A program made the position numbers and the translations under genes. A DNA stretch of 64,000 nt from the NCBI RefSeq assembly GCF_000255115.2, contig NC_018068.1:868001-932000 (forward strand). Reading direction: 5' to 3'. Positions 1 to 64,000 of this stretch are shown one piece after another (the first letter of the stretch is position 1; the number at the start of each line of letters is the position of its first letter). The notes below the pieces were generated by a model. The model had not been told where the DNA came from. It was given only the letters and a program-made list of their open reading frames with translations, and did not search any database. This DNA comes from Desulfosporosinus acidiphilus SJ4. Lineage in GTDB: Bacteria; Bacillota; Desulfitobacteriia; Desulfitobacteriales; Desulfitobacteriaceae.

Positions 1-1224
1 ACTACAGGGCAGCACCCAGGTGGGATTATAGTGGTGCCAAAGGGAAGGGAAATCTTTGAGTTTTGCCCGGTGCAGCATCCTGCTGATGACCCAAATTCGG
101 ATATCATAACCACTCATTTTGACTATCATTCTATCGATCAGAACCTCTTAAAGCTGGATATTTTAGGCCATGATGATCCAACAGTCATAAGAATGCTTCA
201 AGATATTACCGGGGTTGACCCTCAAACGATCCCTATGGATGATAAGGATACTATGTCGATATTCTCATCGACAGAGGTTCTGGGGGTAACACCGGAGCAG
301 ATAAATTCTAAAGTTGGAACCTTTGGTATCCCCGAATTTGGTACGAAATTCGTACGAGGAATGCTTTTAGACACAAAGCCCTCGACGTTTACTGATTTAA
401 TCTGTATATCAGGTCTTTCCCATGGTACCGATGTATGGCTGGGAAATGCCAAAGATTTAATTGATGCGGGAACGGTTACCCTAAGCGAAGCAGTATGTAC
501 CAGAGATGAGATCATGATTTATCTTATTAAAAAGGGTTTGCCGCCTAATACGGCTTTTAAGATCATGGAGCTGGTTCGTAAAGGAAAGGCATTAAAGGAC
601 CCTGAAAAATGGGCAGAATATGAGGCTTTGATGAGGGAACACGAAGTGCCGGAATGGTATATTGATTCCTGCAGGAAAATTAAATACATGTTCCCTAAAG
701 CTCATGCTGCGGCTTATGTCATGATGGCCTTCAGAATTGCTTGGTTTAAGGTACACATACCTAAGGCCTATTATGCAGCCTACTTTACCATCAGAGCTAA
801 GGCCTTTGATGCCGAATTTATGATTTTCGGAAAAGAAAAAGTCAAAGCAAAGATGAAAGAAATTGAAATGCTGGGCAAGCAAGCTGCTCCAAAGGATAAA
901 GATATGTATGATGACTTGGAATTGGTTTTGGAAATGTACGAACGGGGTTTTAATTTCCTGCCGATTGATTTATACAAATCCCACGCCACAAGATTTCTCG
1001 TTGAAGAAGAGGGCTTGAGGCCTCCAATCAATAGTATATCCGGCATGGGAACCGTTGCTGCGGAAGGTGTATTTAACGCTGTCCAAGAAAAACCCTTCAA
1101 CTCTGTAGAGGATATCAAGAAGCGTGCTAAGATCGGGAATTCGGCTATAGAGCTGCTCAGAGGATTTGGCTGTTTAAAAGGTCTGCCTGAAAGTGATCAA
1201 TTAAGTCTATTTGATGCAATCTAA
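1..1224 (+). CDS. polC: DNA polymerase III PolC, C-terminal part (5' end outside window)
   Basis: Gram-positive replicative DNA polymerase III alpha subunit (PolC), which elongates DNA in the cytoplasmic replisome. The frame is open from base 1 (it reads [13 protein letters not shown], a PolC palm-region signature), so the true start lies upstream and only about 407 C-terminal residues are visible. Other family features seen are the finger segment around [17 protein letters not shown] and the C-terminal helix-hairpin-helix stretch ([13 protein letters not shown]). The stop is followed directly by a long palindrome shared with the convergent sfsA. Family membership is certain; the N-terminal exonuclease and OB domains cannot be checked here. 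Confidence 0.96.
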
Positions 1225-1230
1225 ATGAAA

Positions 1231-1298
1231 ACGTGAGAAAGGGGGACGGTCCTTTTGACACATCAAAATGTGTCAAAAGGACCGTCCCCCTAACACGT
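1231..1298. repeat. Long GGGGGACGGTCC-type palindrome (copy 1), likely bidirectional terminator
   Basis: Seen directly: an inverted repeat with core 1240-1263 / 1268-1291 (24-bp perfect arms, 4-nt loop), with short outer arms ACGTG/CACGT. The arm sequence AGGGGGACGGTCCTTTTGAC recurs at 25490-25549. It lies between the convergent polC and sfsA stops, so the transcript hairpin can end transcription from both sides. It resembles REP-like palindromes scattered in Firmicute genomes; that classification is inference. Confidence 0.9.
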
Positions 1299-1300
1299 TC

Positions 1301-1987
1301 TTAGAGGCGGACTTCTACCGGATCTCCGATGATTATCTCGTCTTCGAAGACTAGAGAATCATAGGCCAGGACTGTCACTCCATTTGCTATGGCCAAGCGT
1401 AGTGCCTTGGTGAATTCCGGATCTCTAATCTCATGGGGAGTAAAATACTTTACGCCCTTCAACTGAATAAGAAAGAAAATATAACCCGCATAACCTTCTT
1501 TCACTGCGTTCATCATTTCATAAATATGTTTGCAACCTCTCTGAGTGGGAGCATCAGGGAAGAGGGCAACACCTTCATTTTCAAGAGTTACACCTTTTAC
1601 TTCAATAAACCCTCTCTTGTCGTTCGCTTCAAAATACAAATCGAATCTAGAGTTGCCGTAAACAACTTCTCTTGATAGCTTTGTAACATCATGAATGTGC
1701 TCAATTTTCTTTTCTTTGATGGCTTGGTAGACAACCATATTGGGAACCAGCGAATCGATATTGATTAACACATCCTCTTTATAGGCAGCTATGATTGAAT
1801 ATTTAGTTTTTCGCTTTTCATTTTTGGATTCTTGCAATATGACTGTGGTTCCTGTTTGCAGTATTTCCCGGCATCGTCCTGTATTTTTAACATGAACAAT
1901 TTCCTCATGATTATCAACTATTACATGAGCGGTAAATCGATTTGGACGGCTTATAAATTCGGCAGTTTTAATGGATGTATATTTCAC
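1301..1987 (-). CDS. sfsA: DNA/RNA nuclease SfsA (sugar fermentation stimulation protein homolog)
   Basis: SfsA-family protein of 228 residues, the usual length. It has an N-terminal OB-like part (RFTAHVIVDNHEEIVHVKNTGRC, read as two overlapping family blocks) and a C-terminal PD-(D/E)XK-like nuclease part with FDLYFE, FIEVKGVTL and FPDAPTQRG. In the family the E-V-K in FIEVKG and the upstream Asp are metal-binding nuclease residues. Its cellular role is poorly defined: it was first described as a sugar fermentation stimulator and later linked to nuclease activity. The gene is monocistronic and convergent with polC, ending 3 bases from the shared palindrome. Confidence 0.93.
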   Translation of the reverse strand: MKYTSIKTAEFISRPNRFTAHVIVDNHEEIVHVKNTGRCREILQTGTTVILQESKNEKRKTKYSIIAAYKEDVLINIDSLVPNMVVYQAIKEKKIEHIHDVTKLSREVVYGNSRFDLYFEANDKRGFIEVKGVTLENEGVALFPDAPTQRGCKHIYEMMNAVKEGYAGYIFFLIQLKGVKYFTPHEIRDPEFTKALRLAIANGVTVLAYDSLVFEDEIIIGDPVEVRL

Positions 1988-2504
1988 TCTTCGTACTCCT
2001 TTGTAAAAATCCAGTTTATCTTTTGTGGGGCTCCAGCTTTAATTTTAACAAGCATAGTAAATATAGGGAATATCGATACGGGAATAACTTAGTTACAGTA
2101 TTGGCAATGCCTTATTGGCATACGAATTGAAAGAGAATTAAAACAAATTTATTATTAGGAAGTAATTACATAGGGAGGAAATAAAGGAAGGTTGTGGAAT
2201 TAGTATCTTCGGATGGAATTTCTTTTGATATGCCCCCAACCATCGTGGAGTAATAGCCAGATAGGGAATTGAATAATATTCTTACATCCATAAGTACGAA
2301 GATGTAATATTCGGCCAATCCACACTGCAGAGGTATGCGTTATGAGTCGCAGTGTGGCGATAAGCCCGCGCGCTTATCGTCATGGCAGTAGTCTCTTCTC
2401 GCTATCCCGATTGTCTCCGTGGAGAGTATCGCACTTGTTTGGCTTTAGAGACACTCGGCCATCAATGGCCAGCACTGTTTAATGTTTACCAAGGGAGAAA
2501 AAGC
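1988..2504. other. Gap between sfsA and small membrane gene; two strong hairpins
   Basis: No convincing gene. It contains two adjacent inverted repeats: CCACACTGC/GCAGTGTGG (2320-2328 and 2349-2357) and CGATAAGC/GCTTATCG (2358-2365 and 2372-2379). They are followed by a GC-richer stretch (about 2340-2480) open in the frame of the downstream gene but lacking a ribosome site. A 19-codon GTG ORF near 2195-2255 has an AAGGAAGG upstream but is too short to judge. Confidence 0.5.
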
Positions 2505-2996
2505 ATGGAAACCAGAACTAAATACTTTAAGATTCCTCCTGTTCCGCTTGATCAATTTGAAAAGATTCTTGTCGACTTCGGCGGCGAGAATAAGCTTTCT
2601 GACTACAAAGTGTCTGTCAGGAAAGATGTTATATTCTTTTCTGGAAAGAAGTCTTACCTTCCGATACTTTGGGACTTTTCCTTTGAAGGAACATTTTCGT
2701 TTCAGAACTCCTTTGCGCTGATATCGCTGGAATTTTCCAATGTGTTTGATAGGATCATCAACTATTTGTCCACTTTTATTGGGTTCCTATTATTGCTCTA
2801 TTTATATTTGGATAATGGTCCTCTGACGTATAGGATTGTTTCGCAGTTGATGGTGGGATTTTGGCTAATGGTTAGTATCCTGAGTATCATATCATTTTTC
2901 TTGCAGAAAGGGATTCTCAATGATTTATTTCTTAGAGTGCCAGAAAAAACCAAGACTATTAGTGTAAAAGAATTCAATAAGCTTTTGGAAGGCTAA
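2505..2996 (+). CDS. Hypothetical protein with two C-terminal membrane helices
   Basis: Protein of 163 residues with no family I recognise. I chose ATG 2505 because GGGAGAAAAAGC precedes it at good spacing; the frame stays open 41 codons upstream, but that part crosses a hairpin-rich stretch with no ribosome site. The N-terminal half is soluble and mixed charged (METRTKYFKIPPVPLDQFEK). Two hydrophobic segments follow at about residues 85-105 and 112-135 with only a short loop between them, then a charged tail ending EFNKLLEG. This suggests a membrane hairpin with both ends on the same side. Neighbours give no functional clue. Confidence 0.6.
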   Translation: METRTKYFKIPPVPLDQFEKILVDFGGENKLSDYKVSVRKDVIFFSGKKSYLPILWDFSFEGTFSFQNSFALISLEFSNVFDRIINYLSTFIGFLLLLYLYLDNGPLTYRIVSQLMVGFWLMVSILSIISFFLQKGILNDLFLRVPEKTKTISVKEFNKLLEG

Positions 2997-3142
2997 TAAT
3001 CGCCCTGAGAACAATCTCCAAACCACTTGTGATTTGTTGTGCTATGACGAAATTGATTTCCCTTTTCCCAAAAGGGGAGTCTTGCAAGAGATTATAATCC
3101 AGAGCCTTGGGAAAGTATTATTTTTGTTTAGGTGGTGAACAA

Positions 3143-3402
3143 ATGTCAGGTTTCATAGAAGGAATAAAAAAGGCGCCAAAGCTATTAAAGAATCATTCGG
3201 GCCAAGCCAATATGAAGTCGCTAAGATTAAAGTAATATGTCCTCATTGCCAAAACGACGTCTTTGAAGATGGCTCAGCGCAATTGAATACTGCCGGAGCC
3301 ACGTTTCTAAATCTTGATTGGCTTAATAAGTCAGCCACTATACTCATATGTACCAAATGTGGATATATTCAATGGTTTGCAGAGTCTCCGGAGAAGCTAT
3401 AA
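3143..3402 (+). pseudogene. Small zinc-ribbon protein, frameshifted at an A6 tract
   Basis: The 5' frame starts MSGFIEGIKK at ATG 3143 (AGGTGGTGAAC upstream) and then stops at 3235. The next frame carries a typical small zinc ribbon: VICPHCQNDVFEDGSAQ, then ICTKCGYIQWF, ending SPEKL at 3402. Adding one A to the A6 run at 3166-3171 joins both into one 86-residue protein (MSGFIEGIKKGAKAIKES...). The two CxxC pairs fit a single zinc site, as in small DNA/RNA-associated ribbon proteins. The break may be a real mutation, a slippage site or a sequencing error. Function unknown. Confidence 0.72.
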
Positions 3403-3471
3403 GTAAGCATAAGTTCAGTAATACATTAATAGTTAAGGGTTCCCGAGGGAATTTGCAGCGTCATTTATATT

Positions 3472-3483
3472 GACCGAACGGTC
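3472..3483. promoter_or_regulatory. Candidate TetR operator (GACCG-AA-CGGTC)
   Basis: Palindrome GACCGAACGGTC, 50 bases upstream of the tetR start. GACCG/CGGTC half-sites are typical of TetR-family operators (for example sites containing GACCGxxCGGTC), so autoregulation of the tetR-adaptor-RND unit is a reasonable inference. No further copy precedes the adaptor gene. Confidence 0.55.
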
Positions 3484-3533
3484 GGGCATTACAGATTTAT
3501 GATTGATTCCCGGAGTATAGGTTGGAGGATAAT

Positions 3534-4142
3534 ATGGCAAGACAAAAAGATAAAGAGGAAACAATTTTAGGTGCGGCTTTTGAGGTGTTTCGGGAGAATG
3601 GTTTTACGAATGCCAGCATGAAAGATATCGCTGCAAAGGCCGGACTTGGGAAAGGGACCCTCTATGAATACTTTCAGAACAAGGAAGATTTGTTCATTCA
3701 TGTAGTCAAAGAAAATGCGAGTTATTTCTTTGCCGAAGTTATTCGCAGAATGAGCGGGAAAATTACGTTGAGAGCTAAAATAAACGAGATCGTAAAAATA
3801 ACCCAGGAAACCAGCGAAGCGGTTGACTTTTTCTTTAAGTTTGTAATGTTCGGTGATTTCTTTGAATTGACTTTCGAAACAAAGCAAATGTTTCAAGAAA
3901 TAATGATGAGTTATAGAGAGAAATATGTTGATATCTTAAGGGATCTTTTTGAAAAGGGGGCTAGAGATGGAGTTCTCAGGAAAATTGATGTTGAATTTGC
4001 GGCAAATTTCACAACTGATATGATAGCGGCCTTTTGCTGCCATAAAGGTCATGCGTTGGACGCTTACAGTATTCGGCAAGAAAAAGATTCGGATAGGGAG
4101 AAGATTATTGACTTTATACTTCATGGAATTGGGGATAAATGA
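3534..4142 (+). CDS. TetR/AcrR family regulator of the RND efflux unit
   Basis: Transcriptional repressor of 202 residues. The N-terminal TetR helix-turn-helix (about residues 6-52) shows the typical order: [14 protein letters not shown], then [19 protein letters not shown] and NKEDLF. The C-terminal half is a ligand-binding helical domain of AcrR type. I chose ATG 3534 because GGAGG lies 5 bases upstream; an in-frame TTG at 3522 has no ribosome site. It is followed after about 60 bases by an RND adaptor and RND pump, so it most likely controls that unit through the GACCG palindrome just upstream. The inducer is unknown. Confidence 0.9.
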
Positions 4143-4215
4143 AGAATGGAATCTGATTTTTTTCAAGGTAAGAAACTTATTTTCAAGAGAAAGGTGAAAT
4201 TATGAGTAAAAAAGA

Positions 4216-5361
4216 ATGGTTTTAGTTGCACTCATCGTCGTTGCCTTTGCTGTTGGGGTTGTCCTGTTTCGTTACAAAGAACTGCAGTTAAACTTTGCTG
4301 CCAAGGCGACCCAAGGCGGGACAAACGTGGTAAGTAACAAGTTGAGCGTAGGAGTCATTAAGCCAACGGAGCTGAGCCAAAATCAAGGGACAGCTTATAA
4401 AGCCACATTACAAGCCAAGCAGGAGGGAATTATCAGTTCCAAAAACAGCGGAAAGGTTATCAATATTATATTTGATGATGGTAAGCAAGTTGCACAAGGT
4501 GAGGAGCTGGTTGTTTTAGATGATCAGGACATTCAAAACCAATTAAAATCGGCGGAAAGTCAATTGGAGGTTTCCAAAGCGTCTTTACAAAAAACGGGGG
4601 CAAATCTCGAAAATGTTCAACGTACATATAACCGGACTAAAGAATTGGTTGAACAAGGTGCCGCCGCCCAGGCTGATCTGGAAAATGCGGAGACCTCTTT
4701 GAAAAGTACTCAGGCTGATGTTGCTGCAAATCAGGCGAATATACAAACAGCTCAGACCAATATTGACAACCTCCAAACTACCTTGGACAATACGATCATC
4801 CGAGCCCCAATCACCGGTGTTATTGATGGAAAAAATGTAAGTCTCGGACAGTTTCTCAATCAAGGAAGTGTTTTGGGTAAAGTATTAGATATTTCGGCAA
4901 TTGACGCAGTTGTTGAGATTGACCAAGCGCTGATACAAAACATTAAAATTGGTCAAAAGGCCCAAGTGATCCTTAATGAAGATGAAAGTCAAAGTTACGA
5001 AGGGGTTGTAAAGAGTATTGACCCGTCTGCCGATTCATCCTCAAGGGCATTTAAAGTAAAAGTCGAATTGGCTAATAAGGACCAGTCCTTAAAGCCGGGG
5101 GTATCTGCTAAAGTGAGATTTATAGATAATACTAAAGCCCCTAGTTTTGTTATCCCCGTTTCCTTGATTAATGGTCAGGATGGCAACTATTACGTATTTA
5201 TTAATGAAAATGGAATCGCCCGCAAACGCACTGTGACGATAGGGAACTTATTCAGCAATCAGGCTGAGATTAAAACAGGACTTCAAGGCAATGAAGCAAT
5301 TATCTCAACAAACCTGAACGTGCTTCAGGATGGTGATTCAGTTACGGTGGCTTCGAAATAG
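4216..5361 (+). CDS. RND efflux periplasmic-adaptor subunit (HlyD/AcrA family); start region disturbed
   Basis: Membrane fusion protein of about 381 residues linked to the RND pump that follows 12 bases later. It has an N-terminal membrane anchor (LVALIVVAFAVGVVLF), a biotinyl-lipoyl-like half (VINIIFDDGKQVAQGEELVVLD), a long coiled-coil hairpin (about residues 95-175, many Q/N/A), the second lipoyl half (IIRAPITGVIDGKNVSLGQF) and beta-barrel/membrane-proximal domains. The good ribosome site (GAAAGGTGAAATT) belongs to ATG 4203, but that frame stops after MSKKEWF. Adding one A to the A6 run at 4208-4213 would give MSKKRMVLVALIVV in frame. As written, only ATG 4216, which has no Shine-Dalgarno, yields the full protein. 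Confidence 0.88.
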   Translation: MVLVALIVVAFAVGVVLFRYKELQLNFAAKATQGGTNVVSNKLSVGVIKPTELSQNQGTAYKATLQAKQEGIISSKNSGKVINIIFDDGKQVAQGEELVVLDDQDIQNQLKSAESQLEVSKASLQKTGANLENVQRTYNRTKELVEQGAAAQADLENAETSLKSTQADVAANQANIQTAQTNIDNLQTTLDNTIIRAPITGVIDGKNVSLGQFLNQGSVLGKVLDISAIDAVVEIDQALIQNIKIGQKAQVILNEDESQSYEGVVKSIDPSADSSSRAFKVKVELANKDQSLKPGVSAKVRFIDNTKAPSFVIPVSLINGQDGNYYVFINENGIARKRTVTIGNLFSNQAEIKTGLQGNEAIISTNLNVLQDGDSVTVASK

Positions 5362-5373
5362 GGGGGCTAAGGA

Positions 5374-8300
5374 ATGTTATTGACAAATGTTAGTGTTAAA
5401 CGACCGGTCGTAATTACCGTTATAATCATGACCTTCATTCTGGTAGGTTTTATCTGTTTTAAAAGTTTAAGCATTAACGACATGCCTGAAGCGGATTTTC
5501 CTTATGTAACAGTTTCCATAACGGAGAATGGAGTTGCCCCAGACCAAATTGAAACAAATATCGCTAAGAAGGTAGAGGAAGCTATTGGGCAAATATCCGG
5601 TGTAAAGCATGTTTATACGAATATCAGTGAAGGATCTTGCAATATTATTACTGAGTTTGTCTTGGAAAAATCGCCGGACGTGGCTGCCCAGGAAGTTCGG
5701 GACAAGGTCTCTTCGGTGAGAAAAAGTCTTCCCAACGATATTGATGAGCCGGTCATTGCCAAATATGACTTTTCCGCTCAGCCAATTTTATCGTTGGCTG
5801 TCAGCGGTTCAATGGATAACCGGGCCATTTCCAAAATTGTTGATGATGTGATTACTAAGAGCTTATATACTGTAAACGGCGTCGGATCGGTTAATGTTTA
5901 TGGTGAAGAGGAGAGGGAAATCAAAATCAAGCTGGATCTGGATAAGTTAGCAGCTTATGGACTGACTCCGGCCGAGATGGTAGGTAACATCCTGAGCGGG
6001 AACATGGAAGAACCGGGCGGGAAGGTTAAGCAAGGGCAAAATGAGATTTCACTGCGAACCGACAATAAAGTTAAATCACTGAATGATTTTTACAATATAA
6101 CGGTAGCTAACCGTTCAGACCGGGAAATAAAAGTTCGCGACGTTGCGACAGTGTCGGACGGGATACAAGATATGAAAAGTATTTCCTATTATGATGGGAA
6201 AGAGGCTATCGGGATCGATGTCGTCAAACAATCAGGGGCAAATACAGTTCAAGTTGCCGACAATGTGAAACAACGATTGGAGCTTATTAAGGGACTTCTT
6301 CCCAAAGGATTACACATTGACGTAGTTGTGGATAATTCTGTTTCTATCCGTGATTCGGTTAACGAGGTCGTTAAAACGATCCTTGAAGGTTGTATACTGG
6401 CCGTCATTATTGTATTCCTGTTTCTAAACGAATGGGAAAGCACGTTAATCAGCGGGATTTCTCTTCCGACCTCAATTATTACAACGTTTATCGCTATGAA
6501 GGCTATGAATTTTTCACTTAATACCATGTCTCTGATGGCTCTCTCGCTGGCTGTAGGTTTATTAATTGATGATGCTATCGTGGTTATTGAAAATATAGTC
6601 CGGCATTTACATATGGGTAAACCTCCAATAAAGGCGGCCCTGGAAGGGACCTCGGAAATTGGCTTAGCAGTCTTAGCGACAACGTTCGCTGTGGTGGCGG
6701 TTTTTGTACCTATTGCCTTAGTTACGGGGATCATCGGGAAGTATTTTATAGAATTTGGTCTCACTGTCGCTTTTAGTATGCTTGTTTCTCTTTTTATATC
6801 GTTAACCCTGGTACCGATGATGGCCTCTCTTTTATTAAAGGCAGAGAAAAAAGTCAAAAGGACCTTTGTTGGGAGCTTTTTAGATTGGTTTAATGATAAA
6901 TTTAATTTATTAGGTTTGACTTATGCCGGATTTTTGAAGGTAGTATTAAGCCATCGCTTTATTACCTTAGTTATTACTATTGGGCTTTTCGTGACCAGTA
7001 TGCGGATGATTCCTATGTTGGGCTTTAGCTTTATACCCGCCTCCGATAATGGCTCCATTAACATCAGCGCCACGACAGATTCAGGGTTGACCCTTGAGGC
7101 AAGAGGAGAAAAGGCTAAGGAAATTGAAAAGAGCCTTAAGAAATATCCTGAAATCACACATCTTTATACCACCGTAAGTTCCGATGATATTTCCACTTAT
7201 GTGAAACTTACGGATAAACAGGAAAGAAAAAAGACTTCCAAAGAGCTTGCTTCCGAAATCAGGAATGATTTAAGTAAAATTCCCGGACTCGATTTATCAG
7301 TACAAGCAGGTTCATTTGGCCCCAGTGAAAGCAAGGATGTCTCCTTTGTTATTATGGGCAACGATCAGCAGACATTGGAGGATTTTGCCTTGAAAGCCAA
7401 AAAGGAGCTGAGTGAGGATCCTCATGCCAAAGATGTAGGCCTCGATATAAAAAATGGTGCAACGGAAGCTAAATTAGAGGTTGACAGAGACAAAGCTTCT
7501 GATCTTGGAGTCGATGTTTCCCTTGCAGCCAATACGATAAGGGCACTTTTTGACGGCATCGATGCTGGAAAATTTGATTATGCCGGAGATCGCTTTAATG
7601 TAAGGGTATCTTTAAAAGATGACCAGCGTAAGTCGTTGGATGATCTTAATGCCATTTATGTTAATGGGTCAAACAATCAACTGGTTCCTATTTCAAGTAT
7701 CACCCATAAAGTTCTTGCCACCTCTCTTTCCACCATCCACAGATACGATAGAATGAGGCAAATCGAGCTTTCTGCCAATGTAGAGGGAATGGCCTCGGGA
7801 GATTTTTTAAACGAGTATACAAAAAAGTTTCAGAATGATCCGGATATTCCTAAGGGGGTTTTTATCAAGGTCGGAGGCATGAATGAAGTCATGTCCGAGG
7901 GCTTCAGTAGTCTAGTGATGGCGCTTTTGATGGGGATACTTTTCATGTACCTGGTTATGACCATGCAGTTCGAAAGCTTTTTAGATCCTATTGCGATCAT
8001 GTTTTCTCTGCCTATGGCCCTCATTGGTGCTGTTCTGGGTCTTTATGCCGCCGGAAGCGAGCTAAGTATCATGTCCCTCATTGGAGTTATTCTTCTCATG
8101 GGATTAGTGGCTAAAAACGGTATTCTTCTTGTTGACTTTACTAAACAGAGAAGAAAGGAAGGTCTAGGGATTAAGGAGGCCCTGCAGGAAGCAGGCCGCA
8201 CCCGGTTAAGGCCTATTCTTATGACCACCCTTGCTATGATCTTTGGTATGATTCCTGTTGCTTTGGCAACCGGATCCGGGGCAGAAATGCGTGCGCCAAT

Positions 8301-8445
8301 GGGGCATGCAGTTATCGGTGGGTTAATTACCTCAACCCTCTTAACTCTCTTTATTGTCCCCGTGGTTTATTCCTTGTTAGATGATTTGAAGCAGAAGTTT
8401 CACCGGAAAACTAAAACCGAGGTATCTCCAGATCATACTACTTAG
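5374..8445 (+). CDS. RND multidrug efflux transporter, HAE1 (AcrB-like) family
   Basis: Inner-membrane proton-driven exporter of 1023 residues, normal AcrB-family length. It has the two-fold RND layout: TM1 near residues 13-30 (VVITVIIMTFILVGFI), a large porter loop, TM2-6 (about 330-490), a second loop, then TM8-12 (about 850-1005). The TM4 proton-relay motif LLIDDAIVVIENI carries the Asp pair; TM10 has GLVAKNGILLVDF with the relay Lys region; the motif RLRPILMTTLAMIFGMIPVA follows. It starts with ATG after GGGGGGCTAAGGA. No TolC-like gene is nearby, as expected in a single-membrane cell. The substrate is unknown; the tetR neighbour suggests inducible drug or bile-type export. Confidence 0.95.
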   Translation: MLLTNVSVKRPVVITVIIMTFILVGFICFKSLSINDMPEADFPYVTVSITENGVAPDQIETNIAKKVEEAIGQISGVKHVYTNISEGSCNIITEFVLEKSPDVAAQEVRDKVSSVRKSLPNDIDEPVIAKYDFSAQPILSLAVSGSMDNRAISKIVDDVITKSLYTVNGVGSVNVYGEEEREIKIKLDLDKLAAYGLTPAEMVGNILSGNMEEPGGKVKQGQNEISLRTDNKVKSLNDFYNITVANRSDREIKVRDVATVSDGIQDMKSISYYDGKEAIGIDVVKQSGANTVQVADNVKQRLELIKGLLPKGLHIDVVVDNSVSIRDSVNEVVKTILEGCILAVIIVFLFLNEWESTLISGISLPTSIITTFIAMKAMNFSLNTMSLMALSLAVGLLIDDAIVVIENIVRHLHMGKPPIKAALEGTSEIGLAVLATTFAVVAVFVPIALVTGIIGKYFIEFGLTVAFSMLVSLFISLTLVPMMASLLLKAEKKVKRTFVGSFLDWFNDKFNLLGLTYAGFLKVVLSHRFITLVITIGLFVTSMRMIPMLGFSFIPASDNGSINISATTDSGLTLEARGEKAKEIEKSLKKYPEITHLYTTVSSDDISTYVKLTDKQERKKTSKELASEIRNDLSKIPGLDLSVQAGSFGPSESKDVSFVIMGNDQQTLEDFALKAKKELSEDPHAKDVGLDIKNGATEAKLEVDRDKASDLGVDVSLAANTIRALFDGIDAGKFDYAGDRFNVRVSLKDDQRKSLDDLNAIYVNGSNNQLVPISSITHKVLATSLSTIHRYDRMRQIELSANVEGMASGDFLNEYTKKFQNDPDIPKGVFIKVGGMNEVMSEGFSSLVMALLMGILFMYLVMTMQFESFLDPIAIMFSLPMALIGAVLGLYAAGSELSIMSLIGVILLMGLVAKNGILLVDFTKQRRKEGLGIKEALQEAGRTRLRPILMTTLAMIFGMIPVALATGSGAEMRAPMGHAVIGGLITSTLLTLFIVPVVYSLLDDLKQKFHRKTKTEVSPDHTT

Positions 8446-8482
8446 AGTGAATCTTCTATAAATGCAAAAATAATTATTTACT

Positions 8483-8525
8483 AAAAAAACCCTTTCGAAG
8501 ACGAAGATCTTTGAAAGGGTTTTTC
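8483..8525 (+). terminator. Intrinsic terminator after the RND operon
   Basis: Stem AAAACCCTTTC / GAAAGGGTTTT with a 14-base loop, followed by T residues, about 40 bases after the RND stop. Confidence 0.85.
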
Positions 8526-8716
8526 AGTGTTTATAGGTTCAGTAGTAATTTAGGTAGTGAACTCTAAGTAGATTGGCTTTCAGGTCTATAATTAGTCTGT
8601 TGATCATAAGTAAACCTTAATGGGCTAAAGCTACTTCGTGCACCATTTGTAACTTTACTAAAATGACGTTAAAATATTTTAGTATGCTAAATTTCGATAT
8701 CTGAAAGGAATTAACG

Positions 8717-9922
8717 ATGCCAATCTGGAAACGAAACTTAATTATTTGCTGGTTCGGATCTTTTGCTACCATGGCGGGAATGAATCTCGTAATTCCCTTT
8801 CTTCCCATTTATATTCAACAACTGGGTGTTCACAATATTGCCAGAGTCGAACAGTGGTCTGGGGTTGCCTTCGGTGCCACAGCGCTCTCTGCCGCTATCG
8901 TTTCTCCGCTTTGGGGAAAGCTTGCCGACATACATGGCAGGAAGCTTATGCTGCTCAGAGCTAGCCTAGGAATGGCAATCATAATGATTTTAATAGGATT
9001 CGTCCATAATGTTTATGAACTGGTCGGTCTTCGTCTTTTGATGGGTGCTATATCCGGCTACGTACCGGCAGCGATTACACTGGTTTCTTCTCAAACTCCA
9101 AGAGAACACGCGGGTTGGGCTTTAGGGACTCTTACTTCCGGTTCAGTAGGAGGCTCCTTGATCGGCCCTCTTGTTGGCGGTACTTTGTCCGAAATTATCG
9201 GTTTGCGTCATGTTTTTTACATCACCGGGGGATTTCTGCTTTTGGCGTTTCTCATTGCCTGGGTATTTGTTCGCGAAGATTTTATTCCAAACAATTCGGC
9301 TCGATTGTCCGGCCGGGAAGTGTGGAAGATCATCGACAAACCGAAAATACTCATAGCTATGTTTATAACTTCCTTTATGCTTCAATTAGCAAGCATGTCT
9401 ATCGAGCCCATTGTTACCATTTATGTAAAATTATTAATGAACAATGCAAGCCATATAGCAATTATTTCCGGTGCAGTTGTTTCAGCAGTGGGTTTAGCTA
9501 ATGTATTGATCGCCCCTTTTCTCGGCAAATTATCCGATAGGATAGGGCCTTATTCCGTATTATTTGTTTGTCTTCTTGCGGCAGCCATAATTTTGATTCC
9601 CCAGGCCTATGTCCGGAACGCCTGGCAGCTGATAATTTTGCGCTTTATGATGGGTATTGCTACCGCTGGTTTTTTGCCGGCTATTAATTCACTTCTTAAA
9701 AGCAACATCCCGGAAACGATTTCAGGAAGAATATTCGGATATAATAATGCAGCTCAAAATTTAGGCAACGTCGCTGGCCCGGTAATTGGAGGTCAGATGG
9801 CCGCCTATTGGGGTTTCCATTATGTCTTCTTTTCCACGAGTATATTGCTTTTCATAAATGCTCTTTGGGTTTACTATACAAGCAAAGGTAGTTTTCAAAT
9901 ATCTGGTTCAAGGTGTGCCTGA
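8717..9922 (+). CDS. MFS multidrug exporter (12-TM, MdtG/DHA1 type)
   Basis: Drug:proton antiporter of 401 residues in the cytoplasmic membrane. It starts MPIWKRNLIICWFGSF and has about 12 hydrophobic segments. Motif A between TM2 and TM3 reads GKLADIHGRKLMLL, and a related loop (GKLSDRIGPYSVLF) sits in the second half. The TM5 antiporter-type motif is seen as GSVGGSLIGPLVGG. ATG 8717 has GAAAGGA upstream. Its 3' end overlaps the convergent hxlR gene by 28 bases. The substrate is not predictable from the sequence; the drug exporter assignment rests on family type. Confidence 0.9.
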   Translation: MPIWKRNLIICWFGSFATMAGMNLVIPFLPIYIQQLGVHNIARVEQWSGVAFGATALSAAIVSPLWGKLADIHGRKLMLLRASLGMAIIMILIGFVHNVYELVGLRLLMGAISGYVPAAITLVSSQTPREHAGWALGTLTSGSVGGSLIGPLVGGTLSEIIGLRHVFYITGGFLLLAFLIAWVFVREDFIPNNSARLSGREVWKIIDKPKILIAMFITSFMLQLASMSIEPIVTIYVKLLMNNASHIAIISGAVVSAVGLANVLIAPFLGKLSDRIGPYSVLFVCLLAAAIILIPQAYVRNAWQLIILRFMMGIATAGFLPAINSLLKSNIPETISGRIFGYNNAAQNLGNVAGPVIGGQMAAYWGFHYVFFSTSILLFINALWVYYTSKGSFQISGSRCA

Positions 9923-10248
9923 AAATGGCTTTGTATATATTTTTTACCCCATACTTCCAATTTCTCTAGGACTTCATTAAATTCAATACCAATGTCACTT
10001 AGTGAGTATTCTACTTTTGGGGGAACTTGGTGATAGACCTTGCGAAGGATAAGCCCATTTTCCTCCAGTGCCCGCAACTGCCTTGTCAACGTTGCTTGTG
10101 TTAAATCCGGCATTAAACGCTGTAACTCATTGAATCTCAGAGTTTTTTCACTTATATAATGTAAAATTAAGAGACTCCATTTCCCGGATAATACTTTTTG
10201 TGCTGTTACATAGGGACATCGCCCTACTAATTTTTCATTCTCTTTCAT
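9895..10248 (-). CDS. HxlR family winged-helix transcriptional regulator
   Basis: Regulator of about 117 residues. It shows the HxlR pattern: CPYVTAQKVLSGKWSLLIL, then LRFNELQRLMP, the recognition region LTQATLTRQLRALEENGLI, and the wing (KVEYSLSDIG). I chose ATG 10248 because CAGGAGGGCC lies just upstream; the frame extends 9 codons further without a ribosome site. It is divergent from the PPOX flavoprotein gene, a pairing common in Firmicutes, and convergent with the MFS exporter. It probably regulates the PPOX gene and itself from the 124-bp shared promoter gap. HxlR members often sense electrophiles or redox stress through Cys; a single Cys sits near the N-terminus. Confidence 0.9.
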   Translation of the reverse strand: MKENEKLVGRCPYVTAQKVLSGKWSLLILHYISEKTLRFNELQRLMPDLTQATLTRQLRALEENGLILRKVYHQVPPKVEYSLSDIGIEFNEVLEKLEVWGKKYIQSHFQAHLEPDI

Positions 10249-10372
10249 ATGGCCCTCCTGTAGTAATAGTATCAATAATGAAATATACTATCATAAAAGA
10301 TCGTACTTGTATAAATTATTCTACCGTCATAAAATGCATTATAGAGGTATGGCTTGAAAGGAGTAAAGATCA

Positions 10373-10762
10373 ATGGAAACAGTATTCGAGTTTTTTAAAA
10401 ACAACCAGGTTTTCTTTATTGCAACAATGGATGGTGATCAGCCGAGAAACCGCCCCTTTGGAGCGGTAGCAAAATTTGAGGGCAAGCTGTATATATGCAC
10501 AAACAATACAAAGAACGTATTTAAACAAATTGAAAAGAACACTAAAATCGAAATTGCTGCCTTAAACAAAGATGGCGGCTGGTTTCGCTTAGAAGCAAAG
10601 GCGATCGTTGATAAAAGACCGGAAGCAAAACAAGCTATGCTTGACCAGAATCCTTCACTTACAAAAATGTACAAAGTTGATGATGGAGTTTTTGAGGTGC
10701 TGTATTTTGAAGATGCAACGGCAACATTTATGACAACTGAGCCCAAAACCATTAAATTCTAA
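10373..10762 (+). CDS. Pyridoxamine 5'-phosphate oxidase (PPOX) fold flavoprotein
   Basis: Small split-barrel FMN/F420-type protein of 129 residues. Family features are the start METVFEFFKNNQVFFIAT, the strand GDQPRNRPFGAV with conserved Arg/Pro, KLYICTNNTKNVFKQI, and the closing GVFEVLYFED. Such proteins bind FMN and act as small reductases or stress proteins; a specific substrate cannot be assigned. GAAAGGAG lies 9 bases before ATG 10373. Divergent from hxlR, which suggests HxlR-controlled expression. Confidence 0.88.
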   Translation: METVFEFFKNNQVFFIATMDGDQPRNRPFGAVAKFEGKLYICTNNTKNVFKQIEKNTKIEIAALNKDGGWFRLEAKAIVDKRPEAKQAMLDQNPSLTKMYKVDDGVFEVLYFEDATATFMTTEPKTIKF

Positions 10763-10914
10763 ACTTAAAGGGATGTAATAGTGTTCCTGCTGTATGCAGG
10801 GGGACAAAAAGGTTCTTTGTTTATCCGATGTACTTTACATTTATCGTATATTAGACCTTTCACTATCCCTTTTACCATTACAATACCGTTATACTTTAAT
10901 ATTTAATAATGGAG

Positions 10915-10947
10915 TACGCTGCATTAAACTTTTTTTAATGCAGCGTA
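10915..10947. repeat. Perfect inverted repeat, 14-bp arms
   Basis: TACGCTGCATTAAA at 10915-10928 pairs with TTTAATGCAGCGTA at 10934-10947 around CTTTT. It lies 150 bases after the PPOX gene and has only a weak T tract after it, so it could be a terminator or an operator. Confidence 0.7.
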
Positions 10948-11180
10948 TGCTTTTCTCTAAAATAAAGTATTAATATAAGTCGTATACTAATCAAACAAAA
11001 CTTTTTCTTCCACTAGTTACATAATGTGACAAATTAGAACAGTATATCTATGTTATACTACACATAAAGAGTTTTAGAACAAAAATGTTTATTTTTTGCT
11101 AATTTAATACAAATTAGGAAGTTTAGAAACATGTATTATAATTTGGGCGCTTTATACATGTGGAACAAGTAGCGCAACCG

Positions 11181-11210
11181 GCCTGGTTTTATGAATAAAC
11201 CAGGCTTTTC
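11181..11210 (+). terminator. Terminator-like hairpin upstream of kinase gene
   Basis: GCCTGGTTTTAT / ATAAACCAGGC with a GA loop, followed by TTTTC. It precedes the histidine kinase by about 60 bases, so it could also act as a leader attenuator. Confidence 0.6.
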
Positions 11211-11272
11211 ACTTGGGAAGATTATCTTCGTCCAGCCATAAGAAGAATCCTATAATATTGAGGGAGAAAAAG

Positions 11273-12509
11273 ATGAAAGAAAGAAAATTTATAGTCCTAG
11301 GACTCCTAATTGGACTTATTCTTTTTTGCTTTGACAGATGGCTTGATTCTCATAATCATTCACTAAGAATTTCCTGGATACTCGTTATTTTGGGGGGGGG
11401 TAACGGGTAGTCTCTTAATAAAGATCAATAATGAGCAAAGAAAAAAAAGTGAAGCAATCAAAGAGGATCATCAACGGATGCTCGATTTGTTGAACAGTCT
11501 GCCGGGTATAGTCATTGTAGTGGAAGAAAATTATAAGGTTCGTTTCGCAAATCGCAATTATAACAGAGAATTTGGTGAGGATCACGTTGAGTTCTGTTAC
11601 AATATGTTTGGAAGGACAACCCCTTGTGAGAACTGTAAGATAAATGAAGTGTTTGTTGAAGGACGGCCTATGGAAAATGAGGATACTTTCTATAACGGAG
11701 AAATTTACGAAGCCAAATATCAGCCATTTAGAGATATTGATGGAACAAGACTTGTCATAAAAACCCTTTACAATATTACAGAGCGAAAAAAGGGAGAGCA
11801 AGAACTGTCTCGCCTGCATCGAGAAATGGCACATCTAGAACGTCTGAATTTAGTGGCCCAAATGGCCGCAGGGATAACCCATGAAATTAGGAATCCGATT
11901 TCGGTGGTACGGGGATATCTCCAGTTTCTTGGGTCTAAACCGGAGTTTCAATTACAAGGTCAGATATTTGAGCTAATGATTAATGAACTTGATCGAGCCA
12001 ATTCGATTATCTCGGATTACTTGGCAATATCAAGAAATTCCACGAAAGGGCTCCAATACTTTAATATCAACAAAATTTTAAGACATCTATATCCATTGCT
12101 TGAGGCAGACTCAGGTTCTCAGGATAAACAAATAGAATTTAATACCAGAGAAACCCCTAATACTATGCTCAATCCGGATGAAATCTCACAATTAGTGCTT
12201 AATTTATGTCGTAACAGCTTAGAGGCAATGAAAGCAGGGGGAACGCTAACTATTCAGACATATGTTGAGAACGAATTTGTGATCCTATGTATTGAGGATG
12301 AGGGCGGAGGTATCCCAACAGAACAATTGGACAGAATTGGTACACCTTTTTTTACGACAAAAGAGAACGGAACAGGATTAGGCCTGAGCATCTGTTACGA
12401 TATCGCTTTTCGTCATAATGCTTCTATTGACTTTAAGAGCAGTCCCAGGGGAACAACTTTTTTTGTTCGTTTTCCGCTAGTCAAAGAAGTAACAAGTTTA
12501 TCGCACTGA
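11273..12509 (+). CDS. PAS sensor histidine kinase, split by a G9 tract
   Basis: Sensor kinase, probably membrane-bound. The first frame (ATG 11273, after GGGAGAAAAAG) encodes MKERKFIVLGLLIGLILF and a second hydrophobic segment, then stops at 11410. The main frame is open through 12509 and in it the sequence before Met 11478 reads GGVTGSLLIKINNEQRKKSE. Removing one G from the run at 11392-11400 fuses them into one kinase of about 411 residues. It has two TM helices, a PAS domain (NSLPGIVIVVEENYKVRFAN; Cys cluster CYNMFGRTTPCENC), a HisKA box (MAAGITHEIRNPISVVRG) and HATPase_c N, G1 and G2 boxes (LCRNSLEAM, EDEGGG, GTGLGLSICYD). It is closely paralogous to the C-terminal half of the next kinase. 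A downstream-start 343-residue soluble form is possible. Confidence 0.83.
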
Positions 12510-12602
12510 TAATCATTAATCTGCCAACTAAGCAGATTGATTTTCCCATCGTGACTTACCACGATTAACGATTGCAAACCTGCAGTTTTAGGAAAATTGC
12601 TT

Positions 12603-12642
12603 AAGAACGAGTGAAGGTATAAACCGACGATCGTTCTTTTTT
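12603..12642 (+). terminator. Intrinsic terminator after first kinase
   Basis: AAGAACGA / TCGTTCTT arms with a 20-base loop and a T run at the end, about 95 bases after the kinase stop. Confidence 0.75.
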
Positions 12643-12768
12643 CGTACTGGCCACGGACTACCGAGGGGTTCTTAGGCAGTTTTTTTGCGAAGCTTCTCTT
12701 AAATCGACATATTTCGCTGTATATCTAGAATATAGTATTGATAGTGACATGATTAATCAAAAATTAAC

Positions 12769-14925
12769 ATGAAAATGTTGAATATGATTTATTGCTTATT
12801 CTATGGGTTTCTGAAAGTGGGGTTGCCGGTGATAGCGTTAGTTTATTTGTATCTGACTTGCAGTAGTGTCTATTTATTTTTGGGAATATCATTATTCTTT
12901 AAAGATCGCAAAAATATAATTAATAAAATATTTTTAGCGATAAGTTTGAACTTAGCATTCTGGGCCTTTTGTTATGCCTTGATGACTTCCTCAAGCACTA
13001 AGGAGGCTGCCTATTTTTTTAATAGGTTATCTTCTCTTTCTTGGTCTACATTGTTTAGCATGGTGTTGTATTTATTTATTTATCTGACCAAACGAGAGGC
13101 CTATTTAAAGAAACCTTGGAATCATTTGCCGCTTGTTGTCCCCTCTTTGATTGCCATTTATCTCTACTTTCTTCATACTACTTCAGCTAACGAAATTGTG
13201 CGGGCTTCCTATGGATGGACTTTTTTAATTCCTAAGAGAAATGGAGTGCTTTGGGATTATTATTATGGTATTTACAGTGTAGTATTCGCCCTTGTCAGTA
13301 TTTGGCTAATTCTGGATTGGGGTAAAAAGTCGAAATTGGTGAGAGAAAAGAAACAGTCTAAATTAGTTGCTTATTCTCTTCTAGCATCCTTAATTCTAGG
13401 TTCAATAACGAATATTATATTACCGCTCTTAAAAAAGACATACCTTCCGCAACTTGCAGTAGTTTCTATCCTCTTTGTTTGCCTGGTAATTAGGTACTCA
13501 ATGATTAAATTAAAACTGATGAGTTTCACCTCAGAACGTGTTGTCTTGGACGTTTTGAAAATTATGAATGAGGGGTTAATAATTACTGATCCGGAGGGGA
13601 AAATAACGAGTATAAATAAGGGAGCACTTCAACTATTAGGATATGAGGAAAGTAATCTTAGGGGTAAGCTCGCAGAGCAATTTTTCCAAAGCGATTTGAT
13701 GTTGTCTAAAACCGGTATTTCGAGTCGCAGCGAAAATGAAATAATAACTCAGAATGGAACATTGATACCAGTTTTAAGTTCTTTTTCAGTTTTGTTGGAT
13801 GACTTTGGTGATGAATTAGGACGTGTCATATTATTTCAGAACATCTCGGAAATAAAACAAATCCAAAATGAACTAAGAAATGCTCATGAGATGATGATGG
13901 GGGAATATACACGTCTGCATGATGTTATTGATAGTCTTCCTGGGCTGGTGTCCGTTATCTCGGAAAGTTATGTGGTTCGATTTGCAAATCAAAATCATAA
14001 TTCTGTCTTTGGAGAGAGTGAAGGAAAAACTTGTTATGAAGTGGTCGCCCAAAATAAACCATGTGACAATTGCTCAATAAACTATGTCTTCGAAAACGAC
14101 CTTCCTATTAGGGGAGAAAAACTCTTTTACAACAACCGGATTTACGAAGTAACTCTTCAGCCATTTTATGATATTGACGGTTCTAAGCTTGTAATTAGAA
14201 ATTTATGCGATATAACAGAACGCAAAGAAGCTGAGCAGGAACTATCTCGATTGCAAACAGAGATGGCACGCCTTGAGCGCCTGAATTTAGTGGGACAGAT
14301 GGCTGCCGGTATTGCTCATGAAATCAGGAATCCTATGACAACGGTTCGAGGATATCTCCAGTTACTGGGAAGTAAATCAGAGTATCAGTCTCAGGAGAGC
14401 ACGTTCCAACTGATGATCGATGAGCTCGATCGGGCCAATATAATTATTTCGGATTTTTTGTCACTTGCAAGAAATTCAACGAAAGAGCGCCGTTATCAAA
14501 ATATTAATGAATTATTAAAACATTTATTTCCTTTACTGGAGGCGGATTCTTTTTCTCAGAACAAACAAATTGTGTTTGTGGCGGGAGAAATTCCGGATAT
14601 ACTGATAAGCCAAGAAGAGATTTCGCAATTAGTGTTAAATTTGTGTCGCAATGGTTTAGAGGCCATGGAAGAAGGGGGAACTGTTACGATCCGAACGTAT
14701 CTTGAGGATGATCACGTGGTACTCTCTGTTAAGGATGAAGGTAAGGGTATCGAAGCAGGGGATTTGGATAAAATCGGAACACCGTTTTTTACGACGAAAG
14801 AGAAAGGAACAGGTCTTGGTTTAAGTACTTGTTACAATATTGCGGCCCATCATAATGCTCGTTTAGAATTCATAAGCAATCCTAACGGTACAACGTTTCT
14901 TGTGCGTTTTATCACAAAGAAATAA
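12769..14925 (+). CDS. Membrane sensor histidine kinase with 7-TM input region and two PAS domains
   Basis: Sensor kinase of 718 residues. The N-terminal third (about 1-240) holds about seven hydrophobic segments of the 7TM histidine-kinase input type. A first PAS (about 262-355, EGLIITDPEGKITSINKGA) and a second PAS (about 382-470, DSLPGLVSVISESYVVRFAN) follow. The second PAS carries the cluster CYEVVAQNKPCDNC, also found in the preceding kinase. Then come HisKA with MAAGIAHEIRNPMTTVRG (phospho-acceptor His) and HATPase_c with LCRNGLEAME, KDEGKGI and GTGLGLSTCYN. ATG 12769 has no clear Shine-Dalgarno; ATG 12775 or 12784 are alternatives. No response regulator gene is adjacent. KinA-like sporulation phosphorelay input is possible but unproven. 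Confidence 0.9.
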   Translation: MKMLNMIYCLFYGFLKVGLPVIALVYLYLTCSSVYLFLGISLFFKDRKNIINKIFLAISLNLAFWAFCYALMTSSSTKEAAYFFNRLSSLSWSTLFSMVLYLFIYLTKREAYLKKPWNHLPLVVPSLIAIYLYFLHTTSANEIVRASYGWTFLIPKRNGVLWDYYYGIYSVVFALVSIWLILDWGKKSKLVREKKQSKLVAYSLLASLILGSITNIILPLLKKTYLPQLAVVSILFVCLVIRYSMIKLKLMSFTSERVVLDVLKIMNEGLIITDPEGKITSINKGALQLLGYEESNLRGKLAEQFFQSDLMLSKTGISSRSENEIITQNGTLIPVLSSFSVLLDDFGDELGRVILFQNISEIKQIQNELRNAHEMMMGEYTRLHDVIDSLPGLVSVISESYVVRFANQNHNSVFGESEGKTCYEVVAQNKPCDNCSINYVFENDLPIRGEKLFYNNRIYEVTLQPFYDIDGSKLVIRNLCDITERKEAEQELSRLQTEMARLERLNLVGQMAAGIAHEIRNPMTTVRGYLQLLGSKSEYQSQESTFQLMIDELDRANIIISDFLSLARNSTKERRYQNINELLKHLFPLLEADSFSQNKQIVFVAGEIPDILISQEEISQLVLNLCRNGLEAMEEGGTVTIRTYLEDDHVVLSVKDEGKGIEAGDLDKIGTPFFTTKEKGTGLGLSTCYNIAAHHNARLEFISNPNGTTFLVRFITKK

Positions 14926-15120
14926 TAATAGAAAATTACTATATATTTGCTGCCAAAATTATTGGTAAAGTTTTTAAGCCAATTAACACAAGATGTACCT
15001 ATTCTTTTTCCGATATGAAGCGAGGGTATTATTAGCCGATCCAAGTAGATGATTCCTTGGTTAGCATTACAAAAATGTAGAAAAATTGAGCATGATCTGC
15101 TCAGACTTGCGATAATTTTA

Positions 15121-15148
15121 TTGACATATGTCCATAAGAAAGTATAAT
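15121..15148 (+). promoter_or_regulatory. Sigma-A type promoter for the NifX-like gene
   Basis: TTGACA at 15121-15126 and TATAAT at 15143-15148, spacer 16, both consensus. It lies 47 bases before the TTG start. Confidence 0.85.
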
Positions 15149-15194
15149 AAATCAAAAAGGGGCATATGACCAAAAGCATAAGGGGGAATCCTCA

Positions 15195-15551
15195 TTGAAA
15201 ATTGCGGTAGCAAGTAATAACGGTATGGTCGCTGAGCATTTTGGGCATTGTCATAGTTTTAGCATATTCCAAGTTGAAAATAATCAGATTGTGCAAATAG
15301 ATTCTATTTTAAATCCAGGGCACAAGCCTGGCTTTATACCCGACTTCTTAGATGACTTGGGGGTCAGTGTTATTGTTTCGGGCGATATAAGTGGCGGAGC
15401 CATAGAAATATTCAATGAAAAGGGTATATCTGTAATAACCGGTGCCAAAGGACATGCTAAGATAGCTGCCGAACAGTATTTGCAAGGCTCACTTAAAACT
15501 AATAGTGCTGTATGTCATGAGCATATACACCAAGGTGAATGTGGAAATTGA
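15195..15551 (+). CDS. NifX/NifB-type dinitrogenase iron-molybdenum cofactor-binding domain protein
   Basis: Small cytoplasmic protein of 118 residues with the Nif-type cofactor-binding fold: MKIAVASNNGMVAEHFGHC at the start, DFLDDLGVSVIVSGDISGGA in the middle, and GAKGHAKIAAEQYLQGSL. The C-terminus has an added His/Cys cluster (VCHEHIHQGECGN) that could bind metal. In non-nitrogen-fixing Firmicutes such single-domain proteins are thought to handle Fe-S or metal clusters; the specific partner is unknown. The start is TTG 15195 with AGGGGGAA upstream. No nif or Mrp/ApbC gene is adjacent. Confidence 0.88.
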   Translation: MKIAVASNNGMVAEHFGHCHSFSIFQVENNQIVQIDSILNPGHKPGFIPDFLDDLGVSVIVSGDISGGAIEIFNEKGISVITGAKGHAKIAAEQYLQGSLKTNSAVCHEHIHQGECGN

Positions 15552-15556
15552 AGGAA

Positions 15557-15625
15557 ATGAATAAAGAAGCAGCTAAAGAGGCTGCCGAAGGTTATCCGGC
15601 ACACTATATAACCATTCAGGATTAA
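15557..15625 (+). CDS. Possible 22-residue peptide after NifX-like gene
   Basis: ATG 15557 with GAAGGAA just upstream encodes MNKEAAKEAAEGYPAHYITIQ plus one residue. It sits between the NifX-like gene and its terminator. It is too short for a family call and could be the tail of a decayed gene. Confidence 0.25.
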   Translation: MNKEAAKEAAEGYPAHYITIQD

Positions 15626-15647
15626 ACATTTGTTTTTACGAAAAATA

Positions 15648-15684
15648 GCACTGCTCCATAGTCATGGAGAGGGTGCTTTTTTTA
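15648..15684 (+). terminator. Intrinsic terminator
   Basis: AGCACTGCTCCA / TGGAGAGGGTGCT hairpin with one bulge, followed by TTTTTT, 100 bases after the NifX-like gene. Confidence 0.8.
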
Positions 15685-15693
15685 ATACTATCT

Positions 15694-15858
15694 GAAAGTA
15701 TAACCTTTGGTTAAATACTGCAAGAAGAGTTTATACGTGCGAAGACAGTGTCTTCGTCCTCTGGCATAAGTGCAACTAACCTGCCGCTTTCGCCGGAGGC
15801 TTAGCGCCAGCTAAGTTTTCTTTATGCTCGCTGAAATTATAACTTTTTGTTACATACT
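15694..15858. repeat. Element flanked by 26-bp imperfect direct repeats with internal hairpins
   Basis: GAAAGTATAACCTTTGGTTA (start of copy 15694-15719) recurs in imperfect form at 15833-15858 (22 of 26 bases match). Between them lie a perfect palindrome CGAAGACAGTGTCTTCG (15739-15755) and a weaker CCGC..CGG / CTTAG hairpin. No ORF. It looks like a small non-coding dispersed repeat or MITE-like element; only one copy is in this window. Confidence 0.5.
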
Positions 15859-16060
15859 AGTTCCGCTTATAGCTCTCAGCACAGGTGGACTCTAAGCCTT
15901 GGGTTAATGGTGAAAATGAGGTCAAAATTCAACAAAATGTCTAAAATAAACTTGTAGATAAATGTCATAGCTAATATCTTTATAGTATTGACAAGAGAAT
16001 ATTAGGAGAATATCATGTTTCTTAGGTAAGAGAGTGATAACTTACTATGGAGGGAATAGA

Positions 16061-16657
16061 TTGGAACCTAGACTGATAAGCCGCAGAGAGGGAATTATTC
16101 TAACTTCAATTCAGATCATTCATGAAGCTGGTTTTCAAGGCCTTTCAACTCGTGAAGTTGCCAAAAGAGAAGGAATTTCAGAATCGGCTATCTTTAAACA
16201 TTTTAAAAGCAAGGGTGAACTTATTCTAGCTATTCTTAATCACTTCTCGCAGTACGATCAAGCGGTTTTTACTGCAGTCAAAGCGCGTAAAGTTCATGAG
16301 GTTGAGGCAATTCAAGACTTTGTGGAAACTTTTGTTACATATTATGAGAATTATCCTCCAATTACGGCCATTCTAAATACTTACGATAATTTATTTTCGG
16401 ACAAAGAGTTCAATGAGAAGGTAAAGTCTATCTTTTTCGCCCGTCTTAACTTTTTGCAGGAACTTGTTGATCGAGGAGTTGAAGCAGGGCTTATCTCCGG
16501 AGAAATATCAAGTGAGGCATTAGCAGACACTATCGACGGGATCATCCGTTTAATGAGCCTCAAGTGGAGAATGAATAATTTCAGTTTTTCCTTACGGGAA
16601 GAGACTATGAAGACAGTTAATTCGATCTTGAAAGGGTTCACTTTCCTTAATCATTAA
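16061..16657 (+). CDS. TetR/AcrR family transcriptional regulator
   Basis: Regulator of about 198 residues. The N-terminal HTH is seen in GIILTSIQIIHEAGFQGLST, EVAKREGISESAIFKHF and SKGELI. The C-terminal helical ligand domain ends LKGFTFLNH. I chose TTG 16061 because GGAGGG lies 7 bases before it; an in-frame GTG at 16034 has no ribosome site. It ends 90 bases before cheA and reads in the same direction, so it may regulate or be cotranscribed with the chemosensory operon. The ligand is unknown. Confidence 0.85.
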   Translation: MEPRLISRREGIILTSIQIIHEAGFQGLSTREVAKREGISESAIFKHFKSKGELILAILNHFSQYDQAVFTAVKARKVHEVEAIQDFVETFVTYYENYPPITAILNTYDNLFSDKEFNEKVKSIFFARLNFLQELVDRGVEAGLISGEISSEALADTIDGIIRLMSLKWRMNNFSFSLREETMKTVNSILKGFTFLNH

Positions 16658-16745
16658 AAAGTATAGTTTGAGATTTTGCTCCTCAAAATCGGCAATTAAA
16701 TTTAGTAAATAGCGATTCATCGAAATTACTAAGGAGATGAATTTG

Positions 16746-18830
16746 GTGGCTAAGCAGAGGATCAATGAACCCATGCTGGAATTATTTATTTTCGAAACAA
16801 CGCAATTGATTGGGCAGCTTGAACAGATTTTAATAAGTTCAGAGAAGAATGCTAGTTTTACAACAGAACAAATAAATGAGACGTTTCGGATAATGCATAC
16901 CATAAAAGGTTCTTCTGCCATGATGCTCTTTAATAACATTGCTGCCTTAGCTCATGCGCTGGAAGATTTGTTTTTTTTCCTTAGAGAAGAAAAACCTCAA
17001 GGAGTCAATTTCTCAGAAATACTTGACCTCGTTTTTGATGGATTAGACTTTATTAATGTGGAGCTTATAAAGATTACTAATGGGGATGAAGCAGACGGTG
17101 AGGCCTTGCGACTTATCGAACAACTTCATGCCTTTTTAGTTTCTATAAAGGGTGAACAAACTGACATAGAGAATTCCCGCAAAGAATCCAAATTGCCCAG
17201 CACTCAGCAATTTTACATCAGCAAAGACAGACAAGCCGATCTTGAAATTCAATATGGATACTTTTTTCAAGCCACAATTCATTTTGAAGAGGACTGTGGT
17301 ATGGAGAACCTTAGGGCTTTTGGTGTTGTTAATGAATTAGAGGGACAACTGGAAGAGTTCTATCATTTACCGCTGGATATCGACGAAGATGAATCGATTC
17401 AGGAAATCCAAGCAGAGGGTTTTAGACTTTTCATCAAAACAAATCATACCTATGAAGAGGTTCGTGATCTGCTGCGGCAAACTATATTTCTCAAAGAATT
17501 AACTCTGAACGTAATTGAAGATCCGGAAACGGCCTTCCGTCCCTTTACAAATGGGCTTAGCGCAGCAGTTCTCTTGGAAAACGGTCCCTTAAAATCCCCT
17601 GTGCCTCGGGATCAAGGGGAGAAAGAAACTGATAAAGGTAGCTCTGCCCTAAATACGCAAAATCATCAAAGCATTATTAATGTCAGTGTGGCAAAACTGG
17701 ATAAGTTGATGGATCTCGTAGGCGAAATGGTGATTGCAGAAGCTATGGTAACGCAAAATCCGGATCTTATAGGGCTTGACTTGCAAAACTTTCAAAAAGC
17801 TGCCCGTCAACTAAATAAAATCACAACTGAACTTCAGGACATAGTTATGTCCGTTCGGATGGTCCCCCTGGCGGCTACCTTTCAAAAGATGAACCGTACT
17901 GTCCGTGATATGTGTAAGAAGCTAAATAAGGAAGTTTCTCTGAAATTAATTGGCGAAGAGACAGAGGTCGATAAAAATATTATTGAACATATCGCTGACC
18001 CTCTGATGCATCTCATACGTAATTCAATCGACCATGGTATTGAAGAACCAGGTTATCGCGAAGCAAAAGGGAAACCACGCACGGGGACTATTGTTTTAGA
18101 AGCCAAAAATGCCGGTAGTGATGTCCTGGTCTTAATTCGAGACGATGGTCAAGGTTTTAATAAAGAAAAAATACTCGCTAAAGCTTTAGGAAACGGTTTG
18201 CTTCATAAAAACTCCGAGGAGCTATCAGATAAAGAAATCTACAATTTGATTTTTCTGCCTGGTTTCTCGACCAATGAGACTGTTACGGAATTTTCCGGCC
18301 GGGGGGTTGGTATGGATGTGGTCTCCAGCAATATTTCTGCTGTGGGAGGAACGGTTGCCGTAAACAGTATCCCTGGTGAGGGGACGGCAATATCGTTAAA
18401 AATCCCTCTTACGTTAGCGATCATTGATGGCATGAATGTAAAGGTAGGCAATGCTCGGTATACTATTCCGATCATCTCAATTAAAGAATCGTTTAAACCC
18501 AAGTTGTCAGATATTATTGTTGATCCTGATCAACGGGAGATGCTTATGGTGCGAGGTCAATGTTATCCGGTCTTGCGCCTGCATGAATTTTACCGGGTGA
18601 AGACCGAGGTGACTGAACTTACAGAGGGTATGATCATTATTGTGGAGCAAGAGGGTAAGACTTTGTGCCTTTTTGCCGATGAACTGCTAGGCCAGCAGCA
18701 AGTGGTGGTCAAAGCCTTACCGGCCTATATTAAAAACCTTAAGACAATTCCGGGACTTGCCGGCTGTACTTTATTAGGTGACGGCAGTATCAGTCTAATT
18801 TTAGATATCACAGGATTACTTTCAGCTTAG
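16746..18830 (+). CDS. cheA: Chemotaxis histidine kinase CheA
   Basis: Cytoplasmic CheA kinase of about 694 residues that phosphorylates CheY and CheB in response to MCP signals. The Hpt domain has the phospho-His in MHTIKGSSAMM (about residue 51). A P2-like linker follows (about 150-270), then the P3 dimer helices (INVSVAKLDKLMDLVGEMV), the P4 HATPase (HLIRNSIDHGIEEPG, RDDGQGFN, FSGRGVGMDVV) and a C-terminal CheW-like P5 (GMNVKVGNARYTIPI). The ribosome site AAGGAG abuts ATG 16737, so GTG 16746 or TTG 16743 are better starts. First gene of cheA-W-mcp-R-B-D-Y. Confidence 0.93.
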   Translation: MAKQRINEPMLELFIFETTQLIGQLEQILISSEKNASFTTEQINETFRIMHTIKGSSAMMLFNNIAALAHALEDLFFFLREEKPQGVNFSEILDLVFDGLDFINVELIKITNGDEADGEALRLIEQLHAFLVSIKGEQTDIENSRKESKLPSTQQFYISKDRQADLEIQYGYFFQATIHFEEDCGMENLRAFGVVNELEGQLEEFYHLPLDIDEDESIQEIQAEGFRLFIKTNHTYEEVRDLLRQTIFLKELTLNVIEDPETAFRPFTNGLSAAVLLENGPLKSPVPRDQGEKETDKGSSALNTQNHQSIINVSVAKLDKLMDLVGEMVIAEAMVTQNPDLIGLDLQNFQKAARQLNKITTELQDIVMSVRMVPLAATFQKMNRTVRDMCKKLNKEVSLKLIGEETEVDKNIIEHIADPLMHLIRNSIDHGIEEPGYREAKGKPRTGTIVLEAKNAGSDVLVLIRDDGQGFNKEKILAKALGNGLLHKNSEELSDKEIYNLIFLPGFSTNETVTEFSGRGVGMDVVSSNISAVGGTVAVNSIPGEGTAISLKIPLTLAIIDGMNVKVGNARYTIPIISIKESFKPKLSDIIVDPDQREMLMVRGQCYPVLRLHEFYRVKTEVTELTEGMIIIVEQEGKTLCLFADELLGQQQVVVKALPAYIKNLKTIPGLAGCTLLGDGSISLILDITGLLSA

Positions 18831-18892
18831 GTAAAGGAGGAACTATACTGCATAATTACCCAGGGGAGAAAGAGCAGAAAGGAGCGTTTATT

Positions 18893-19378
18893 GTGACTGA
18901 AGCAGACCAAGGGCTTCTTGAGGAAGAAGACACTCAGAAGGGGAAGTTCCTAACTTTTTTACTTGGCAACGAATTTTATGGTATTGAAATTAAGTATGTG
19001 ACCGAGATCATTGGTTTTCAACCGATTACAGAAGTTCCTGACCTCCCGGATTATATTAAAGGTATCGTTAACCTAAGGGGTAAGATTATTCCGGTAATGG
19101 ATGTGCGATTGCGCTTTCGGAAACCTTTTCGAGAGTACAATGACCGAACCTGTGTTATTGTGGTGGATGTTTTTGAGATTTCCATCGGTCTTATTGTGGA
19201 TAGTGTTTCTGAAGTAATTGCCATCTCTGAAGAAGAGATCGTTGCTCCTCCTAATCTCGGCAGAGGCGGGAGTAAATATATTAAAGGCATCGGTAAGGTA
19301 GGGAATGAGGTTAAACTCCTGCTAGATTGTGACAAACTGCTCAATGATCAGGATCTTGAAACTTTGGAGAATGTGTAA
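18893..19378 (+). CDS. cheW: Chemotaxis coupling protein CheW
   Basis: Adaptor of 161 residues linking MCP signalling tips to CheA. Family features are FLTFLLGNEFYGIEIKYVTE, the conserved ITEVPDLPDYIKGIVNLRGK, IIPVMDVRLRF and GLIVDSVSEVI. The GTG start at 18893 is preceded by AAAGGAG. It has a short acidic N-terminal extension (EADQGLLEEEDTQKG). It lies between cheA and an MCP gene, so the three probably form one dedicated array. Confidence 0.93.
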   Translation: MTEADQGLLEEEDTQKGKFLTFLLGNEFYGIEIKYVTEIIGFQPITEVPDLPDYIKGIVNLRGKIIPVMDVRLRFRKPFREYNDRTCVIVVDVFEISIGLIVDSVSEVIAISEEEIVAPPNLGRGGSKYIKGIGKVGNEVKLLLDCDKLLNDQDLETLENV

Positions 19379-19398
19379 TTTTGAGGAGGAATTTCTGA

Positions 19399-21918
19399 AT
19401 GAAATGGTTTTATAATTTGAAGATCAGCACAAAGCTGCTCATCTCATTTATTATTGTTGCCTTGTTGTCAGGAATTGTGGGATATGTTGGTATCCAAGAT
19501 CTACTTAAGACTAATGGTGAATATGCTGACTTGTATATTGATCATGGAATATCACTGAGTTATTTGGCGAATGTTTCTGATGGATTTCAACGGATGAGAG
19601 TTAATTTGCGGGATCTCATGGTTGATACGAATCAAAACAACAAGCAAAAATATGTAGAGGGCATTAAAATATATGAAAAGCAAGCTGAAGACAATATGGC
19701 CTTATATCAAGCAAACCTAAAATCTTCAGAGGATCGGGCAGCCTTTAGTCAGCTTCAGGATGCTTGGAACAAGTTATTGCCAGTTGTTGATAAAGAAACA
19801 GCTTTAGCCACAAATCATCAAGAACAACAGGCCTATATCGTTTCCAGCACCGATGGTGCCACTGTCACTCAATTGGTGGACAGTGCCATTAAAAAAGAGA
19901 TAAATTTGAATATCACTACAGGAAAGCAATTGTCGGATCAATATAGAAAAGATTCTCAAAGTACAGTGGCTATTATGATAGGAATTATTGCTTTCTGCAT
20001 GCTTCTGGCGGTTGCTCTCGGGTTGCTGCTTTCTCGCATTATTAGTAAACCGATAAGAAGGCTTGCCGAGGGAGCTGAAAAGATTGCTCTTGGGGAGGTA
20101 GACCTGAAATTTGCGGCAGCGACTAAGGACGAACTTGGGATTCTTGAAAACGCTTTTGGCAAAATGGTGGAGAATATTCGTTCTCAGGCTGAGGCTGCCG
20201 ACAGGATTGCCACTGGAGATCTGAATGTTCAAGTTACAATCCGCTCGGAGAAAGATGTGCTCTCGAAAAGTTTGCAGCAAGTTGTCACTACTCTGCGAAG
20301 TTTACTCGATGAAATGGAACATATGTCCAAAGAACATGACCTTGGTGACATCGATGTCTTTGTTTCAGCCGAGAACTTTAAAGGCGCATACAGAACTGTG
20401 GCAAACGGTGTCAATGATATGGTTAAGGGACATATCAGCGTAAATATGAAAGCAATAACCTGTGTGGCCGAATTCGGGAAGGGGAACTTTGACGTAGAAC
20501 TGGAGAAATTTCCGGGAAAGAAGGCAATCATTAATCAAAATATTGAATCGCTGCGTCATAACTTGAAGGAAGTTAGTTCGGAAGTCAGGAAACTGATCGT
20601 TTCATCCAAGGAAGGCCGTTTAAATGAGCGGGCTGACGCCAAGAAGTTCCAAGGGGATTGGGCTGAATTAATACAGGGCCTGAATGGCTTAATTGACGCG
20701 ATTCTTGAGCCGATTCAAGAGGCCGCGGCAGTATTGGATGAGATGGCTAAGGGGAATCTGGGAACGAATGTTAAGGGGAATTACAAGGGTGATCATGCTA
20801 AAATCAAAAATGCTCTCAATGATACTATAAGTACACTGGCCTCTTATGTCAGCGAGATTTCGCAAGTCCTAACCCAGATGGCCAACGGCAATCTTGATGT
20901 AGAAATCAGTAGAGACTATAGGGGAGACTTTTCTGAAATCAAGAAATCATTGAATAATATTATTCAAGCATTAAATGATGTTCTAAGTGATATTAACAAT
21001 GCGTCAACTCAGGTAGCAGCGGGTTCCCGGCAAGTTTCAGATTCTGCACAATCGCTTTCCCAGGGGTCCACAGAACAAGCCAGTGCCATTGAAGAATTAA
21101 CTGCTTCCCTTGAAGAAATTGCTTCCCAAACAAAACTCAATGCTTCCAATGCTAACAAGGCCAATGAACTCGCTTTCGCTGCCAAGGAAGATGCCGCTGA
21201 AGGCAACAATCAGATGAAGGAAATGCTTCGTGCCATGGATGCCATCAATGAAGCTTCCAGCAATATTTCTAAGATTATTAAGGTCATCGATGAGATTGCC
21301 TTTCAAACCAATACCTTGGCCCTCAATGCCGCTGTTGAGGCGGCTCGAGCTGGGCAGCATGGCAAAGGTTTTGCAGTCGTTGCAGAGGAAGTTCGCAATC
21401 TTGCCACCCGAAGCGCCAATGCGGCTAAAGAGACAACCCTCTTGATTGAAGGTTCCATTAAGAAGGTTGAGGACGGAACAAAGATAGCCAATAATACTGC
21501 CAGTGCCTTAATTAAGATCGTTAACGGTGTTGCGGAAGCTGCGAGCCTTGTGGGGGAAATTGCTACAGCGTCTAATGAGCAAGCCTTAGGGGTTACTCAG
21601 GTTAACCAAGGAATCCAACAAGTTTCTGCTGTGGTTCAGACGAACTCTGCTACTTCGGAGGAGAGTGCGGCTGCCAGCGAAGAACTTTCGAGTCAAGCAG
21701 AACTTTTAAGGGAACAAGTTAGCCGGTTTAAGTTAAAAAGAACACGCTCAACCTCATATAACAATTTAGATGATCTCAATCCTGAAGTTATTAAAATGCT
21801 TGAGAGTATGAGACAAAGAAAACGAGAGAATTCAATGGGACAAGTCCCCCGGGAACCTGAGGCAACAATTCAAAAACCCAAAATTACTTTGAGCGATAGT
21901 GAGTTTGGCAAATATTAA
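19399..21918 (+). CDS. Methyl-accepting chemotaxis protein with multiple HAMP-like units
   Basis: Receptor of 839 residues. TM1 is at about residues 12-31 and TM2 at about 190-212, enclosing a four-helix-bundle sensor domain of about 155 residues. The first HAMP follows ([20 protein letters not shown]). Then come several further HAMP-like repeats, recognised by recurring G(D/N)LxVxV blocks such as [30 protein letters not shown] and [10 protein letters not shown]. The signalling tip is canonical ([30 protein letters not shown]). Poly-HAMP arrays are known to relay or tune signals. ATG 19399 follows GAGGAGG. The ligand is unknown. Confidence 0.93.
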
Positions 21919-21985
21919 TGAACGAAGGGCTTAAGGATGGAGAGCCTGAGGGCTCTCCTCAAGGTCCTTTTCTGGAGATGAGCAA

Positions 21986-22798
21986 ATGAAACTTTCTATC
22001 CGCGATTTCAAACAATTGGCAGAACTTATCCATGTAAATTATGGGATATATTTGAAAGAAGAGAAAATCCCCCTTGTTGAAGGGAGACTCCGTCAAGTCC
22101 TAGTTGACCAACAGTTTGAAAGTTATGCCGAATATATTGATTATCTCAAGACTGAAAAGACCGGCCATGCCATCCAAACGCTGATTAACAAAATTACCAC
22201 TAACCATACTTTCTTTATGCGGGAAACAGATCATTTTAATTTCTTCAGGGAAGAAGTTTTGCCAGAATTACTACAAAGCAAGCAAGACAAGGATCTGCGA
22301 ATATGGAGCGCAGGGTGTTCCTCGGGTGAAGAACCATACACTCTCGCTATGATTATAGATGAGGTTTTAGGTGAACAGAAAAAGTATTGGGATGCCAGGA
22401 TTTTGGCCACTGATTTATCACAGCAAGTGCTTGAAAGCGCTTTGCAGGGTGTTTATTCGAAAGATAAAGTTGACTCTTTACCGCCAAACTGGCGATTAAA
22501 ATATTTTTCTAAACTATCTTCGGATGAATATAGCCTAACAGAATCTCTCCGGCAGGAAGTTATTTTTCGGAAATTTAATCTTATGGAAGAGGTGTTCCCC
22601 TTCCGCAAAAAGTTCGACGTGATTTTTTGCCGTAACGTCATGATTTATTTTGATATGGAGACCAAAAAGAAACTTGTCGAGAAATTTTATGATATTACAA
22701 ATCAAGATGGCTATCTTTTTATTGGTCATTCCGAATCTGTTAATCGCTCTGAATCGAAGTATCATTATATTAGACCGGCCGTCTATAGAAAGCTCTAG
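21986..22798 (+). CDS. cheR: Chemotaxis protein methyltransferase CheR
   Basis: SAM-dependent glutamate methyltransferase of 270 residues acting on MCPs. The N-terminal helical CheR domain has TNHTFFMRETDHF. The C-terminal SAM-binding domain has LRIWSAGCSSGEEPYTLAM (motif I), ILATDLSQQVLESALQGVYS and FDVIFCRNVMIYFD, and closes with GYLFIGHSES. ATG 21986 follows GGAGATGAGCAA. Works opposite to CheB encoded next. Confidence 0.94.
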   Translation: MKLSIRDFKQLAELIHVNYGIYLKEEKIPLVEGRLRQVLVDQQFESYAEYIDYLKTEKTGHAIQTLINKITTNHTFFMRETDHFNFFREEVLPELLQSKQDKDLRIWSAGCSSGEEPYTLAMIIDEVLGEQKKYWDARILATDLSQQVLESALQGVYSKDKVDSLPPNWRLKYFSKLSSDEYSLTESLRQEVIFRKFNLMEEVFPFRKKFDVIFCRNVMIYFDMETKKKLVEKFYDITNQDGYLFIGHSESVNRSESKYHYIRPAVYRKL

Positions 22799-22845
22799 CA
22801 ACTGATGAGGGCTAAGGCATTTATCTGCAGAAGGAGGGCTAACGC

Positions 22846-23916
22846 GTGAGAAGAATAAGAGTTCTAGTAGTTGATGACTCGTTACTGTTTCGTACAATTT
22901 TAGCACGGGGATTATCTTCGGATCCTGAAATAGAAGTGGTTGCTCAGGCTATAGATCCTTTTGACGCCCGTGATAAAATTTTAAAATATGAACCTGATGT
23001 TATGACTTGTGATATTGAAATGCCCAAAATGAACGGGATCGAGTTTATTCGTCGCCTTCTTCCGCAATACAACTTGCCGGTTGTGGTCGTAAGCTCAACC
23101 AGCGGCGCAGTGTTTGATGCTTTAAGTGCCGGGGCTGTGGATTTTGTTGCTAAACCTGATATTGACTCGGCCCAGAATGTTGAACGTTTTTTAGAAGATT
23201 TGATGGCAAAAATTAAGGCTGGGGCAGCGGCAAAGGTGTCAATTCAGACCGAATTATTAACTAAACACGAAACTCATGGTATTAATGCCATCGACCATTT
23301 GCGCACAGTAGTGTCTTCGACGTTCCTTTCTCAGGAAGAACTGTCTAAAAGGATTATTGTTTTAGGGGCTTCGACAGGAGGAACGGAGGCTATTTATAGC
23401 ATTATCAGAGAGATGCCTTTGAATATTCCGGGTATTGTCATTGCTCAGCACATTCCCGCCGGTTTTTCCCGGCTCTTTGCTGAGCGACTAGATGATTCAA
23501 CAGATTTTAAGGTTAAGGAAGCACAGACCGGTGATTATGTTGAACCTGGAACTGTTCTCATCGCACCGGGAGATCAACACTTAAAGCTAATAAAAGTCGG
23601 AGAACGGTATAAAGCAGAATGTTTTGTAACAGAAAAAGTGAATGGGCATCGTCCGTCCGTCGATGTATTGTTTGAATCCGTTGCCAAAGCGGCCGGCCCC
23701 AGAGCAATAGGTGTAATTTTAACAGGCATGGGTTATGATGGTGCCAAAGGGCTTTTAGCAATGAGAAGAAAAGGAGCACGAACGATTGGTCAAGATGAAC
23801 GTTCCTCTGTTGTTTACGGTATGCCAAAGGTCGCTTATGAAATCGGAGCCGTAGAAAAGCAAGCCTCCCTGCCCTTAATAGCAAAGCTGCTTTATTCTTT
23901 GGTTAAAGGTGATTAA
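22846..23916 (+). CDS. cheB: Chemotaxis response regulator protein-glutamate methylesterase CheB
   Basis: Adaptation enzyme of 356 residues. The N-terminal receiver has VLVVDDS and the phospho-acceptor Asp56 in MTCDIEMPKMNG; the C-terminal methylesterase has the Ser in VLGASTGGTEAI, His in AQHIPAGFSRLFAERL and Asp in LTGMGYDGAKGL. The GTG start at 22846 follows AGAAGGAGG. CheA-dependent phosphorylation activates demethylation and deamidation of MCPs. The stop is immediately followed by cheD, indicating coupled translation. Confidence 0.94.
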   Translation: MRRIRVLVVDDSLLFRTILARGLSSDPEIEVVAQAIDPFDARDKILKYEPDVMTCDIEMPKMNGIEFIRRLLPQYNLPVVVVSSTSGAVFDALSAGAVDFVAKPDIDSAQNVERFLEDLMAKIKAGAAAKVSIQTELLTKHETHGINAIDHLRTVVSSTFLSQEELSKRIIVLGASTGGTEAIYSIIREMPLNIPGIVIAQHIPAGFSRLFAERLDDSTDFKVKEAQTGDYVEPGTVLIAPGDQHLKLIKVGERYKAECFVTEKVNGHRPSVDVLFESVAKAAGPRAIGVILTGMGYDGAKGLLAMRRKGARTIGQDERSSVVYGMPKVAYEIGAVEKQASLPLIAKLLYSLVKGD

Positions 23917-24387
23917 ATGGATTATGTAATCGGTATTGGGGATTACGCGATCTCCCAAACTAGAGGTGACTGCTTAAAAACCTATGCTTTGGCTTCTTGC
24001 GTTGCCCTAACAGTATATCATCCAATGCTCAAGGCCGCCGGAATGATTCATATGGCCTTGCCAAGTCCAAATAATGACTTGGAAGCAAGAGCAAGACCTG
24101 CCTATTATGTCACAACCGGAATCCCCCTCTTGTTAAACCTATTTCAAAAGGAATATGGCGGTTCGGTTAAAGAACTGGTTATTAAGCTCTTCGGAGGCGC
24201 CTATTCTGTCAATGAAGATGATTATTTTCGAATAGGGATGAAAAATGTCAGTATAGCACATCAGATTCTTGCCGAAAGGCATATTCCGATGATGTTCGAA
24301 GAAACAGGAGGGTATATTAGTCGGAGCTTAATCATGGCAACAGAAAAGGGAGATGTCAAGGTTATTGCTTATCCAATTACCATATGA
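23917..24387 (+). CDS. cheD: Chemoreceptor glutamine deamidase CheD
   Basis: Deamidase of 156 residues that converts receptor Gln to Glu. The CheD signature is seen: ALASCVALTVYHPMLKAAGM with catalytic Cys28 and, shortly after, His45 in MIHMALP. ATG 23917 directly follows the cheB stop (23914-23916). In Bacillus CheD is paired with the phosphatase CheC, but no cheC is in this cluster, so CheD may act alone or with an unlinked partner. Confidence 0.93.
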   Translation: MDYVIGIGDYAISQTRGDCLKTYALASCVALTVYHPMLKAAGMIHMALPSPNNDLEARARPAYYVTTGIPLLLNLFQKEYGGSVKELVIKLFGGAYSVNEDDYFRIGMKNVSIAHQILAERHIPMMFEETGGYISRSLIMATEKGDVKVIAYPITI

Positions 24388-24453
24388 ACGAAGAACGGAT
24401 TGAATTTTTCGTTGGGGTTAGTGTAGAATTAAATTGCTGAGGGGGGGAAGACC

Positions 24454-24855
24454 GTGAACATACTGATTGCTGAGGACGATATGCCCAGCCGCAAATTTTT
24501 GTCTAAGCTGCTTTCTCAATACGGCGAAGTAGATATGGTCGTAGATGGGATAGAAGCTTTAGATGCTTACCTTATTTCTATTAAGGAAAATAATCCCTAC
24601 GATCTTATCTGCTTAGATATTATGATGCCTAAAGTTGATGGTGTTAGAGTACTCAAAGCTATCCGGGATTATGAGGTGAAACGGGGCGTCCCTCAAGAAA
24701 ATCGGGTGAAGGTAATAATGACAACAGCTTTAGAAGGAACGGATTTCGTCAAAAATGCCTTTGAGATCGGATGTGAAGCTTATGCAGCTAAACCGATTGA
24801 TAGTCGTAAACTATTGGAAGTTCTTGAAAAGCTCGGATTAATTGAGAACAAATAG
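24454..24855 (+). CDS. CheY-like single-domain response regulator
   Basis: Receiver domain protein of 133 residues. The acidic pair is in LIAEDD, the phospho-acceptor Asp55 in LICLDIMMPKVDG, the Thr in VIMTTALEG and the Lys in YAAKPI. The GTG start at 24454 follows AGGGGGGGAAG. Last gene of the cheA-cluster, so it is probably the CheA phosphoryl target that carries the output, either to a flagellar motor encoded elsewhere or to another output. The gap of 66 bases to cheD has no terminator. Confidence 0.88.
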   Translation: MNILIAEDDMPSRKFLSKLLSQYGEVDMVVDGIEALDAYLISIKENNPYDLICLDIMMPKVDGVRVLKAIRDYEVKRGVPQENRVKVIMTTALEGTDFVKNAFEIGCEAYAAKPIDSRKLLEVLEKLGLIENK

Positions 24856-25263
24856 AAAATGATCTATACTTCTCCGTTATTTAGGGTGAGTATTTATTCT
24901 CAATAGCTTTTTAAAGATAGTATCATAACAAAGAAAGATAAGTTAACTGTAAAAGAGTTTGCTATTAGGAAATGGCATGCTCTTTATTTTTTACGTTCGG
25001 AGGGAAGGCCCGAGCGACCATTGTTCGTCATTAGAACAACTGATCGATAAAATAGAGATATCCTATGGACTTTCAAGGCTTAAGCATGTTACTATTTACA
25101 CAAGGGAAAAGGAAATTAAAAGGAAGTGAAATCAAAAGTAGATAAAATACAATAAGACGATGAAGTACTATAAGACGATGAAGTACTATAAGACGATGAA
25201 GGCAATTTAATATGTGAATGTTAACACTATCTCATAGATAAACACTTAAAGGAGGCGTTGGCT
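24856..25263. other. Gap after che operon with 18-bp tandem repeat
   Basis: No gene. A weak hairpin (AAAGAG / CTCTTT, about 24951-24987) followed by ATTTTTTAC may end the che operon. An 18-bp tandem repeat lies at 25152-25201. Confidence 0.55.
25152..25201. repeat. 18-bp direct tandem repeat, about 2.8 copies
   Basis: Unit ATAAGACGATGAAGTACT at 25152-25169 and 25170-25187, then a partial copy (14 bases) to 25201, all identical. It is located 60 bases before a small membrane-protein gene. Confidence 0.9.
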
Positions 25264-25425
25264 ATGTTAACATGGATTTCGATGATCATGCTAGTTATTT
25301 TCCTCGGTTGCTGTACAGTGGTGATTGCAGCTTCCTGTTATAACATTTTCAAGTTAATTCGCAGAAGTACTGGAAAGCGTGACTTTGCCATAAGAAACCA
25401 TCACTTAAAGACCAGTCATGGTTAA
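25264..25425 (+). CDS. Small membrane protein, 53 residues
   Basis: ATG 25264 follows a strong AAAGGAGG at 8-base spacing. The product MLTWISMIMLVIFLGCCTVV continues with one membrane helix (about residues 4-27) and a basic cytosolic tail (KLIRRSTGKRDFAIRNHHLK). A stem at 25447-25490 follows the stop. Function unknown; the ribosome site and the hairpin after it support a real gene. Confidence 0.65.
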   Translation: MLTWISMIMLVIFLGCCTVVIAASCYNIFKLIRRSTGKRDFAIRNHHLKTSHG

Positions 25426-25446
25426 GTAGTTGATTAAATTGATTCA

Positions 25447-25490
25447 CACGAAATGGCTATCACTTCAAATGAGGTGATAGTCCTTTCGTG
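25447..25490 (+). terminator. Hairpin after small membrane gene
   Basis: CACGAAA..GCTATCAC pairs with GTGATAG..TTTCGTG. It is immediately adjacent to the second long palindrome; no T run of its own. Confidence 0.55.
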
Positions 25491-25549
25491 AGCAAGGGGG
25501 ACGGTCCTTTTGACACATTTTTGTGTCAAAAGGACCGTCCCCCTTGCTC
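25490..25549. repeat. Long GGGGGACGGTCC-type palindrome (copy 2)
   Basis: Perfect 28-bp arms (25490-25517 and 25522-25549) around a TTTT loop. The core of about 23 bases is identical to that of copy 1 near 1240. It lies between two convergent genes, as copy 1 does. Confidence 0.92.
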
Positions 25550-25555
25550 ATTTGG

Positions 25556-26143
25556 TTACAATTTAAAATCTTCAAGGTTTATTTCTTGAGTGAACGTTTC
25601 TATTGGTGGGTTGTTTCGATCAATTTCAGAAATCATGGAATTTATGGGTTCAGAGAATTCCTTAACGAAGTCATGGAGTTTTGAACTGGATAAATCCATT
25701 TCATTGTTCAAGTGACTATTCAAATATTGATTTAGGTGATATTCCTTGCTTGAAAAGTACTCATCAAACTTTTCTTCAATAAAAGACGGTCCGAACTTAG
25801 CCGCTTGGCGGCAAACATAGAGCCGGCAGAGCGGAGTGGTAGCGTCTTTGGGCAAAAGGCAACCCGAGCCGCTTACATAGGGACACTGATTTAAACCGGC
25901 TTTCATTTCCACCATAATTCCATTATAACCTTTAATTATCTGACCTTTTTTCAAGATTTGCTCATAGATGTCGGGATAGTTAAGATACAAGAAAACTAAA
26001 TCAAAAAGGCAAAATTCCGGTTCATAAGAACAGCAGCCTATTTTTTTACGGTCACTTCCATTATTTCGGCAGCATACTGAGCAAAGATTTGTACAAATAC
26101 TAGGGCGCAAGGGGTCGTTAATTATTTTGAACTCCGCTATCAT
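25556..26143 (-). CDS. Cys-rich YkgJ-like (putative zinc/iron-chelating) protein
   Basis: Cytoplasmic protein of about 195 residues with many Cys in patterns typical of the YkgJ/CxxCxxCC group: CTNLCSVCC, IGCCSYEPEFC, NQCPYVSGSGCLLP and PLCRLYVC. These probably hold a metal or Fe-S cluster; the family function is not established. I chose ATG 26143 (AGAGGTG 10 bases upstream); a GTG four codons earlier is possible. The C-terminal third is acidic and helical without Cys. Convergent with the small membrane gene across the long palindrome. Confidence 0.72.
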   Translation of the reverse strand: MIAEFKIINDPLRPSICTNLCSVCCRNNGSDRKKIGCCSYEPEFCLFDLVFLYLNYPDIYEQILKKGQIIKGYNGIMVEMKAGLNQCPYVSGSGCLLPKDATTPLCRLYVCRQAAKFGPSFIEEKFDEYFSSKEYHLNQYLNSHLNNEMDLSSSKLHDFVKEFSEPINSMISEIDRNNPPIETFTQEINLEDFKL

Positions 26144-26427
26144 TAGTAATAACACCTCTAATTCCCAGCAGGGAGATTATAAATTTCAACATAATAGTAC
26201 TTTTAACGTGACAAGGCTCTTTGATGACGGTAATATGAAACTATATAATGGTTTAATGCAGTAGTTTCTTTGTGCGATAAAATTATTCCGCTATTGATTA
26301 CTGTTGTGACAACCCTCAGACACGAATCTTAAAAATTGTGACTAGTGTAACAAAATGATAGGGAATTGTAAAGATGGACAATTGAAAGCAATTTATGAAT
26401 ATTTCTCCATAGAAAAGAGGATGACCT

Positions 26428-27243
26428 GTGTATTTAGGATCTGATTTTTTCAGTCCCAAAAATGAAGAAATTGCGGACTATTTTTTGTTCAAAGAAAATA
26501 AAATTCTTACACTTAATAATAGCCTGCAGTGGTCATGGTCAGAGATTGAACAGTATAATTTAACGAAAAATTTAATCAGGGTTCAGCCTGTCGAAGGAGA
26601 GGAGGGGCATTTGGTCAAGGTTGCTGAACTGGCTCCGACTACGGATGAAGCGGAAGGTCTGACATTTCACAACCTAAGGCGGTTGCTGGGTGCGATCCCT
26701 GATAAAACGTTTTTTTTGGCGGGTAAGGCTTATCAAATACTGTTCTGGGACCGTACCCATCAATTCTGCGGTCAGTGTGGAGCACGGACAGTGAATAAGA
26801 ACGATGAAAGGGCTAAAGTTTGCCCTTCCTGCGGTTTCGTAAATTATCCGCGGATTTCACCGGCAATGATCGTGGCGGTTACCCGCGGACGAGAAATTCT
26901 GTTAGCCAAGGGGAGCCGTTTTCAAGGCGGTTTCTATAGTGTATTGGCCGGCTTTGTTGAGCCGGGGGAAACCTTCGAAGAGTGCGTGGAGCGGGAAATA
27001 AAAGAGGAAGTAGGCCTTAAAGTCAAAAACATCAACTATTTCGGGAGTCAGCCCTGGCCTTTTCCAGATTCATTAATGGTAGGTTTTACAGCTGAGTATG
27101 CCGGCGGGGATATCACAATAGATAATAAAGAAATCTTAGATGCTGGATGGTATACAGCGGAAGGCCTTCCGCTGATACCTGGGAACGGAAGCATAGCACG
27201 GCGTTTAATTGACTGGTATGTTCAAAAACAAGACAACAGCTAG
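26428..27243 (+). CDS. nudC: NAD(+) diphosphatase NudC
   Basis: Nudix hydrolase of 271 residues cleaving NADH to NMNH and AMP; NudC homologues also remove NAD caps from RNA. It has an N-terminal NudC domain, a four-Cys zinc ribbon ([10 protein letters not shown] and [18 protein letters not shown]), then the Nudix box [20 protein letters not shown] and the NudC-specific [11 protein letters not shown] after it. The GTG start at 26428 follows AAGAGGATGACC. Stands alone, with about 280 bases of gene-free sequence upstream. Confidence 0.94.
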
Positions 27244-27327
27244 CAAAAACAAAAGATAGAAGATATAGTTATTAAACTATGGTATTGGTGAAGGGATATT
27301 CAATTACCTTTGAATGTGGGGGATTCT

Positions 27328-27657
27328 ATGACAAGCAACACAATCTTGATAATTGCCGCTATAGTGATAGGGGTGATTGTAGCAGCTAAATTTATTCGCT
27401 TTATTGTCAAAGGAATACTACTCTTAGTTGTTTTGGCCGTAGTTCTCTTGATTTTTTTGAATATAAGCCAAGGAAACCTCTTGAAAAACAGTACCGTTTC
27501 GAATACTAAAATAGAATCTTCAGTGCAAAGCGGACTCAGTAATATTACGCAAAAATTTAAAAGCTTGGACTATGAACAGACTGTAACAAATTTACAAACT
27601 ATGCTGACGAAGGGGATCGACTATGGTAAGCAAGCATTAGCCAAGATTGGCCATTGA
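27328..27657 (+). CDS. Small membrane-anchored protein, hypothetical
   Basis: About 109 residues. ATG 27328 has GTGGGGGA upstream; the TTG 18 bases earlier has none. Two close hydrophobic segments (about residues 4-20 and 24-48) are followed by a polar helical tail (TNLQTMLTKGIDYGKQALAK). No family recognised. It ends at a GCCTAGGC-type terminator. Confidence 0.7.
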   Translation: MTSNTILIIAAIVIGVIVAAKFIRFIVKGILLLVVLAVVLLIFLNISQGNLLKNSTVSNTKIESSVQSGLSNITQKFKSLDYEQTVTNLQTMLTKGIDYGKQALAKIGH

Positions 27658-27659
27658 AT

Positions 27660-27690
27660 AAAGCCTAGGCAATTGAGCCTAGGCTTTAAA
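27660..27690 (+). terminator. Bidirectional terminator
   Basis: AAAGCCTAGGC / GCCTAGGCTTT perfect 11-bp arms around AATTGA, between the + strand membrane gene and a − strand mini-gene. Confidence 0.85.
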
Positions 27691-27691
27691 G

Positions 27692-27805
27692 CTAAAAGTG
27701 AAATGGAGGTGGTACCGGGGGTTTTAAAACTTTACGCAGCAACCATAGTTCCCAGATGATTATTGACAACAACACAATAATAATGATCAATGCTGTTATA
27801 ATCAT
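27692..27805 (-). CDS. Tiny membrane protein, 37 residues
   Basis: On the minus strand, ATG 27805 follows AAGGAAGGAGTGAACTCT, a strong ribosome site. The product reads MIITALIIIIVLLSIIIWEL, then WLLRKVLKPPVPPPFHF: a single membrane helix with a basic, proline-rich tail. It ends next to the shared terminator. It resembles small single-span proteins of unknown role; start, ribosome site and terminator all fit a real gene. Confidence 0.6.
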   Translation of the reverse strand: MIITALIIIIVLLSIIIWELWLLRKVLKPPVPPPFHF

Positions 27806-28050
27806 AGAGTTCACTCCTTCCTTTTTATAGACATACGTGTGAGATGATTCCTAATACATGCTATTCTGCATGTCCTAAGGATGTTCATGGCTATAATAAT
27901 TTCCTGCTGACCCCCAATATTTGTTAGACATAACAAAATAAACGAATTCTGAGTGCAAAACCGCAGCCCAATAGGGTATACAGCTAGTTGCACAATATGG
28001 CAAGGGAAAATTTGGGAATGGAATTAGTTTTGAATGACCCGATTTTGAGG

Positions 28051-28079
28051 TTGACAAATACTTACAAGATGCGTATGAT
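28051..28079 (+). promoter_or_regulatory. Sigma-A type promoter of the trp operon leader
   Basis: TTGACA at 28051-28056, a 17-base spacer, TATGAT at 28074-28079. Transcription would begin about 28086, just before the T-box stem I. Confidence 0.85.
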
Positions 28080-28099
28080 ACATAGTAATTAAATAACTC

Positions 28100-28378
28100 A
28101 CCAAAAACCGTTGATGTGGAGATAAAAACAAATCGTGCACTTTCAGAGAGCCGGAGTTGCTGTGAACCGGCAGAACGCAGATTGTTAAATGGACCACGGA
28201 GGGCGCGACCAAAGGCATTGCCGAGTATTTCGCGACGTGGAGGCATACGTCAGTTGCCAGGAATATGATGGTATTCTGTTAAGCGTGCGGAGTTTTTTCC
28301 GTGAAGCAAGGTGGCACCGCGGGTATTGTATTGATAGTAACCCGTCCTTGACTATATAGTCTTTGGACGGGTTTTTTG
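28100..28378 (+). ncRNA. T-box leader specific for tRNA-Trp, with terminator
   Basis: Transcription-attenuation leader that senses uncharged tRNA-Trp. Visible elements are the stem I AGAGAG motif followed by CCGG...GCTGTGAACCGG (28145-28170), a specifier TGG at 28190-28192 followed by A, and the conserved T-box AGGTGGCACCGCGG at 28309-28322. The terminator AACCCGTCC / GGACGGGTT with TTTTTT lies at 28339-28378. When the acceptor end of uncharged tRNA pairs with the GGTGGCACC bulge, the antiterminator forms and trpEGDCFBA is expressed. Specifier assignment is my reading of the loop. Confidence 0.9.
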
Positions 28379-28438
28379 GCGTTTATTGACGAGGCCCTCC
28401 CGTTCAAGACGGAAGAACGATGTTCAAAGGAGGTAATT

Positions 28439-29908
28439 ATGTACAGACCAAGTTTAGATGAAGCCAAGGAAATTGCAGCAGATTACAACATGATTCCCGT
28501 TAGCCGTGAAATATACTCGGATATCAGGACTCCCATCGAAGTGCTGAAAATCCTGAAAAGCGTCAGCAGTCATTGCTTTTTGCTGGAAAGTCTTGAGGGT
28601 TCCGAAACTTGGGGACGTTACACCTTTTTGGGTTTTGATCCCAAACTGGAAGTGACTTGCCTGAACGGAACAATCAATATCAAATCAGCGACGAAAGCTG
28701 TTTCCCATGCTGCAAAACACCCCCGAGAGTATATTCAACAAATCCTTGACGATCATAAAAGCCCGCAGTTTGATTACTTGCCGCCTTTTACCGGCGGCTT
28801 GGTAGGATATTTTTCTTATGATTATATCAAATACAATGAACCCTCTCTGAAACTGGATGCATATGATCAGGAAGGATTTAAAGATGTAGACTTGATGCTC
28901 TTTGACAAGGTTATTGCTTTTGATCATTTAAAACAAAAAATAATTCTTATCGCCAACGTAAGAACAGAGGGATTAGCTTCAAACTACAGCAAGGCTGTCA
29001 AGGAAATCGAAAGCATGGTCGATCTCATTAAACACGGAGTCTATCGAGAAACTCAACCTGGTAAAGTCACTTCCGAATTTCGTCCGTTGTTTAAGGAAAA
29101 CGAGTATTGTGAGATGGTCAACAAAGGCAAGCATTACATTCATGAGGGGGATATCTTTCAAGTAGTGTTGTCAAACCGTTTCGAAGCAAATTATGAGGGC
29201 AGCCTCCTTAACACTTACCGGGTGTTGAGAACGTTAAACCCATCTCCCTATATGTTTTATATCTCCAGCAATGATCTGGAAATTGCCGGCGCTTCTCCGG
29301 AAACCTTAGTGAAGCTTCAGAATGCTACACTCTACACCTTTCCTTTGGCGGGAACTAAACCAAGAGGAAAAACTGCTGAAGAGGACGTTCAGAACGAAAA
29401 AGATTTGCTCTCCGACCCTAAAGAATTGGCCGAGCATAATATGCTGGTGGATTTGGGCAGAAATGACTTGGGCAGAATCAGCAAATTTGGCACCGTTAAG
29501 GTTGAGAAATATCTGTCCATCGAGCGTTTCTCCCATGTTATGCACATTGGGTCGACGGTTAAAGGGGAAATAAGAGAGGACAAAAAAGCCTTAGATGCTG
29601 TTGATGCCGTACTGCCGGCCGGTACTCTTTCCGGCGCCCCTAAAATCAGAGCTTGTGAGATTATCAATGAGCTTGAAAATAACAAGCGAGGCATCTACGG
29701 GGGAGCCATAGGGTATATCGATTTTACCGGCAACTTAGATACCTGTATTGCTATCCGCATTGTTTATAAGAAGAACGGCAAGATTTTTGTCCGTTCCGGT
29801 GCCGGTATTGTCGCTGACAGTGTGCCTGAAAAAGAATATCAAGAATGTATCAACAAAGCTCAGGCTGTCATGAAAGCTCTTAAACTATCTGAGGAGGTTA
29901 TCGACTGA
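28439..29908 (+). CDS. trpE: Anthranilate synthase component I TrpE
   Basis: First committed step from chorismate to anthranilate, 489 residues. Features: the N-terminal Trp-binding segment LLESLEGSETWGRYTFLG (feedback site), GGLVGYFSYDYIKY, and the chorismate-binding core with QVVLSNRFEA, ASPETLVKL, FPLAGTKPRG, LVDLGRNDLGRIS, VLPAGTLSGAPKIRA and GGAIGYIDFTGNLD. ATG 28439 follows AAAGGAGG; the frame extends upstream into the terminator. The stop overlaps the trpG start by one base. Confidence 0.96.
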   Translation: MYRPSLDEAKEIAADYNMIPVSREIYSDIRTPIEVLKILKSVSSHCFLLESLEGSETWGRYTFLGFDPKLEVTCLNGTINIKSATKAVSHAAKHPREYIQQILDDHKSPQFDYLPPFTGGLVGYFSYDYIKYNEPSLKLDAYDQEGFKDVDLMLFDKVIAFDHLKQKIILIANVRTEGLASNYSKAVKEIESMVDLIKHGVYRETQPGKVTSEFRPLFKENEYCEMVNKGKHYIHEGDIFQVVLSNRFEANYEGSLLNTYRVLRTLNPSPYMFYISSNDLEIAGASPETLVKLQNATLYTFPLAGTKPRGKTAEEDVQNEKDLLSDPKELAEHNMLVDLGRNDLGRISKFGTVKVEKYLSIERFSHVMHIGSTVKGEIREDKKALDAVDAVLPAGTLSGAPKIRACEIINELENNKRGIYGGAIGYIDFTGNLDTCIAIRIVYKKNGKIFVRSGAGIVADSVPEKEYQECINKAQAVMKALKLSEEVID

Positions 29909-30483
29909 TGATTCTCTTAATCGATAATTACGATAGTTTTTCCTATAACCTTTATCAACTTATCGGTTCCATCAATCCGGATATAAAGGTCATTCGCAAT
30001 GATGAATTAAGCATAGAAGAAATTGAGGCGTTAGCCCCAGAAGCAATTATTCTCTCTCCAGGGCCGGGTAAACCGGCGGACGCCGGCGTATGTATTGAGA
30101 GTTCACGATATTTCGCAGGCAAAATCCCCGTTTTTGGGGTTTGTCTTGGGCACCAGTCGATCTGCGAAGCCTTTGGAGCTACAGTGTCCTATGCCCGAGA
30201 GCTGATGCACGGCAAACAATCCACCATAAAATTAGATACGGCTTGTTCTCTTTTTAATGGATTGCCGGAAACTATAGCAGGTGCGCGCTATCATTCCTTA
30301 GCCGCCATAGAAGACACTATTCCCACGGAACTAAAGGTCATTGCCCGGACGGATGACGGGGAAATTATGGCCGTTAAGCACAAAGAGTATGAAGTCTATG
30401 GAGTCCAATTTCATCCGGAATCAATCTTAACACCAGAAGGTAAGACCATCATGGAAAATTTTCTGAGGGGGGAACAAGTATGA
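29908..30483 (+). CDS. trpG: Anthranilate synthase component II (glutamine amidotransferase) TrpG
   Basis: Class I glutamine amidotransferase of 191 residues supplying ammonia to TrpE. Catalytic Cys79 is in FGVCLGHQS and the His/Glu pair in GVQFHPESILTPEGK; LIDNYDSFSYNLYQ marks the start. It may also serve para-aminobenzoate synthesis as PabA, as in Bacillus. ATG 29908 overlaps the trpE stop; its own stop overlaps the trpD ATG (ATGA). Confidence 0.95.
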   Translation: MILLIDNYDSFSYNLYQLIGSINPDIKVIRNDELSIEEIEALAPEAIILSPGPGKPADAGVCIESSRYFAGKIPVFGVCLGHQSICEAFGATVSYARELMHGKQSTIKLDTACSLFNGLPETIAGARYHSLAAIEDTIPTELKVIARTDDGEIMAVKHKEYEVYGVQFHPESILTPEGKTIMENFLRGEQV

Positions 30484-31502
30484 TCACGGAAGCAATCTAC
30501 AGAATAATTAAAGGTGAAGATCTGGACTTTGAGACAGCTAAGGTAGTTATGGGGGAAATGATGGACGGCACGGCCACTCATGCCCAGATGGGTGCTTTCC
30601 TCGCTGCCTTGCGGATGAAGGGCGAGAGCATTGATGAAATTACCGGCAGTGCTCTGGCTATGCGCGAAAAAGCACTGCACCTGGATCAAGTTCATGATGT
30701 CATGGACATTGTTGGCACCGGTGGTGACGAGGCGGGGACGTTTAATATCTCGACAACAACGGCTTTTGTTGTAGCAGCAGCGGGCGTACCCGTAGCTAAG
30801 CATGGCAACCGCAGCGTATCCAGTAAAAGCGGAGCGGCAGACGTTTTGGAAACGTTGGGGATTAATATCTCCATTTCCGCCGCACAGAGCAGAAAGATTC
30901 TAGAAAAGATTAATTTGTGTTTTATGTTTGCCCAAACTTACCATAGCTCAATGAAACACTGTGCTCCTGTACGGCGGGAAATGGGGGTGCGTACGATTTT
31001 TAATATCCTGGGACCTCTCGCCAATCCAGCCGGGGCGAAACGTCAGTTAATGGGCGTCTATGACGAGAAGCTCGTCGAGCCACTGGCAAGGGTTCTTTCC
31101 AATCTCGGCGTAAAGCGCGGTATGGTAGTTCATGGTTGTGACGGCTTGGACGAGGCAACTCTTACAACCAGGACAAAGGTCTGCGAAATAAAAGAAGGGG
31201 ACCTTATAAGCTATTATCTGGACCCACAAGAATATGGATTTAACTATTGCAGTTTGAATGAGCTCGTTGGAGGGGATGCCAAGGAGAATGCAAAGATAAC
31301 TCGTTGTATATTAAACGGGTCCGAGCAGGGCGCCAAACGTCAAGTCGTTGTTCTTAATGCTGCTCTCTGCTTGTATTTGGCCGATAAAGCGGCATCCATC
31401 CAAGAAGCTGTTCCTCTTGCGCAAGATCTTATCGACAGCGGGGCAGCCCTTAAAAAGCTTGAAGAATTTGCAAGGCTTTCCAATGAGGTGTTAGGACATT
31501 GA
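30480..31502 (+). CDS. trpD: Anthranilate phosphoribosyltransferase TrpD
   Basis: Transfers phosphoribose from PRPP to anthranilate; 340 residues. Motifs: MDIVGTGGDEAGTFNIST (PRPP loop), GVPVAKHGNRSVSSKSGAAD, and FNILGPLANPAGAKRQLMGV. The 4-base overlaps with trpG and trpC indicate translational coupling. Confidence 0.96.
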   Translation: MITEAIYRIIKGEDLDFETAKVVMGEMMDGTATHAQMGAFLAALRMKGESIDEITGSALAMREKALHLDQVHDVMDIVGTGGDEAGTFNISTTTAFVVAAAGVPVAKHGNRSVSSKSGAADVLETLGINISISAAQSRKILEKINLCFMFAQTYHSSMKHCAPVRREMGVRTIFNILGPLANPAGAKRQLMGVYDEKLVEPLARVLSNLGVKRGMVVHGCDGLDEATLTTRTKVCEIKEGDLISYYLDPQEYGFNYCSLNELVGGDAKENAKITRCILNGSEQGAKRQVVVLNAALCLYLADKAASIQEAVPLAQDLIDSGAALKKLEEFARLSNEVLGH

Positions 31503-32287
31503 TATTAGAGAAAATAGCGAAGCGAACCGTTGAGCGCGTGGCGGAACTGAAACGAGAGAAATCGGAAGAGCAAGTAATTTCAGAAGCTAAGGCCTTAGAT
31601 TCTGATACAGCGTTTCCCTTTGAAGAGGCTCTCAGGGCAGAGGGTTTATCCTTTATCTGTGAGGTAAAAAAAGCGTCTCCTTCCAAGGGAATTATTGCTC
31701 AAGATTTTCCCTATTTACAGATTGCCAAGGACTATGAGGCGGCAGGAGCTGCGGCGATTTCTGTGCTGACAGAGCCCTATTGGTTTCAAGGACAAGACTG
31801 CTTCCTTACGGAGATCCGCCAAGACGTTGGCATCCCTCTTCTGCGCAAAGACTTTATCGTGGACAGTTATCAGATTTACGAGGCTAAGATCATTGGAGCT
31901 TCAGCCATTTTGCTTATTTGTACGCTGCTCGATACGGATACTCTGAAACGCTATCTGGAAATTGCTCAAAGTTTGGGGCTGAGCGCCCTCGTGGAAGCCC
32001 ATACGGAGGAAGAAGTTAAATCAGCTCTTAAGGCAGGGGCCAGAGTGATCGGGGTCAATAACCGCAACCTTCAGACCTTTGAAGTTGATATAACCACTAG
32101 TATCAGACTGCGCAAATTAGTGCCGAAAGATTTCTTATTTGTCTCGGAAAGCGGCATTAATTCACCGGAGGACGTGGCGGTCTTGAAGGAAAATAAGACA
32201 GATGCTGTTCTGATCGGCGAAAGTTTAATGCGCAGTGATCGAAAAAAGGAACAGCTTGCCTTTCTGCGAGGGGATAATCAGCAGTGA
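31499..32287 (+). CDS. trpC: Indole-3-glycerol phosphate synthase TrpC
   Basis: TIM-barrel enzyme of 262 residues closing the indole ring. Motifs: FICEVKKASPSKGIIAQDF with the catalytic Lys, LTEPYWFQGQDCFL, LLRKDFIVDSYQIYEAK, VIGVNNRNLQTFEVD and FVSESGINSPEDV. The start is TTG 31499, overlapping the trpD stop. Confidence 0.96.
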   Translation: MILEKIAKRTVERVAELKREKSEEQVISEAKALDSDTAFPFEEALRAEGLSFICEVKKASPSKGIIAQDFPYLQIAKDYEAAGAAAISVLTEPYWFQGQDCFLTEIRQDVGIPLLRKDFIVDSYQIYEAKIIGASAILLICTLLDTDTLKRYLEIAQSLGLSALVEAHTEEEVKSALKAGARVIGVNNRNLQTFEVDITTSIRLRKLVPKDFLFVSESGINSPEDVAVLKENKTDAVLIGESLMRSDRKKEQLAFLRGDNQQ

Positions 32288-32880
32288 AAATTAAACTGTG
32301 CGGACTTTTTCAAAACTGTGACATTGACTTTGTCAATGAGGCTAAACCTGATTTTATCGGTTTTGTCTTCGCCAAGAGCCGCCGTCAGGTATCTGCGGAA
32401 TGGGCCAAGGCCATGCGGCCGAAACTAAGCTCGGTAATTACGCCTGTAGGGGTTTTTGTTAATGAATCAGTAACCACGATTGCTAAGCTTTTGAATGAGG
32501 GCGTTATCGAAATGGCTCAACTTCATGGGAATGAGAGTGAAATTTATATCCGGGAATTAAAAACACGGACTAAAAAGCCGATCATCAGAGCTGTTCAGGT
32601 GATATCCCGCGCAGATATAGAGGAAAAACAGGATACCGTCGCTGATTTTCTGCTGCTTGATCACGGAGCCGGCGGGACTGGAGAAAGTTTTGATTGGAGT
32701 ATAGTTGGCCAAGTAAAGAAACCCTTTTTCTTGGCCGGGGGACTGAAGGCAGATAATATAGAGCAGGCAATTCGAGCAGCAAAGCCTTTTGCTGTGGATC
32801 TAAGCAGCGGAGTGGAGACGGACGGAAAGAAAGACAGGGGTAAAATTTTAGAAATAGTTAGGAGAATGCGAAATGAGTAA
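32284..32880 (+). CDS. trpF: Phosphoribosylanthranilate isomerase TrpF
   Basis: Isomerase of 198 residues. [15 protein letters not shown] at the N-terminus holds the catalytic Cys (the usual K-x-CG-x form). Other motifs: [38 protein letters not shown] with the catalytic Asp, [11 protein letters not shown] and [18 protein letters not shown] start 32284 overlaps the trpC stop; its 3' end overlaps trpB by 8 bases. Confidence 0.95.
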
Positions 32881-34057
32881 GGGCAGATACGGCATTCATG
32901 GGGGTCAATATATCCCGGAAACCTTGATGAACGAAATTATTAATCTGGAAAAATCTTACGAACACTTTAAAGATGACCCCGAGTTCAAGGCCGAGCTTAA
33001 GAAGTTGCTGAACGAGTATGCGGGAAGGCCATCTCTGCTCTACTATGCCGGGAAAATGAGCAAGGATTTAGGGGGCGCGAAAATCTATTTGAAACGTGAA
33101 GACCTGAATCATACCGGTTCCCACAAAATCAATAATGTTCTGGGGCAGGCGTTAATGGCTAAGAAAATGGGCAAAACACGCGTTATCGCTGAAACGGGCG
33201 CCGGTCAGCACGGTGTCGCAACTGCAACGGCGGCCGCCTTGCTCGGCTTGGAATGTGAGATTTTTATGGGTAAGGAAGACACAGACAGGCAGGCTCTTAA
33301 CGTTTACCGGATGGAGCTTTTAGGCGCTAAAGTTCATGCTGTGACCAGCGGCACTATGACTTTAAAGGATGCGGTTAACGAAACCATGCGCGAGTGGACG
33401 TCCCGTATTCACGATACCCACTATGTTCTAGGCTCTGTCATGGGGCCCCACCCCTTCCCCATGATCGTTCGTGATTTTCAAAGCGTGATCAGTGAGGAAG
33501 CAAGAGAACAGATTCTGGAACTTGAGGGCAAGCTGCCTGATGTGGTGATGGCTTGTGTTGGCGGCGGCAGTAATGCCATGGGGATGTTCTATAATTTTAT
33601 CGGTGACCAAAGCGTAAAATTAATTGGCTGTGAAGCGGCGGGACATGGAATTGATACCGAGAAGCATGCTGCTACCATCGCCAAAGGAAAATTAGGGGTC
33701 TTTCATGGCATGAAGTCCTACTTCTGTCAGGATGAACATGGACAAATTGCCCCGGTCTATTCAATATCTGCAGGTCTCGACTATCCGGGAATAGGGCCTG
33801 AACATGCCAATCTTCACGATTCAGGCAGGGCGGAATATGTGCCTATTACTGATGACGAGGCGGTAGAAGCTTTTGAGTATCTTGCCAGAACAGAAGGAAT
33901 TATTTGTGCAATTGAAAGTGCCCATGCGGTGGCTCATGCCAAGAAAATTGCCGGAAATTTGAGCAAGGATCAAATCATCATCATCTGTTTGTCAGGACGG
34001 GGAGATAAAGATGTTGCCGCCATTGCGCGCTATAAGGGGGTAAGAATTTATGAGTAA
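32873..34057 (+). CDS. trpB: Tryptophan synthase beta subunit TrpB
   Basis: PLP enzyme of 394 residues condensing indole with serine. PLP Lys85 is in [10 protein letters not shown]; the carboxylate loop is [15 protein letters not shown]; the phosphate-binding loop is [10 protein letters not shown]. The N-terminus [16 protein letters not shown] is typical of the TrpB1 class that pairs with TrpA. It overlaps trpF and trpA by 8 bases each. Confidence 0.97.
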
Positions 34058-34829
34058 TATCGCAGAGGCCTTTAAAAACGGAAAAGCCTTTATCGGATTT
34101 GTCACCGGCGGAGACCCTTCTTTAGAGAAGAGTGAAGAGTATATTTTAGAAATGGTTCGGGGCGGTGCTGATTTAGTGGAAATCGGTATTCCCTTTTCTG
34201 ATCCCATTGCCGAGGGACCGGTTATTCAAGAGGCAAATATTCGCGCTCTTGCAGCAGGGGCTACGGTAGACAAAATTTTTAATCTGGTGGTTTCTGTGCG
34301 CCAAAAGACAAAGGTGCCTCTTGTTTTTCTAACCTATTTAAATCCCGTCTTTAATTATGGGTACTCACGCTTTTTTCAACGGTGTTCTGAGGCGGGAGTC
34401 GACGGTATCATCATTCCTGATCTGCCCTATGAAGAAAAGGGTGAACTGACTGAAGCCGCTGCAGGCTATGGAGTTGATGTTATTTCTCTGATTGCCCCCA
34501 CCTCAGAACAACGGATTAAACAGATAGCCCGGGAAGCGACAGGCTTCGTCTATGTGGTATCTTCCATGGGTGTAACGGGAATGAGAAGCGAAATTAAAAC
34601 AGATTTGCATTCAATCATAGAGGTTGTAAAGGAATCGAGTTCAGTTCCTACGGCAGTTGGCTTTGGCATCAATACACCAAAACAAGCAGGGGGAATTGCT
34701 AAAATTGCCGATGGCGTGATTGTGGGCAGCGCAATTGTTAAAATAGTTGAGAAGTATGGTGAAGGGGCCGGCCCTTATATTTATGACTATGTTAAGAGCA
34801 TGAAAGATGCTGTGAGAAGTGCTGTTTAA
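34050..34829 (+). CDS. trpA: Tryptophan synthase alpha subunit TrpA
   Basis: Alpha subunit of 259 residues that cleaves indole-glycerol phosphate. The active region reads [20 protein letters not shown]: Glu44 matches the catalytic Glu (Glu49 of Salmonella), but the position equal to Asp60 is Glu55. The phosphate site [14 protein letters not shown] and [10 protein letters not shown] are normal. Last gene of the operon; the 3' gap has a terminator-like hairpin. Confidence 0.95.
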
Positions 34830-35296
34830 CGTTTATTTGGGAACTTTCCAGATTCCAGTGCTTTAAAGAGATGATTTGATCCAGAGAAAATAAAATGTTT
34901 CCAAGAGTTTCTCTCAGGTTGAACACACTTAATGAAGCAGTGGTGATATACTGCTAATAGAGAGCTGTGGTTTAATCCTAAGACGGCACCTTTCAGTTTG
35001 GAATTAATGGCTGTTTACTCACACCATTTTACCGAATTGGAAAGGTGTTTTTCTTTAAGTCGGGGCAACGTTTGATCAATCGTGAGACTTTCACTTATAG
35101 AAGTGGGAGTGGTCCCCGTTCTCTGCTTCAGTGGGGGTAAGTCCATCCTTCAACGCGATTGCATTTGTTATTAGCTAGGTTCTTTCGGCGAAAATGTTCC
35201 CCATTGCTTGGTAGGAGATTTCCCAATAATGTTGAAACAACTAAAGAGATCAAATGATTTTCGCTTCAGAGATGAAATGTTGGGGAGGGACTACAA
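34830..35296. other. Gap after trp operon; hairpin and possible mobile-element remnant
   Basis: No ORF of note. At 34987-35055 CACCTTTC..TTTGG and CCGAATTGGAAAGGTG form a long stem with TTTTTCTTT after it, a plausible trp terminator. At 35083-35140 a CACTTATAGAAGTG hairpin in GTGAGACTTTC-type sequence recalls the right ends of IS200/IS605 elements, but no tnpA/tnpB is present. Confidence 0.5.
34987..35055 (+). terminator. Probable trp operon terminator
   Basis: CACCTTTC arm pairs with GAAAGGTG across a large loop, with TTTTTCTTT following. It lies about 160 bases after trpA, farther than usual. Confidence 0.5.
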
Positions 35297-36706
35297 ATGG
35301 AAGAGAATCAATCTATTGTAAAGGTTACTATGATTATTGTCATGATAACATCCTTTATTACTCCGTTTCTGGGTAATGCCATAAATCTTGGTATTCCCCA
35401 GATAGGTATGGAATATGGGGTAGATCAATCTCAGCTGAACTGGGTAGTCACCAGCTATCTGTTGGCTTCGGCAGCCTTTTTATTGCCCTTTGGCCGTTTA
35501 GCAGATCTTCTCGGGCGGAAGAGAATATTTCTAATTGGCATGATCGCTTTTGCAGTAACTTCTTTAGGCTGTGGATTTGCATTTTCATTCCCAGTATTAA
35601 TTGTTTTCAGGGTTTTTCAAGGAATTGCCAGTGCTATGATTTTTGGTACTTCCATGGCGATCTTAACCTCTGTCGTCCCGGCAAAAGAAAGGGGAAAGGC
35701 TATGGGGCTAAGTGCAGCAGCCACCTATATCGGACTCTCTTTAGGGCCTGTCTTAGGAGGATTGATATGCAGCACCATCAGCTGGCGGGGGATATTTCAC
35801 TTGAGTTTTCTAATTTCTTTAGTGGTTCTTAGCTTGACAATAACTCGACTGACCGGCGAATGGACCGGAACGGATCATGAAAATCTTGACAAATGGGGCA
35901 GCATTCTTTGGATAATAGGGATTTTGCTCTTTCTTTATGGATTATCCGATATTACCGCAGGTTATAGTAATATAATTGCCTTTGCTTTGGGTTTGCTTCT
36001 CCTGATTGTCTTTGTTGTTTACGAAAATAAACGATCGTATCCTATTTTGCCTATGGGTCTGTTTCTTAGTAATCGCTCCTTTGCCTTCTCAAATCTTGCT
36101 GCTCTTATCAATTATAGTGCTACGTTCGCTTTAGTTTACCTGATGTCTTTATATCTTCAAAATGTCCAGAACATTGGCATATCTCAGTCAGGCTTAATTC
36201 TCCTGTCTCAGCCTATTATCATGGCGCTGCTTTCTCCGTTAGCAGGTCGTTTGTCCGATAAAATCAATTCTCAAATCCTTGCTTCTTTAGGGATGGGTAT
36301 AACAACATTAGGACTATTTTTATTTATTTTTTTGGCAAAGGGCACATCGATAGAGCTAATTGTTCTAAATATGGCTTTCATCGGTCTGGGGTTTGCTTTT
36401 TTTTCTTCACCCAATACTAATGCAGTCATGAGTTCCGTTGAACGTCCCCTTTATGGAGTAGCTTCCTCCACTCTGGGGACAATGAGACTGCTGGGTCAAA
36501 CACTGAGTATGACCATTGTGGCCCTTATTACTTCTTTTGAAATGAAAGATATGCCCCTTGATTCCCCTTACTATATGACAAGCTTTATGAACAGTTCGAA
36601 AATTAGTTTCATTGTTTTTACTATCCTTTGTTTGATTGGTACCTTTGCTTCTTTGGCAAGGGGCAAGAGTCTTAACTCTCCTCGTAAAATTAACGAGAGT
36701 ATTTAA
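35297..36706 (+). CDS. MFS drug exporter, DHA2 (EmrB/QacA, 14-TM) family
   Basis: Membrane exporter of 469 residues with about 14 hydrophobic segments. N-terminal part: TSFITPFLGNAINLGIPQIG; motif A: FGRLADLLGRKRIFLIGM; a TM5 motif reads GLSLGPVLGGLI as in drug:proton antiporters; a second motif-A-like loop is LAGRLSDKINSQIL. ATG 35297 follows GGGGAGGGACTACAA. No regulator is adjacent. The substrate cannot be assigned. Confidence 0.9.
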   Translation: MEENQSIVKVTMIIVMITSFITPFLGNAINLGIPQIGMEYGVDQSQLNWVVTSYLLASAAFLLPFGRLADLLGRKRIFLIGMIAFAVTSLGCGFAFSFPVLIVFRVFQGIASAMIFGTSMAILTSVVPAKERGKAMGLSAAATYIGLSLGPVLGGLICSTISWRGIFHLSFLISLVVLSLTITRLTGEWTGTDHENLDKWGSILWIIGILLFLYGLSDITAGYSNIIAFALGLLLLIVFVVYENKRSYPILPMGLFLSNRSFAFSNLAALINYSATFALVYLMSLYLQNVQNIGISQSGLILLSQPIIMALLSPLAGRLSDKINSQILASLGMGITTLGLFLFIFLAKGTSIELIVLNMAFIGLGFAFFSSPNTNAVMSSVERPLYGVASSTLGTMRLLGQTLSMTIVALITSFEMKDMPLDSPYYMTSFMNSSKISFIVFTILCLIGTFASLARGKSLNSPRKINESI

Positions 36707-36879
36707 TTGCCTAAACTCCATATGGCGCCCTTAAAATAGACATTATTGCCTTAATTAGGAGCTGAGTATTTAGATCACGTTAATATCGGAACCCTAGTTT
36801 AAGGAATTCTTCATGCCCAGGAATAGAGCAAGCTGAAATTACATAATAGTAGGTAAGAACTCCGCCAGGGGGGCATGAT

Positions 36880-37542
36880 ATGAAGAAAAGGGGCTTATGG
36901 TTTCTCATTGGGATCAGCATCGTGTTATTAGGGGGAATAATAGGGTGGCTCAATTGGCCGCCAGACCCCACTAAGCTGGTTACACACGGCTTGGAACGAC
37001 TGAATGCGGCAACCTCTTTTCGGTTCAGTTTGACCCAGCATCAATGGGTTGAAGGGAAAGATCGGGTTCTTGTTCAAGTACAAGGGGAAAAAGAGGGAAC
37101 TAACACCAGGGTTTTAGGTGAATTAACCGGAAGCGAAGTTGAGTTGGTTAAAATCGGAGATTCAACGTTCAGTAAAGATCCATTCAGCAAAAAGTGGATT
37201 AAATTTGCTAATGGCCAGGCAGCACAACAGGTCTTTCTGGCGGAGCTCAACCCCCTATCTTCACTGCAAATGAAAGAACTTGGTGAGGTGGTGCTTAGCG
37301 GACAAGGGAAGGTCAACGGAGAAAAGGTTTGGGTCTGTCAGTTAAAACCCAGTGTACAAAATCAGATGATGGAGGATTATTGGAGCGATTTCCAGTATAC
37401 GCTTTATATCCGAAAGTCGGATAAAATGCTTGTGAAAGCGACTATCGAAGCCAAAAATAAAGCAAAATCCGACCCCATGACAATGACACTTGAGTTTAAG
37501 GATATTGGAAAGAAGATTACTATACAAAAGCCTACAATTTAG
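36880..37542 (+). CDS. Membrane-anchored protein with LppX/LolA-like fold, hypothetical
   Basis: Protein of 220 residues with an uncleaved N-terminal signal or anchor (GLWFLIGISIVLLGGIIGWL). The extracellular part is rich in beta strands (FRFSLTQHQW, VLVQVQGEKEG, FQYTLYIRKSDKMLVKA, TMTLEFKDIG), which resembles LppX/LolA-like sheets found in Firmicute envelope proteins. No Cys lipobox. ATG 36880 follows GGGGGGCATGAT. Function unknown; the fold is inferred from pattern only. Confidence 0.65.
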   Translation: MKKRGLWFLIGISIVLLGGIIGWLNWPPDPTKLVTHGLERLNAATSFRFSLTQHQWVEGKDRVLVQVQGEKEGTNTRVLGELTGSEVELVKIGDSTFSKDPFSKKWIKFANGQAAQQVFLAELNPLSSLQMKELGEVVLSGQGKVNGEKVWVCQLKPSVQNQMMEDYWSDFQYTLYIRKSDKMLVKATIEAKNKAKSDPMTMTLEFKDIGKKITIQKPTI

Positions 37543-37574
37543 AAGGAACGATAAGTAATAAGTAAAAATGAGTC

Positions 37575-37623
37575 AAAGACATAAGCCAGGAAACCCCTTA
37601 GGGTGCCTGGCTTGTGTCTTTAT
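37575..37623 (+). terminator. Intrinsic terminator
   Basis: AAAGACATAAGCCAGG / CCTGGCTTGTGTCTTT hairpin about 35 bases after the membrane-anchored protein gene, followed by only a short TAT. Confidence 0.75.
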
Positions 37624-37795
37624 ACTTAATCTCAGCAATATTTCCGGGAAACGAACGTATCTTTTGAAGGCCTCGATCCTTGAAGTGACTTCGTCTTAGT
37701 GATATATGAGAGAGGAGATTACTTGCACAATGGACAAGGCTCTGGTATAGTTTTTGATATATTTTATTGATAATTTTTATGTGGAGGGGTCCATA

Positions 37796-38338
37796 ATGGA
37801 GGAATATATCGGCAAGGTATTGATTTCCAAGGAAGAGTTGGCAAAACGTGTCGCCGAATTAGGTGCTCAGATTACCAGGGATTACGAAGGTAAGAAGCTT
37901 TTAGTTTTGGGAATTTTAAAAGGGGCTGTTCCCTTTATGGCAGATCTCATTCGCGAGATTAAGCTGCCTCTGGCTTATGACTTTATGGCATTGTCGAGCT
38001 ATGGCATGTCGACGAAGTCATCGGGAGTTGTACGGATACTTAAGGATTTGGAACGAAGTGTCGACGACGTCCATATTCTAGTGGTTGAGGATATTGTGGA
38101 TACGGGACTGACCTTAAAGTACTTAAAGGAAAATCTCAAAGCGCGAAACCCTTTGAGTGTGAAGGTGGTAACCCTTCTTGATAAGGCTGCCCGGCGGCAA
38201 GTTGAAGTCTACCCTGATTACAATGGGTTTGACATTCCCGATGAATTTGTTGTGGGTTACGGCTTAGACTTTAATGAAGAATATCGTAATTTACCCTACG
38301 TAGGAGTTTTAAAACAGGAAGCTTATGAAGTGAATTAA
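37796..38338 (+). CDS. hpt: Hypoxanthine phosphoribosyltransferase Hpt
   Basis: Purine salvage enzyme of 180 residues forming IMP/GMP from hypoxanthine/guanine and PRPP. The PRPP motif is [17 protein letters not shown]; also seen are [15 protein letters not shown] and [21 protein letters not shown] chose ATG 37796 because GTGGAGGGG precedes it; the frame extends 14 codons further upstream without a ribosome site. Cotranscribed with guaA 23 bases later, linking IMP/GMP salvage with GMP synthesis. Confidence 0.95.
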
Positions 38339-38361
38339 TAAGGAAATGGTGATGAAATAAC

Positions 38362-39894
38362 GTGACAAAGGAAGTTGTTTTAGTTCTTGATTTTGGAGGG
38401 CAATACAATCAACTCATTGCCAGGCGAGTGCGAGAAGCCCATGTGTATTCAGAGATGGTTTCATATAAAACGTCTATTGAAGACATAAAGGCACGGCAAC
38501 CGAAAGGCATTATCTTTTCCGGAGGACCTGCCAGCGTTAATCAGCCTAATTCCCCAAAAGTAGACCCGGAAATTTATAATCTGGGAATCCCAATCCTGGG
38601 AATTTGCTACGGGATGCAGCTTATGGCCCTGCAATTGGGCGGTACGGTGGAACGCCCTGTAGCCAGCGAGTATGGGAAAGCCATGCTAACCGTAGATAAA
38701 GCAGCGGATTTATGGGTCGGTTTGGGCGGAGAGCGTCCTTGCTGGATGAGTCATGGCGACTCCATTAAGTCGTTGCCGGAAGGGTTTGAGGTTGCCGCTC
38801 ATACGGGACATACGCCGGTTGCAGCTATGATGAATTCTGCACGTCATTTTTATGGGGTCCAATTTCACCCGGAAGTCAAACATACTCCCGACGGTCAAAA
38901 AATGCTGGAGCAATTTTTGTTTGATGTTTGTCATTGTGCCGGGGATTGGACCATGGAGTCGTTCATTGAGCTGCAAGTGGCAGAAATCCGGGCTAAAGTA
39001 GGAAAGGGACGAGTTCTCTGCGCCTTAAGCGGCGGCGTCGATTCTTCAGTGGCAGCTGCTTTAGTTCACAAAGCCGTGGGAGATCAATTGACCTGCGTTT
39101 TTGTCGATCATGGTTTTATGCGCAAGAACGAAGCAGAACAAGTCAAAAAAGTCTTCACGGAGCAGTTTCAGCTTAATTTAGTGTTTGTGGATGCTCGGGA
39201 GCGTTTTATGGCCAAACTCGAAGGAGTATCTGAGCCTGAGGTTAAACGAAAAACCATAGGCAATGAGTTTATCCGCGTATTTGAAACGGAAGCCGCGAAA
39301 CTTGGTCAAGTCGATTATCTGGTCCAGGGAACGCTCTATCCGGATATCGTCGAGAGCGGGACGGAAACTGCGGAAACAATCAAGAGCCATCACAATGTGG
39401 GAGGACTGCCGGAAGATATGCAGTTCAAACTGGTTGAGCCCTTGCGCATGTTATTCAAAGACGAAGTCCGCGAACTGGGAACCGAACTAGGTTTGAGTGA
39501 AGAAATTGTTTGGCGTCAACCTTTCCCGGGTCCCGGCCTGGCAATTCGTATCCTGGGTGAGGTAACCCGTGAAAAACTGGATATTCTGCGAGAAGCAGAT
39601 GCCATTATTATTGAAGAAATTCGCCGCTCAGGCTTATATCGCGAACTGTGGCAAAGCTTCGCCGTTCTCCCCTCCATCAAAAGCGTCGGCGTAATGGGAG
39701 ATGGCCGGACTTATGAATATCCAATTATCCTCAGAGCAGTTACCAGTGAAGATGCTATGACTGCTGATTGGGCGAGACTTCCTTATGATCTTCTCCATAA
39801 TATATCGTCACGGATTGTCAATGAGGTTCGTGGGGTAAACCGGGTTGTTTATGATATTACCTCGAAGCCGCCGGGTACTATTGAGTGGGAATAA
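38362..39894 (+). CDS. guaA: GMP synthase (glutamine-hydrolysing) GuaA
   Basis: Converts XMP to GMP; 510 residues. The N-terminal amidotransferase has Cys82 in LGICYGMQL and the His/Glu in [10 protein letters not shown]. The ATP-pyrophosphatase has the P-loop [14 protein letters not shown]. The C-terminal dimerisation domain ends with the conserved GTIEWE. GTG start 38362. No purine riboswitch is visible in front of hpt-guaA. Confidence 0.97.
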
Positions 39895-39924
39895 TGCCTT
39901 TGGCATTATAGCTTCATAATAGAA

Positions 39925-39965
39925 ATAGAGCACTCAACCGTTTTTGGTCGAGTGCTCTATTTTTT
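39925..39965 (+). terminator. Intrinsic terminator after guaA
   Basis: TAGAGCACTC..ACC / GGTCGAGTGCTCTA hairpin followed by TTTTTTT, 30 bases after the guaA stop. Confidence 0.92.
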
Positions 39966-40059
39966 TAATGGCGTCTTCTTGATTTAGTGGAATATTTAAA
40001 ATTCCCGAGCGTCTGGCAATACTCAAATAGATTTAAGATAGAACGATATAAGATATAAA

Positions 40060-40290
40060 TTAAATACCCTCAAAGACTGGTTTTAAATCTATTGTAAGAT
40101 CTGGAAGGATGCTCACTGTAATTTGGTCTTCTTCTGAGAAGACATTCGGTCTGCCGTATTTATTATTGTGTAGCGTGAATACACTAATAATCTTAATTTC
40201 CGGCTCAACAATACATGATCCATTTATCATTGAACCTTTTAATGCCGAAGTGTCTAGCCATAGAGGCAGCGCGAATAAAGAAAATAAATT
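40060..40290 (-). pseudogene. 3' remnant of a Uma2-family (PD-(D/E)XK) endonuclease gene
   Basis: On the minus strand an open frame ending at 40060 reads GSCIVEPEIKIISVFTLHNN, then KYGRPNVFSEEDQITVSILP and DLTIDLKPVFEGI. This is the C-terminal pattern of Uma2/DUF820 nucleases common in this group of bacteria (usual length about 190 residues). Only about 75 residues remain and no start or N-terminus is present, so it is a decayed fragment. It explains most of the gap between guaA and the SHOCT gene. Confidence 0.6.
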
Positions 40291-40479
40291 AATCTTTTAT
40301 ACCACGTCGCAGTCGTTTCCGCAATAGCATGTAGAATCATCTAAGCAAGGCCAGTGGAGTTCCGCGGTGGAAGGAAGGCAATTTAAATCTTAATAAAAGA
40401 ATCACATTCTCGTCAAACAAAAGCCTTATTTTCTATGTACACTGGGGTTAAGAAATTTAAAGGGGGTGACTAATTAACT

Positions 40480-40797
40480 ATGACTCACTTCGTTGGAAGA
40501 GGTCTGGGGAACTTCAGTAATAGAGTTCCTTTCTCCAGTAACGCCGGTAGTGGCGTTGCAGCAAATAATGGTCTGAACATTTATGCTCTAGTAAACATGG
40601 GGCTGCATTTTCTTACTGTGATCGCCGTACTTCTGTTCATAGTATACATTGTCAAACATTTAACCAAACATCCTTTGTTTTTGCCCCAACGTTCAGATAA
40701 AGCCCTGGAATTGTTAAATGAGCGATTTGTACGCGGCGAGATTGATACTGAGGATTATGTGACAAGAAGAAAAGTTTTAGGTTATAAAAGTGAGTGA
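40480..40797 (+). CDS. SHOCT-domain small membrane protein
   Basis: About 105 residues. A polar Gly/Ser/Asn N-terminus is followed by a membrane helix (ALVNMGLHFLTVIAVLLFIV) and a C-terminal SHOCT motif (DKALELLNERFVRGEIDTED then YVTRRKVL). SHOCT peptides are short oligomerisation tails of unknown role. ATG 40480 follows AAAGGGGGTGAC. A terminator lies immediately after the stop. Confidence 0.8.
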   Translation: MTHFVGRGLGNFSNRVPFSSNAGSGVAANNGLNIYALVNMGLHFLTVIAVLLFIVYIVKHLTKHPLFLPQRSDKALELLNERFVRGEIDTEDYVTRRKVLGYKSE

Positions 40798-40806
40798 GTG
40801 AAAGAC

Positions 40807-40853
40807 ATGGGAACTGCCAAAACCCTCGAGGTAGTTCCCATAGTTTTTTCCTT
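40807..40853 (+). terminator. Intrinsic terminator after SHOCT gene
   Basis: TGGGAACTGCC / GGTAGTTCCCA hairpin then TAGTTTTTTCC. Confidence 0.85.
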
Positions 40854-40974
40854 AATAAATACCGCAATGATATTGGGGCATTCATTTCATCGAGCTAAAA
40901 GGTATTTTGAAATAGTAAATTATGCCTGCTCCGATCAGGGAGGCAAAGCCCCATGCCCAAGGAGGATGCTTATA

Positions 40975-41070
40975 ATGAACTCTTATCAGCGGAAACATGC
41001 AAAAATTGAATACTATGGACCAAATGATATTCCAACCATGACTATATTTAAGGTAACCTATAAGGCTTAG
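40975..41070 (+). CDS. Possible 31-residue peptide
   Basis: ATG 40975 follows AAGGAGGATGCTTATA. The product MNSYQRKHAKIEYYGPNDIP ends MTIFKVTYKA. No family recognised. The ribosome site is good, but length and lack of context keep this uncertain. Confidence 0.35.
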   Translation: MNSYQRKHAKIEYYGPNDIPTMTIFKVTYKA

Positions 41071-41117
41071 AGCTAACTCAAAACCTGAAAAATATAGTTA
41101 TTATGCCAAATCAAGGC

Positions 41118-41276
41118 TTAATAATCTCTAAAAATATTGTAAGGAAATTCGGAGTCATCATGCCCGCCCAGTGGGTTATTCGAACCGCAGGAACAACATT
41201 CCCAACCGCCGCAATTCAAATGGAAATCCGTGGGCTTTTTACATTTTCTGCAATAGGCAGCTACTGTGCGAGCCAT
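41118..41276 (-). CDS. Small zinc-ribbon protein, 52 residues
   Basis: Minus-strand ATG 41276 follows AAGGGAGGTTTTATA. The product has a metal-site layout: AYCRKCKKPTDFHLNCGGWE, then CCSCGSNNPLGGHDDSEFPY. It carries seven Cys in total, including CRKC, C-GGWE-CC and SC. It is probably a structural zinc or Fe-S mini-protein. Function unknown. The strong ribosome site and Cys spacing support a real gene despite its size. No partner gene is adjacent. Confidence 0.7.
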   Translation of the reverse strand: MARTVAAYCRKCKKPTDFHLNCGGWECCSCGSNNPLGGHDDSEFPYNIFRDY

Positions 41277-41546
41277 TATAAAACCTCCCTTTGATCAAAA
41301 GATCAGTATTTACACGTTACTCTAACCAAAATATCCAATATTAAACATGATTTTTTAACATATTTTAAAGTCACAAGGAGCACTAACATTCAGTTAATCT
41401 TGATAAAATCTTAAGGAACCGGTCACATTCTCATTAAGATTTCGATGTATGCTAAATCATGGTTAAAATGAAATCTAGACTGTTGTTTTGACCAAAGTCC
41501 AAGGAAATAAACATAACTTGCCATGAATAGGGGGATATGAATTTTT

Positions 41547-42128
41547 ATGCAGAAACTCTTTCAATTTAAAAAAGCATTAAAAAAACCATCACTGATTACG
41601 GGGGCATTACTTTTGGCCGCTTTGATAGGAGTCAGCGGTTGTGGTTCAAGTACTGCAGCTTCTGCTTCGTCAACAACTCAAGCTCAGTCCAGTAGTCAAG
41701 GGCAAACAAAGCAAGGTCAATCAGCACAGGGACAAAGGACACTCAATCCTGCTCAACAGGCTGCTATGGAAATTCGCCGTTTAGAAAATAACCAACAAAA
41801 CCCTCTAACAAGTGATCAGAAAGATAAACTAAAACCCATTTTACAAGCATTGATCAGTACGAGTAATCCGAGTCAAGATTTCTTACAACAAAAGGCAGAC
41901 GCTATTAACGCTGTTTTTACGGATCAACAGAAGAGCTATTTAGCAACACCTCCTCAGAGACCTTCTAATGGGACTAATCAAAACGCAAATAATAAAAGTT
42001 CCAATCAGAATAGCCAAAATGCGAATAATGCAAATGGCTCCAATACTCAACGCAGAAGCGGTCAGAATAGAGGTACATTCAATCCACAGCAATTCTATCA
42101 ACAGGTATTGGATTCCTTAACTAAATAA
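41547..42128 (+). CDS. Putative lipoprotein, Gln/Asn/Ser-rich
   Basis: Secreted lipoprotein of 193 residues. The N-terminal signal (KKALKKPSLITGALLLAALI) ends in a lipobox, GVSGC, so Cys32 would be lipidated and the protein anchored outside the membrane. The mature part is low-complexity Ser/Thr/Gln/Asn around a conserved-looking helical middle (RLENNQQNPLTSDQKDKLKP and QKADAINAVFTDQQKSYL), which resembles Spy/CpxP-type helical repeats of periplasmic stress proteins, but that is only a pattern guess. ATG 41547 follows AGGGGGATATG. Confidence 0.7.
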   Translation: MQKLFQFKKALKKPSLITGALLLAALIGVSGCGSSTAASASSTTQAQSSSQGQTKQGQSAQGQRTLNPAQQAAMEIRRLENNQQNPLTSDQKDKLKPILQALISTSNPSQDFLQQKADAINAVFTDQQKSYLATPPQRPSNGTNQNANNKSSNQNSQNANNANGSNTQRRSGQNRGTFNPQQFYQQVLDSLTK

Positions 42129-42160
42129 ATTAGAGTAGTATTCCTTTTTGGGTATAGGCG

Positions 42161-42202
42161 GCTTCGGTGATAATCTTCACTGGAGACTATCGTCACCGAA
42201 GC
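42161..42202. terminator. Hairpin after lipoprotein gene
   Basis: GCTTCGGTGA / TCACCGAAGC perfect 10-bp arms with a 22-base loop, 33 bases after the stop. No T run follows. Confidence 0.55.
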
Positions 42203-42428
42203 CCCGAGCTTCAGCTTTAGCTTTAGCTGAACTTGTTCACTTCTATATCCCCAATGTCAGATAGGTTAAATGATGAGACGATATCGTCTTGGAGGAGTAT
42301 TTTATTTACTAGTAACTTGGTTTTCCATATTCGACAAATATTTGCCTAATATTGGATATTATCTTCTTGCCATTTCTCCAAAAAAACAATACAATTCTTA
42401 TTAAGAAGACTTTTCGGGAGGAATCCAA

Positions 42429-42599
42429 GTGGAAAAGAAACTTTTGAAAAGAATTGAGGTTCTTCGAAGACGACTCAACAAATTTGGTCAAACGCGTAAG
42501 CTGATTGATAGCGAGGTTGTCGAGATTAGTCAAGAACTGGATGGTTTGCTGAACCAATACCAACGGGCTGTTTCTGTAGAACAATTAAGTTTCTGGTAA
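42429..42599 (+). CDS. Spo0E-like sporulation regulatory (phosphatase) peptide
   Basis: GTG start 42429 after CGGGAGGAATCCAA; 56 residues. The Spo0E-family signature SQELDGLLNQY is present after a helical N-terminus (MEKKLLKRIEVLRRRLNKFG). Family members dephosphorylate Spo0A~P and so delay sporulation. The C-terminus is short (QRAVSVEQLSFW). A good marker that the organism sporulates. Stands alone. Confidence 0.85.
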   Translation: MEKKLLKRIEVLRRRLNKFGQTRKLIDSEVVEISQELDGLLNQYQRAVSVEQLSFW

Positions 42600-42737
42600 A
42601 ATGAAAGTACATAGGCTTAAGAAAGAGTCGTCGCTCCGATGGCTCTTTAATTTCGAAAAAAAACTGATTTGGAAAGATTACGTGAGTGCGTTTATCGGAA
42701 GGAGGGATTATAATAGAGTCATGGCAGGAGGGGCGTA

Positions 42738-43562
42738 ATGAATTACGTGGTTTTTGATTTAGAATTTAATATGTTTTTTCCTTTTAAAGAAGGGGATTCA
42801 GCAAACCCCGCTTTAAAAAATGAAATAATACAAATTGGTGCTTTAAAATTAAACGATCAATTAGAGAAGATCGATGAGTTCAACTTGTTAGTTAAACCTT
42901 ATGTTTATAAACGATTGAATCCTTATGTAAAGAGAAAGACGAACATTAACACGAGCAAAGTGATCCCAAGAAGACCTTTTTGGGAAGCCATGGAAAGCTT
43001 TGAGGCCTGGATCGGAAGTGAAGTTGTTTTATGCTCTTGGGGGCAGGATGATATCTTAGGACTGCGGGAAAATTGCTCGTTTTTTGGTTTCAGTGCTAAT
43101 TTTTTCGATAAATATATCGACATACAAAAAATCTATATGAAGTATGAGGGGTTGCCTCAACAACCAAGCCTTGAAAGCGCAGTGGATAGTTTAGAAATAG
43201 AAAAGGCTTTACCTTTTCATGATGCTCTTAGTGATGCTGCATACACCGTGGATATTTTTAGGAAGGTCTATGATTTTTCTAAAGATGCCATTATTAATTG
43301 GGAAAAAGTACAGCGAGAAAATGAATTTAAGATTAATGAACTAAAAGGTTTACTAAGCCAGACAAATATTTACTGTCCTGAATGTGGAAATTATGTGGCA
43401 AAAGATAAGGAGTTTAGCAAATCTAAAAAGTATTTTGCTCATGGTTTTTGCCAACAATGCAAAATGCCTATTCGACACGTTGCTAGAATTATAAATAAAA
43501 ATGGAGAATTTACGATTGTTTGTAAAGATAATATTTATATAAAAGGTGAAAGCGTTAAGTAA
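42738..43562 (+). CDS. 3'-5' exonuclease (DEDDh family, Eri1/KapD-like) with C-terminal zinc ribbon
   Basis: Exonuclease of 274 residues. The first acidic motif is YVVFDLEFNMFFP (D-x-E), the second is CSWGQDDILGLREN, the third is PFHDALSDAAYTVDIF (H-x4-D), which fits the DEDDh class acting on RNA or single-stranded DNA. The C-terminus carries two CxxC pairs (IYCPECGNYV and FCQQCKMPIRHVARI), probably a zinc ribbon for nucleic-acid contact. ATG 42738 lies after GGAGGGGCGTA. The natural substrate is unknown. Confidence 0.88.
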   Translation: MNYVVFDLEFNMFFPFKEGDSANPALKNEIIQIGALKLNDQLEKIDEFNLLVKPYVYKRLNPYVKRKTNINTSKVIPRRPFWEAMESFEAWIGSEVVLCSWGQDDILGLRENCSFFGFSANFFDKYIDIQKIYMKYEGLPQQPSLESAVDSLEIEKALPFHDALSDAAYTVDIFRKVYDFSKDAIINWEKVQRENEFKINELKGLLSQTNIYCPECGNYVAKDKEFSKSKKYFAHGFCQQCKMPIRHVARIINKNGEFTIVCKDNIYIKGESVK

Positions 43563-43768
43563 GGATAATAGATTCTTTGGCGGATTAGGTTGCAATGGGC
43601 TTTTTAAAAGTCTGTCGCGACCTTCTTTAATTCATCCAATGGTGAGAATCACTTCTAAATTGGGAGTGCTCAACGTTTTCTGCCAATTAATAGTGGAGTT
43701 GAGTTTTGCGAGATTCCCGTTCTTTCATCGGTAATCTTGTTTGAGATAATAGGGATCATAGAAGAATT
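43563..43768. other. Gap between exonuclease and pur control region
   Basis: I see no gene or structured element before the PurBox-like repeats. Confidence 0.5.
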
Positions 43769-43772
43769 ATTT

Positions 43773-43809
43773 AGCCGAACGTTCTGGATGCAAGACTGAT
43801 TAACGTTCG
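43773..43809. promoter_or_regulatory. Inverted PurBox-like pair (candidate PurR operator)
   Basis: CCGAACGTT at 43775-43783 and, in inverted orientation, AACGTTCG at 43802-43809, 18 bases apart and just upstream of the pur promoter. This fits the two-box arrangement bound by Bacillus-type PurR (AWWWCCGAACWWT). Inference from sequence pattern only. Confidence 0.6.
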
Positions 43810-43818
43810 AATTTATTC

Positions 43819-43847
43819 TTGACCTTTACAAGCCCTTCCTGTACAAT
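43819..43847 (+). promoter_or_regulatory. Sigma-A type promoter of the pur operon
   Basis: TTGACC at 43819-43824, spacer 17, TACAAT at 43842-43847. The transcript start would fall about 43854, shortly before the guanine aptamer. Confidence 0.8.
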
Positions 43848-43868
43848 GAACGTAAGAAATAAATAAGA

Positions 43869-43937
43869 GTTCATATAATCGCGGAGATATGGTCCGCAAG
43901 TTTCTACCAGACTGCCGTAAATGGTCTGACTATGAGC
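43869..43937 (+). ncRNA. Guanine-class purine riboswitch aptamer
   Basis: P1 TTCATA / TATGAG, P2 GCGGA / TCCGC, P3 CAGAC / GTCTG. Conserved loops ATATGG, GTTTCTACC and CCGTAAAT, and GACTATG in J3/1. The base matching position 74 is C (43930), which specifies guanine or hypoxanthine, not adenine. First aptamer of a tandem pair that controls purEBCFMNHD. Confidence 0.95.
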
Positions 43938-43940
43938 GAA

Positions 43941-44033
43941 AGTGTACCTAGGGCGATGAGATCGTCCAAGTGGTACAGATTTGATTGCATAATCAAATTA
44001 CACCGAAGGGATAAAAGCCCAGGCGGGTAGGTT
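43941..44033 (+). ncRNA. PRPP riboswitch aptamer (ykkC subtype 2b), in tandem with guanine aptamer
   Basis: Shows ykkC-class landmarks: CCTAGGG, TCCAAGTGGTAC, then ACACCGAAGGGATAAAAGCC and the following CAGGCGGG. A variable stem (TTTGATT / AATCAAA) lies in between. PRPP-sensing ykkC subtypes are known upstream of purine genes and in tandem after guanine aptamers, where they form a Boolean gate: expression when PRPP is high and guanine low. Its 3' strand (AAAGCCCAGGCG) is also the 5' arm of the terminator. Confidence 0.85.
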
Positions 44034-44084
44034 TCACTCTTTCTTTTTAAGGGGGAAATTTACTCGCCTGGGCTTTGATTTTTT
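44013..44084 (+). terminator. Regulated terminator of the pur leader
   Basis: AAAGCCCAGGCGGGTA pairs with TACTCGCCTGGGCTTT and is followed by GATTTTTT. It overlaps the last conserved block of the PRPP aptamer, so PRPP binding prevents terminator formation. Confidence 0.9.
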
Positions 44085-44103
44085 ATGGAAGTGAGGGGTT
44101 TCG

Positions 44104-44601
44104 TTGAATCAGATCGGAGTTATTATGGGCAGCGATTCAGACTACAAAGTGATGGAGGATGCAATCAAGATCCTGAGACAATTTGAACTGGATTTTGAAG
44201 TGAAGATTTCGTCAGCTCATAGAACCTTGGAGCGAACTCTTGACTGGGTCAAAGGCTTTGAGAATCAAGGAGGCAGACTAATTATTGCGGGAGCGGGTTT
44301 AGCAGCCCATTTGCCTGGAGTTATAGCGGGGGCAACGACACTGCCAGTAATCGGTGTCCCCATGAACAGCGGCCCCTTGAATGGCGTCGATGCTCTCTAT
44401 GCTATTGTGCAAATGCCTCCCGGAATACCTGTAGCCACCGTTGGGATTGGCGCTGCCCGTAACGCTGCCTTGCTTGCTGTACAAATTTTAGCTGCAGGGG
44501 ATGATGCCTTGCGAAGGAAGATAAAAAACTACCGAGCCAAAATGGCAGAGGATATTGCTGCTAAGGATGAGGCCTTGCAAAAGAAACTAAACGAAGATTG
44601 A
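44104..44601 (+). CDS. purE: N5-carboxyaminoimidazole ribonucleotide mutase PurE
   Basis: Purine pathway enzyme of 165 residues. Features: VIMGSDSDYKVM, SSAHRTLERT, IAGAGLAAHLPGVIAGATT, VIGVPMNSGPLNGVDAL and IVQMPPGIPVATVGIG, typical of class I PurE. The usual partner PurK is not in this operon. TTG start 44104 after GAGGGG. First gene of the pur operon. Confidence 0.94.
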   Translation: MNQIGVIMGSDSDYKVMEDAIKILRQFELDFEVKISSAHRTLERTLDWVKGFENQGGRLIIAGAGLAAHLPGVIAGATTLPVIGVPMNSGPLNGVDALYAIVQMPPGIPVATVGIGAARNAALLAVQILAAGDDALRRKIKNYRAKMAEDIAAKDEALQKKLNED

Positions 44602-44630
44602 AAGTTAGGAAATAGAAAGGAGATTCTGCT

Positions 44631-45926
44631 TTGATTGACAGGTACACACTTCCTGAGATGGGAGAAATCTGGACAGACGAACACCGGCTTTCTCTGTGGT
44701 TGAAAATTGAAATTGCTGCCTGCGAAGGTTGGGCAAAACTTGGCAAGATTCCTAAGGAAGCCGTTGAGGTGATCAGAGAGCGGGCATCTTTCACTTGGGA
44801 ACGGGTTCAAGCTTTGGAAGAAGTAACACAGCATGATGTTTTAGCGTTTTTAACCAACGTTGCTGAGAATGTGGGCGATGAAGCCAAGTATATTCATCTG
44901 GGCTTAACTTCATCGGATGTTCTCGATACGGCTTTGTCTTTGCAAATGGTTGAAGCAACGGATTTGCTGTTAGCTAAGATGGAGGCCTTGGAGGCGGTTC
45001 TCCGCCGCAGGGCAATAGAACACCGGGATACTTTGATGATGGGACGTACTCATGGAATCCATGCTGAACCTATTACCTTGGGTTTGAAATTTGCCCTCTG
45101 GTACGATGAGATCAGACGCCAGAAAAGACGCCTCGATATTGCCCGCGAAGAAGTGCGGGTGGGAAAAATTTCGGGAGCGGTGGGGACTTTTGCTAATGTA
45201 GATCCCCAAGTGGAAGCCCATGTCTGTCAATCCCTTAACTTGAAACCAGCCTTGATTTCCACCCAAATTCTCCAGCGTGACCGCCACGCTTACTTTATGA
45301 CGACTCTGGCGGGGATAGCCAGTTCCCTCGACAAAATGGCTACCGAAATCCGCAATTTACAGAGAACGGATGTTCACGAAGTTGAAGAAGCCTTCGGCAA
45401 GGGCCAAAAAGGGTCTTCAGCCATGCCGCACAAAAAAAATCCAATCACTCCGGAAAGGATTTGCGGTATGGCCAGGGTTGTACGAGCAAATGCTCAAGTG
45501 GCTTTAGAAAATGTAGCCTTATGGCATGAACGGGATATCTCCCATTCGTCGGCTGAACGGATGATATTACCGGACAGTACTTTGGCCTTATATTATATGC
45601 TTCATAAAATGGTTCAACTCATTGATCGCTTGCAAGTTTTCCCTGAGCAGATGAAGTTCAATATAGACAAAGGCTTGGGATTGATTTTTTCTCAACGGGT
45701 GATGCTGGCCTTAGTGGAAAAGGGCGTAAGCCGCGAAAATGCCTATGCTATGGTGCAGCGCAATGCTATGGAGGCTTGGAACACCAAAGAACAATTTAAA
45801 AACTTAATCAGTCGGGATTCGGCAATTCGCAAATATTTAGATGAAGAACTTATTAATAACCTATTCGACTATGACTATCACACAAAACATGTTGGGGACA
45901 TTTTTGAACGATTAGGGCTAGTTTAG
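44631..45926 (+). CDS. purB: Adenylosuccinate lyase PurB
   Basis: Fumarase-superfamily lyase of 431 residues acting at SAICAR and adenylosuccinate. Signature loop KGSSAMPHKKNPITPERICG; catalytic His regions MMGRTHGIHAEPITLG and TQHDVLAF; LTSSDVLDTALSLQ. TTG start 44631 with AAAGGAG upstream. Placed second in the operon as in Bacillus. Confidence 0.96.
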   Translation: MIDRYTLPEMGEIWTDEHRLSLWLKIEIAACEGWAKLGKIPKEAVEVIRERASFTWERVQALEEVTQHDVLAFLTNVAENVGDEAKYIHLGLTSSDVLDTALSLQMVEATDLLLAKMEALEAVLRRRAIEHRDTLMMGRTHGIHAEPITLGLKFALWYDEIRRQKRRLDIAREEVRVGKISGAVGTFANVDPQVEAHVCQSLNLKPALISTQILQRDRHAYFMTTLAGIASSLDKMATEIRNLQRTDVHEVEEAFGKGQKGSSAMPHKKNPITPERICGMARVVRANAQVALENVALWHERDISHSSAERMILPDSTLALYYMLHKMVQLIDRLQVFPEQMKFNIDKGLGLIFSQRVMLALVEKGVSRENAYAMVQRNAMEAWNTKEQFKNLISRDSAIRKYLDEELINNLFDYDYHTKHVGDIFERLGLV

Positions 45927-46123
45927 GAACCTAGGAATCTAGGAATCTAAGAGCCTAAGAATCTAAGAGTTTAATAAGGACCCAGGTATCCTATGACTTA
46001 ACGAACTTATACCTAAAACCATGCATTTTAAAACTATAACATATCGAAGTAGAGCAAGTTGAGAAAAGGGTCAACTTGTAATGCCCGGCAAAAAAAATTG
46101 ATCGATGGAAAGGGGTAATAACG
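45927..46123. repeat. purB-purC spacer with degenerate 9-10-bp tandem repeats
   Basis: From 45927 the sequence repeats CTAGGAATCTAGGAATCTAA, then AGCCTAAGAATCTAAGAGTT. No terminator is visible, so transcription can continue to purC. Confidence 0.6.
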
Positions 46124-46843
46124 ATGGAAAAATTAGAACTAAAGTATGAGGGAAAAGCTAAGAAAGTCTATGCAACGGATGAAAAGAATTATTATTGGGT
46201 GGCGTATAAGGATGATGCCACAGCGTTTAACGGCGAGAAGAAAGGACAGATTGCTGATAAAGGAGAGGTTAATAACCAACTTTCAGCACTTTTCTTTACG
46301 GAAATTGAAAAAGCGGGAATCCCTACTCACTTTGTTCGCCTGCTAGGGCAGCGGGATATGCTGGTGCGGAAATTGGATATGATTCCCCTGGAAGTTGTTG
46401 TTCGTAATATTGTGGCAGGGAGCTTGTCCAAACGTCTCGGTGTAGAAGAAGGGTTTATTCTCTCCCAGCCTGTCGTGGAATTATATTATAAAGATGACGC
46501 TTTAGGTGATCCCATGGTCAATGAATCACATGTTGCTGCCATGGGATGGGCCAAGCTCGAGATTGCTAAGGAGATACAAGTCATGGGACTGAAGGTCAAT
46601 GAAATTCTGCGCAATATTCTTGCCAAAGCGGGCATTGACTTAATTGATTTTAAATTGGAATTTGGTATTGACAATGGCAAAGTGATTTTGGGTGATGAAA
46701 TATCTCCGGATACATGCCGCTATTGGGACATCAAAACTCGGGAAAAGCTGGATAAAGACCGTTTTCGCCGAGATCTGGGTCAAGTTGAAGAAGCTTATCA
46801 GGAAGTATTTCGAAGGGTCAAAGAGGTCTTGGCAGGACAATAA
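46124..46843 (+). CDS. purC: SAICAR synthetase PurC
   Basis: ATP-dependent ligase of 239 residues joining CAIR and aspartate. Motifs: [69 protein letters not shown] and [17 protein letters not shown] 46124 follows GAAAGGGG. Confidence 0.96.
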
Positions 46844-46867
46844 GCATTCTGTTTGTTGGGGAGGACG

Positions 46868-46915
46868 GCGAAAAATCTCTTAATCTGCATCTGAGATTTA
46901 TGGTTTTTCGCTTTG
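46868..46915 (+). promoter_or_regulatory. Intercistronic hairpin between purC and purF
   Basis: GCGAAAAATCTC pairs with GAGATTTATGGTTTTTCGC. No T run follows, so it may be an RNA processing or stability element rather than a terminator. Confidence 0.5.
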
Positions 46916-46941
46916 TCTCACTATTTTAAGGGGGGACAAAA

Positions 46942-48342
46942 TTGTTCGATTTAAGCCTGGACAAACCACATGAGGAATGTGGCGTCTTTGGGATCTATGC
47001 TCCCAATCAAGAGGTGGCTCGCTTAACCTATTATGGACTCTATGCTCTTCAGCATCGCGGGCAGGAAAGCGCCGGGATCGCTGTTTCTGACGGACATTCG
47101 ATTGAAATTCATAAAGGAATGGGTCTTGTCTCGGAAGTGTTTTCTAACCACATTGTTAAGAATCTACACGGGAAAATGGCTATTGGACATGTTCGTTACT
47201 CAACAACAGGTTCTAGTTTATTGGCTAATGCCCAACCCCTTGTTGTGCACTATCAAAAGGGAATGATGGCCTTAGCGCACAATGGAAATTTAACCAATGC
47301 CAGAGAATTGAGGGAAGAATTAGGTGTGAACGGGGCCGTCTTTCAAACAACGACAGACAGTGAAGTTATTATTAACCTCATTACCCGCTACCGCCGGGAT
47401 TCTCTCGAGGATGCCATTGTCAAGACCATGATGGATTTGCGCGGGGCTTATGCCGTAGTAATTTTAGCAGAGGATAAACTTTTTGGTTTAAGAGACCCCC
47501 ATGGGGTCAGACCTCTTTGCATCGGAAAAAAAGGCGAAAGATATTGTCTGGCCTCAGAGAGCTGTGCCCTTGATACCATAGGTGCTGAGTTCATCCGGGA
47601 TTTAGAGCCTGGAGAAATTGTCATTATTGATGAGGAAGGCTTGCACTCCCGTCGGGGGTTGTCTAAGAATAAGAATGCTTCCTGTGCCTTTGAATATATC
47701 TACTTTGCCCGTCCGGACAGCACCATAGACCAGATAAATGTTTCGGAAAGCCGCTGGAAAATGGGGGTTGAATTAGCCCGTGAATGTCCCATCGACGCTG
47801 ATCTTGTGATTGCAGTTCCGGATTCAGGAACCGCATCGGCTTTGGGATATGCCACAACTCTGGGATTGCCCTTTGGGGAGGGTCTGATCAAAAATCGTTA
47901 TGTCGGGAGAACATTTATTCAACCGACTCAGGAAATGAGAGAAGCGGGCGTTCGTTTGAAACTGAATGCGAATACGAGCGTTCTTAAGGATAAACGAATC
48001 GTTATGATTGATGATTCCATTGTGCGTGGGACCACGAGTTCAAAACTAGTGGCTATGGTGAGAAAAGCAGGAGCTAAAGAAGTTCATTTTCTAATAAGTT
48101 CGCCTCCGGTGGCTTATCCATGTTATTATGGAATAGACACGGCTGAACGGGAAAAGCTGATCGCCAATCGCTTAGATAGAGACGGAATACGACAGTATAT
48201 TGGAGCGGATTCCTTGCATTATATCTCAGAAGAAGGATTGCTGAGAGCCCTTGGAACGGAGAAGGTGTGCCTGGCCTGTTTTAATGGCGCTTACCCTATT
48301 CCTGTTTCAAACCTGAACCGGGGGAAAAACTCTTGTGGTTGA
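46942..48342 (+). CDS. purF: Amidophosphoribosyltransferase PurF
   Basis: Committed step of purine synthesis (PRPP + glutamine to phosphoribosylamine), 466 residues. A short propeptide precedes the catalytic Cys13 in HEECGVFGIY. Four Cys expected for the Bacillus-type [4Fe-4S] cluster are visible in NASCAFEYIYFA, VAYPCYYGID and VCLACFNGAYP. The PRPP loop is IVMIDDSIVRGTTSSKL. TTG start 46942 after AAGGGGGG. purF comes directly after purC here: no purS, purQ or purL. Confidence 0.96.
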   Translation: MFDLSLDKPHEECGVFGIYAPNQEVARLTYYGLYALQHRGQESAGIAVSDGHSIEIHKGMGLVSEVFSNHIVKNLHGKMAIGHVRYSTTGSSLLANAQPLVVHYQKGMMALAHNGNLTNARELREELGVNGAVFQTTTDSEVIINLITRYRRDSLEDAIVKTMMDLRGAYAVVILAEDKLFGLRDPHGVRPLCIGKKGERYCLASESCALDTIGAEFIRDLEPGEIVIIDEEGLHSRRGLSKNKNASCAFEYIYFARPDSTIDQINVSESRWKMGVELARECPIDADLVIAVPDSGTASALGYATTLGLPFGEGLIKNRYVGRTFIQPTQEMREAGVRLKLNANTSVLKDKRIVMIDDSIVRGTTSSKLVAMVRKAGAKEVHFLISSPPVAYPCYYGIDTAEREKLIANRLDRDGIRQYIGADSLHYISEEGLLRALGTEKVCLACFNGAYPIPVSNLNRGKNSCG

Positions 48343-48375
48343 AAACGATTGACGAAACGTAGGGAGGAATCAAAG

Positions 48376-49389
48376 GTGGGATACTCTTACCGAGATGCTG
48401 GTGTTGATATACAAGCTGGAAATGATGCCGTCGAATCTATAAAACCGGCTGTTGCACGAACGCTTCGTCCGGAAGTGTTAGGTGGGCTTGGCGGATTTGG
48501 AGGGCTCTTTAAACTGAATTTGGAAAAGTATCCGGATCCCGTTCTTGTATCAGGAACCGATGGCGTGGGGACTAAGCTCCGCCTCGCCTTTCAAATGAAC
48601 CGTCATGATACCATAGGGCAAGACGCAGTCGCTATGTGTGTTAATGATATCCTGGTACAAGGTGCGGAGCCGCTGTTTTTCCTCGATTATCTTGCTGTAG
48701 GAAAGGTCTTACCCGCCAGAGTGGCTGAAGTCGTCGGCGGGGTTGCCAGGGCTTGTGAAATGGCCGGCTGCGCCTTAATCGGAGGAGAGACGGCAGAGAT
48801 GCCGGGCTTCTATGCTGAGAATGAATATGATATTGCAGGATTCTCAGTGGGGGTCGTTAACCGTGATCAATTGATCGACGGTTCGACTATTCAAGCCGGG
48901 GATGTCCTCATTGGCTTGCCTTCTAACGGACTGCACAGCAATGGCTATTCTTTAGCAAGAAAACTATTTGAGAGCTATTCTTTGGAAGAAGTTTTGCCCG
49001 AGCTGGGAGAACCTTTAGGTGAGACACTGCTAAGACCTACGCGAATTTATGTCAAGACAATTTTGTCACTCCTTTCCGAGAAGAAAATTAAAGGGATGGT
49101 ACATATTACGGGGGGAGGACTCACGGAGAATATTCCCAGGATCTTACCCTCCGGTCTAGGGGTTAAGATCGATCCGACGTCTTGGCAGCGACCCGCAATA
49201 TTCGATTTGCTGCAACGCATAGGGGATGTTGCTTGGCCTGAGATGTATCGAACGTTCAACATGGGTATCGGATTTGTGATTATTGTCAGCAGTAACGATG
49301 AAGAGACGATACGTCAGAGACTGGCTGAGATGGGTGAATTGAGCTATGTTATTGGGTATGTTGCTCCAGGAGTAGGTGTTACTTATTGA
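48376..49389 (+). CDS. purM: Phosphoribosylformylglycinamidine cyclo-ligase PurM
   Basis: AIR synthetase of about 337 residues. Motifs: [65 protein letters not shown] and [17 protein letters not shown] chose GTG 48376 because GGGAGGA precedes it; the frame reaches TTG 48349, which has no ribosome site. Overlaps purN by 4 bases. Confidence 0.95.
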
Positions 49390-49982
49390 GAACCGCGGTG
49401 TTAGCTTCCGGGAGAGGGAGCAATCTTAAGGCATTGCTTGAGGCTCAGAAAAGGGGAGAGCTGCCGATTAAGATTGTTGCTGTGGGTTCAGATCAACCCA
49501 AGGCCGCAGCCCTCGAATTGGCGAAGGACAATGGAATTCCAACTCAGGTTTTTGCTCCAGCCGATTATCCAAACCGTCAAGCTCAAGATGAGGAACTCTT
49601 AATCTGGTTGAAAGAAAACCAAGTTGAGCTGCTGCTTTTAGCAGGCTATATGCGGGTTTTAGGCCCTCAGTTTATTCGACAGGCTAATATTCCAGTCTTA
49701 AATATTCATCCGTCATTGCTTCCTGCCTTTCCGGGACTCCATGCCCAGCGGCAGGCTTTGGACTATGGTGTCAAGGTCAGTGGTTGTACGGTACATTTCG
49801 TTGATGAGGGTTTAGACAGCGGACCGATTATATTGCAGGAGGCAGTGCCTGTTTTGGCAGAGGATACAGAAGACAGTTTAGCGCAAAGGATATTAGAAGC
49901 AGAACATCGTCTCTACCCGGAGGCTGTCCGTCTCTTAGCTTCCGGATGCGTAAAAAGAGTAGGGCGCCGGGTTCGGATATAG
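49386..49982 (+). CDS. purN: Phosphoribosylglycinamide formyltransferase PurN
   Basis: 10-formyl-THF-dependent GAR transformylase of 198 residues. Motifs: [44 protein letters not shown] (catalytic Asn/His) and [18 protein letters not shown] (catalytic Asp). TTG start overlaps the purM stop. Confidence 0.95.
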
Positions 49983-49999
49983 TAACTGGAGGGTTTAGA

Positions 50000-51541
50000 A
50001 TGAAGCGAAGAGCCATTATCAGCGTATCGGACAAGACAGGAATTGTTGCTTTTGCTCAAGGACTTGCAGAGCTGGGATTTGAACTCATTTCCACGGGGGG
50101 GACTTTTAAAGTCCTGGAAGAAGCCAACATCCCCGTCAAATATGTCAGCGAGGTTACAGGATTTCCTGAAGTTTTAGGCGGTAGGGTGAAGACCCTCCAT
50201 CCTTTGATTCATGGGGGAATTCTGGCTCGAGATATTGCAGAGCATCGTGAGGAAATGGAGCAAAATGGAATCGGTTTTATTGATTTAGTTGTGGTGAATC
50301 TCTATCCATTTCGAGAAACAATCTCTAAATCAGGAGTTAGTTTTGAGGAGGCCATCGAAAACATTGATGTAGGAGGACCGACTATGGTTCGGGCCGCTGC
50401 TAAAAATCACGGCAGGGTTACCGTACTCGTTAATCCCAAATCCTATGAAGAAATATTAAATGTTTTACGGGAAAATGGAACTGTTTCAGCCGGTATGCGC
50501 AAAAGATTAGCTGCAGAGGCCTTCGCTCATACGGCAGAATATGATCGTCTGATTGCCAGTTATTTAGAACGGCAGCTTGAACCCGTCGGTGGTTTTCCCA
50601 GAACGCTGCGCCTTACCGCCCGCAAAGTTCAAGAATTGAGATATGGAGAAAATCCTCAGCAAAAGGCCGCTTTTTATATAAATTCTGAGGCTGCTCCCGG
50701 CAGTTTGGCAAGAGGTGAACAGCTTCAAGGGAAAGAGCTTTCCTACAACAATTGGGTGGATATGGATGCTGCCTGGAAAATTGCCCGGGAGTTTGATTCC
50801 TGTGCTGCGGCGATTATCAAACATACCAATCCCTGCGGTGTAGCCTTGGGAAGCACCCCCTTGGAAGCCTATCAAAGTGCTTTGGCTTCGGATCCGGTTT
50901 CTGCTTATGGCGGAATTATCGCTTTAAACCGGGTCATGGACGGAACCTGTGCCGAGGCAATTAAGCAAAGCTTCTATGAAGTGATCGTGGCACCGGATTT
51001 TAGTCCTGAGGCACGGGAAATTTTAAGCGCTAAAGCCAATCTCCGTCTTTTTGCAGTTGGCAGGGGGGAAAATGAAGTAAATTCTCGCTGGATGTTGAAA
51101 AGTATTGACGGAGGGTATCTGGTCCAGGAAGTGGATCGGGGAACAACTCATGTTGATGAATGGGAATTCATAACCCAGCAAAAGCCAACAGAAGAAGATT
51201 TAAAGGCACTCGATTTTGCTTGGCGTGTTGTCAAACATGTTAAGTCAAATGCCATCGTTGTAACAGATTATCGTCAGACCTTAGGTGTTGGAGCCGGACA
51301 AATGAATCGGGTAGGCTCGGCTAAGATTGCTATAGATCAAGCGGGTGAAAAAGTAAAAGGCGCCTATTTAGCCTCGGATGCCTTCTTTCCCTTTCCGGAT
51401 TCCATTGAAGCTGCTGCCCAAGCAGGGATACGGGCGATTGTTCAACCCGGAGGATCTATTCATGATGCCGAAGTCATTGAAGCGGCGAATCGTTTAAATA
51501 TCATTATGGTCTTTACGCATCGCAGACATTTTCAACATTAG
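50000..51541 (+). CDS. purH: Bifunctional AICAR transformylase / IMP cyclohydrolase PurH
   Basis: Last two steps to IMP; 513 residues. The N-terminal cyclohydrolase has ISVSDKTGIVAFAQGLAELG, ISTGGTFKVLEE and GGRVKTLHPLIHGGIL. The C-terminal transformylase has LRYGENPQQKAAFY, IKHTNPCGVALG, SDPVSAYGGIIALN, GVGAGQMNRVGSAKIA and SDAFFPFPDSIEAAAQAGI. ATG 50000 follows CTGGAGGGTTTAGA. Confidence 0.96.
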   Translation: MKRRAIISVSDKTGIVAFAQGLAELGFELISTGGTFKVLEEANIPVKYVSEVTGFPEVLGGRVKTLHPLIHGGILARDIAEHREEMEQNGIGFIDLVVVNLYPFRETISKSGVSFEEAIENIDVGGPTMVRAAAKNHGRVTVLVNPKSYEEILNVLRENGTVSAGMRKRLAAEAFAHTAEYDRLIASYLERQLEPVGGFPRTLRLTARKVQELRYGENPQQKAAFYINSEAAPGSLARGEQLQGKELSYNNWVDMDAAWKIAREFDSCAAAIIKHTNPCGVALGSTPLEAYQSALASDPVSAYGGIIALNRVMDGTCAEAIKQSFYEVIVAPDFSPEAREILSAKANLRLFAVGRGENEVNSRWMLKSIDGGYLVQEVDRGTTHVDEWEFITQQKPTEEDLKALDFAWRVVKHVKSNAIVVTDYRQTLGVGAGQMNRVGSAKIAIDQAGEKVKGAYLASDAFFPFPDSIEAAAQAGIRAIVQPGGSIHDAEVIEAANRLNIIMVFTHRRHFQH

Positions 51542-51579
51542 TTTTCTAAAAGGTTACTTTTGGGTGACGGGGTGAAAAC

Positions 51580-52848
51580 ATGAAAAAACTTCGAGTATTA
51601 GTTATTGGAAACGGTGGGCGAGAACACGCTCTAGCCTGGAAGCTTTTCCAGAGCCAGGAGCTGGAACGTCTCTTTGTTGCGCCCGGAAATGCCGGGACAG
51701 AACCTTGGAATGTTCCTGTTTCGGCTCAAGACATACCGGCCCTAGTGGAGTTCGCTTTGAAAGAATCCATTGACTTGACTCTGGTTGGTCCGGAAGATCC
51801 TCTGAGTTTAGGAATCGTTGATGCTTTCCGAGAGGCAGGCTTGCGAATTTTTGGGCCCACTAAGGCTGCTGCTCAGCTTGAGGGCAGTAAATCCTTTGCC
51901 AAAACGATTATGGAACAGGCAAACGTTCCCACCGCCAAGTGGGAAGTTTTCGATGAGGCGGATCAGGCAAAAAGGTACATTAAGACCCTTGGTGCCCCAT
52001 GTGTTTTAAAAGCGGACGGCTTAGCGGCAGGAAAAGGTGTCATCGTTGCCATGGATTTGGAGACTGCCCTCCAGGCTGTCGATGAGATCATGGATGGAAG
52101 CTTTGGAGCAGCAGGAAAGAAACTTTTGGTTGAGGAATTTCTCGAAGGACCAGAAGTCAGTTTGCTCTGTTTTGCAGACGGCAATACTGCTTACCCGATG
52201 GTTCCTGTCCAGGATCATAAACGTGCCTTAGACGGCGATCAAGGTCTTAATACCGGAGGAATGGGAACTTACAGCCCACCGCCCTTCTGGACGACAGAGC
52301 TTGAAGAAACGGTGATGAGAGACCTTGTTAATCCAACGTTAAAGGTTATGGCTGAGCTAGGAACCCCATTCCAGGGAGTGCTTTTTCTAGGCCTTATGCT
52401 TACGGAACAAGGTCCGAAGCTCTTGGAATACAATGTTCGCTTCGGAGACCCGGAAACACAGGTGGTTATGAAACGCCTGGAAAGCGATCTTTTACCGGTT
52501 TTATGGGCTTGTACAGAGGGCAGATTGTCTGAAGTCAAGTTGGAGTGGAAAAATGAAGACGCAGTTTGTGTTGTGATGGCTGCCCCTGGTTATCCTGCAA
52601 AGTATCCTAAGGGAATTCCAATCCGCTTGCCGGAGACCAATGACCAGGATTCTGTGATCTTTCATGCGGGTACCATCATGAACCATGGAATACTTGAAAG
52701 TTCCGGCGGTCGCGTTTTAGGAGTTACCGCTGCCGGAAAAACGCTGCAAGAGGCTCGAGAAAAGGCTTATGCCCTTGTGGAAAGCATTGATTTTCCCGAG
52801 GCACATTACCGGCGGGATATCGGCATAAAAGGGTTGAATAATGAGTAG
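51580..52848 (+). CDS. purD: Phosphoribosylamine-glycine ligase PurD
   Basis: ATP-grasp GAR synthetase of 422 residues. Motifs: VLVIGNGGREHALAWKL, VAPGNAGTE, VGPEDPLSLGIVD, VLKADGLAAGKGVIVA, LLVEEFLEGPEVSLLCFADG, HKRALDGDQGLNTGGMGTYS and EYNVRFGDPETQVVM. Last gene of the operon, followed by a terminator. Confidence 0.97.
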   Translation: MKKLRVLVIGNGGREHALAWKLFQSQELERLFVAPGNAGTEPWNVPVSAQDIPALVEFALKESIDLTLVGPEDPLSLGIVDAFREAGLRIFGPTKAAAQLEGSKSFAKTIMEQANVPTAKWEVFDEADQAKRYIKTLGAPCVLKADGLAAGKGVIVAMDLETALQAVDEIMDGSFGAAGKKLLVEEFLEGPEVSLLCFADGNTAYPMVPVQDHKRALDGDQGLNTGGMGTYSPPPFWTTELEETVMRDLVNPTLKVMAELGTPFQGVLFLGLMLTEQGPKLLEYNVRFGDPETQVVMKRLESDLLPVLWACTEGRLSEVKLEWKNEDAVCVVMAAPGYPAKYPKGIPIRLPETNDQDSVIFHAGTIMNHGILESSGGRVLGVTAAGKTLQEAREKAYALVESIDFPEAHYRRDIGIKGLNNE

Positions 52849-52880
52849 AAGATCCAACATCTATAATTAGGTTTTCCATT

Positions 52881-52914
52881 AAATAAACTCAGCGCAAGCT
52901 GAGTTTATTTAATG
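52881..52914 (+). terminator. Terminator of the pur operon
   Basis: AAATAAACTCAGC / GCTGAGTTTATTT with a GCAA tetraloop, 30 bases after purD. Confidence 0.92.
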
Positions 52915-53075
52915 AATAGTAAACTTAAGGTTTAAAAGCAAAATGTTTATCTCTCGCAGATACGTTCGCCTATACTTTTCTATATACCAAGTCTTCATTA
53001 GAGGTTTTTCTGTGACCACTAGGAGCATCCCCCCATATAATATAGGCAAGGTTCGATAAAAAGGGGGGGATGAAG

Positions 53076-53630
53076 GTGTTTCATTATCGAAAACATTTAT
53101 TTTACCCGATCCATGTGGAACGGCAGGATCCTGGATTTGCAAAATTGTTATTGGAACATTACGCCGGACGAAACAGTGAAATTTCCTCAGCTCTTCAGTA
53201 CTTAAATCATCGCTCGAACATGCCTAATCGGTATGTTCGAGATCTACTTGGGCTAATAGCGGCGGAAGAATTAGGACACATGGAATTAATCGCTGCAGCC
53301 ATTACCAAATTAGGCGGACCTCCGCTTACTTGTGTGAATTCTCAAGGCGCCCCTTGGGTTTCAACGTATATTGATCAAAGCACTGATTATATTGCTATGC
53401 TGCAGGTAGATATTCAAGCGGAAACCCGGGCCGCTCTTCTTTATCAGCAACATTTAGAGTCAACCACAGATCCTAATATGAAAAAAATGATCAACTTTCT
53501 CATTACTCGAGAAGGGGTACATAAACGTTTGCTCCAAAAGGCACTAGCGTTAATTCGCGAAAACGGGTCGCCTGAGGAATTCAATGAATTAATTTATGAG
53601 TATAAGATGAGTTTGCAGGTTTTGGAATAA
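53076..53630 (+). CDS. CotJC-like manganese catalase-family protein (copy 1, intact)
   Basis: Di-manganese ferritin-like protein of about 184 residues. Metal ligands are visible as E in EISSALQYLN, E..H in EELGHMELI, E in QAETRAALLYQ and E..H in REGVHKRLL, the pattern of spore-coat CotJC and Mn-catalases. In Bacillus CotJC sits in the spore coat with CotJA/CotJB, which are absent here. The ribosome site AGGGGGG abuts ATG 53070, so GTG 53076 is the better start. Duplicated in part at 58745-59275. Confidence 0.85.
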   Translation: MFHYRKHLFYPIHVERQDPGFAKLLLEHYAGRNSEISSALQYLNHRSNMPNRYVRDLLGLIAAEELGHMELIAAAITKLGGPPLTCVNSQGAPWVSTYIDQSTDYIAMLQVDIQAETRAALLYQQHLESTTDPNMKKMINFLITREGVHKRLLQKALALIRENGSPEEFNELIYEYKMSLQVLE

Positions 53631-53640
53631 AGAGATAACG

Positions 53641-53686
53641 AAAAAGAGTCATTGAACTTCGTGATGAAGTGTCAATGACTCTTTTT
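53641..53686 (+). terminator. Terminator after CotJC-like gene
   Basis: AAAAAGAGTCATTGA and TCAATGACTCTTTTT form a strong stem with a T run. The same hairpin follows the decayed second copy near 59216-59259. Confidence 0.9.
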
Positions 53687-53693
53687 AGGTTGG

Positions 53694-53909
53694 TTGCAGA
53701 TCAAAGCAATTAATCTGACCATAGCCCCAGATCGAGGTAGGCAGTTAATGCTTGGGACACTGAAATATAACGATGGCACAACGGATTGTGCGATCAGCGG
53801 CACGAGTTTTATTATGCCGGCGGCCATCTCACCGTCAGAGTTTGAGCCGGTATCGCCAGGCGATTACAGTGTTAGTATCGGCCCATTGACCGGAGGAATC
53901 TCTATGTAA
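53694..53909 (+). CDS. Hypothetical 71-residue ORF
   Basis: TTG-started ORF directly after the terminator: QIKAINLTIAPDRGRQLMLG, then TLKYNDGTTDCAISGTSFIM and a Pro/Ser-rich end. The residue mix looks coding, but there is no ribosome site and no family recognised. It may be the tail of a decayed gene; it ends where the antitoxin frame begins. Confidence 0.3.
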   Translation: MQIKAINLTIAPDRGRQLMLGTLKYNDGTTDCAISGTSFIMPAAISPSEFEPVSPGDYSVSIGPLTGGISM

Positions 53910-54207
53910 GGCTTGAACCAGGGCTTAAGGAACAGTCAGAATTAGTTTTAGGGCAATTGGGTATTCCAGTGTCGAATGCAGTAACAATATTTTTAAAACA
54001 GGTAGTTATTAAGAGAGGAATTACTTTTTATGTTAAGCTTCCTCCTCTACAACCTATAGCACCTTCAGATTTAACTGAGAATGAGATTGATGAAGAATTG
54101 TAAAAGGATATAATGATTTCATTCAGGGAAATACAAAATCTGCAGAGAAGGTTTTTTCGGATATCCATAGAGATTACGGTTATAACATACAAGATTGTAT
54201 TAACTAA
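53885..54207 (+). pseudogene. Decayed RelB/DinJ-family antitoxin gene
   Basis: Frame reads NLYVRLEPGLKEQSELVLGQ, then LGIPVSNAVTIFLKQVVIKR, ending ENEIDEEL at a stop at 54101-54103. In the next frame the family C-terminus continues: KGYNDFIQGNTKSAEKVFSD and IHRDYGYNIQDCIN, stop 54205-54207. One missing base near 54098 explains the break, and no ATG/GTG/TTG start precedes NLYVRLE. Normally neutralises the RelE-type toxin encoded next. Non-functional as written. Confidence 0.78.
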
Positions 54208-54337
54208 ACAAGCCGATACTGATTTAAGAGCCATCTATGAATATATTGCGGTTACTTTGCATGAGCCTGAGACAGCAACTAAACAATTGGAAAGAATCGA
54301 AGAGTTTATGCACTGCCTTATAGGAAGATTTAGTTAA
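54182..54337 (+). pseudogene. Truncated RelE/ParE-family toxin gene
   Basis: ITYKIVLTKQADTDLRAIYE, then YIAVTLHEPETATKQLERIE is the N-terminal half of a RelE/ParE toxin, normally starting M-TYKIVLTKQA. The start codon is ATA here and the frame is lost after EEFMHCL, so the C-terminal catalytic or gyrase-binding half is absent. Overlaps the antitoxin end as in intact pairs. Dead partner of a dead antitoxin. Confidence 0.75.
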
Positions 54338-54426
54338 AATCCTCCAGGACTGTCTCGTAAGAAGTTTACTTTAAAGTCGAATGGAGGAATTATGTTAAAA
54401 ATTATTCAGGTTGTTGTATTAGAAGA

Positions 54427-54455
54427 TTGACAAAAGTAATTGATTAGAGTAGATT
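54427..54455 (+). promoter_or_regulatory. Promoter of marR gene
   Basis: TTGACA at 54427-54432, spacer 17, TAGATT at 54450-54455. Overlaps the palindromic operator at its 3' side. Confidence 0.6.
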
Positions 54456-54474
54456 ACTTGTCAAGGCAAGTAAT
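54453..54474. promoter_or_regulatory. Palindromic MarR operator candidate 1
   Basis: ATTACTTG-TCAAGG-CAAGTAAT, perfect 8-bp arms, overlapping the -10 element and the transcript start of marR. A related palindrome (CTTGTC-TT-GACAAG) occurs before the ubiD gene. Confidence 0.65.
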
Positions 54475-54481
54475 AGAAAGG

Positions 54482-54925
54482 ATGTTATCTATATATATAA
54501 ACTTGAATGATTCGTTAGGCTATTTGCTAAATATTGCCGCGGGAATAAATAAGAGCACCCTTTACTCTGTATTATTACCATATGAAATTACACCAGAACA
54601 GTTTATTTTACTTACCAGGCTGAATTTAGAAGAAGATGGTAAAAATCAAAAGCAATTAGCAACTGAGACTTTTAAAGATGAAGCAAATGTCGCTAGAATA
54701 TTGAAAAAATTAGAGTTAAAAGGCTATGTGCGAAAAATCTCAGACAGTAAAGACAAAAGAAATAACCTTATTTTTATTACAACGAAAGGGCATAGTTTGG
54801 TAGGAAAATTGTGGCCATTAGTAGGTTCTTATAGAGAAAGGATGTTTCAAAATCTATCGGAAGAAGAAGTAGTGATATTGAAGATTCTACTTAAAAAAAT
54901 AATAGAAAATGGTTTTGAGGATTAA
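54482..54925 (+). CDS. MarR family transcriptional regulator
   Basis: Winged-helix repressor of about 147 residues. Features: ITPEQFILLTRLNLEEDGKN, QKQLATETFKDEANVARILK (recognition helix), KLELKGYVRKISDSKDKRNN (wing with the D-x-R-x3 pattern typical of MarR) and ITTKGHSL. ATG 54482 lies after the predicted transcript start; upstream TTG 54440 lies inside the promoter. Its ribosome site (GAAAGG) is very close. Followed after 45 bases by ubiD, so it probably represses itself and ubiD and is released by an aromatic acid (inference). Confidence 0.85.
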   Translation: MLSIYINLNDSLGYLLNIAAGINKSTLYSVLLPYEITPEQFILLTRLNLEEDGKNQKQLATETFKDEANVARILKKLELKGYVRKISDSKDKRNNLIFITTKGHSLVGKLWPLVGSYRERMFQNLSEEEVVILKILLKKIIENGFED

Positions 54926-54938
54926 AATATCCAAATAC

Positions 54939-54953
54939 TTGTCTTGACAAGCA
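54939..54953. promoter_or_regulatory. Palindromic MarR operator candidate 2
   Basis: CTTGTC-TT-GACAAG, between the marR stop and the ubiD ribosome site. Shares the CTTGTC..CAAG core with candidate 1. Confidence 0.6.
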
Positions 54954-54970
54954 AATTAGGAGGCGCTTTT

Positions 54971-56461
54971 ATGCATCGGATTAAAAGTTTTCGTGAATAT
55001 ATTGAGAATTTAAAAGTACTTGGAGAAGTCAAAGAAATCGAAGAAGAAGTTGATTGGAACTTAGAAATGGGTGCAATTATCCGTTGGTGTAATGAAAATT
55101 GTGCACCTGCTCCACTCTTTAACAATATAAAAGGAGTTGAAAAAGGTTTTCGAGCACTAGGAGCTCCAGCTGGAGTAAGTAGGCAAAAAGATTTGTATTT
55201 ATCACGTTACGCATTATCTATAGGTTTGTCTCCTAAAGCAACTGGCAAAGAAATAATTGAAGCTTTAATAGATGGATACAGCCGTAAACCAGTTGATCCT
55301 ATAATCGTTTCAAACGCTCCTTGCAAAGAAAAAATCTTACGAGGTGAGGAGGTTGATTTATATAAGCTTCCAGTACCATTTGCCCATGACGGTGATGGAG
55401 GACGCTATATAAATACTTGGGGAACGATTATTGTACAGTCTCCCGACAAGAAGTGGACTAATTGGTCAATCGCTCGTATTATGATTTTTGATAAAAAAAC
55501 TATGGTAGGTATGGTTGCCGGCGGACAACATCTTGGTAAGATACGAAAAATGTGGGCAGATTTAGGTGAAGAAGTTCCATTTGCTCTTGCTTTTGGAACC
55601 GAGCCAATGATTCCTCTTGTTGCCGGATCAACACTTGTTTCAGAGGGGATGAATGAAGCAGATTATATAAGTGGTTATTATGGAGAACCAATTGAATTAA
55701 TTAAAGCTGAAACTAATGACATTCTCGTACCGGCTAACTCAGAAATTGTTCTGGAAGGCATATTGTCTACAAGTGAAACAGCCATGGAAGGTCCCATGGG
55801 AGAATATTCCGGATATCTGATAAAACAATCAAAATCCGAGAAACCAATATATCATGTAACAGCCATGACATATCGTGATAATCCTATATACCCTATTGTA
55901 GTAGCTGGAGCTCCAATAGATGATGATCATCCGGTAATGGGAATTGGAGCTTGTGCTGAAATATTATCTGCACTAAGAAAACATGAAATTCCGGCGACTA
56001 TGGCCTGGATGCCTTTCGAATCGGCGTGTACTTGGTTGGTGATAACTATACCTAAGAATTGGAAGGAAATGTTGAATTGCAATATGAATGAGCTTATGAA
56101 AAAAATAGGTGATGCTGTATATTCTTGCAAGGGAAGTTTCCTTTCTCCAAAGATTATTGTAGTGAATGACGATATTGACCCAACTGATACAAGCCAAGTG
56201 GTATGGGCATTTGCTTCTCGAAACCATCAATCTAAAGAAATTTACTTTAGACCCGAAAGTAGGGTAATAGGTCTAATCACATACTTGGATGAAGAAGAGA
56301 AAAAGGTTTTTAAGACAACAGCATGCATTTATAACTGTTTGCTACCAGAAGACATGAAATATGAAGACTATCCTATTACAAGTTCATTTAAAGGTGTATT
56401 TCCTAAACGGGTTCAGGAAAGTGCTATGGATAAGTTGATTAAAGCAGGTTTCTTAGAATAA
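54971..56461 (+). CDS. UbiD family (prenylated-FMN) decarboxylase
   Basis: Reversible (de)carboxylase of about 496 residues, probably acting on an aromatic or unsaturated acid. The catalytic Glu pair spacing is visible in AMEGPMGEYSGYL (E..E five apart), with RYINTWGTIIVQSPD and NWSIARIMIFD in the flavin/metal site region and ITYLDEEEKKVF further on. ATG 54971 follows TTAGGAGG. The required prenyl-FMN supplier UbiX is not in the window. MarR control suggests substrate-induced expression, as for phenolic-acid decarboxylases. Confidence 0.9.
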   Translation: MHRIKSFREYIENLKVLGEVKEIEEEVDWNLEMGAIIRWCNENCAPAPLFNNIKGVEKGFRALGAPAGVSRQKDLYLSRYALSIGLSPKATGKEIIEALIDGYSRKPVDPIIVSNAPCKEKILRGEEVDLYKLPVPFAHDGDGGRYINTWGTIIVQSPDKKWTNWSIARIMIFDKKTMVGMVAGGQHLGKIRKMWADLGEEVPFALAFGTEPMIPLVAGSTLVSEGMNEADYISGYYGEPIELIKAETNDILVPANSEIVLEGILSTSETAMEGPMGEYSGYLIKQSKSEKPIYHVTAMTYRDNPIYPIVVAGAPIDDDHPVMGIGACAEILSALRKHEIPATMAWMPFESACTWLVITIPKNWKEMLNCNMNELMKKIGDAVYSCKGSFLSPKIIVVNDDIDPTDTSQVVWAFASRNHQSKEIYFRPESRVIGLITYLDEEEKKVFKTTACIYNCLLPEDMKYEDYPITSSFKGVFPKRVQESAMDKLIKAGFLE

Positions 56462-56702
56462 AATATTTTTGACAGCAACGTTATGTCCATTATCTGGTTA
56501 TTCTATCTTATGATATGGCATACTTACCAAGTAAAAAGCCACTTGTGGTAAATTACCAGCAGGAAGTGATGTGTAGATGAATATTTGATTTGGTTTTGAT
56601 CCTGTTAGAAATTTCGGGTGAACTTTTATGAAGCCAAAAATAGGAAAAAAGAGAGTATATGTAACTTAATTTTAGTATAGTTGAGATATACTCCGTTTTG
56701 CA
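56462..56702. other. Gap after ubiD
   Basis: AT-rich, no terminator of strength and no gene seen; leads into a kinase remnant. Confidence 0.4.
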
Positions 56703-57019
56703 GTGTACAGAGATTATTACTCAATGGTTCAGGACCCCTTAACGGGAGGTGTGAAACTGTTTGTAAGCAATTTTTACAAACATGAGTCAGATTCTTACTT
56801 AAAATTTGAAATTATAGACACAGGTATAGGCATACCGAAGCATTTGCAGGATCAACTTTTTAGGGAGTTTCACAAGTTGACAATTCTTATACAAAGTCCT
56901 TTAAAGGAACTGGCCTGGGCCTTAAGTTATCCAAGATACTAGTTGGTTTAATGGGTGGCAGTATATCATTCACCAGTGCTGAAGGAAACGGAAGTATATT
57001 TACATTTGAATTAACATGA
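56703..57019 (+). pseudogene. C-terminal remnant of a hybrid-type histidine kinase
   Basis: FEIIDTGIGIPKHLQDQLFR then, after a frame change near 56900, GTGLGLKLSKILVGLMGGSI and SFTSAEGNGSIFTFELT to the stop at 57019. These are the G1/F and G2 boxes of a HATPase_c domain. The sensor, HisKA and N box are missing. A decayed fragment. Confidence 0.8.
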
Positions 57020-57108
57020 CAGAGATGAAGATATTTGTTTGGGGATGAGGTTGTCGTGAGTAAAGGGATCGAACAGCCCCGAAGTTCAGATTTAGCTGAA
57101 CGAGTTCA

Positions 57109-57950
57109 CTATCTCGGGAAAACGATTAGTTTAGATTGATTTCTGCCCGCGTTTTTTGCTTGATATAGAGCTCGGTCCGCCATTTCAATCAATGTTGTAG
57201 ACGGAGTATCTGGTTTAGGATAAATTGTGGCAATTCCCAAACTAATTGTAACGTATTGATTTATTAATGAACCTGAGTGATCAATACTTAGGCATTCAAC
57301 GACAGTGCGGAGTCTTTCAGCAACTACTGTAGCGCCATGTTCATTTGTACTTGGCAAAATGACTGCGAATTCCTCTCCACCGTATCGTGCGACAATATCC
57401 GTCGGGCGCATCAATACGCTTTGTAAGCCATTAGCTACATTGATAAGACATGTATCTCCTGCCAGGTGACCGTATGTATCGTTATATGCCTTAAAATAAT
57501 CAATGTCGCATAAAATCATGGATAATGGAGCTGCGCTACGAGCCGATAGTTTTAGTTCTTTCTTCAGATATTCATCAAAATATCTCCGATTTGCAATACC
57601 GGTTAATCCATCTAAGAAGGATAACCGTTGCAACTCTTGTTCGAGCTTTTTTCGCTCGGTGATATCGCGAACAACTACCAGTATGCGTTCAGCTTCATTT
57701 ATGAATACTTTTTTCAAATTTATTTCAACAGAAAAAAGTTGTCCTGTCTTATTTTTGGCTAACCATTCAAAAGTCTGCGGTGATTCATTAATTGCCTTCT
57801 CTATGTATTGTTTTGCGTGTTCGATATTGTAAGGTAGATGCTACGATATGTTTCTTCGGGCACCTGATCATAACCAGTGATGTGGCAAAAATCATAAGTT
57901 GTCTTTTCCATAACAAGGTGGCCCCTTTCGCCAGTCATTTTACAAATTGT
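57109..57950 (-). pseudogene. PAS-GGDEF diguanylate cyclase gene, frameshifted in the PAS domain
   Basis: The intact 3' part (57109-57717 and in-frame upstream) encodes FEWLAKNKTGQLFSVEINLK (PAS end), RDITERKKLEQELQRLSFLD, and a full GGDEF domain: LTGIANRRYFDEYL, LCDIDYFKAYNDTYGHLAGD, and the active loop RYGGEEFAVILP with GGEEF intact. An RxxD inhibitory site is not obvious. Upstream the PAS continues as MEKTTYDFCHITGYDQVPEE and TYRSI, but in another frame; the break is near 57838. Ordinary role: c-di-GMP synthesis. The GGDEF part could still be translated from an internal start. Confidence 0.75.
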
Positions 57951-58744
57951 ACCTTTTCCAGATGGATGGAACTATTTATTGTTATAAGCGCTAATAATCA
58001 CAATTCTTGAAAATACACTGAATACCTTCAGGTTTCCAAAATAAAAGTCAAGTTTTGGGTAACTCTATCCTGGAGGTTCCTGGTAAAAATATCCAGACTA
58101 ACTAAATTTGGAGATATTTCTGGTAAGATTAACTGGCAATCGGGTGGGGGAGAGATAGGCAAAGCTGATATACATAATTATGAAAGCCTTAGGAGCCACC
58201 TTTACACCTGGAGTTCTTTATCCATTCGCATTGGTTGATCAGATCGCCTTTGCTTGAATCCTTGCCATTTTGGTCGAAGCGTTTTAGCCTATTTCCTTCC
58301 TCCAGCGTAACGATTCCTATAGTGATTCACTTTACGTTCTCCAGAGCTTTCTTACTCTAGCAGTTCTCCCAGTTTTAGGCTACTTGGACTTCCACATTGT
58401 CTTGTGAGCTTTCTAATCCGGACGTTACCATCCACGCTAGTCACAATAGAGTTACCCCGAATGGATGGGGTAGCCTTTCGCAATATATCAAGCGACTTCT
58501 TATCGCACTTGCACGCCGCGATCCGAATGAATTCTCAATTGAACATTCGGAAAGTCATATGTTAAGTCATTATAGGTAAAGGTGTTCATGTAGTGGTTTC
58601 CTTCTTTTGGAAAGAATTGTCTTAAAAAGTATACTTTCAACAGGATATATAATAATCCAAGCTAGTCCAATTGTTTTAGTTATCTTAAAGAATTGACCGG
58701 TATTATCTCTAGAACTCTAGACAATATTGTTACCTTTGTACATG
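57951..58744. other. Long stretch without recognisable gene
   Basis: No gene I can support. Short ORFs (for example at 58397) lack ribosome sites and family features. Bounded by two pieces of decayed genes; likely decayed sequence. Confidence 0.5.
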
Positions 58745-59275
58745 ACAGTGAAATTTCCTCAGCTCTTCAGTACTTAAATCATGCTCGAACATGCCTAACC
58801 GGTATGTTCGAGATCTACTTGGGCTATTAGCGGCGGAAGAATTAGGACATATGGAATTAATCGCTGCGGCCATTACTAAATTAGGCGGACCTACGCTTAC
58901 TTGTGTGAATTCTCAAGGCGCCCCTTGGGTTTCAACGTATATTGATCAAAGCACTGATTATATTGCTATGCTGCAGGTAGATATTCAAGCGGAAACCCGG
59001 GCCGCTCTTCTCTATCAGCGACATTTAGAGTCAACCACAGATCCTAACATGAAAAAAATGATCAACTTTCTAATTACCAGAGAAGGGGTACATAAATGAT
59101 TGCTCAAAAGGCACTAATATTAATCCGGGAAAACGGGTCGCCTGAGGAATTGAATGAATTAATTTATGAGTATAAGATGAGTTTGCAGGTTTTGGAATGA
59201 AAAGGATATTGACTAAAAGAGTCATTGAACTTCGAGATGAAGTGTCAATGACTCTTTTTCGTTGGTTGCGGATCA
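58745..59275 (+). pseudogene. Second, decayed copy of the CotJC-like gene with its terminator
   Basis: Near-identical to 53173-53705. The start of the gene is missing, one base is lost in AAATCATGCTCG (versus AAATCATCGCTCG), a stop replaces Arg in GTACATAAATGA, and another base is lost soon after. The downstream hairpin AAAAGAGTCATTGA..TCAATGACTCTTTTT is duplicated too. The remaining frame 58791-59096 reads MPNRYVRDLLGLLAAEELGH. Confidence 0.9.
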
Positions 59276-59705
59276 ATTTATAACCTACCGATTTTTAGGT
59301 ATTTCTGCAAGGAATGGAATTGTTAGCGCAAGGCTAGAAGAAAAGAACTATACTGAAGAATATTTAATGTTTGGCTGGAACAAGAGGTGTTTGGAGCTTG
59401 TGGCAGGCGCGGTGATATTAAAAACCCCCAGGCATTTCAAAATCAACCACTAATGAGTATTATGGATTTTGATAGTAGAGTTGTAGAAACCTACGTTGCC
59501 GAAGAATTTATGAAAAATGTAAAACTCGGTGCATTAACGGATATATTTCCTCAAGCTGACAAGTCGGAAATATTTAAAGGTAAAATAACTAGGATATCAA
59601 AATCGATGATTCAAAAAACGGCGAAACCGATTTATTAGTTGAAATTTCTATAGATGATAAAATAATTTTTTACTGCCGGGAATGAATGTTGATATTTTAA
59701 TATAA
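59262..59705 (+). pseudogene. Remnant of an HlyD/RND-adaptor gene
   Basis: Pieces in changing frames: SARNGIVSARLEEKNYTEEY (second lipoyl half), QPLMSIMDFDSRVVETYVAE, EFMKNVKLGALTDIFPQADK, SEIFKGKITRIS, then after frame changes LVEISIDD and PGMNVDILI to the stop at 59705. These match the C-terminal half of a membrane-fusion protein. No pump gene follows. Confidence 0.7.
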
Positions 59706-59763
59706 ATGATTCGATTGCTAAAAGTCTAAAAAATGTCAGCATCATTTGTATTTGATTTTCTTC

Positions 59764-59792
59764 TTGACAGATCGCATCGGGCGGGATATATT
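59764..59792 (+). promoter_or_regulatory. Sigma-A type promoter of the tetR-MATE unit
   Basis: TTGACA at 59764-59769, spacer 17, TATATT at 59787-59792. Confidence 0.85.
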
Positions 59793-59794
59793 GT

Positions 59795-59832
59795 TTTCAA
59801 GAAATGAATGAAACCTTATTCATTTCTTGAAA
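59795..59832. promoter_or_regulatory. Perfect palindromic operator of the tetR-MATE unit
   Basis: TTTCAAGAAATGAAT and ATTCATTTCTTGAAA, perfect 15-bp arms with an 8-base spacer, directly downstream of the -10 box and before the tetR ribosome site. Position and symmetry fit TetR autorepression. Confidence 0.8.
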
Positions 59833-59849
59833 TAAAGGAGGAAATCATA

Positions 59850-60578
59850 ATGGTTTACAAACGGTCGAAGAAAACAGAAGATCGAAAAGATGAGAGGAGG
59901 AAGCTCATAACCAAAACGGCAGCGAAGGTTTTTGCCGAACGCGGCTATCACCAAACATCGGTTAAAGATATCACAGATGATGCAGAAATTTCAGTAGGTA
60001 CATTTTACCTATATTTTAAAAATAAAGAAGATATATTTGAAACACTCTATGATGAAATGTATAAAATTATCGCTAACATTACCAATTATGCTATCTATGG
60101 CAAAGAGGCAAGTGTTGCTGAACGATTTTCCCGAGCTGCAGCATCATCGGCCTGGGCTCATCAGAAGTATCGAGAGCTAGCCAAGATACTGCTGATTGAA
60201 GCGGTGGGTTTGAACCCACGCTTTGAAAAGAAGTACGCTGCTTTAATGCAGGCATCGTGTAAATCTATGGAATCCACTTTAGAATACTTAAAAACAAGAG
60301 GCGATGTTGATATTCCGGATGTCAGAGTTGCTGCAATTGCTCAAGAAGGAGCATTCAGCCATGTTATTACTTACTGGCTTAGAAACGATTCTAATTCAGA
60401 TCTTAAAAAGTATATATATCCACTAGTAGTTTATGATCTCCAAGCATTGAAAATTGATTTTCAGCCGAATGATGTCCAAAGGTATATCGAAGAAATCTTT
60501 CAGGAATTAGATAATGGAATTGACAAGTATATATCGTTTAAGTCACTTCAAGAGAAACGAGGAGGCAGTGATGGATAA
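59850..60578 (+). CDS. TetR/AcrR family regulator of the MATE exporter
   Basis: Repressor of about 242 residues. The HTH is seen in LITKTAAKVFAERGYHQTSV, KDITDDAEISVGTFYLYF and KNKEDIFETLYDEM. The C-terminal domain is large and helical. ATG 59850 follows AAAGGAGGAAATCATA; the 14-codon upstream extension reads through the operator. Overlaps the MATE gene by 8 bases, so the two are translationally coupled. Confidence 0.92.
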   Translation: MVYKRSKKTEDRKDERRKLITKTAAKVFAERGYHQTSVKDITDDAEISVGTFYLYFKNKEDIFETLYDEMYKIIANITNYAIYGKEASVAERFSRAAASSAWAHQKYRELAKILLIEAVGLNPRFEKKYAALMQASCKSMESTLEYLKTRGDVDIPDVRVAAIAQEGAFSHVITYWLRNDSNSDLKKYIYPLVVYDLQALKIDFQPNDVQRYIEEIFQELDNGIDKYISFKSLQEKRGGSDG

Positions 60579-61968
60579 AAAATTTGGGAATAACTTTACA
60601 ACAGGAAGTATTCCACGGCAACTCTTGATTTTTTCCCTGCCGATTTTACTTGGCAATTTAATCACAACAGGATATAGCATTATTAATGCTGGATGGGTTG
60701 GTAATCTTCTGGGTGGTACAAGTGTCGGAGCAGTTGCTGTGGTTTTCCCTGTTATGATGCTCCTCATAGCTTTGATTTCTGGGGGAACGACTGCGTCATC
60801 TATTCTGATAGCACGATCTTATGGTTCGAATAACAATAACATGATCCAAAAGGTAGTTAATAATTCATGGACTGTTGGATTGGTAGTTGTTCTGTTAGTG
60901 ACCTTATTTGGTTTCCTGTCATCGGGTTGTATCCTGAGAATTATGGGAACACCTGCAGAATTATTGAAACAGGCAACGAGCTATTTGCAAATCTCACTTT
61001 TAGGCTTTGCTTTCATGTACTTATCGAATCTTGTAGTATCGATTTTGAGGGGTATTGGTGACACGACAACTCCCATGATTTTTATGATTTTATCTACGAT
61101 TGTTAATGCAGTTCTTGATCCGCTTCTAATAGCGGGGATTGGCCCATTTCCTAAGCTTGGTTTGAACGGGTCTGCTGTTGCATCATTGATTTCCACGGCT
61201 TTGGCGACCATATCAGGGCTTCTTTATCTAAAAAGAAAATATAGAGGGTTACCCATTAACTTAAAAAGACTCGAACTTGATATTAAGATGATCGCTACAA
61301 TCGTGAAACTTGGTTTCCCCGTCTTTATTCAGATGTCACTTATATCCATCAGTACAGCTTTTGTAGTCATATTTGTCAATGAATTTGGTGCTAAAGCCAT
61401 TGCAGCATATGGCGTAACCAGCCGGATTGATACTATAGCCATAATGCCAGCAACGGCAGTTTTCATGGGAATATCTACACTTACTGCTCAAAATATTGGA
61501 GCGAATAAGTTTGAAAGAATCAAGGGCATTTTCAAATGGGGAATTATGCTGAACACAGCAGTGATTTTGACTATATCCCTATTGGTTGTAGTATTTGCTG
61601 GAGGCATCATGAAACTGTTTGTCAATGATCAGAAAATAATAGACATAGGAGCAAATTATCTTGCTATCGTCGGTTCCTCATACATATTATTCGCTATTTC
61701 CTTTGTGTCCAACGGGATCATCAACGGTGCCGGTAAGACAAACATAACGATGCTGTTCTCATTTTTTTCTTTGTGTGTTATAAGGGTTCCTTTAGCCTGG
61801 GTTTTATCTCATACTTCCCTTGGTTTAGCTGGTATTTGGATAGTGATAGCCATAAGCTACGCAACAACAACCATGTTAAGTCTTGCCTATTACTTTTCCG
61901 GGAGATGGAGTAAACATCTTGATACTAGATGTGAATCACCTGAGAGAATCCCAGTGATTGAGTCTTAG
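60571..61968 (+). CDS. MATE family multidrug exporter
   Basis: Na+/H+-driven exporter of about 465 residues with 12 hydrophobic segments in two repeats. Features: FGNNFTTGSIPRQLLIFSLP, NLITTGYSIINAGWVGNLLG, GGTTASSILIARSYG and IGDTTTPMIFMILSTIVNAV. The second half has FGAKAIAAYGVTSRID and STLTAQNIGANKFERIKGIF. ATG 60571 follows GAGGAGGCAGTG. Substrate unknown; the tetR partner suggests inducible drug export. Confidence 0.93.
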   Translation: MDKKFGNNFTTGSIPRQLLIFSLPILLGNLITTGYSIINAGWVGNLLGGTSVGAVAVVFPVMMLLIALISGGTTASSILIARSYGSNNNNMIQKVVNNSWTVGLVVVLLVTLFGFLSSGCILRIMGTPAELLKQATSYLQISLLGFAFMYLSNLVVSILRGIGDTTTPMIFMILSTIVNAVLDPLLIAGIGPFPKLGLNGSAVASLISTALATISGLLYLKRKYRGLPINLKRLELDIKMIATIVKLGFPVFIQMSLISISTAFVVIFVNEFGAKAIAAYGVTSRIDTIAIMPATAVFMGISTLTAQNIGANKFERIKGIFKWGIMLNTAVILTISLLVVVFAGGIMKLFVNDQKIIDIGANYLAIVGSSYILFAISFVSNGIINGAGKTNITMLFSFFSLCVIRVPLAWVLSHTSLGLAGIWIVIAISYATTTMLSLAYYFSGRWSKHLDTRCESPERIPVIES

Positions 61969-61974
61969 CCGAAA

Positions 61975-62190
61975 AGGGCTTTACGGATTGGTCATTATTT
62001 CGGGCGCATACTTCCATATTAGGCCCTAATTCAGTAAGAACCAATTGAGCCGCGGCTTTGTCAATGCCTGGATGCGAATCAATGATGTCAACAAGTTCCC
62101 GGTAAGGTAAGCATTTCTCATCAATCATTTGTTCTAACTTGGCAATTTGTGAATGAAGAAGCTCAGAACAATCTCCATTGAATCTTCAAG
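61975..62190 (-). mobile_element. IS110-family transposase remnant
   Basis: Minus-strand frame reads SQIAKLEQMIDEKCLPYREL, VDIIDSHPGIDKAAAQLVLT and ELGPNMEV, the central part of IS110-type (DEDD plus Transposase_20) transposases. Both ends are missing. Confidence 0.75.
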
Positions 62191-63137
62191 GATATTGTGC
62201 ACGGGAATACAATATTTACAGTGTTCTCCATAACTACTTTGTTGTAGTTCTCTTCCAATAGCAAGTTTTCAATTTTTCAAGGTCAGAGGTTATTGAAGTA
62301 TAGGTTCTGATTGTTGTGTGCCGCAAAGCGGCATGAGAATTTCCCTGAAATACTGGCCGATATTTTTCCAGAATCGCCATAATAAAAGAAATCCCAAAGG
62401 GTTTGGTAGGAATTCAGAAGCGACTAGCAACAAAATTTCAGTACCCTCTATAAAGAATTCCTACTATTAGATTCTCCAAGAGGATTGACCTTTTCTCGAT
62501 AAAGCAGATACTTCAGAGTTAGTGTTTTTCCGAGCTGTTTGCGCAGATAATCCCGAAAGAGATGATGATGTCTGAACCATGTGCCCTGATCATCCAAAGG
62601 GATCAGAAAGCTGTTCTGTTCGTACAGTTCCTGGAGCAGCCGGGTGCCGTCCCGCCGCCAAGGCCCTACCTGGTACATTCGGCATCTTTATTGACCGTTC
62701 AAGGCACGTTGATATTACTTCATTGAGAATCAATATTTAGTTTTTCTGGAGGTAAGACAAAAGAAGTTTACCGAATTAAACATTAATGCTTTAATAATAT
62801 ATTCAAGGTGCTGCCCCATAAAACACTATTTTCTTGGCCTTTGCCTAAACGGCGGGGGCCTTTTCGCGTAAGCAGATATTTAGATGGAACGCTGCGTGAC
62901 GAAAACTGTCATAAACGGTGTGGAGCAGAGGAAAAGGTGGAGATAACATCAAATCCTTACCTATCGTTATTGTTTAGGGGAAAACGAGCTAAAAAGGCTA
63001 AATAATGAGTCACAGTGTCGTGGGTGACTTGAGACTGTTAAATTAGGCTTCTGTAATTACTGGAAATATTGTGGGGTATGAGGAAGTGCTACATCAGCAC
63101 TTTAAATAAGTTACGTTGCCGGGCGCTGTGACATGAC
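62191..63137. other. Decayed region between IS110 remnant and CWB2 gene
   Basis: No intact gene. It contains a LuxR/MalT fragment on the minus strand (62448-62678) and otherwise non-coding sequence. Confidence 0.5.
62448..62678 (-). pseudogene. LuxR/MalT-type (STAND ATPase) regulator fragment
   Basis: FLIPLDDQGTWFRHHHLFRD and YLRKQLGKTLTLKYLLYREK match the region between the NTPase and the tetratricopeptide-like part of MalT-family LuxR regulators (usual length about 850 residues). Everything else is missing. Confidence 0.7.
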
Positions 63138-63175
63138 GAAAGGCTCTCTCCTTAGTTTGGAGGGAGCCTTTTTAT
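63138..63175. terminator. Strong terminator hairpin
   Basis: AAAGGCTCTCTCC / GGAGGGAGCCTTTTT with a T run on the + strand. It lies 80 bases beyond the 3' end of the minus-strand CWB2 gene and could stop transcription from either side. Confidence 0.75.
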
Positions 63176-63253
63176 TTAAGAAAATAATATCTTATAACGA
63201 AGAGGAATTATTGGCACTCAGTTGCTTAATCTAGATTGTATATTGGACTTTTG

Positions 63254-64000
63254 CTAATTGTTGTAATATGGGTATGTGTATGGGGAGTAATCGCGGTAGG
63301 GATAAGATCTTTGATGGAATTTTTGGTTGTATTGGTCTTCGTTGTTATTTGAAGAATCATTGTCATATTGGTCCTCATTGTCATTTGAAGAATCAGTAGT
63401 TAGATCGGTTGTTGGGACAGTAATAGCACTAGGAGTCGTTGTAGTATTTGTGTTCCCACCTCCCAGAATTTCATTTACACGATTAACGACCCAATCTGGT
63501 AAACCAACAGATCCTCCAAGGACGTTAACTTGTGGCGTAACACCAGTCGTTCGGAGAGTAATGAGATAATCGCGAATTGCAGGGGGCAGCGCTCTTGCTT
63601 TAGGATCAACTAATAAGATAGGTGAATTGTTTTGTGCAGCTAATGTACTTCCAGAAAGAGCGTCGGCAAAATCAAAACCATTAGCTAGATAAATTTGCGT
63701 TGGATTGGGGTAAAACTTATACAAGATCTGAGATAGGGTATCGAATCTATCCTGACCGCCAAACCGCTGAATTTGAGCGTTAGGTGCAGCGGTTTGAAGT
63801 TCCGTTTGAATGGAATCGTGTAAAATGAACTTTCCGCCGACAATATAAATATCCGATGGTTGATCCGAGGTAACGAAATCCTTCACAGTTTGAGGCAGTT
63901 GATTAGGTCCGCTTAAAAGAATCGGCCATCCTTTGCTAGCAGCTATAGAAGCAACCCCTAACGCATCTGGGAAATCATAACCGCTGGCAACGACAATTGC
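63254..64000 (-). CDS. Cell-wall-binding repeat 2 (CWB2) protein, C-terminal part (5' end outside window)
   Basis: Secreted surface protein; 249 C-terminal residues are visible and the frame is open to the window edge. Two or more CWB2 repeats are seen: VASGYDFPDALGVASIAASK, PILLSGPNQLPQTVKDFV, IYIVGGKFILHDSIQTELQ, RFGGQDRFDTLSQILYKF, YLANGFDFADALSGSTLAAQ and VNVLGGSVGLPDWVVNRVNE. CWB2 modules bind anionic polymer in the wall. The C-terminus carries an acidic Asn/Asp/Ser repeat (two 36-bp DNA units at 63330-63401) and a Tyr/Pro-rich tail (YPYRDYSPYTYPYYNN). The N-terminal function is not visible. Confidence 0.9.
   Translation of the reverse strand, partial: AIVVASGYDFPDALGVASIAASKGWPILLSGPNQLPQTVKDFVTSDQPSDIYIVGGKFILHDSIQTELQTAAPNAQIQRFGGQDRFDTLSQILYKFYPNPTQIYLANGFDFADALSGSTLAAQNNSPILLVDPKARALPPAIRDYLITLRTTGVTPQVNVLGGSVGLPDWVVNRVNEILGGGNTNTTTTPSAITVPTTDLTTDSSNDNEDQYDNDSSNNNEDQYNQKFHQRSYPYRDYSPYTYPYYNN
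63330..63401. repeat. 36-bp tandem repeat within the CWB2 gene
   Basis: Two units starting TATTGGTCTTCGTTG and TATTGGTCCTCATTG (63330-63365 and 63366-63401), 6 or more mismatches. They encode the acidic SSNDNEDQYDND-type repeat. Confidence 0.75.

Follow-up and report, generated by a model that had tools for sequence, protein, structure and literature searches.

The pur operon of Bacillus subtilis is preceded by a guanine-sensing leader with a terminator, as is predicted for that of Desulfosporosinus acidiphilus, and the B. subtilis leader is not known to contain a PRPP aptamer. Both PurR control of pur operons and the class of guanine-PRPP tandem riboswitches are already known. The latter was published by Sherlock et al. 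in 2018 (PMC5912903), with 192 cases by 2022 (PMC9481103). An earlier reading of the present DNA from its letters, hereafter the sequence-only reading, had taken these tandems as established and as acting in the manner of a Boolean gate; both points agree with the literature, the gate being the published IMPLY gate.

The window, i.e. the whole stretch of 64,000 nucleotides analysed, contains the control region of purEBCFMNHD at positions 43776-44085, comprising a PurBox pair, a sigma-A promoter, a guanine aptamer, a PRPP-type ykkC aptamer and a single terminator. Control of this operon is very probably exerted in three layers, with PurR acting at the PurBoxes and then the guanine and PRPP aptamers over one terminator. 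The parts, their conservation, the bases that they share, purR and its other likely sites were observed. The features of the locus are the following:

43776-43783, + strand: PurBox 1 core CGAACGTT (sequence; CGAA-N26-TTCG spacing enriched upstream of tandem leaders)
43802-43809, - strand: PurBox 2 core (AACGTTCG on the + strand), inverted, 18 bp from box 1 (sequence, spacing)
43819-43847, + strand: sigma-A-type promoter TTGACC-17-TACAAT (matching TTGACC...TACAAT/TAAAAT in leaders of the family of Desulfosporosinus)
43869-43937, + strand: guanine aptamer (RF00167, 87.3 bits; P1 covariation)
43934-44039, + strand: PRPP-type (ykkC subtype 2b) aptamer (purpose-built covariance model, 93.4 bits; residue mapping)
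43934-43941, + strand: P0 5' strand GAGCGAAA, its first four bases (43934-43937) also in the guanine P1 3' strand
44032-44039, + strand: P0 3' strand UUUCACUC, also within the terminator 5' arm
44012-44085, + strand: single, shared intrinsic terminator, stem about 44012-44078, T tract 44079-44084 (T6) (fold and sequence)
44104-44601, + strand: purE, TTG start (TIGR01162, 201.2 bits)
44631-52848, + strand: purB, purC, purF, purM, purN, purH and purD (NCBIfam equivalogs above cutoffs)

The order purE, B, C, F, M, N, H, D given by the sequence-only reading was confirmed, all of these genes matching NCBIfam models above their cutoffs. At window 46843-46942 purF directly follows purC, and the operon has no purS, purQ or purL; FGAM synthase is probably encoded outside the pur operon. 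Elsewhere in the window, a cyclic di-GMP-II riboswitch aptamer was found at 11108-11192 (+ strand, 68.9 bits) and a group II intron D1-D4-7 match at 58336-58472 (- strand, 50.9 bits). In the pur promoter, the -35 TTGACC (43819-43824) and the -10 TACAAT (43842-43847) are separated by 17 nt, and transcription would start near 43854. The leader folds with z = -7.6, its main hairpin being the terminator, which overlaps the P3 and P0 3' strands of the PRPP aptamer. Weak Rfam matches over this terminator, including mir-3179 and bglG, were discarded as chance matches to a long hairpin.

The guanine aptamer lies immediately 5' of the PRPP aptamer, both having one terminator in common. It matched the Rfam Purine model RF00167 with 87.3 bits (gathering score 37) and folds as a three-way junction. 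The earlier description of a textbook guanine aptamer with C at the specificity position was accurate: C74 is at 43930 and U51 at 43905, together with the standard J2/3 GTTTCTACC. P1 is formed by 43869-43875 paired with 43931-43937 and, over 42 distinct leaders, 98.3% of its cells were paired, with 30 double-change cells (0/500 shuffles). On the basis of C74, the ligand of aptamer 43869-43937 is predicted to be guanine and not adenine. A third purine aptamer of this genome (L003 1501-1600; G000:C3:2132748; 65.1 bits) was found before XdhB-like genes. Its pocket is altered, with GTGTCTACG in J2/3 and TCTCTATG in J3/1, and it is possibly a purine riboswitch of variant specificity (cf. PMC9295807).

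The ligands, occupancy and logic of pur control can be inferred as follows. At low PRPP, PurR dimers would occupy the PurBox pair upstream of the -35 and block transcription, judging from the B. subtilis homologue, and a rise in PRPP would release PurR from the PurBoxes. On the nascent RNA, the guanine and PRPP aptamers would compete over one terminator, as published for the class. Guanine-bound P1 would remove P0 and free the terminator arm, switching the operon off; the PRPP-bound aptamer would hold P0 and block the terminator, overriding guanine. PRPP would act twice in series, at the promoter and then at the attenuator, and guanine would be effective only when PRPP is not high. PRPP is probably sensed twice at one promoter, on the DNA and on the RNA, a combination that the sequence-only reading had put forward and that sequence and comparative genomics support.

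Bases common to P1 and P0 are proposed here as a concrete model for the opposed guanine and PRPP signals. Guanine P1 and the P0 of the PRPP aptamer (43934-43941 with 44032-44039) have GAGC, 43934-43937, in common, so that both helices cannot be complete together. Similarly, the P0 3' strand is located inside the terminator 5' arm, making P0 and the terminator mutually exclusive. Over the 42 distinct leaders, P0 was 93.2% paired versus at most 65% when slid, with 2 compensatory pairs; its covariation was not above column shuffle (222/500 for cells paired) because P0 hardly varies, and the main evidence that this helix exists is the published crystal structure (PMC6031431). In D. acidiphilus, it contains one C-A mismatch. 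Swapping P0 partners across loci revealed a modest excess (mean -8.06 vs -7.41 kcal/mol, sd 0.22, 200 swaps). At equilibrium, the fold with the terminator reached -88 kcal/mol versus -60 kcal/mol when constrained to P0, i.e. about 28 in favour of the terminator; a switch of this kind must therefore be kinetic and decided during transcription. Another explanation is that the two aptamers interfere through crowding or tertiary contacts and not through competition for 43934-43937. Steric clash was offered as an alternative by Sherlock et al., and a 2022 review still considered the precise switching mechanism of the guanine-PRPP tandem as unestablished. However, the shared four-base segment has to pair in P1 as well as in P0 and does so in distant genera too, and the P0 strands are retained in leaders devoid of a PRPP core, so crowding appears possible but doubtful.

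Paralogous leaders provide a natural control: up to three PurBox-guanine leaders per genome were found in the family of Desulfosporosinus. This set was selected by PurBox and guanine aptamer, so that what counts as observed is how the PRPP core was lost and the P0 strands kept, and not that the two selected elements persist. The complete PRPP aptamer was present in all 30 leaders before purE, whereas only 2 of the 34 leaders before an xdh-like FAD subunit or a class-V aminotransferase had one (Fisher 6e-16, a value that overstates independence, the species being related and from one family). Systematic presence before purE and frequent loss in paralogues argue for a PRPP override that is specific to biosynthesis. 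Scores of the paralogous leaders with the PRPP model descended from 86.5, 82.9 and 69.4 bits to 30, 26, 17, 11 and finally none. Paralogous leaders mostly retained the P0 strands and the terminator, and several had lost P1-P3 outright yet possessed GAGCGAAA, UUUCUCUC and the terminator. This loss series points to P0 as antiterminator.

D. acidiphilus itself has a second such leader (L002 1420-1790; G000:C3:1074648-1075010), with PurBox, guanine aptamer, a remnant-like second domain in which the PRPP model found no match, and a terminator. It stands before xdh-like FAD, 2Fe-2S and molybdenum subunits, the last of which is XdhA-like (654 bits, below the curated cutoff of 780). The aminotransferase of the other paralogous operons was assigned to class V only. 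The xdh-like and aminotransferase operons likely degrade purines. In the simplest reading, other purine-related operons acquired copies of an ancestral leader with all three parts and had no need of the PRPP override. A changed P3 element was seen in the second domain of several xdh-like and class-V aminotransferase leaders (L068 5155-5480 and 6915-7235; L188, L196, L216, L220, L222, L232); it is common to several Desulfosporosinus species and represents either a relic or a ykkC RNA of new specificity. In several species, the xdh-like leaders had AUACC (C75U) together with GGGUCAGAUCCC and the aminotransferase leaders had a GGGUAAAUUGCGAUCUGCAACCC-like element in common, the P0 strands and terminator being kept in both cases. 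It is nevertheless unlikely that some of these second domains are new ykkC-derived sensors and not mere products of decay.

Concerning the DNA layer, the inverted pair reported before the promoter by the sequence-only reading was found at 43776-43783 and 43802-43809. The sequence CGAACGTT-N18-AACGTTCG corresponds to CGAA-N26-TTCG over 43776-43809 and ends 9 bp before the -35; the pair is inverted, with CGAA cores, in line with known PurR sites, whose 14-bp boxes lie 16-17 bp apart. With N14-20 spacing, the exact pair was the only match in the 4.99 Mb genome (reversed control pattern: 0). A relaxed pattern gave 5 sites genome-wide versus 3 in the reversed control; such counts alone are weak, and gene context carries the case for further sites. 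Pairs with the same N18 spacing were found at C3:4891682, before an operon of an FAD protein, purB2 and purA, and at C3:1074648, before the second guanine-aptamer leader described above. A PurBox-like pair at C3:2085307 (L137 1501-1534), with a TTGACC promoter and before a helicase-like gene, was not counted, the relaxed pattern occurring at chance-level frequency. The genome also encodes PurR (TIGR01743, 326.8 bits, cutoff 258.7), so that the search suggested earlier for purR and additional PurBoxes was positive on both counts. The protein has PuR_N and PRT (phosphoribosyltransferase) domains, matches the solved B. subtilis PurR (1p4a/7rmw) with 274 bits and has an intact PRPP motif IDDFMKAGGT; by these sequence features it is of the B. 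subtilis type.

Comparative data provided stronger support for the DNA layer than genome-wide PurBox counts. CGAA...TTCG was counted at gaps of 0 to 59 in 93 public-genome leaders of tandem pattern whose upstream DNA was long enough: gap 26 occurred 21 times and no other gap more than 4 times; the gap-26 pairs start about 85-132 nt before the aptamer. The survey sample consisted of 250 genomes of the phylum, 96 of them with purR. In 12 of the 250, a guanine aptamer was preceded by a PurBox pair, and all 12 had purR. The tandem pattern was present in 23 genomes, of which 11 had no purR and, among these, none had the PurBox. All three elements were combined in one leader in 4 of the 250 genomes, three from the family of Desulfosporosinus and one (G241) from a distant family. 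By homology, the pair would function at the pur promoter through PurR binding and repression. Since (p)ppGpp competes with PRPP on PurR in Bacillus (PMC8789054), starvation could be a further input at this layer.

About 70 of the 93 tandem leaders were without the exact PurBox pair, indicating that the RNA gate does not need it; the gate could then work while the pair is a relic or serves something else, and PRPP would be read only once. This is very unlikely given the fixed spacing and position of the pair, its strict co-occurrence with purR, its persistence across the genus against a drifting 18-bp spacer (identity 0.53 among purE leaders) and the further sites at the purA and xdh-like operons. 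A PurBox pair operative together with the RNA gate is the reading retained here.

The sequence-only reading had recognized ykkC-type landmarks overlapped by a terminator and had proposed a scan for subtype 2b. Its PRPP assignment was accepted by a purpose-built covariance model, but the Rfam search over the second aptamer yielded no PRPP match. The only related model, Guanidine-I RF00442, gave 45.9 bits (cutoff 63), a below-cutoff match as expected for a non-guanidine ykkC RNA. The purpose-built model was derived from 24 PRPP-type aptamers from tandem leaders outside the family of Desulfosporosinus, the assignment of these training RNAs to PRPP coming from their architecture and conserved residues and not from ligand tests. 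It matched 43934-44039 at full length (93.4 bits, E 2.1e-26), and the region has the ykkC fold with the conserved sequences 5' of P1 and 3' of P3 that form P0. PRPP-diagnostic residues were identified by our own mapping of the RF00442 alignment to the positions of PMC6031431: the pyrimidine of position 49 is U43971 (T in the DNA), C75 is C44001, within ACACC at 44000-44004, and G96 is G44022. Guanidine-I aptamers have A at the position-46/49 site, occupied here by U43971. G96 is conserved in >97% of PRPP aptamers and discriminates PRPP from ppGpp (PMC6031431); an equivalent G was kept in the tandem cores aligned. The residues separating PRPP from ppGpp and guanidine aptamers are thus of the PRPP type in 43934-44039. 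A different ligand for this ykkC RNA, be it ppGpp (subtype 2a) or that of an unassigned subtype, could be envisaged from the Rfam result and from the very small difference between PRPP and ppGpp aptamers (PMC6031431), but it is highly improbable in view of the deciding G at 44022, kept in aligned tandem leaders, the pyrimidine at position 49 that speaks against guanidine, a tandem partner and pur genes typical of the PRPP class, and the score of the purpose-built model. The overlap with the terminator is consistent with this PRPP-type aptamer acting as an ON switch. In some species, a loop of the PRPP aptamer, or of one of its paralogues, carries an inserted hairpin-forming repeat, ACTAGTCAGAAAGTATAA.../AGAAAGCATAA... 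(L187, L204, L243, L246; L214, L219), which resembles a small mobile element that the riboswitch tolerates.

Combined control by PurR and a guanine-PRPP tandem appears undescribed in the open-access literature searched: the text of PMC5912903 mentions PurR 0 times, and no paper naming both 'PRPP riboswitch' and PurR was found there. Less known features are the fixed PurBox spacing upstream of tandems, the four bases shared by P0 and P1, and the loss of the PRPP aptamer in paralogous leaders. The PurR-tandem combination can be tested, as can the shared-base model and the series of losses in paralogues; all three are informative, without being surprising in kind. If PurR is coupled to the RNA gate, PRPP would govern one operon both at initiation and at termination, with guanine inserted between, and the pur leader offers a compact case for asking why there are two PRPP sensors. 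The paralogous leaders represent a natural experiment on the PRPP aptamer, and the shared-base model makes the switching step of the tandem class directly testable.

Compared with the published guanine-PRPP tandem (PMC5912903), the D. acidiphilus leader has the same aptamer order, near-zero spacing, single terminator overlapping the PRPP aptamer and downstream purine biosynthesis genes. It differs from the published description by the PurBox pair and promoter directly upstream, and the P1/P0 base-sharing proposed in the present analysis goes beyond it. With the B. subtilis pur operon (PMC8789054), it shares the inverted-repeat PurBox pair just upstream of the -35 and a PurR of the kind released by PRPP, but, unlike in B. 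subtilis, its leader is predicted to sense PRPP on RNA too. P0, the pyrimidine at position 49 and C75-G96 are as in the T. mathranii PRPP riboswitch structure (PMC6031431; 6CK5); whereas that crystal contained an isolated aptamer, the P0 5' strand of D. acidiphilus is shared with the guanine aptamer.
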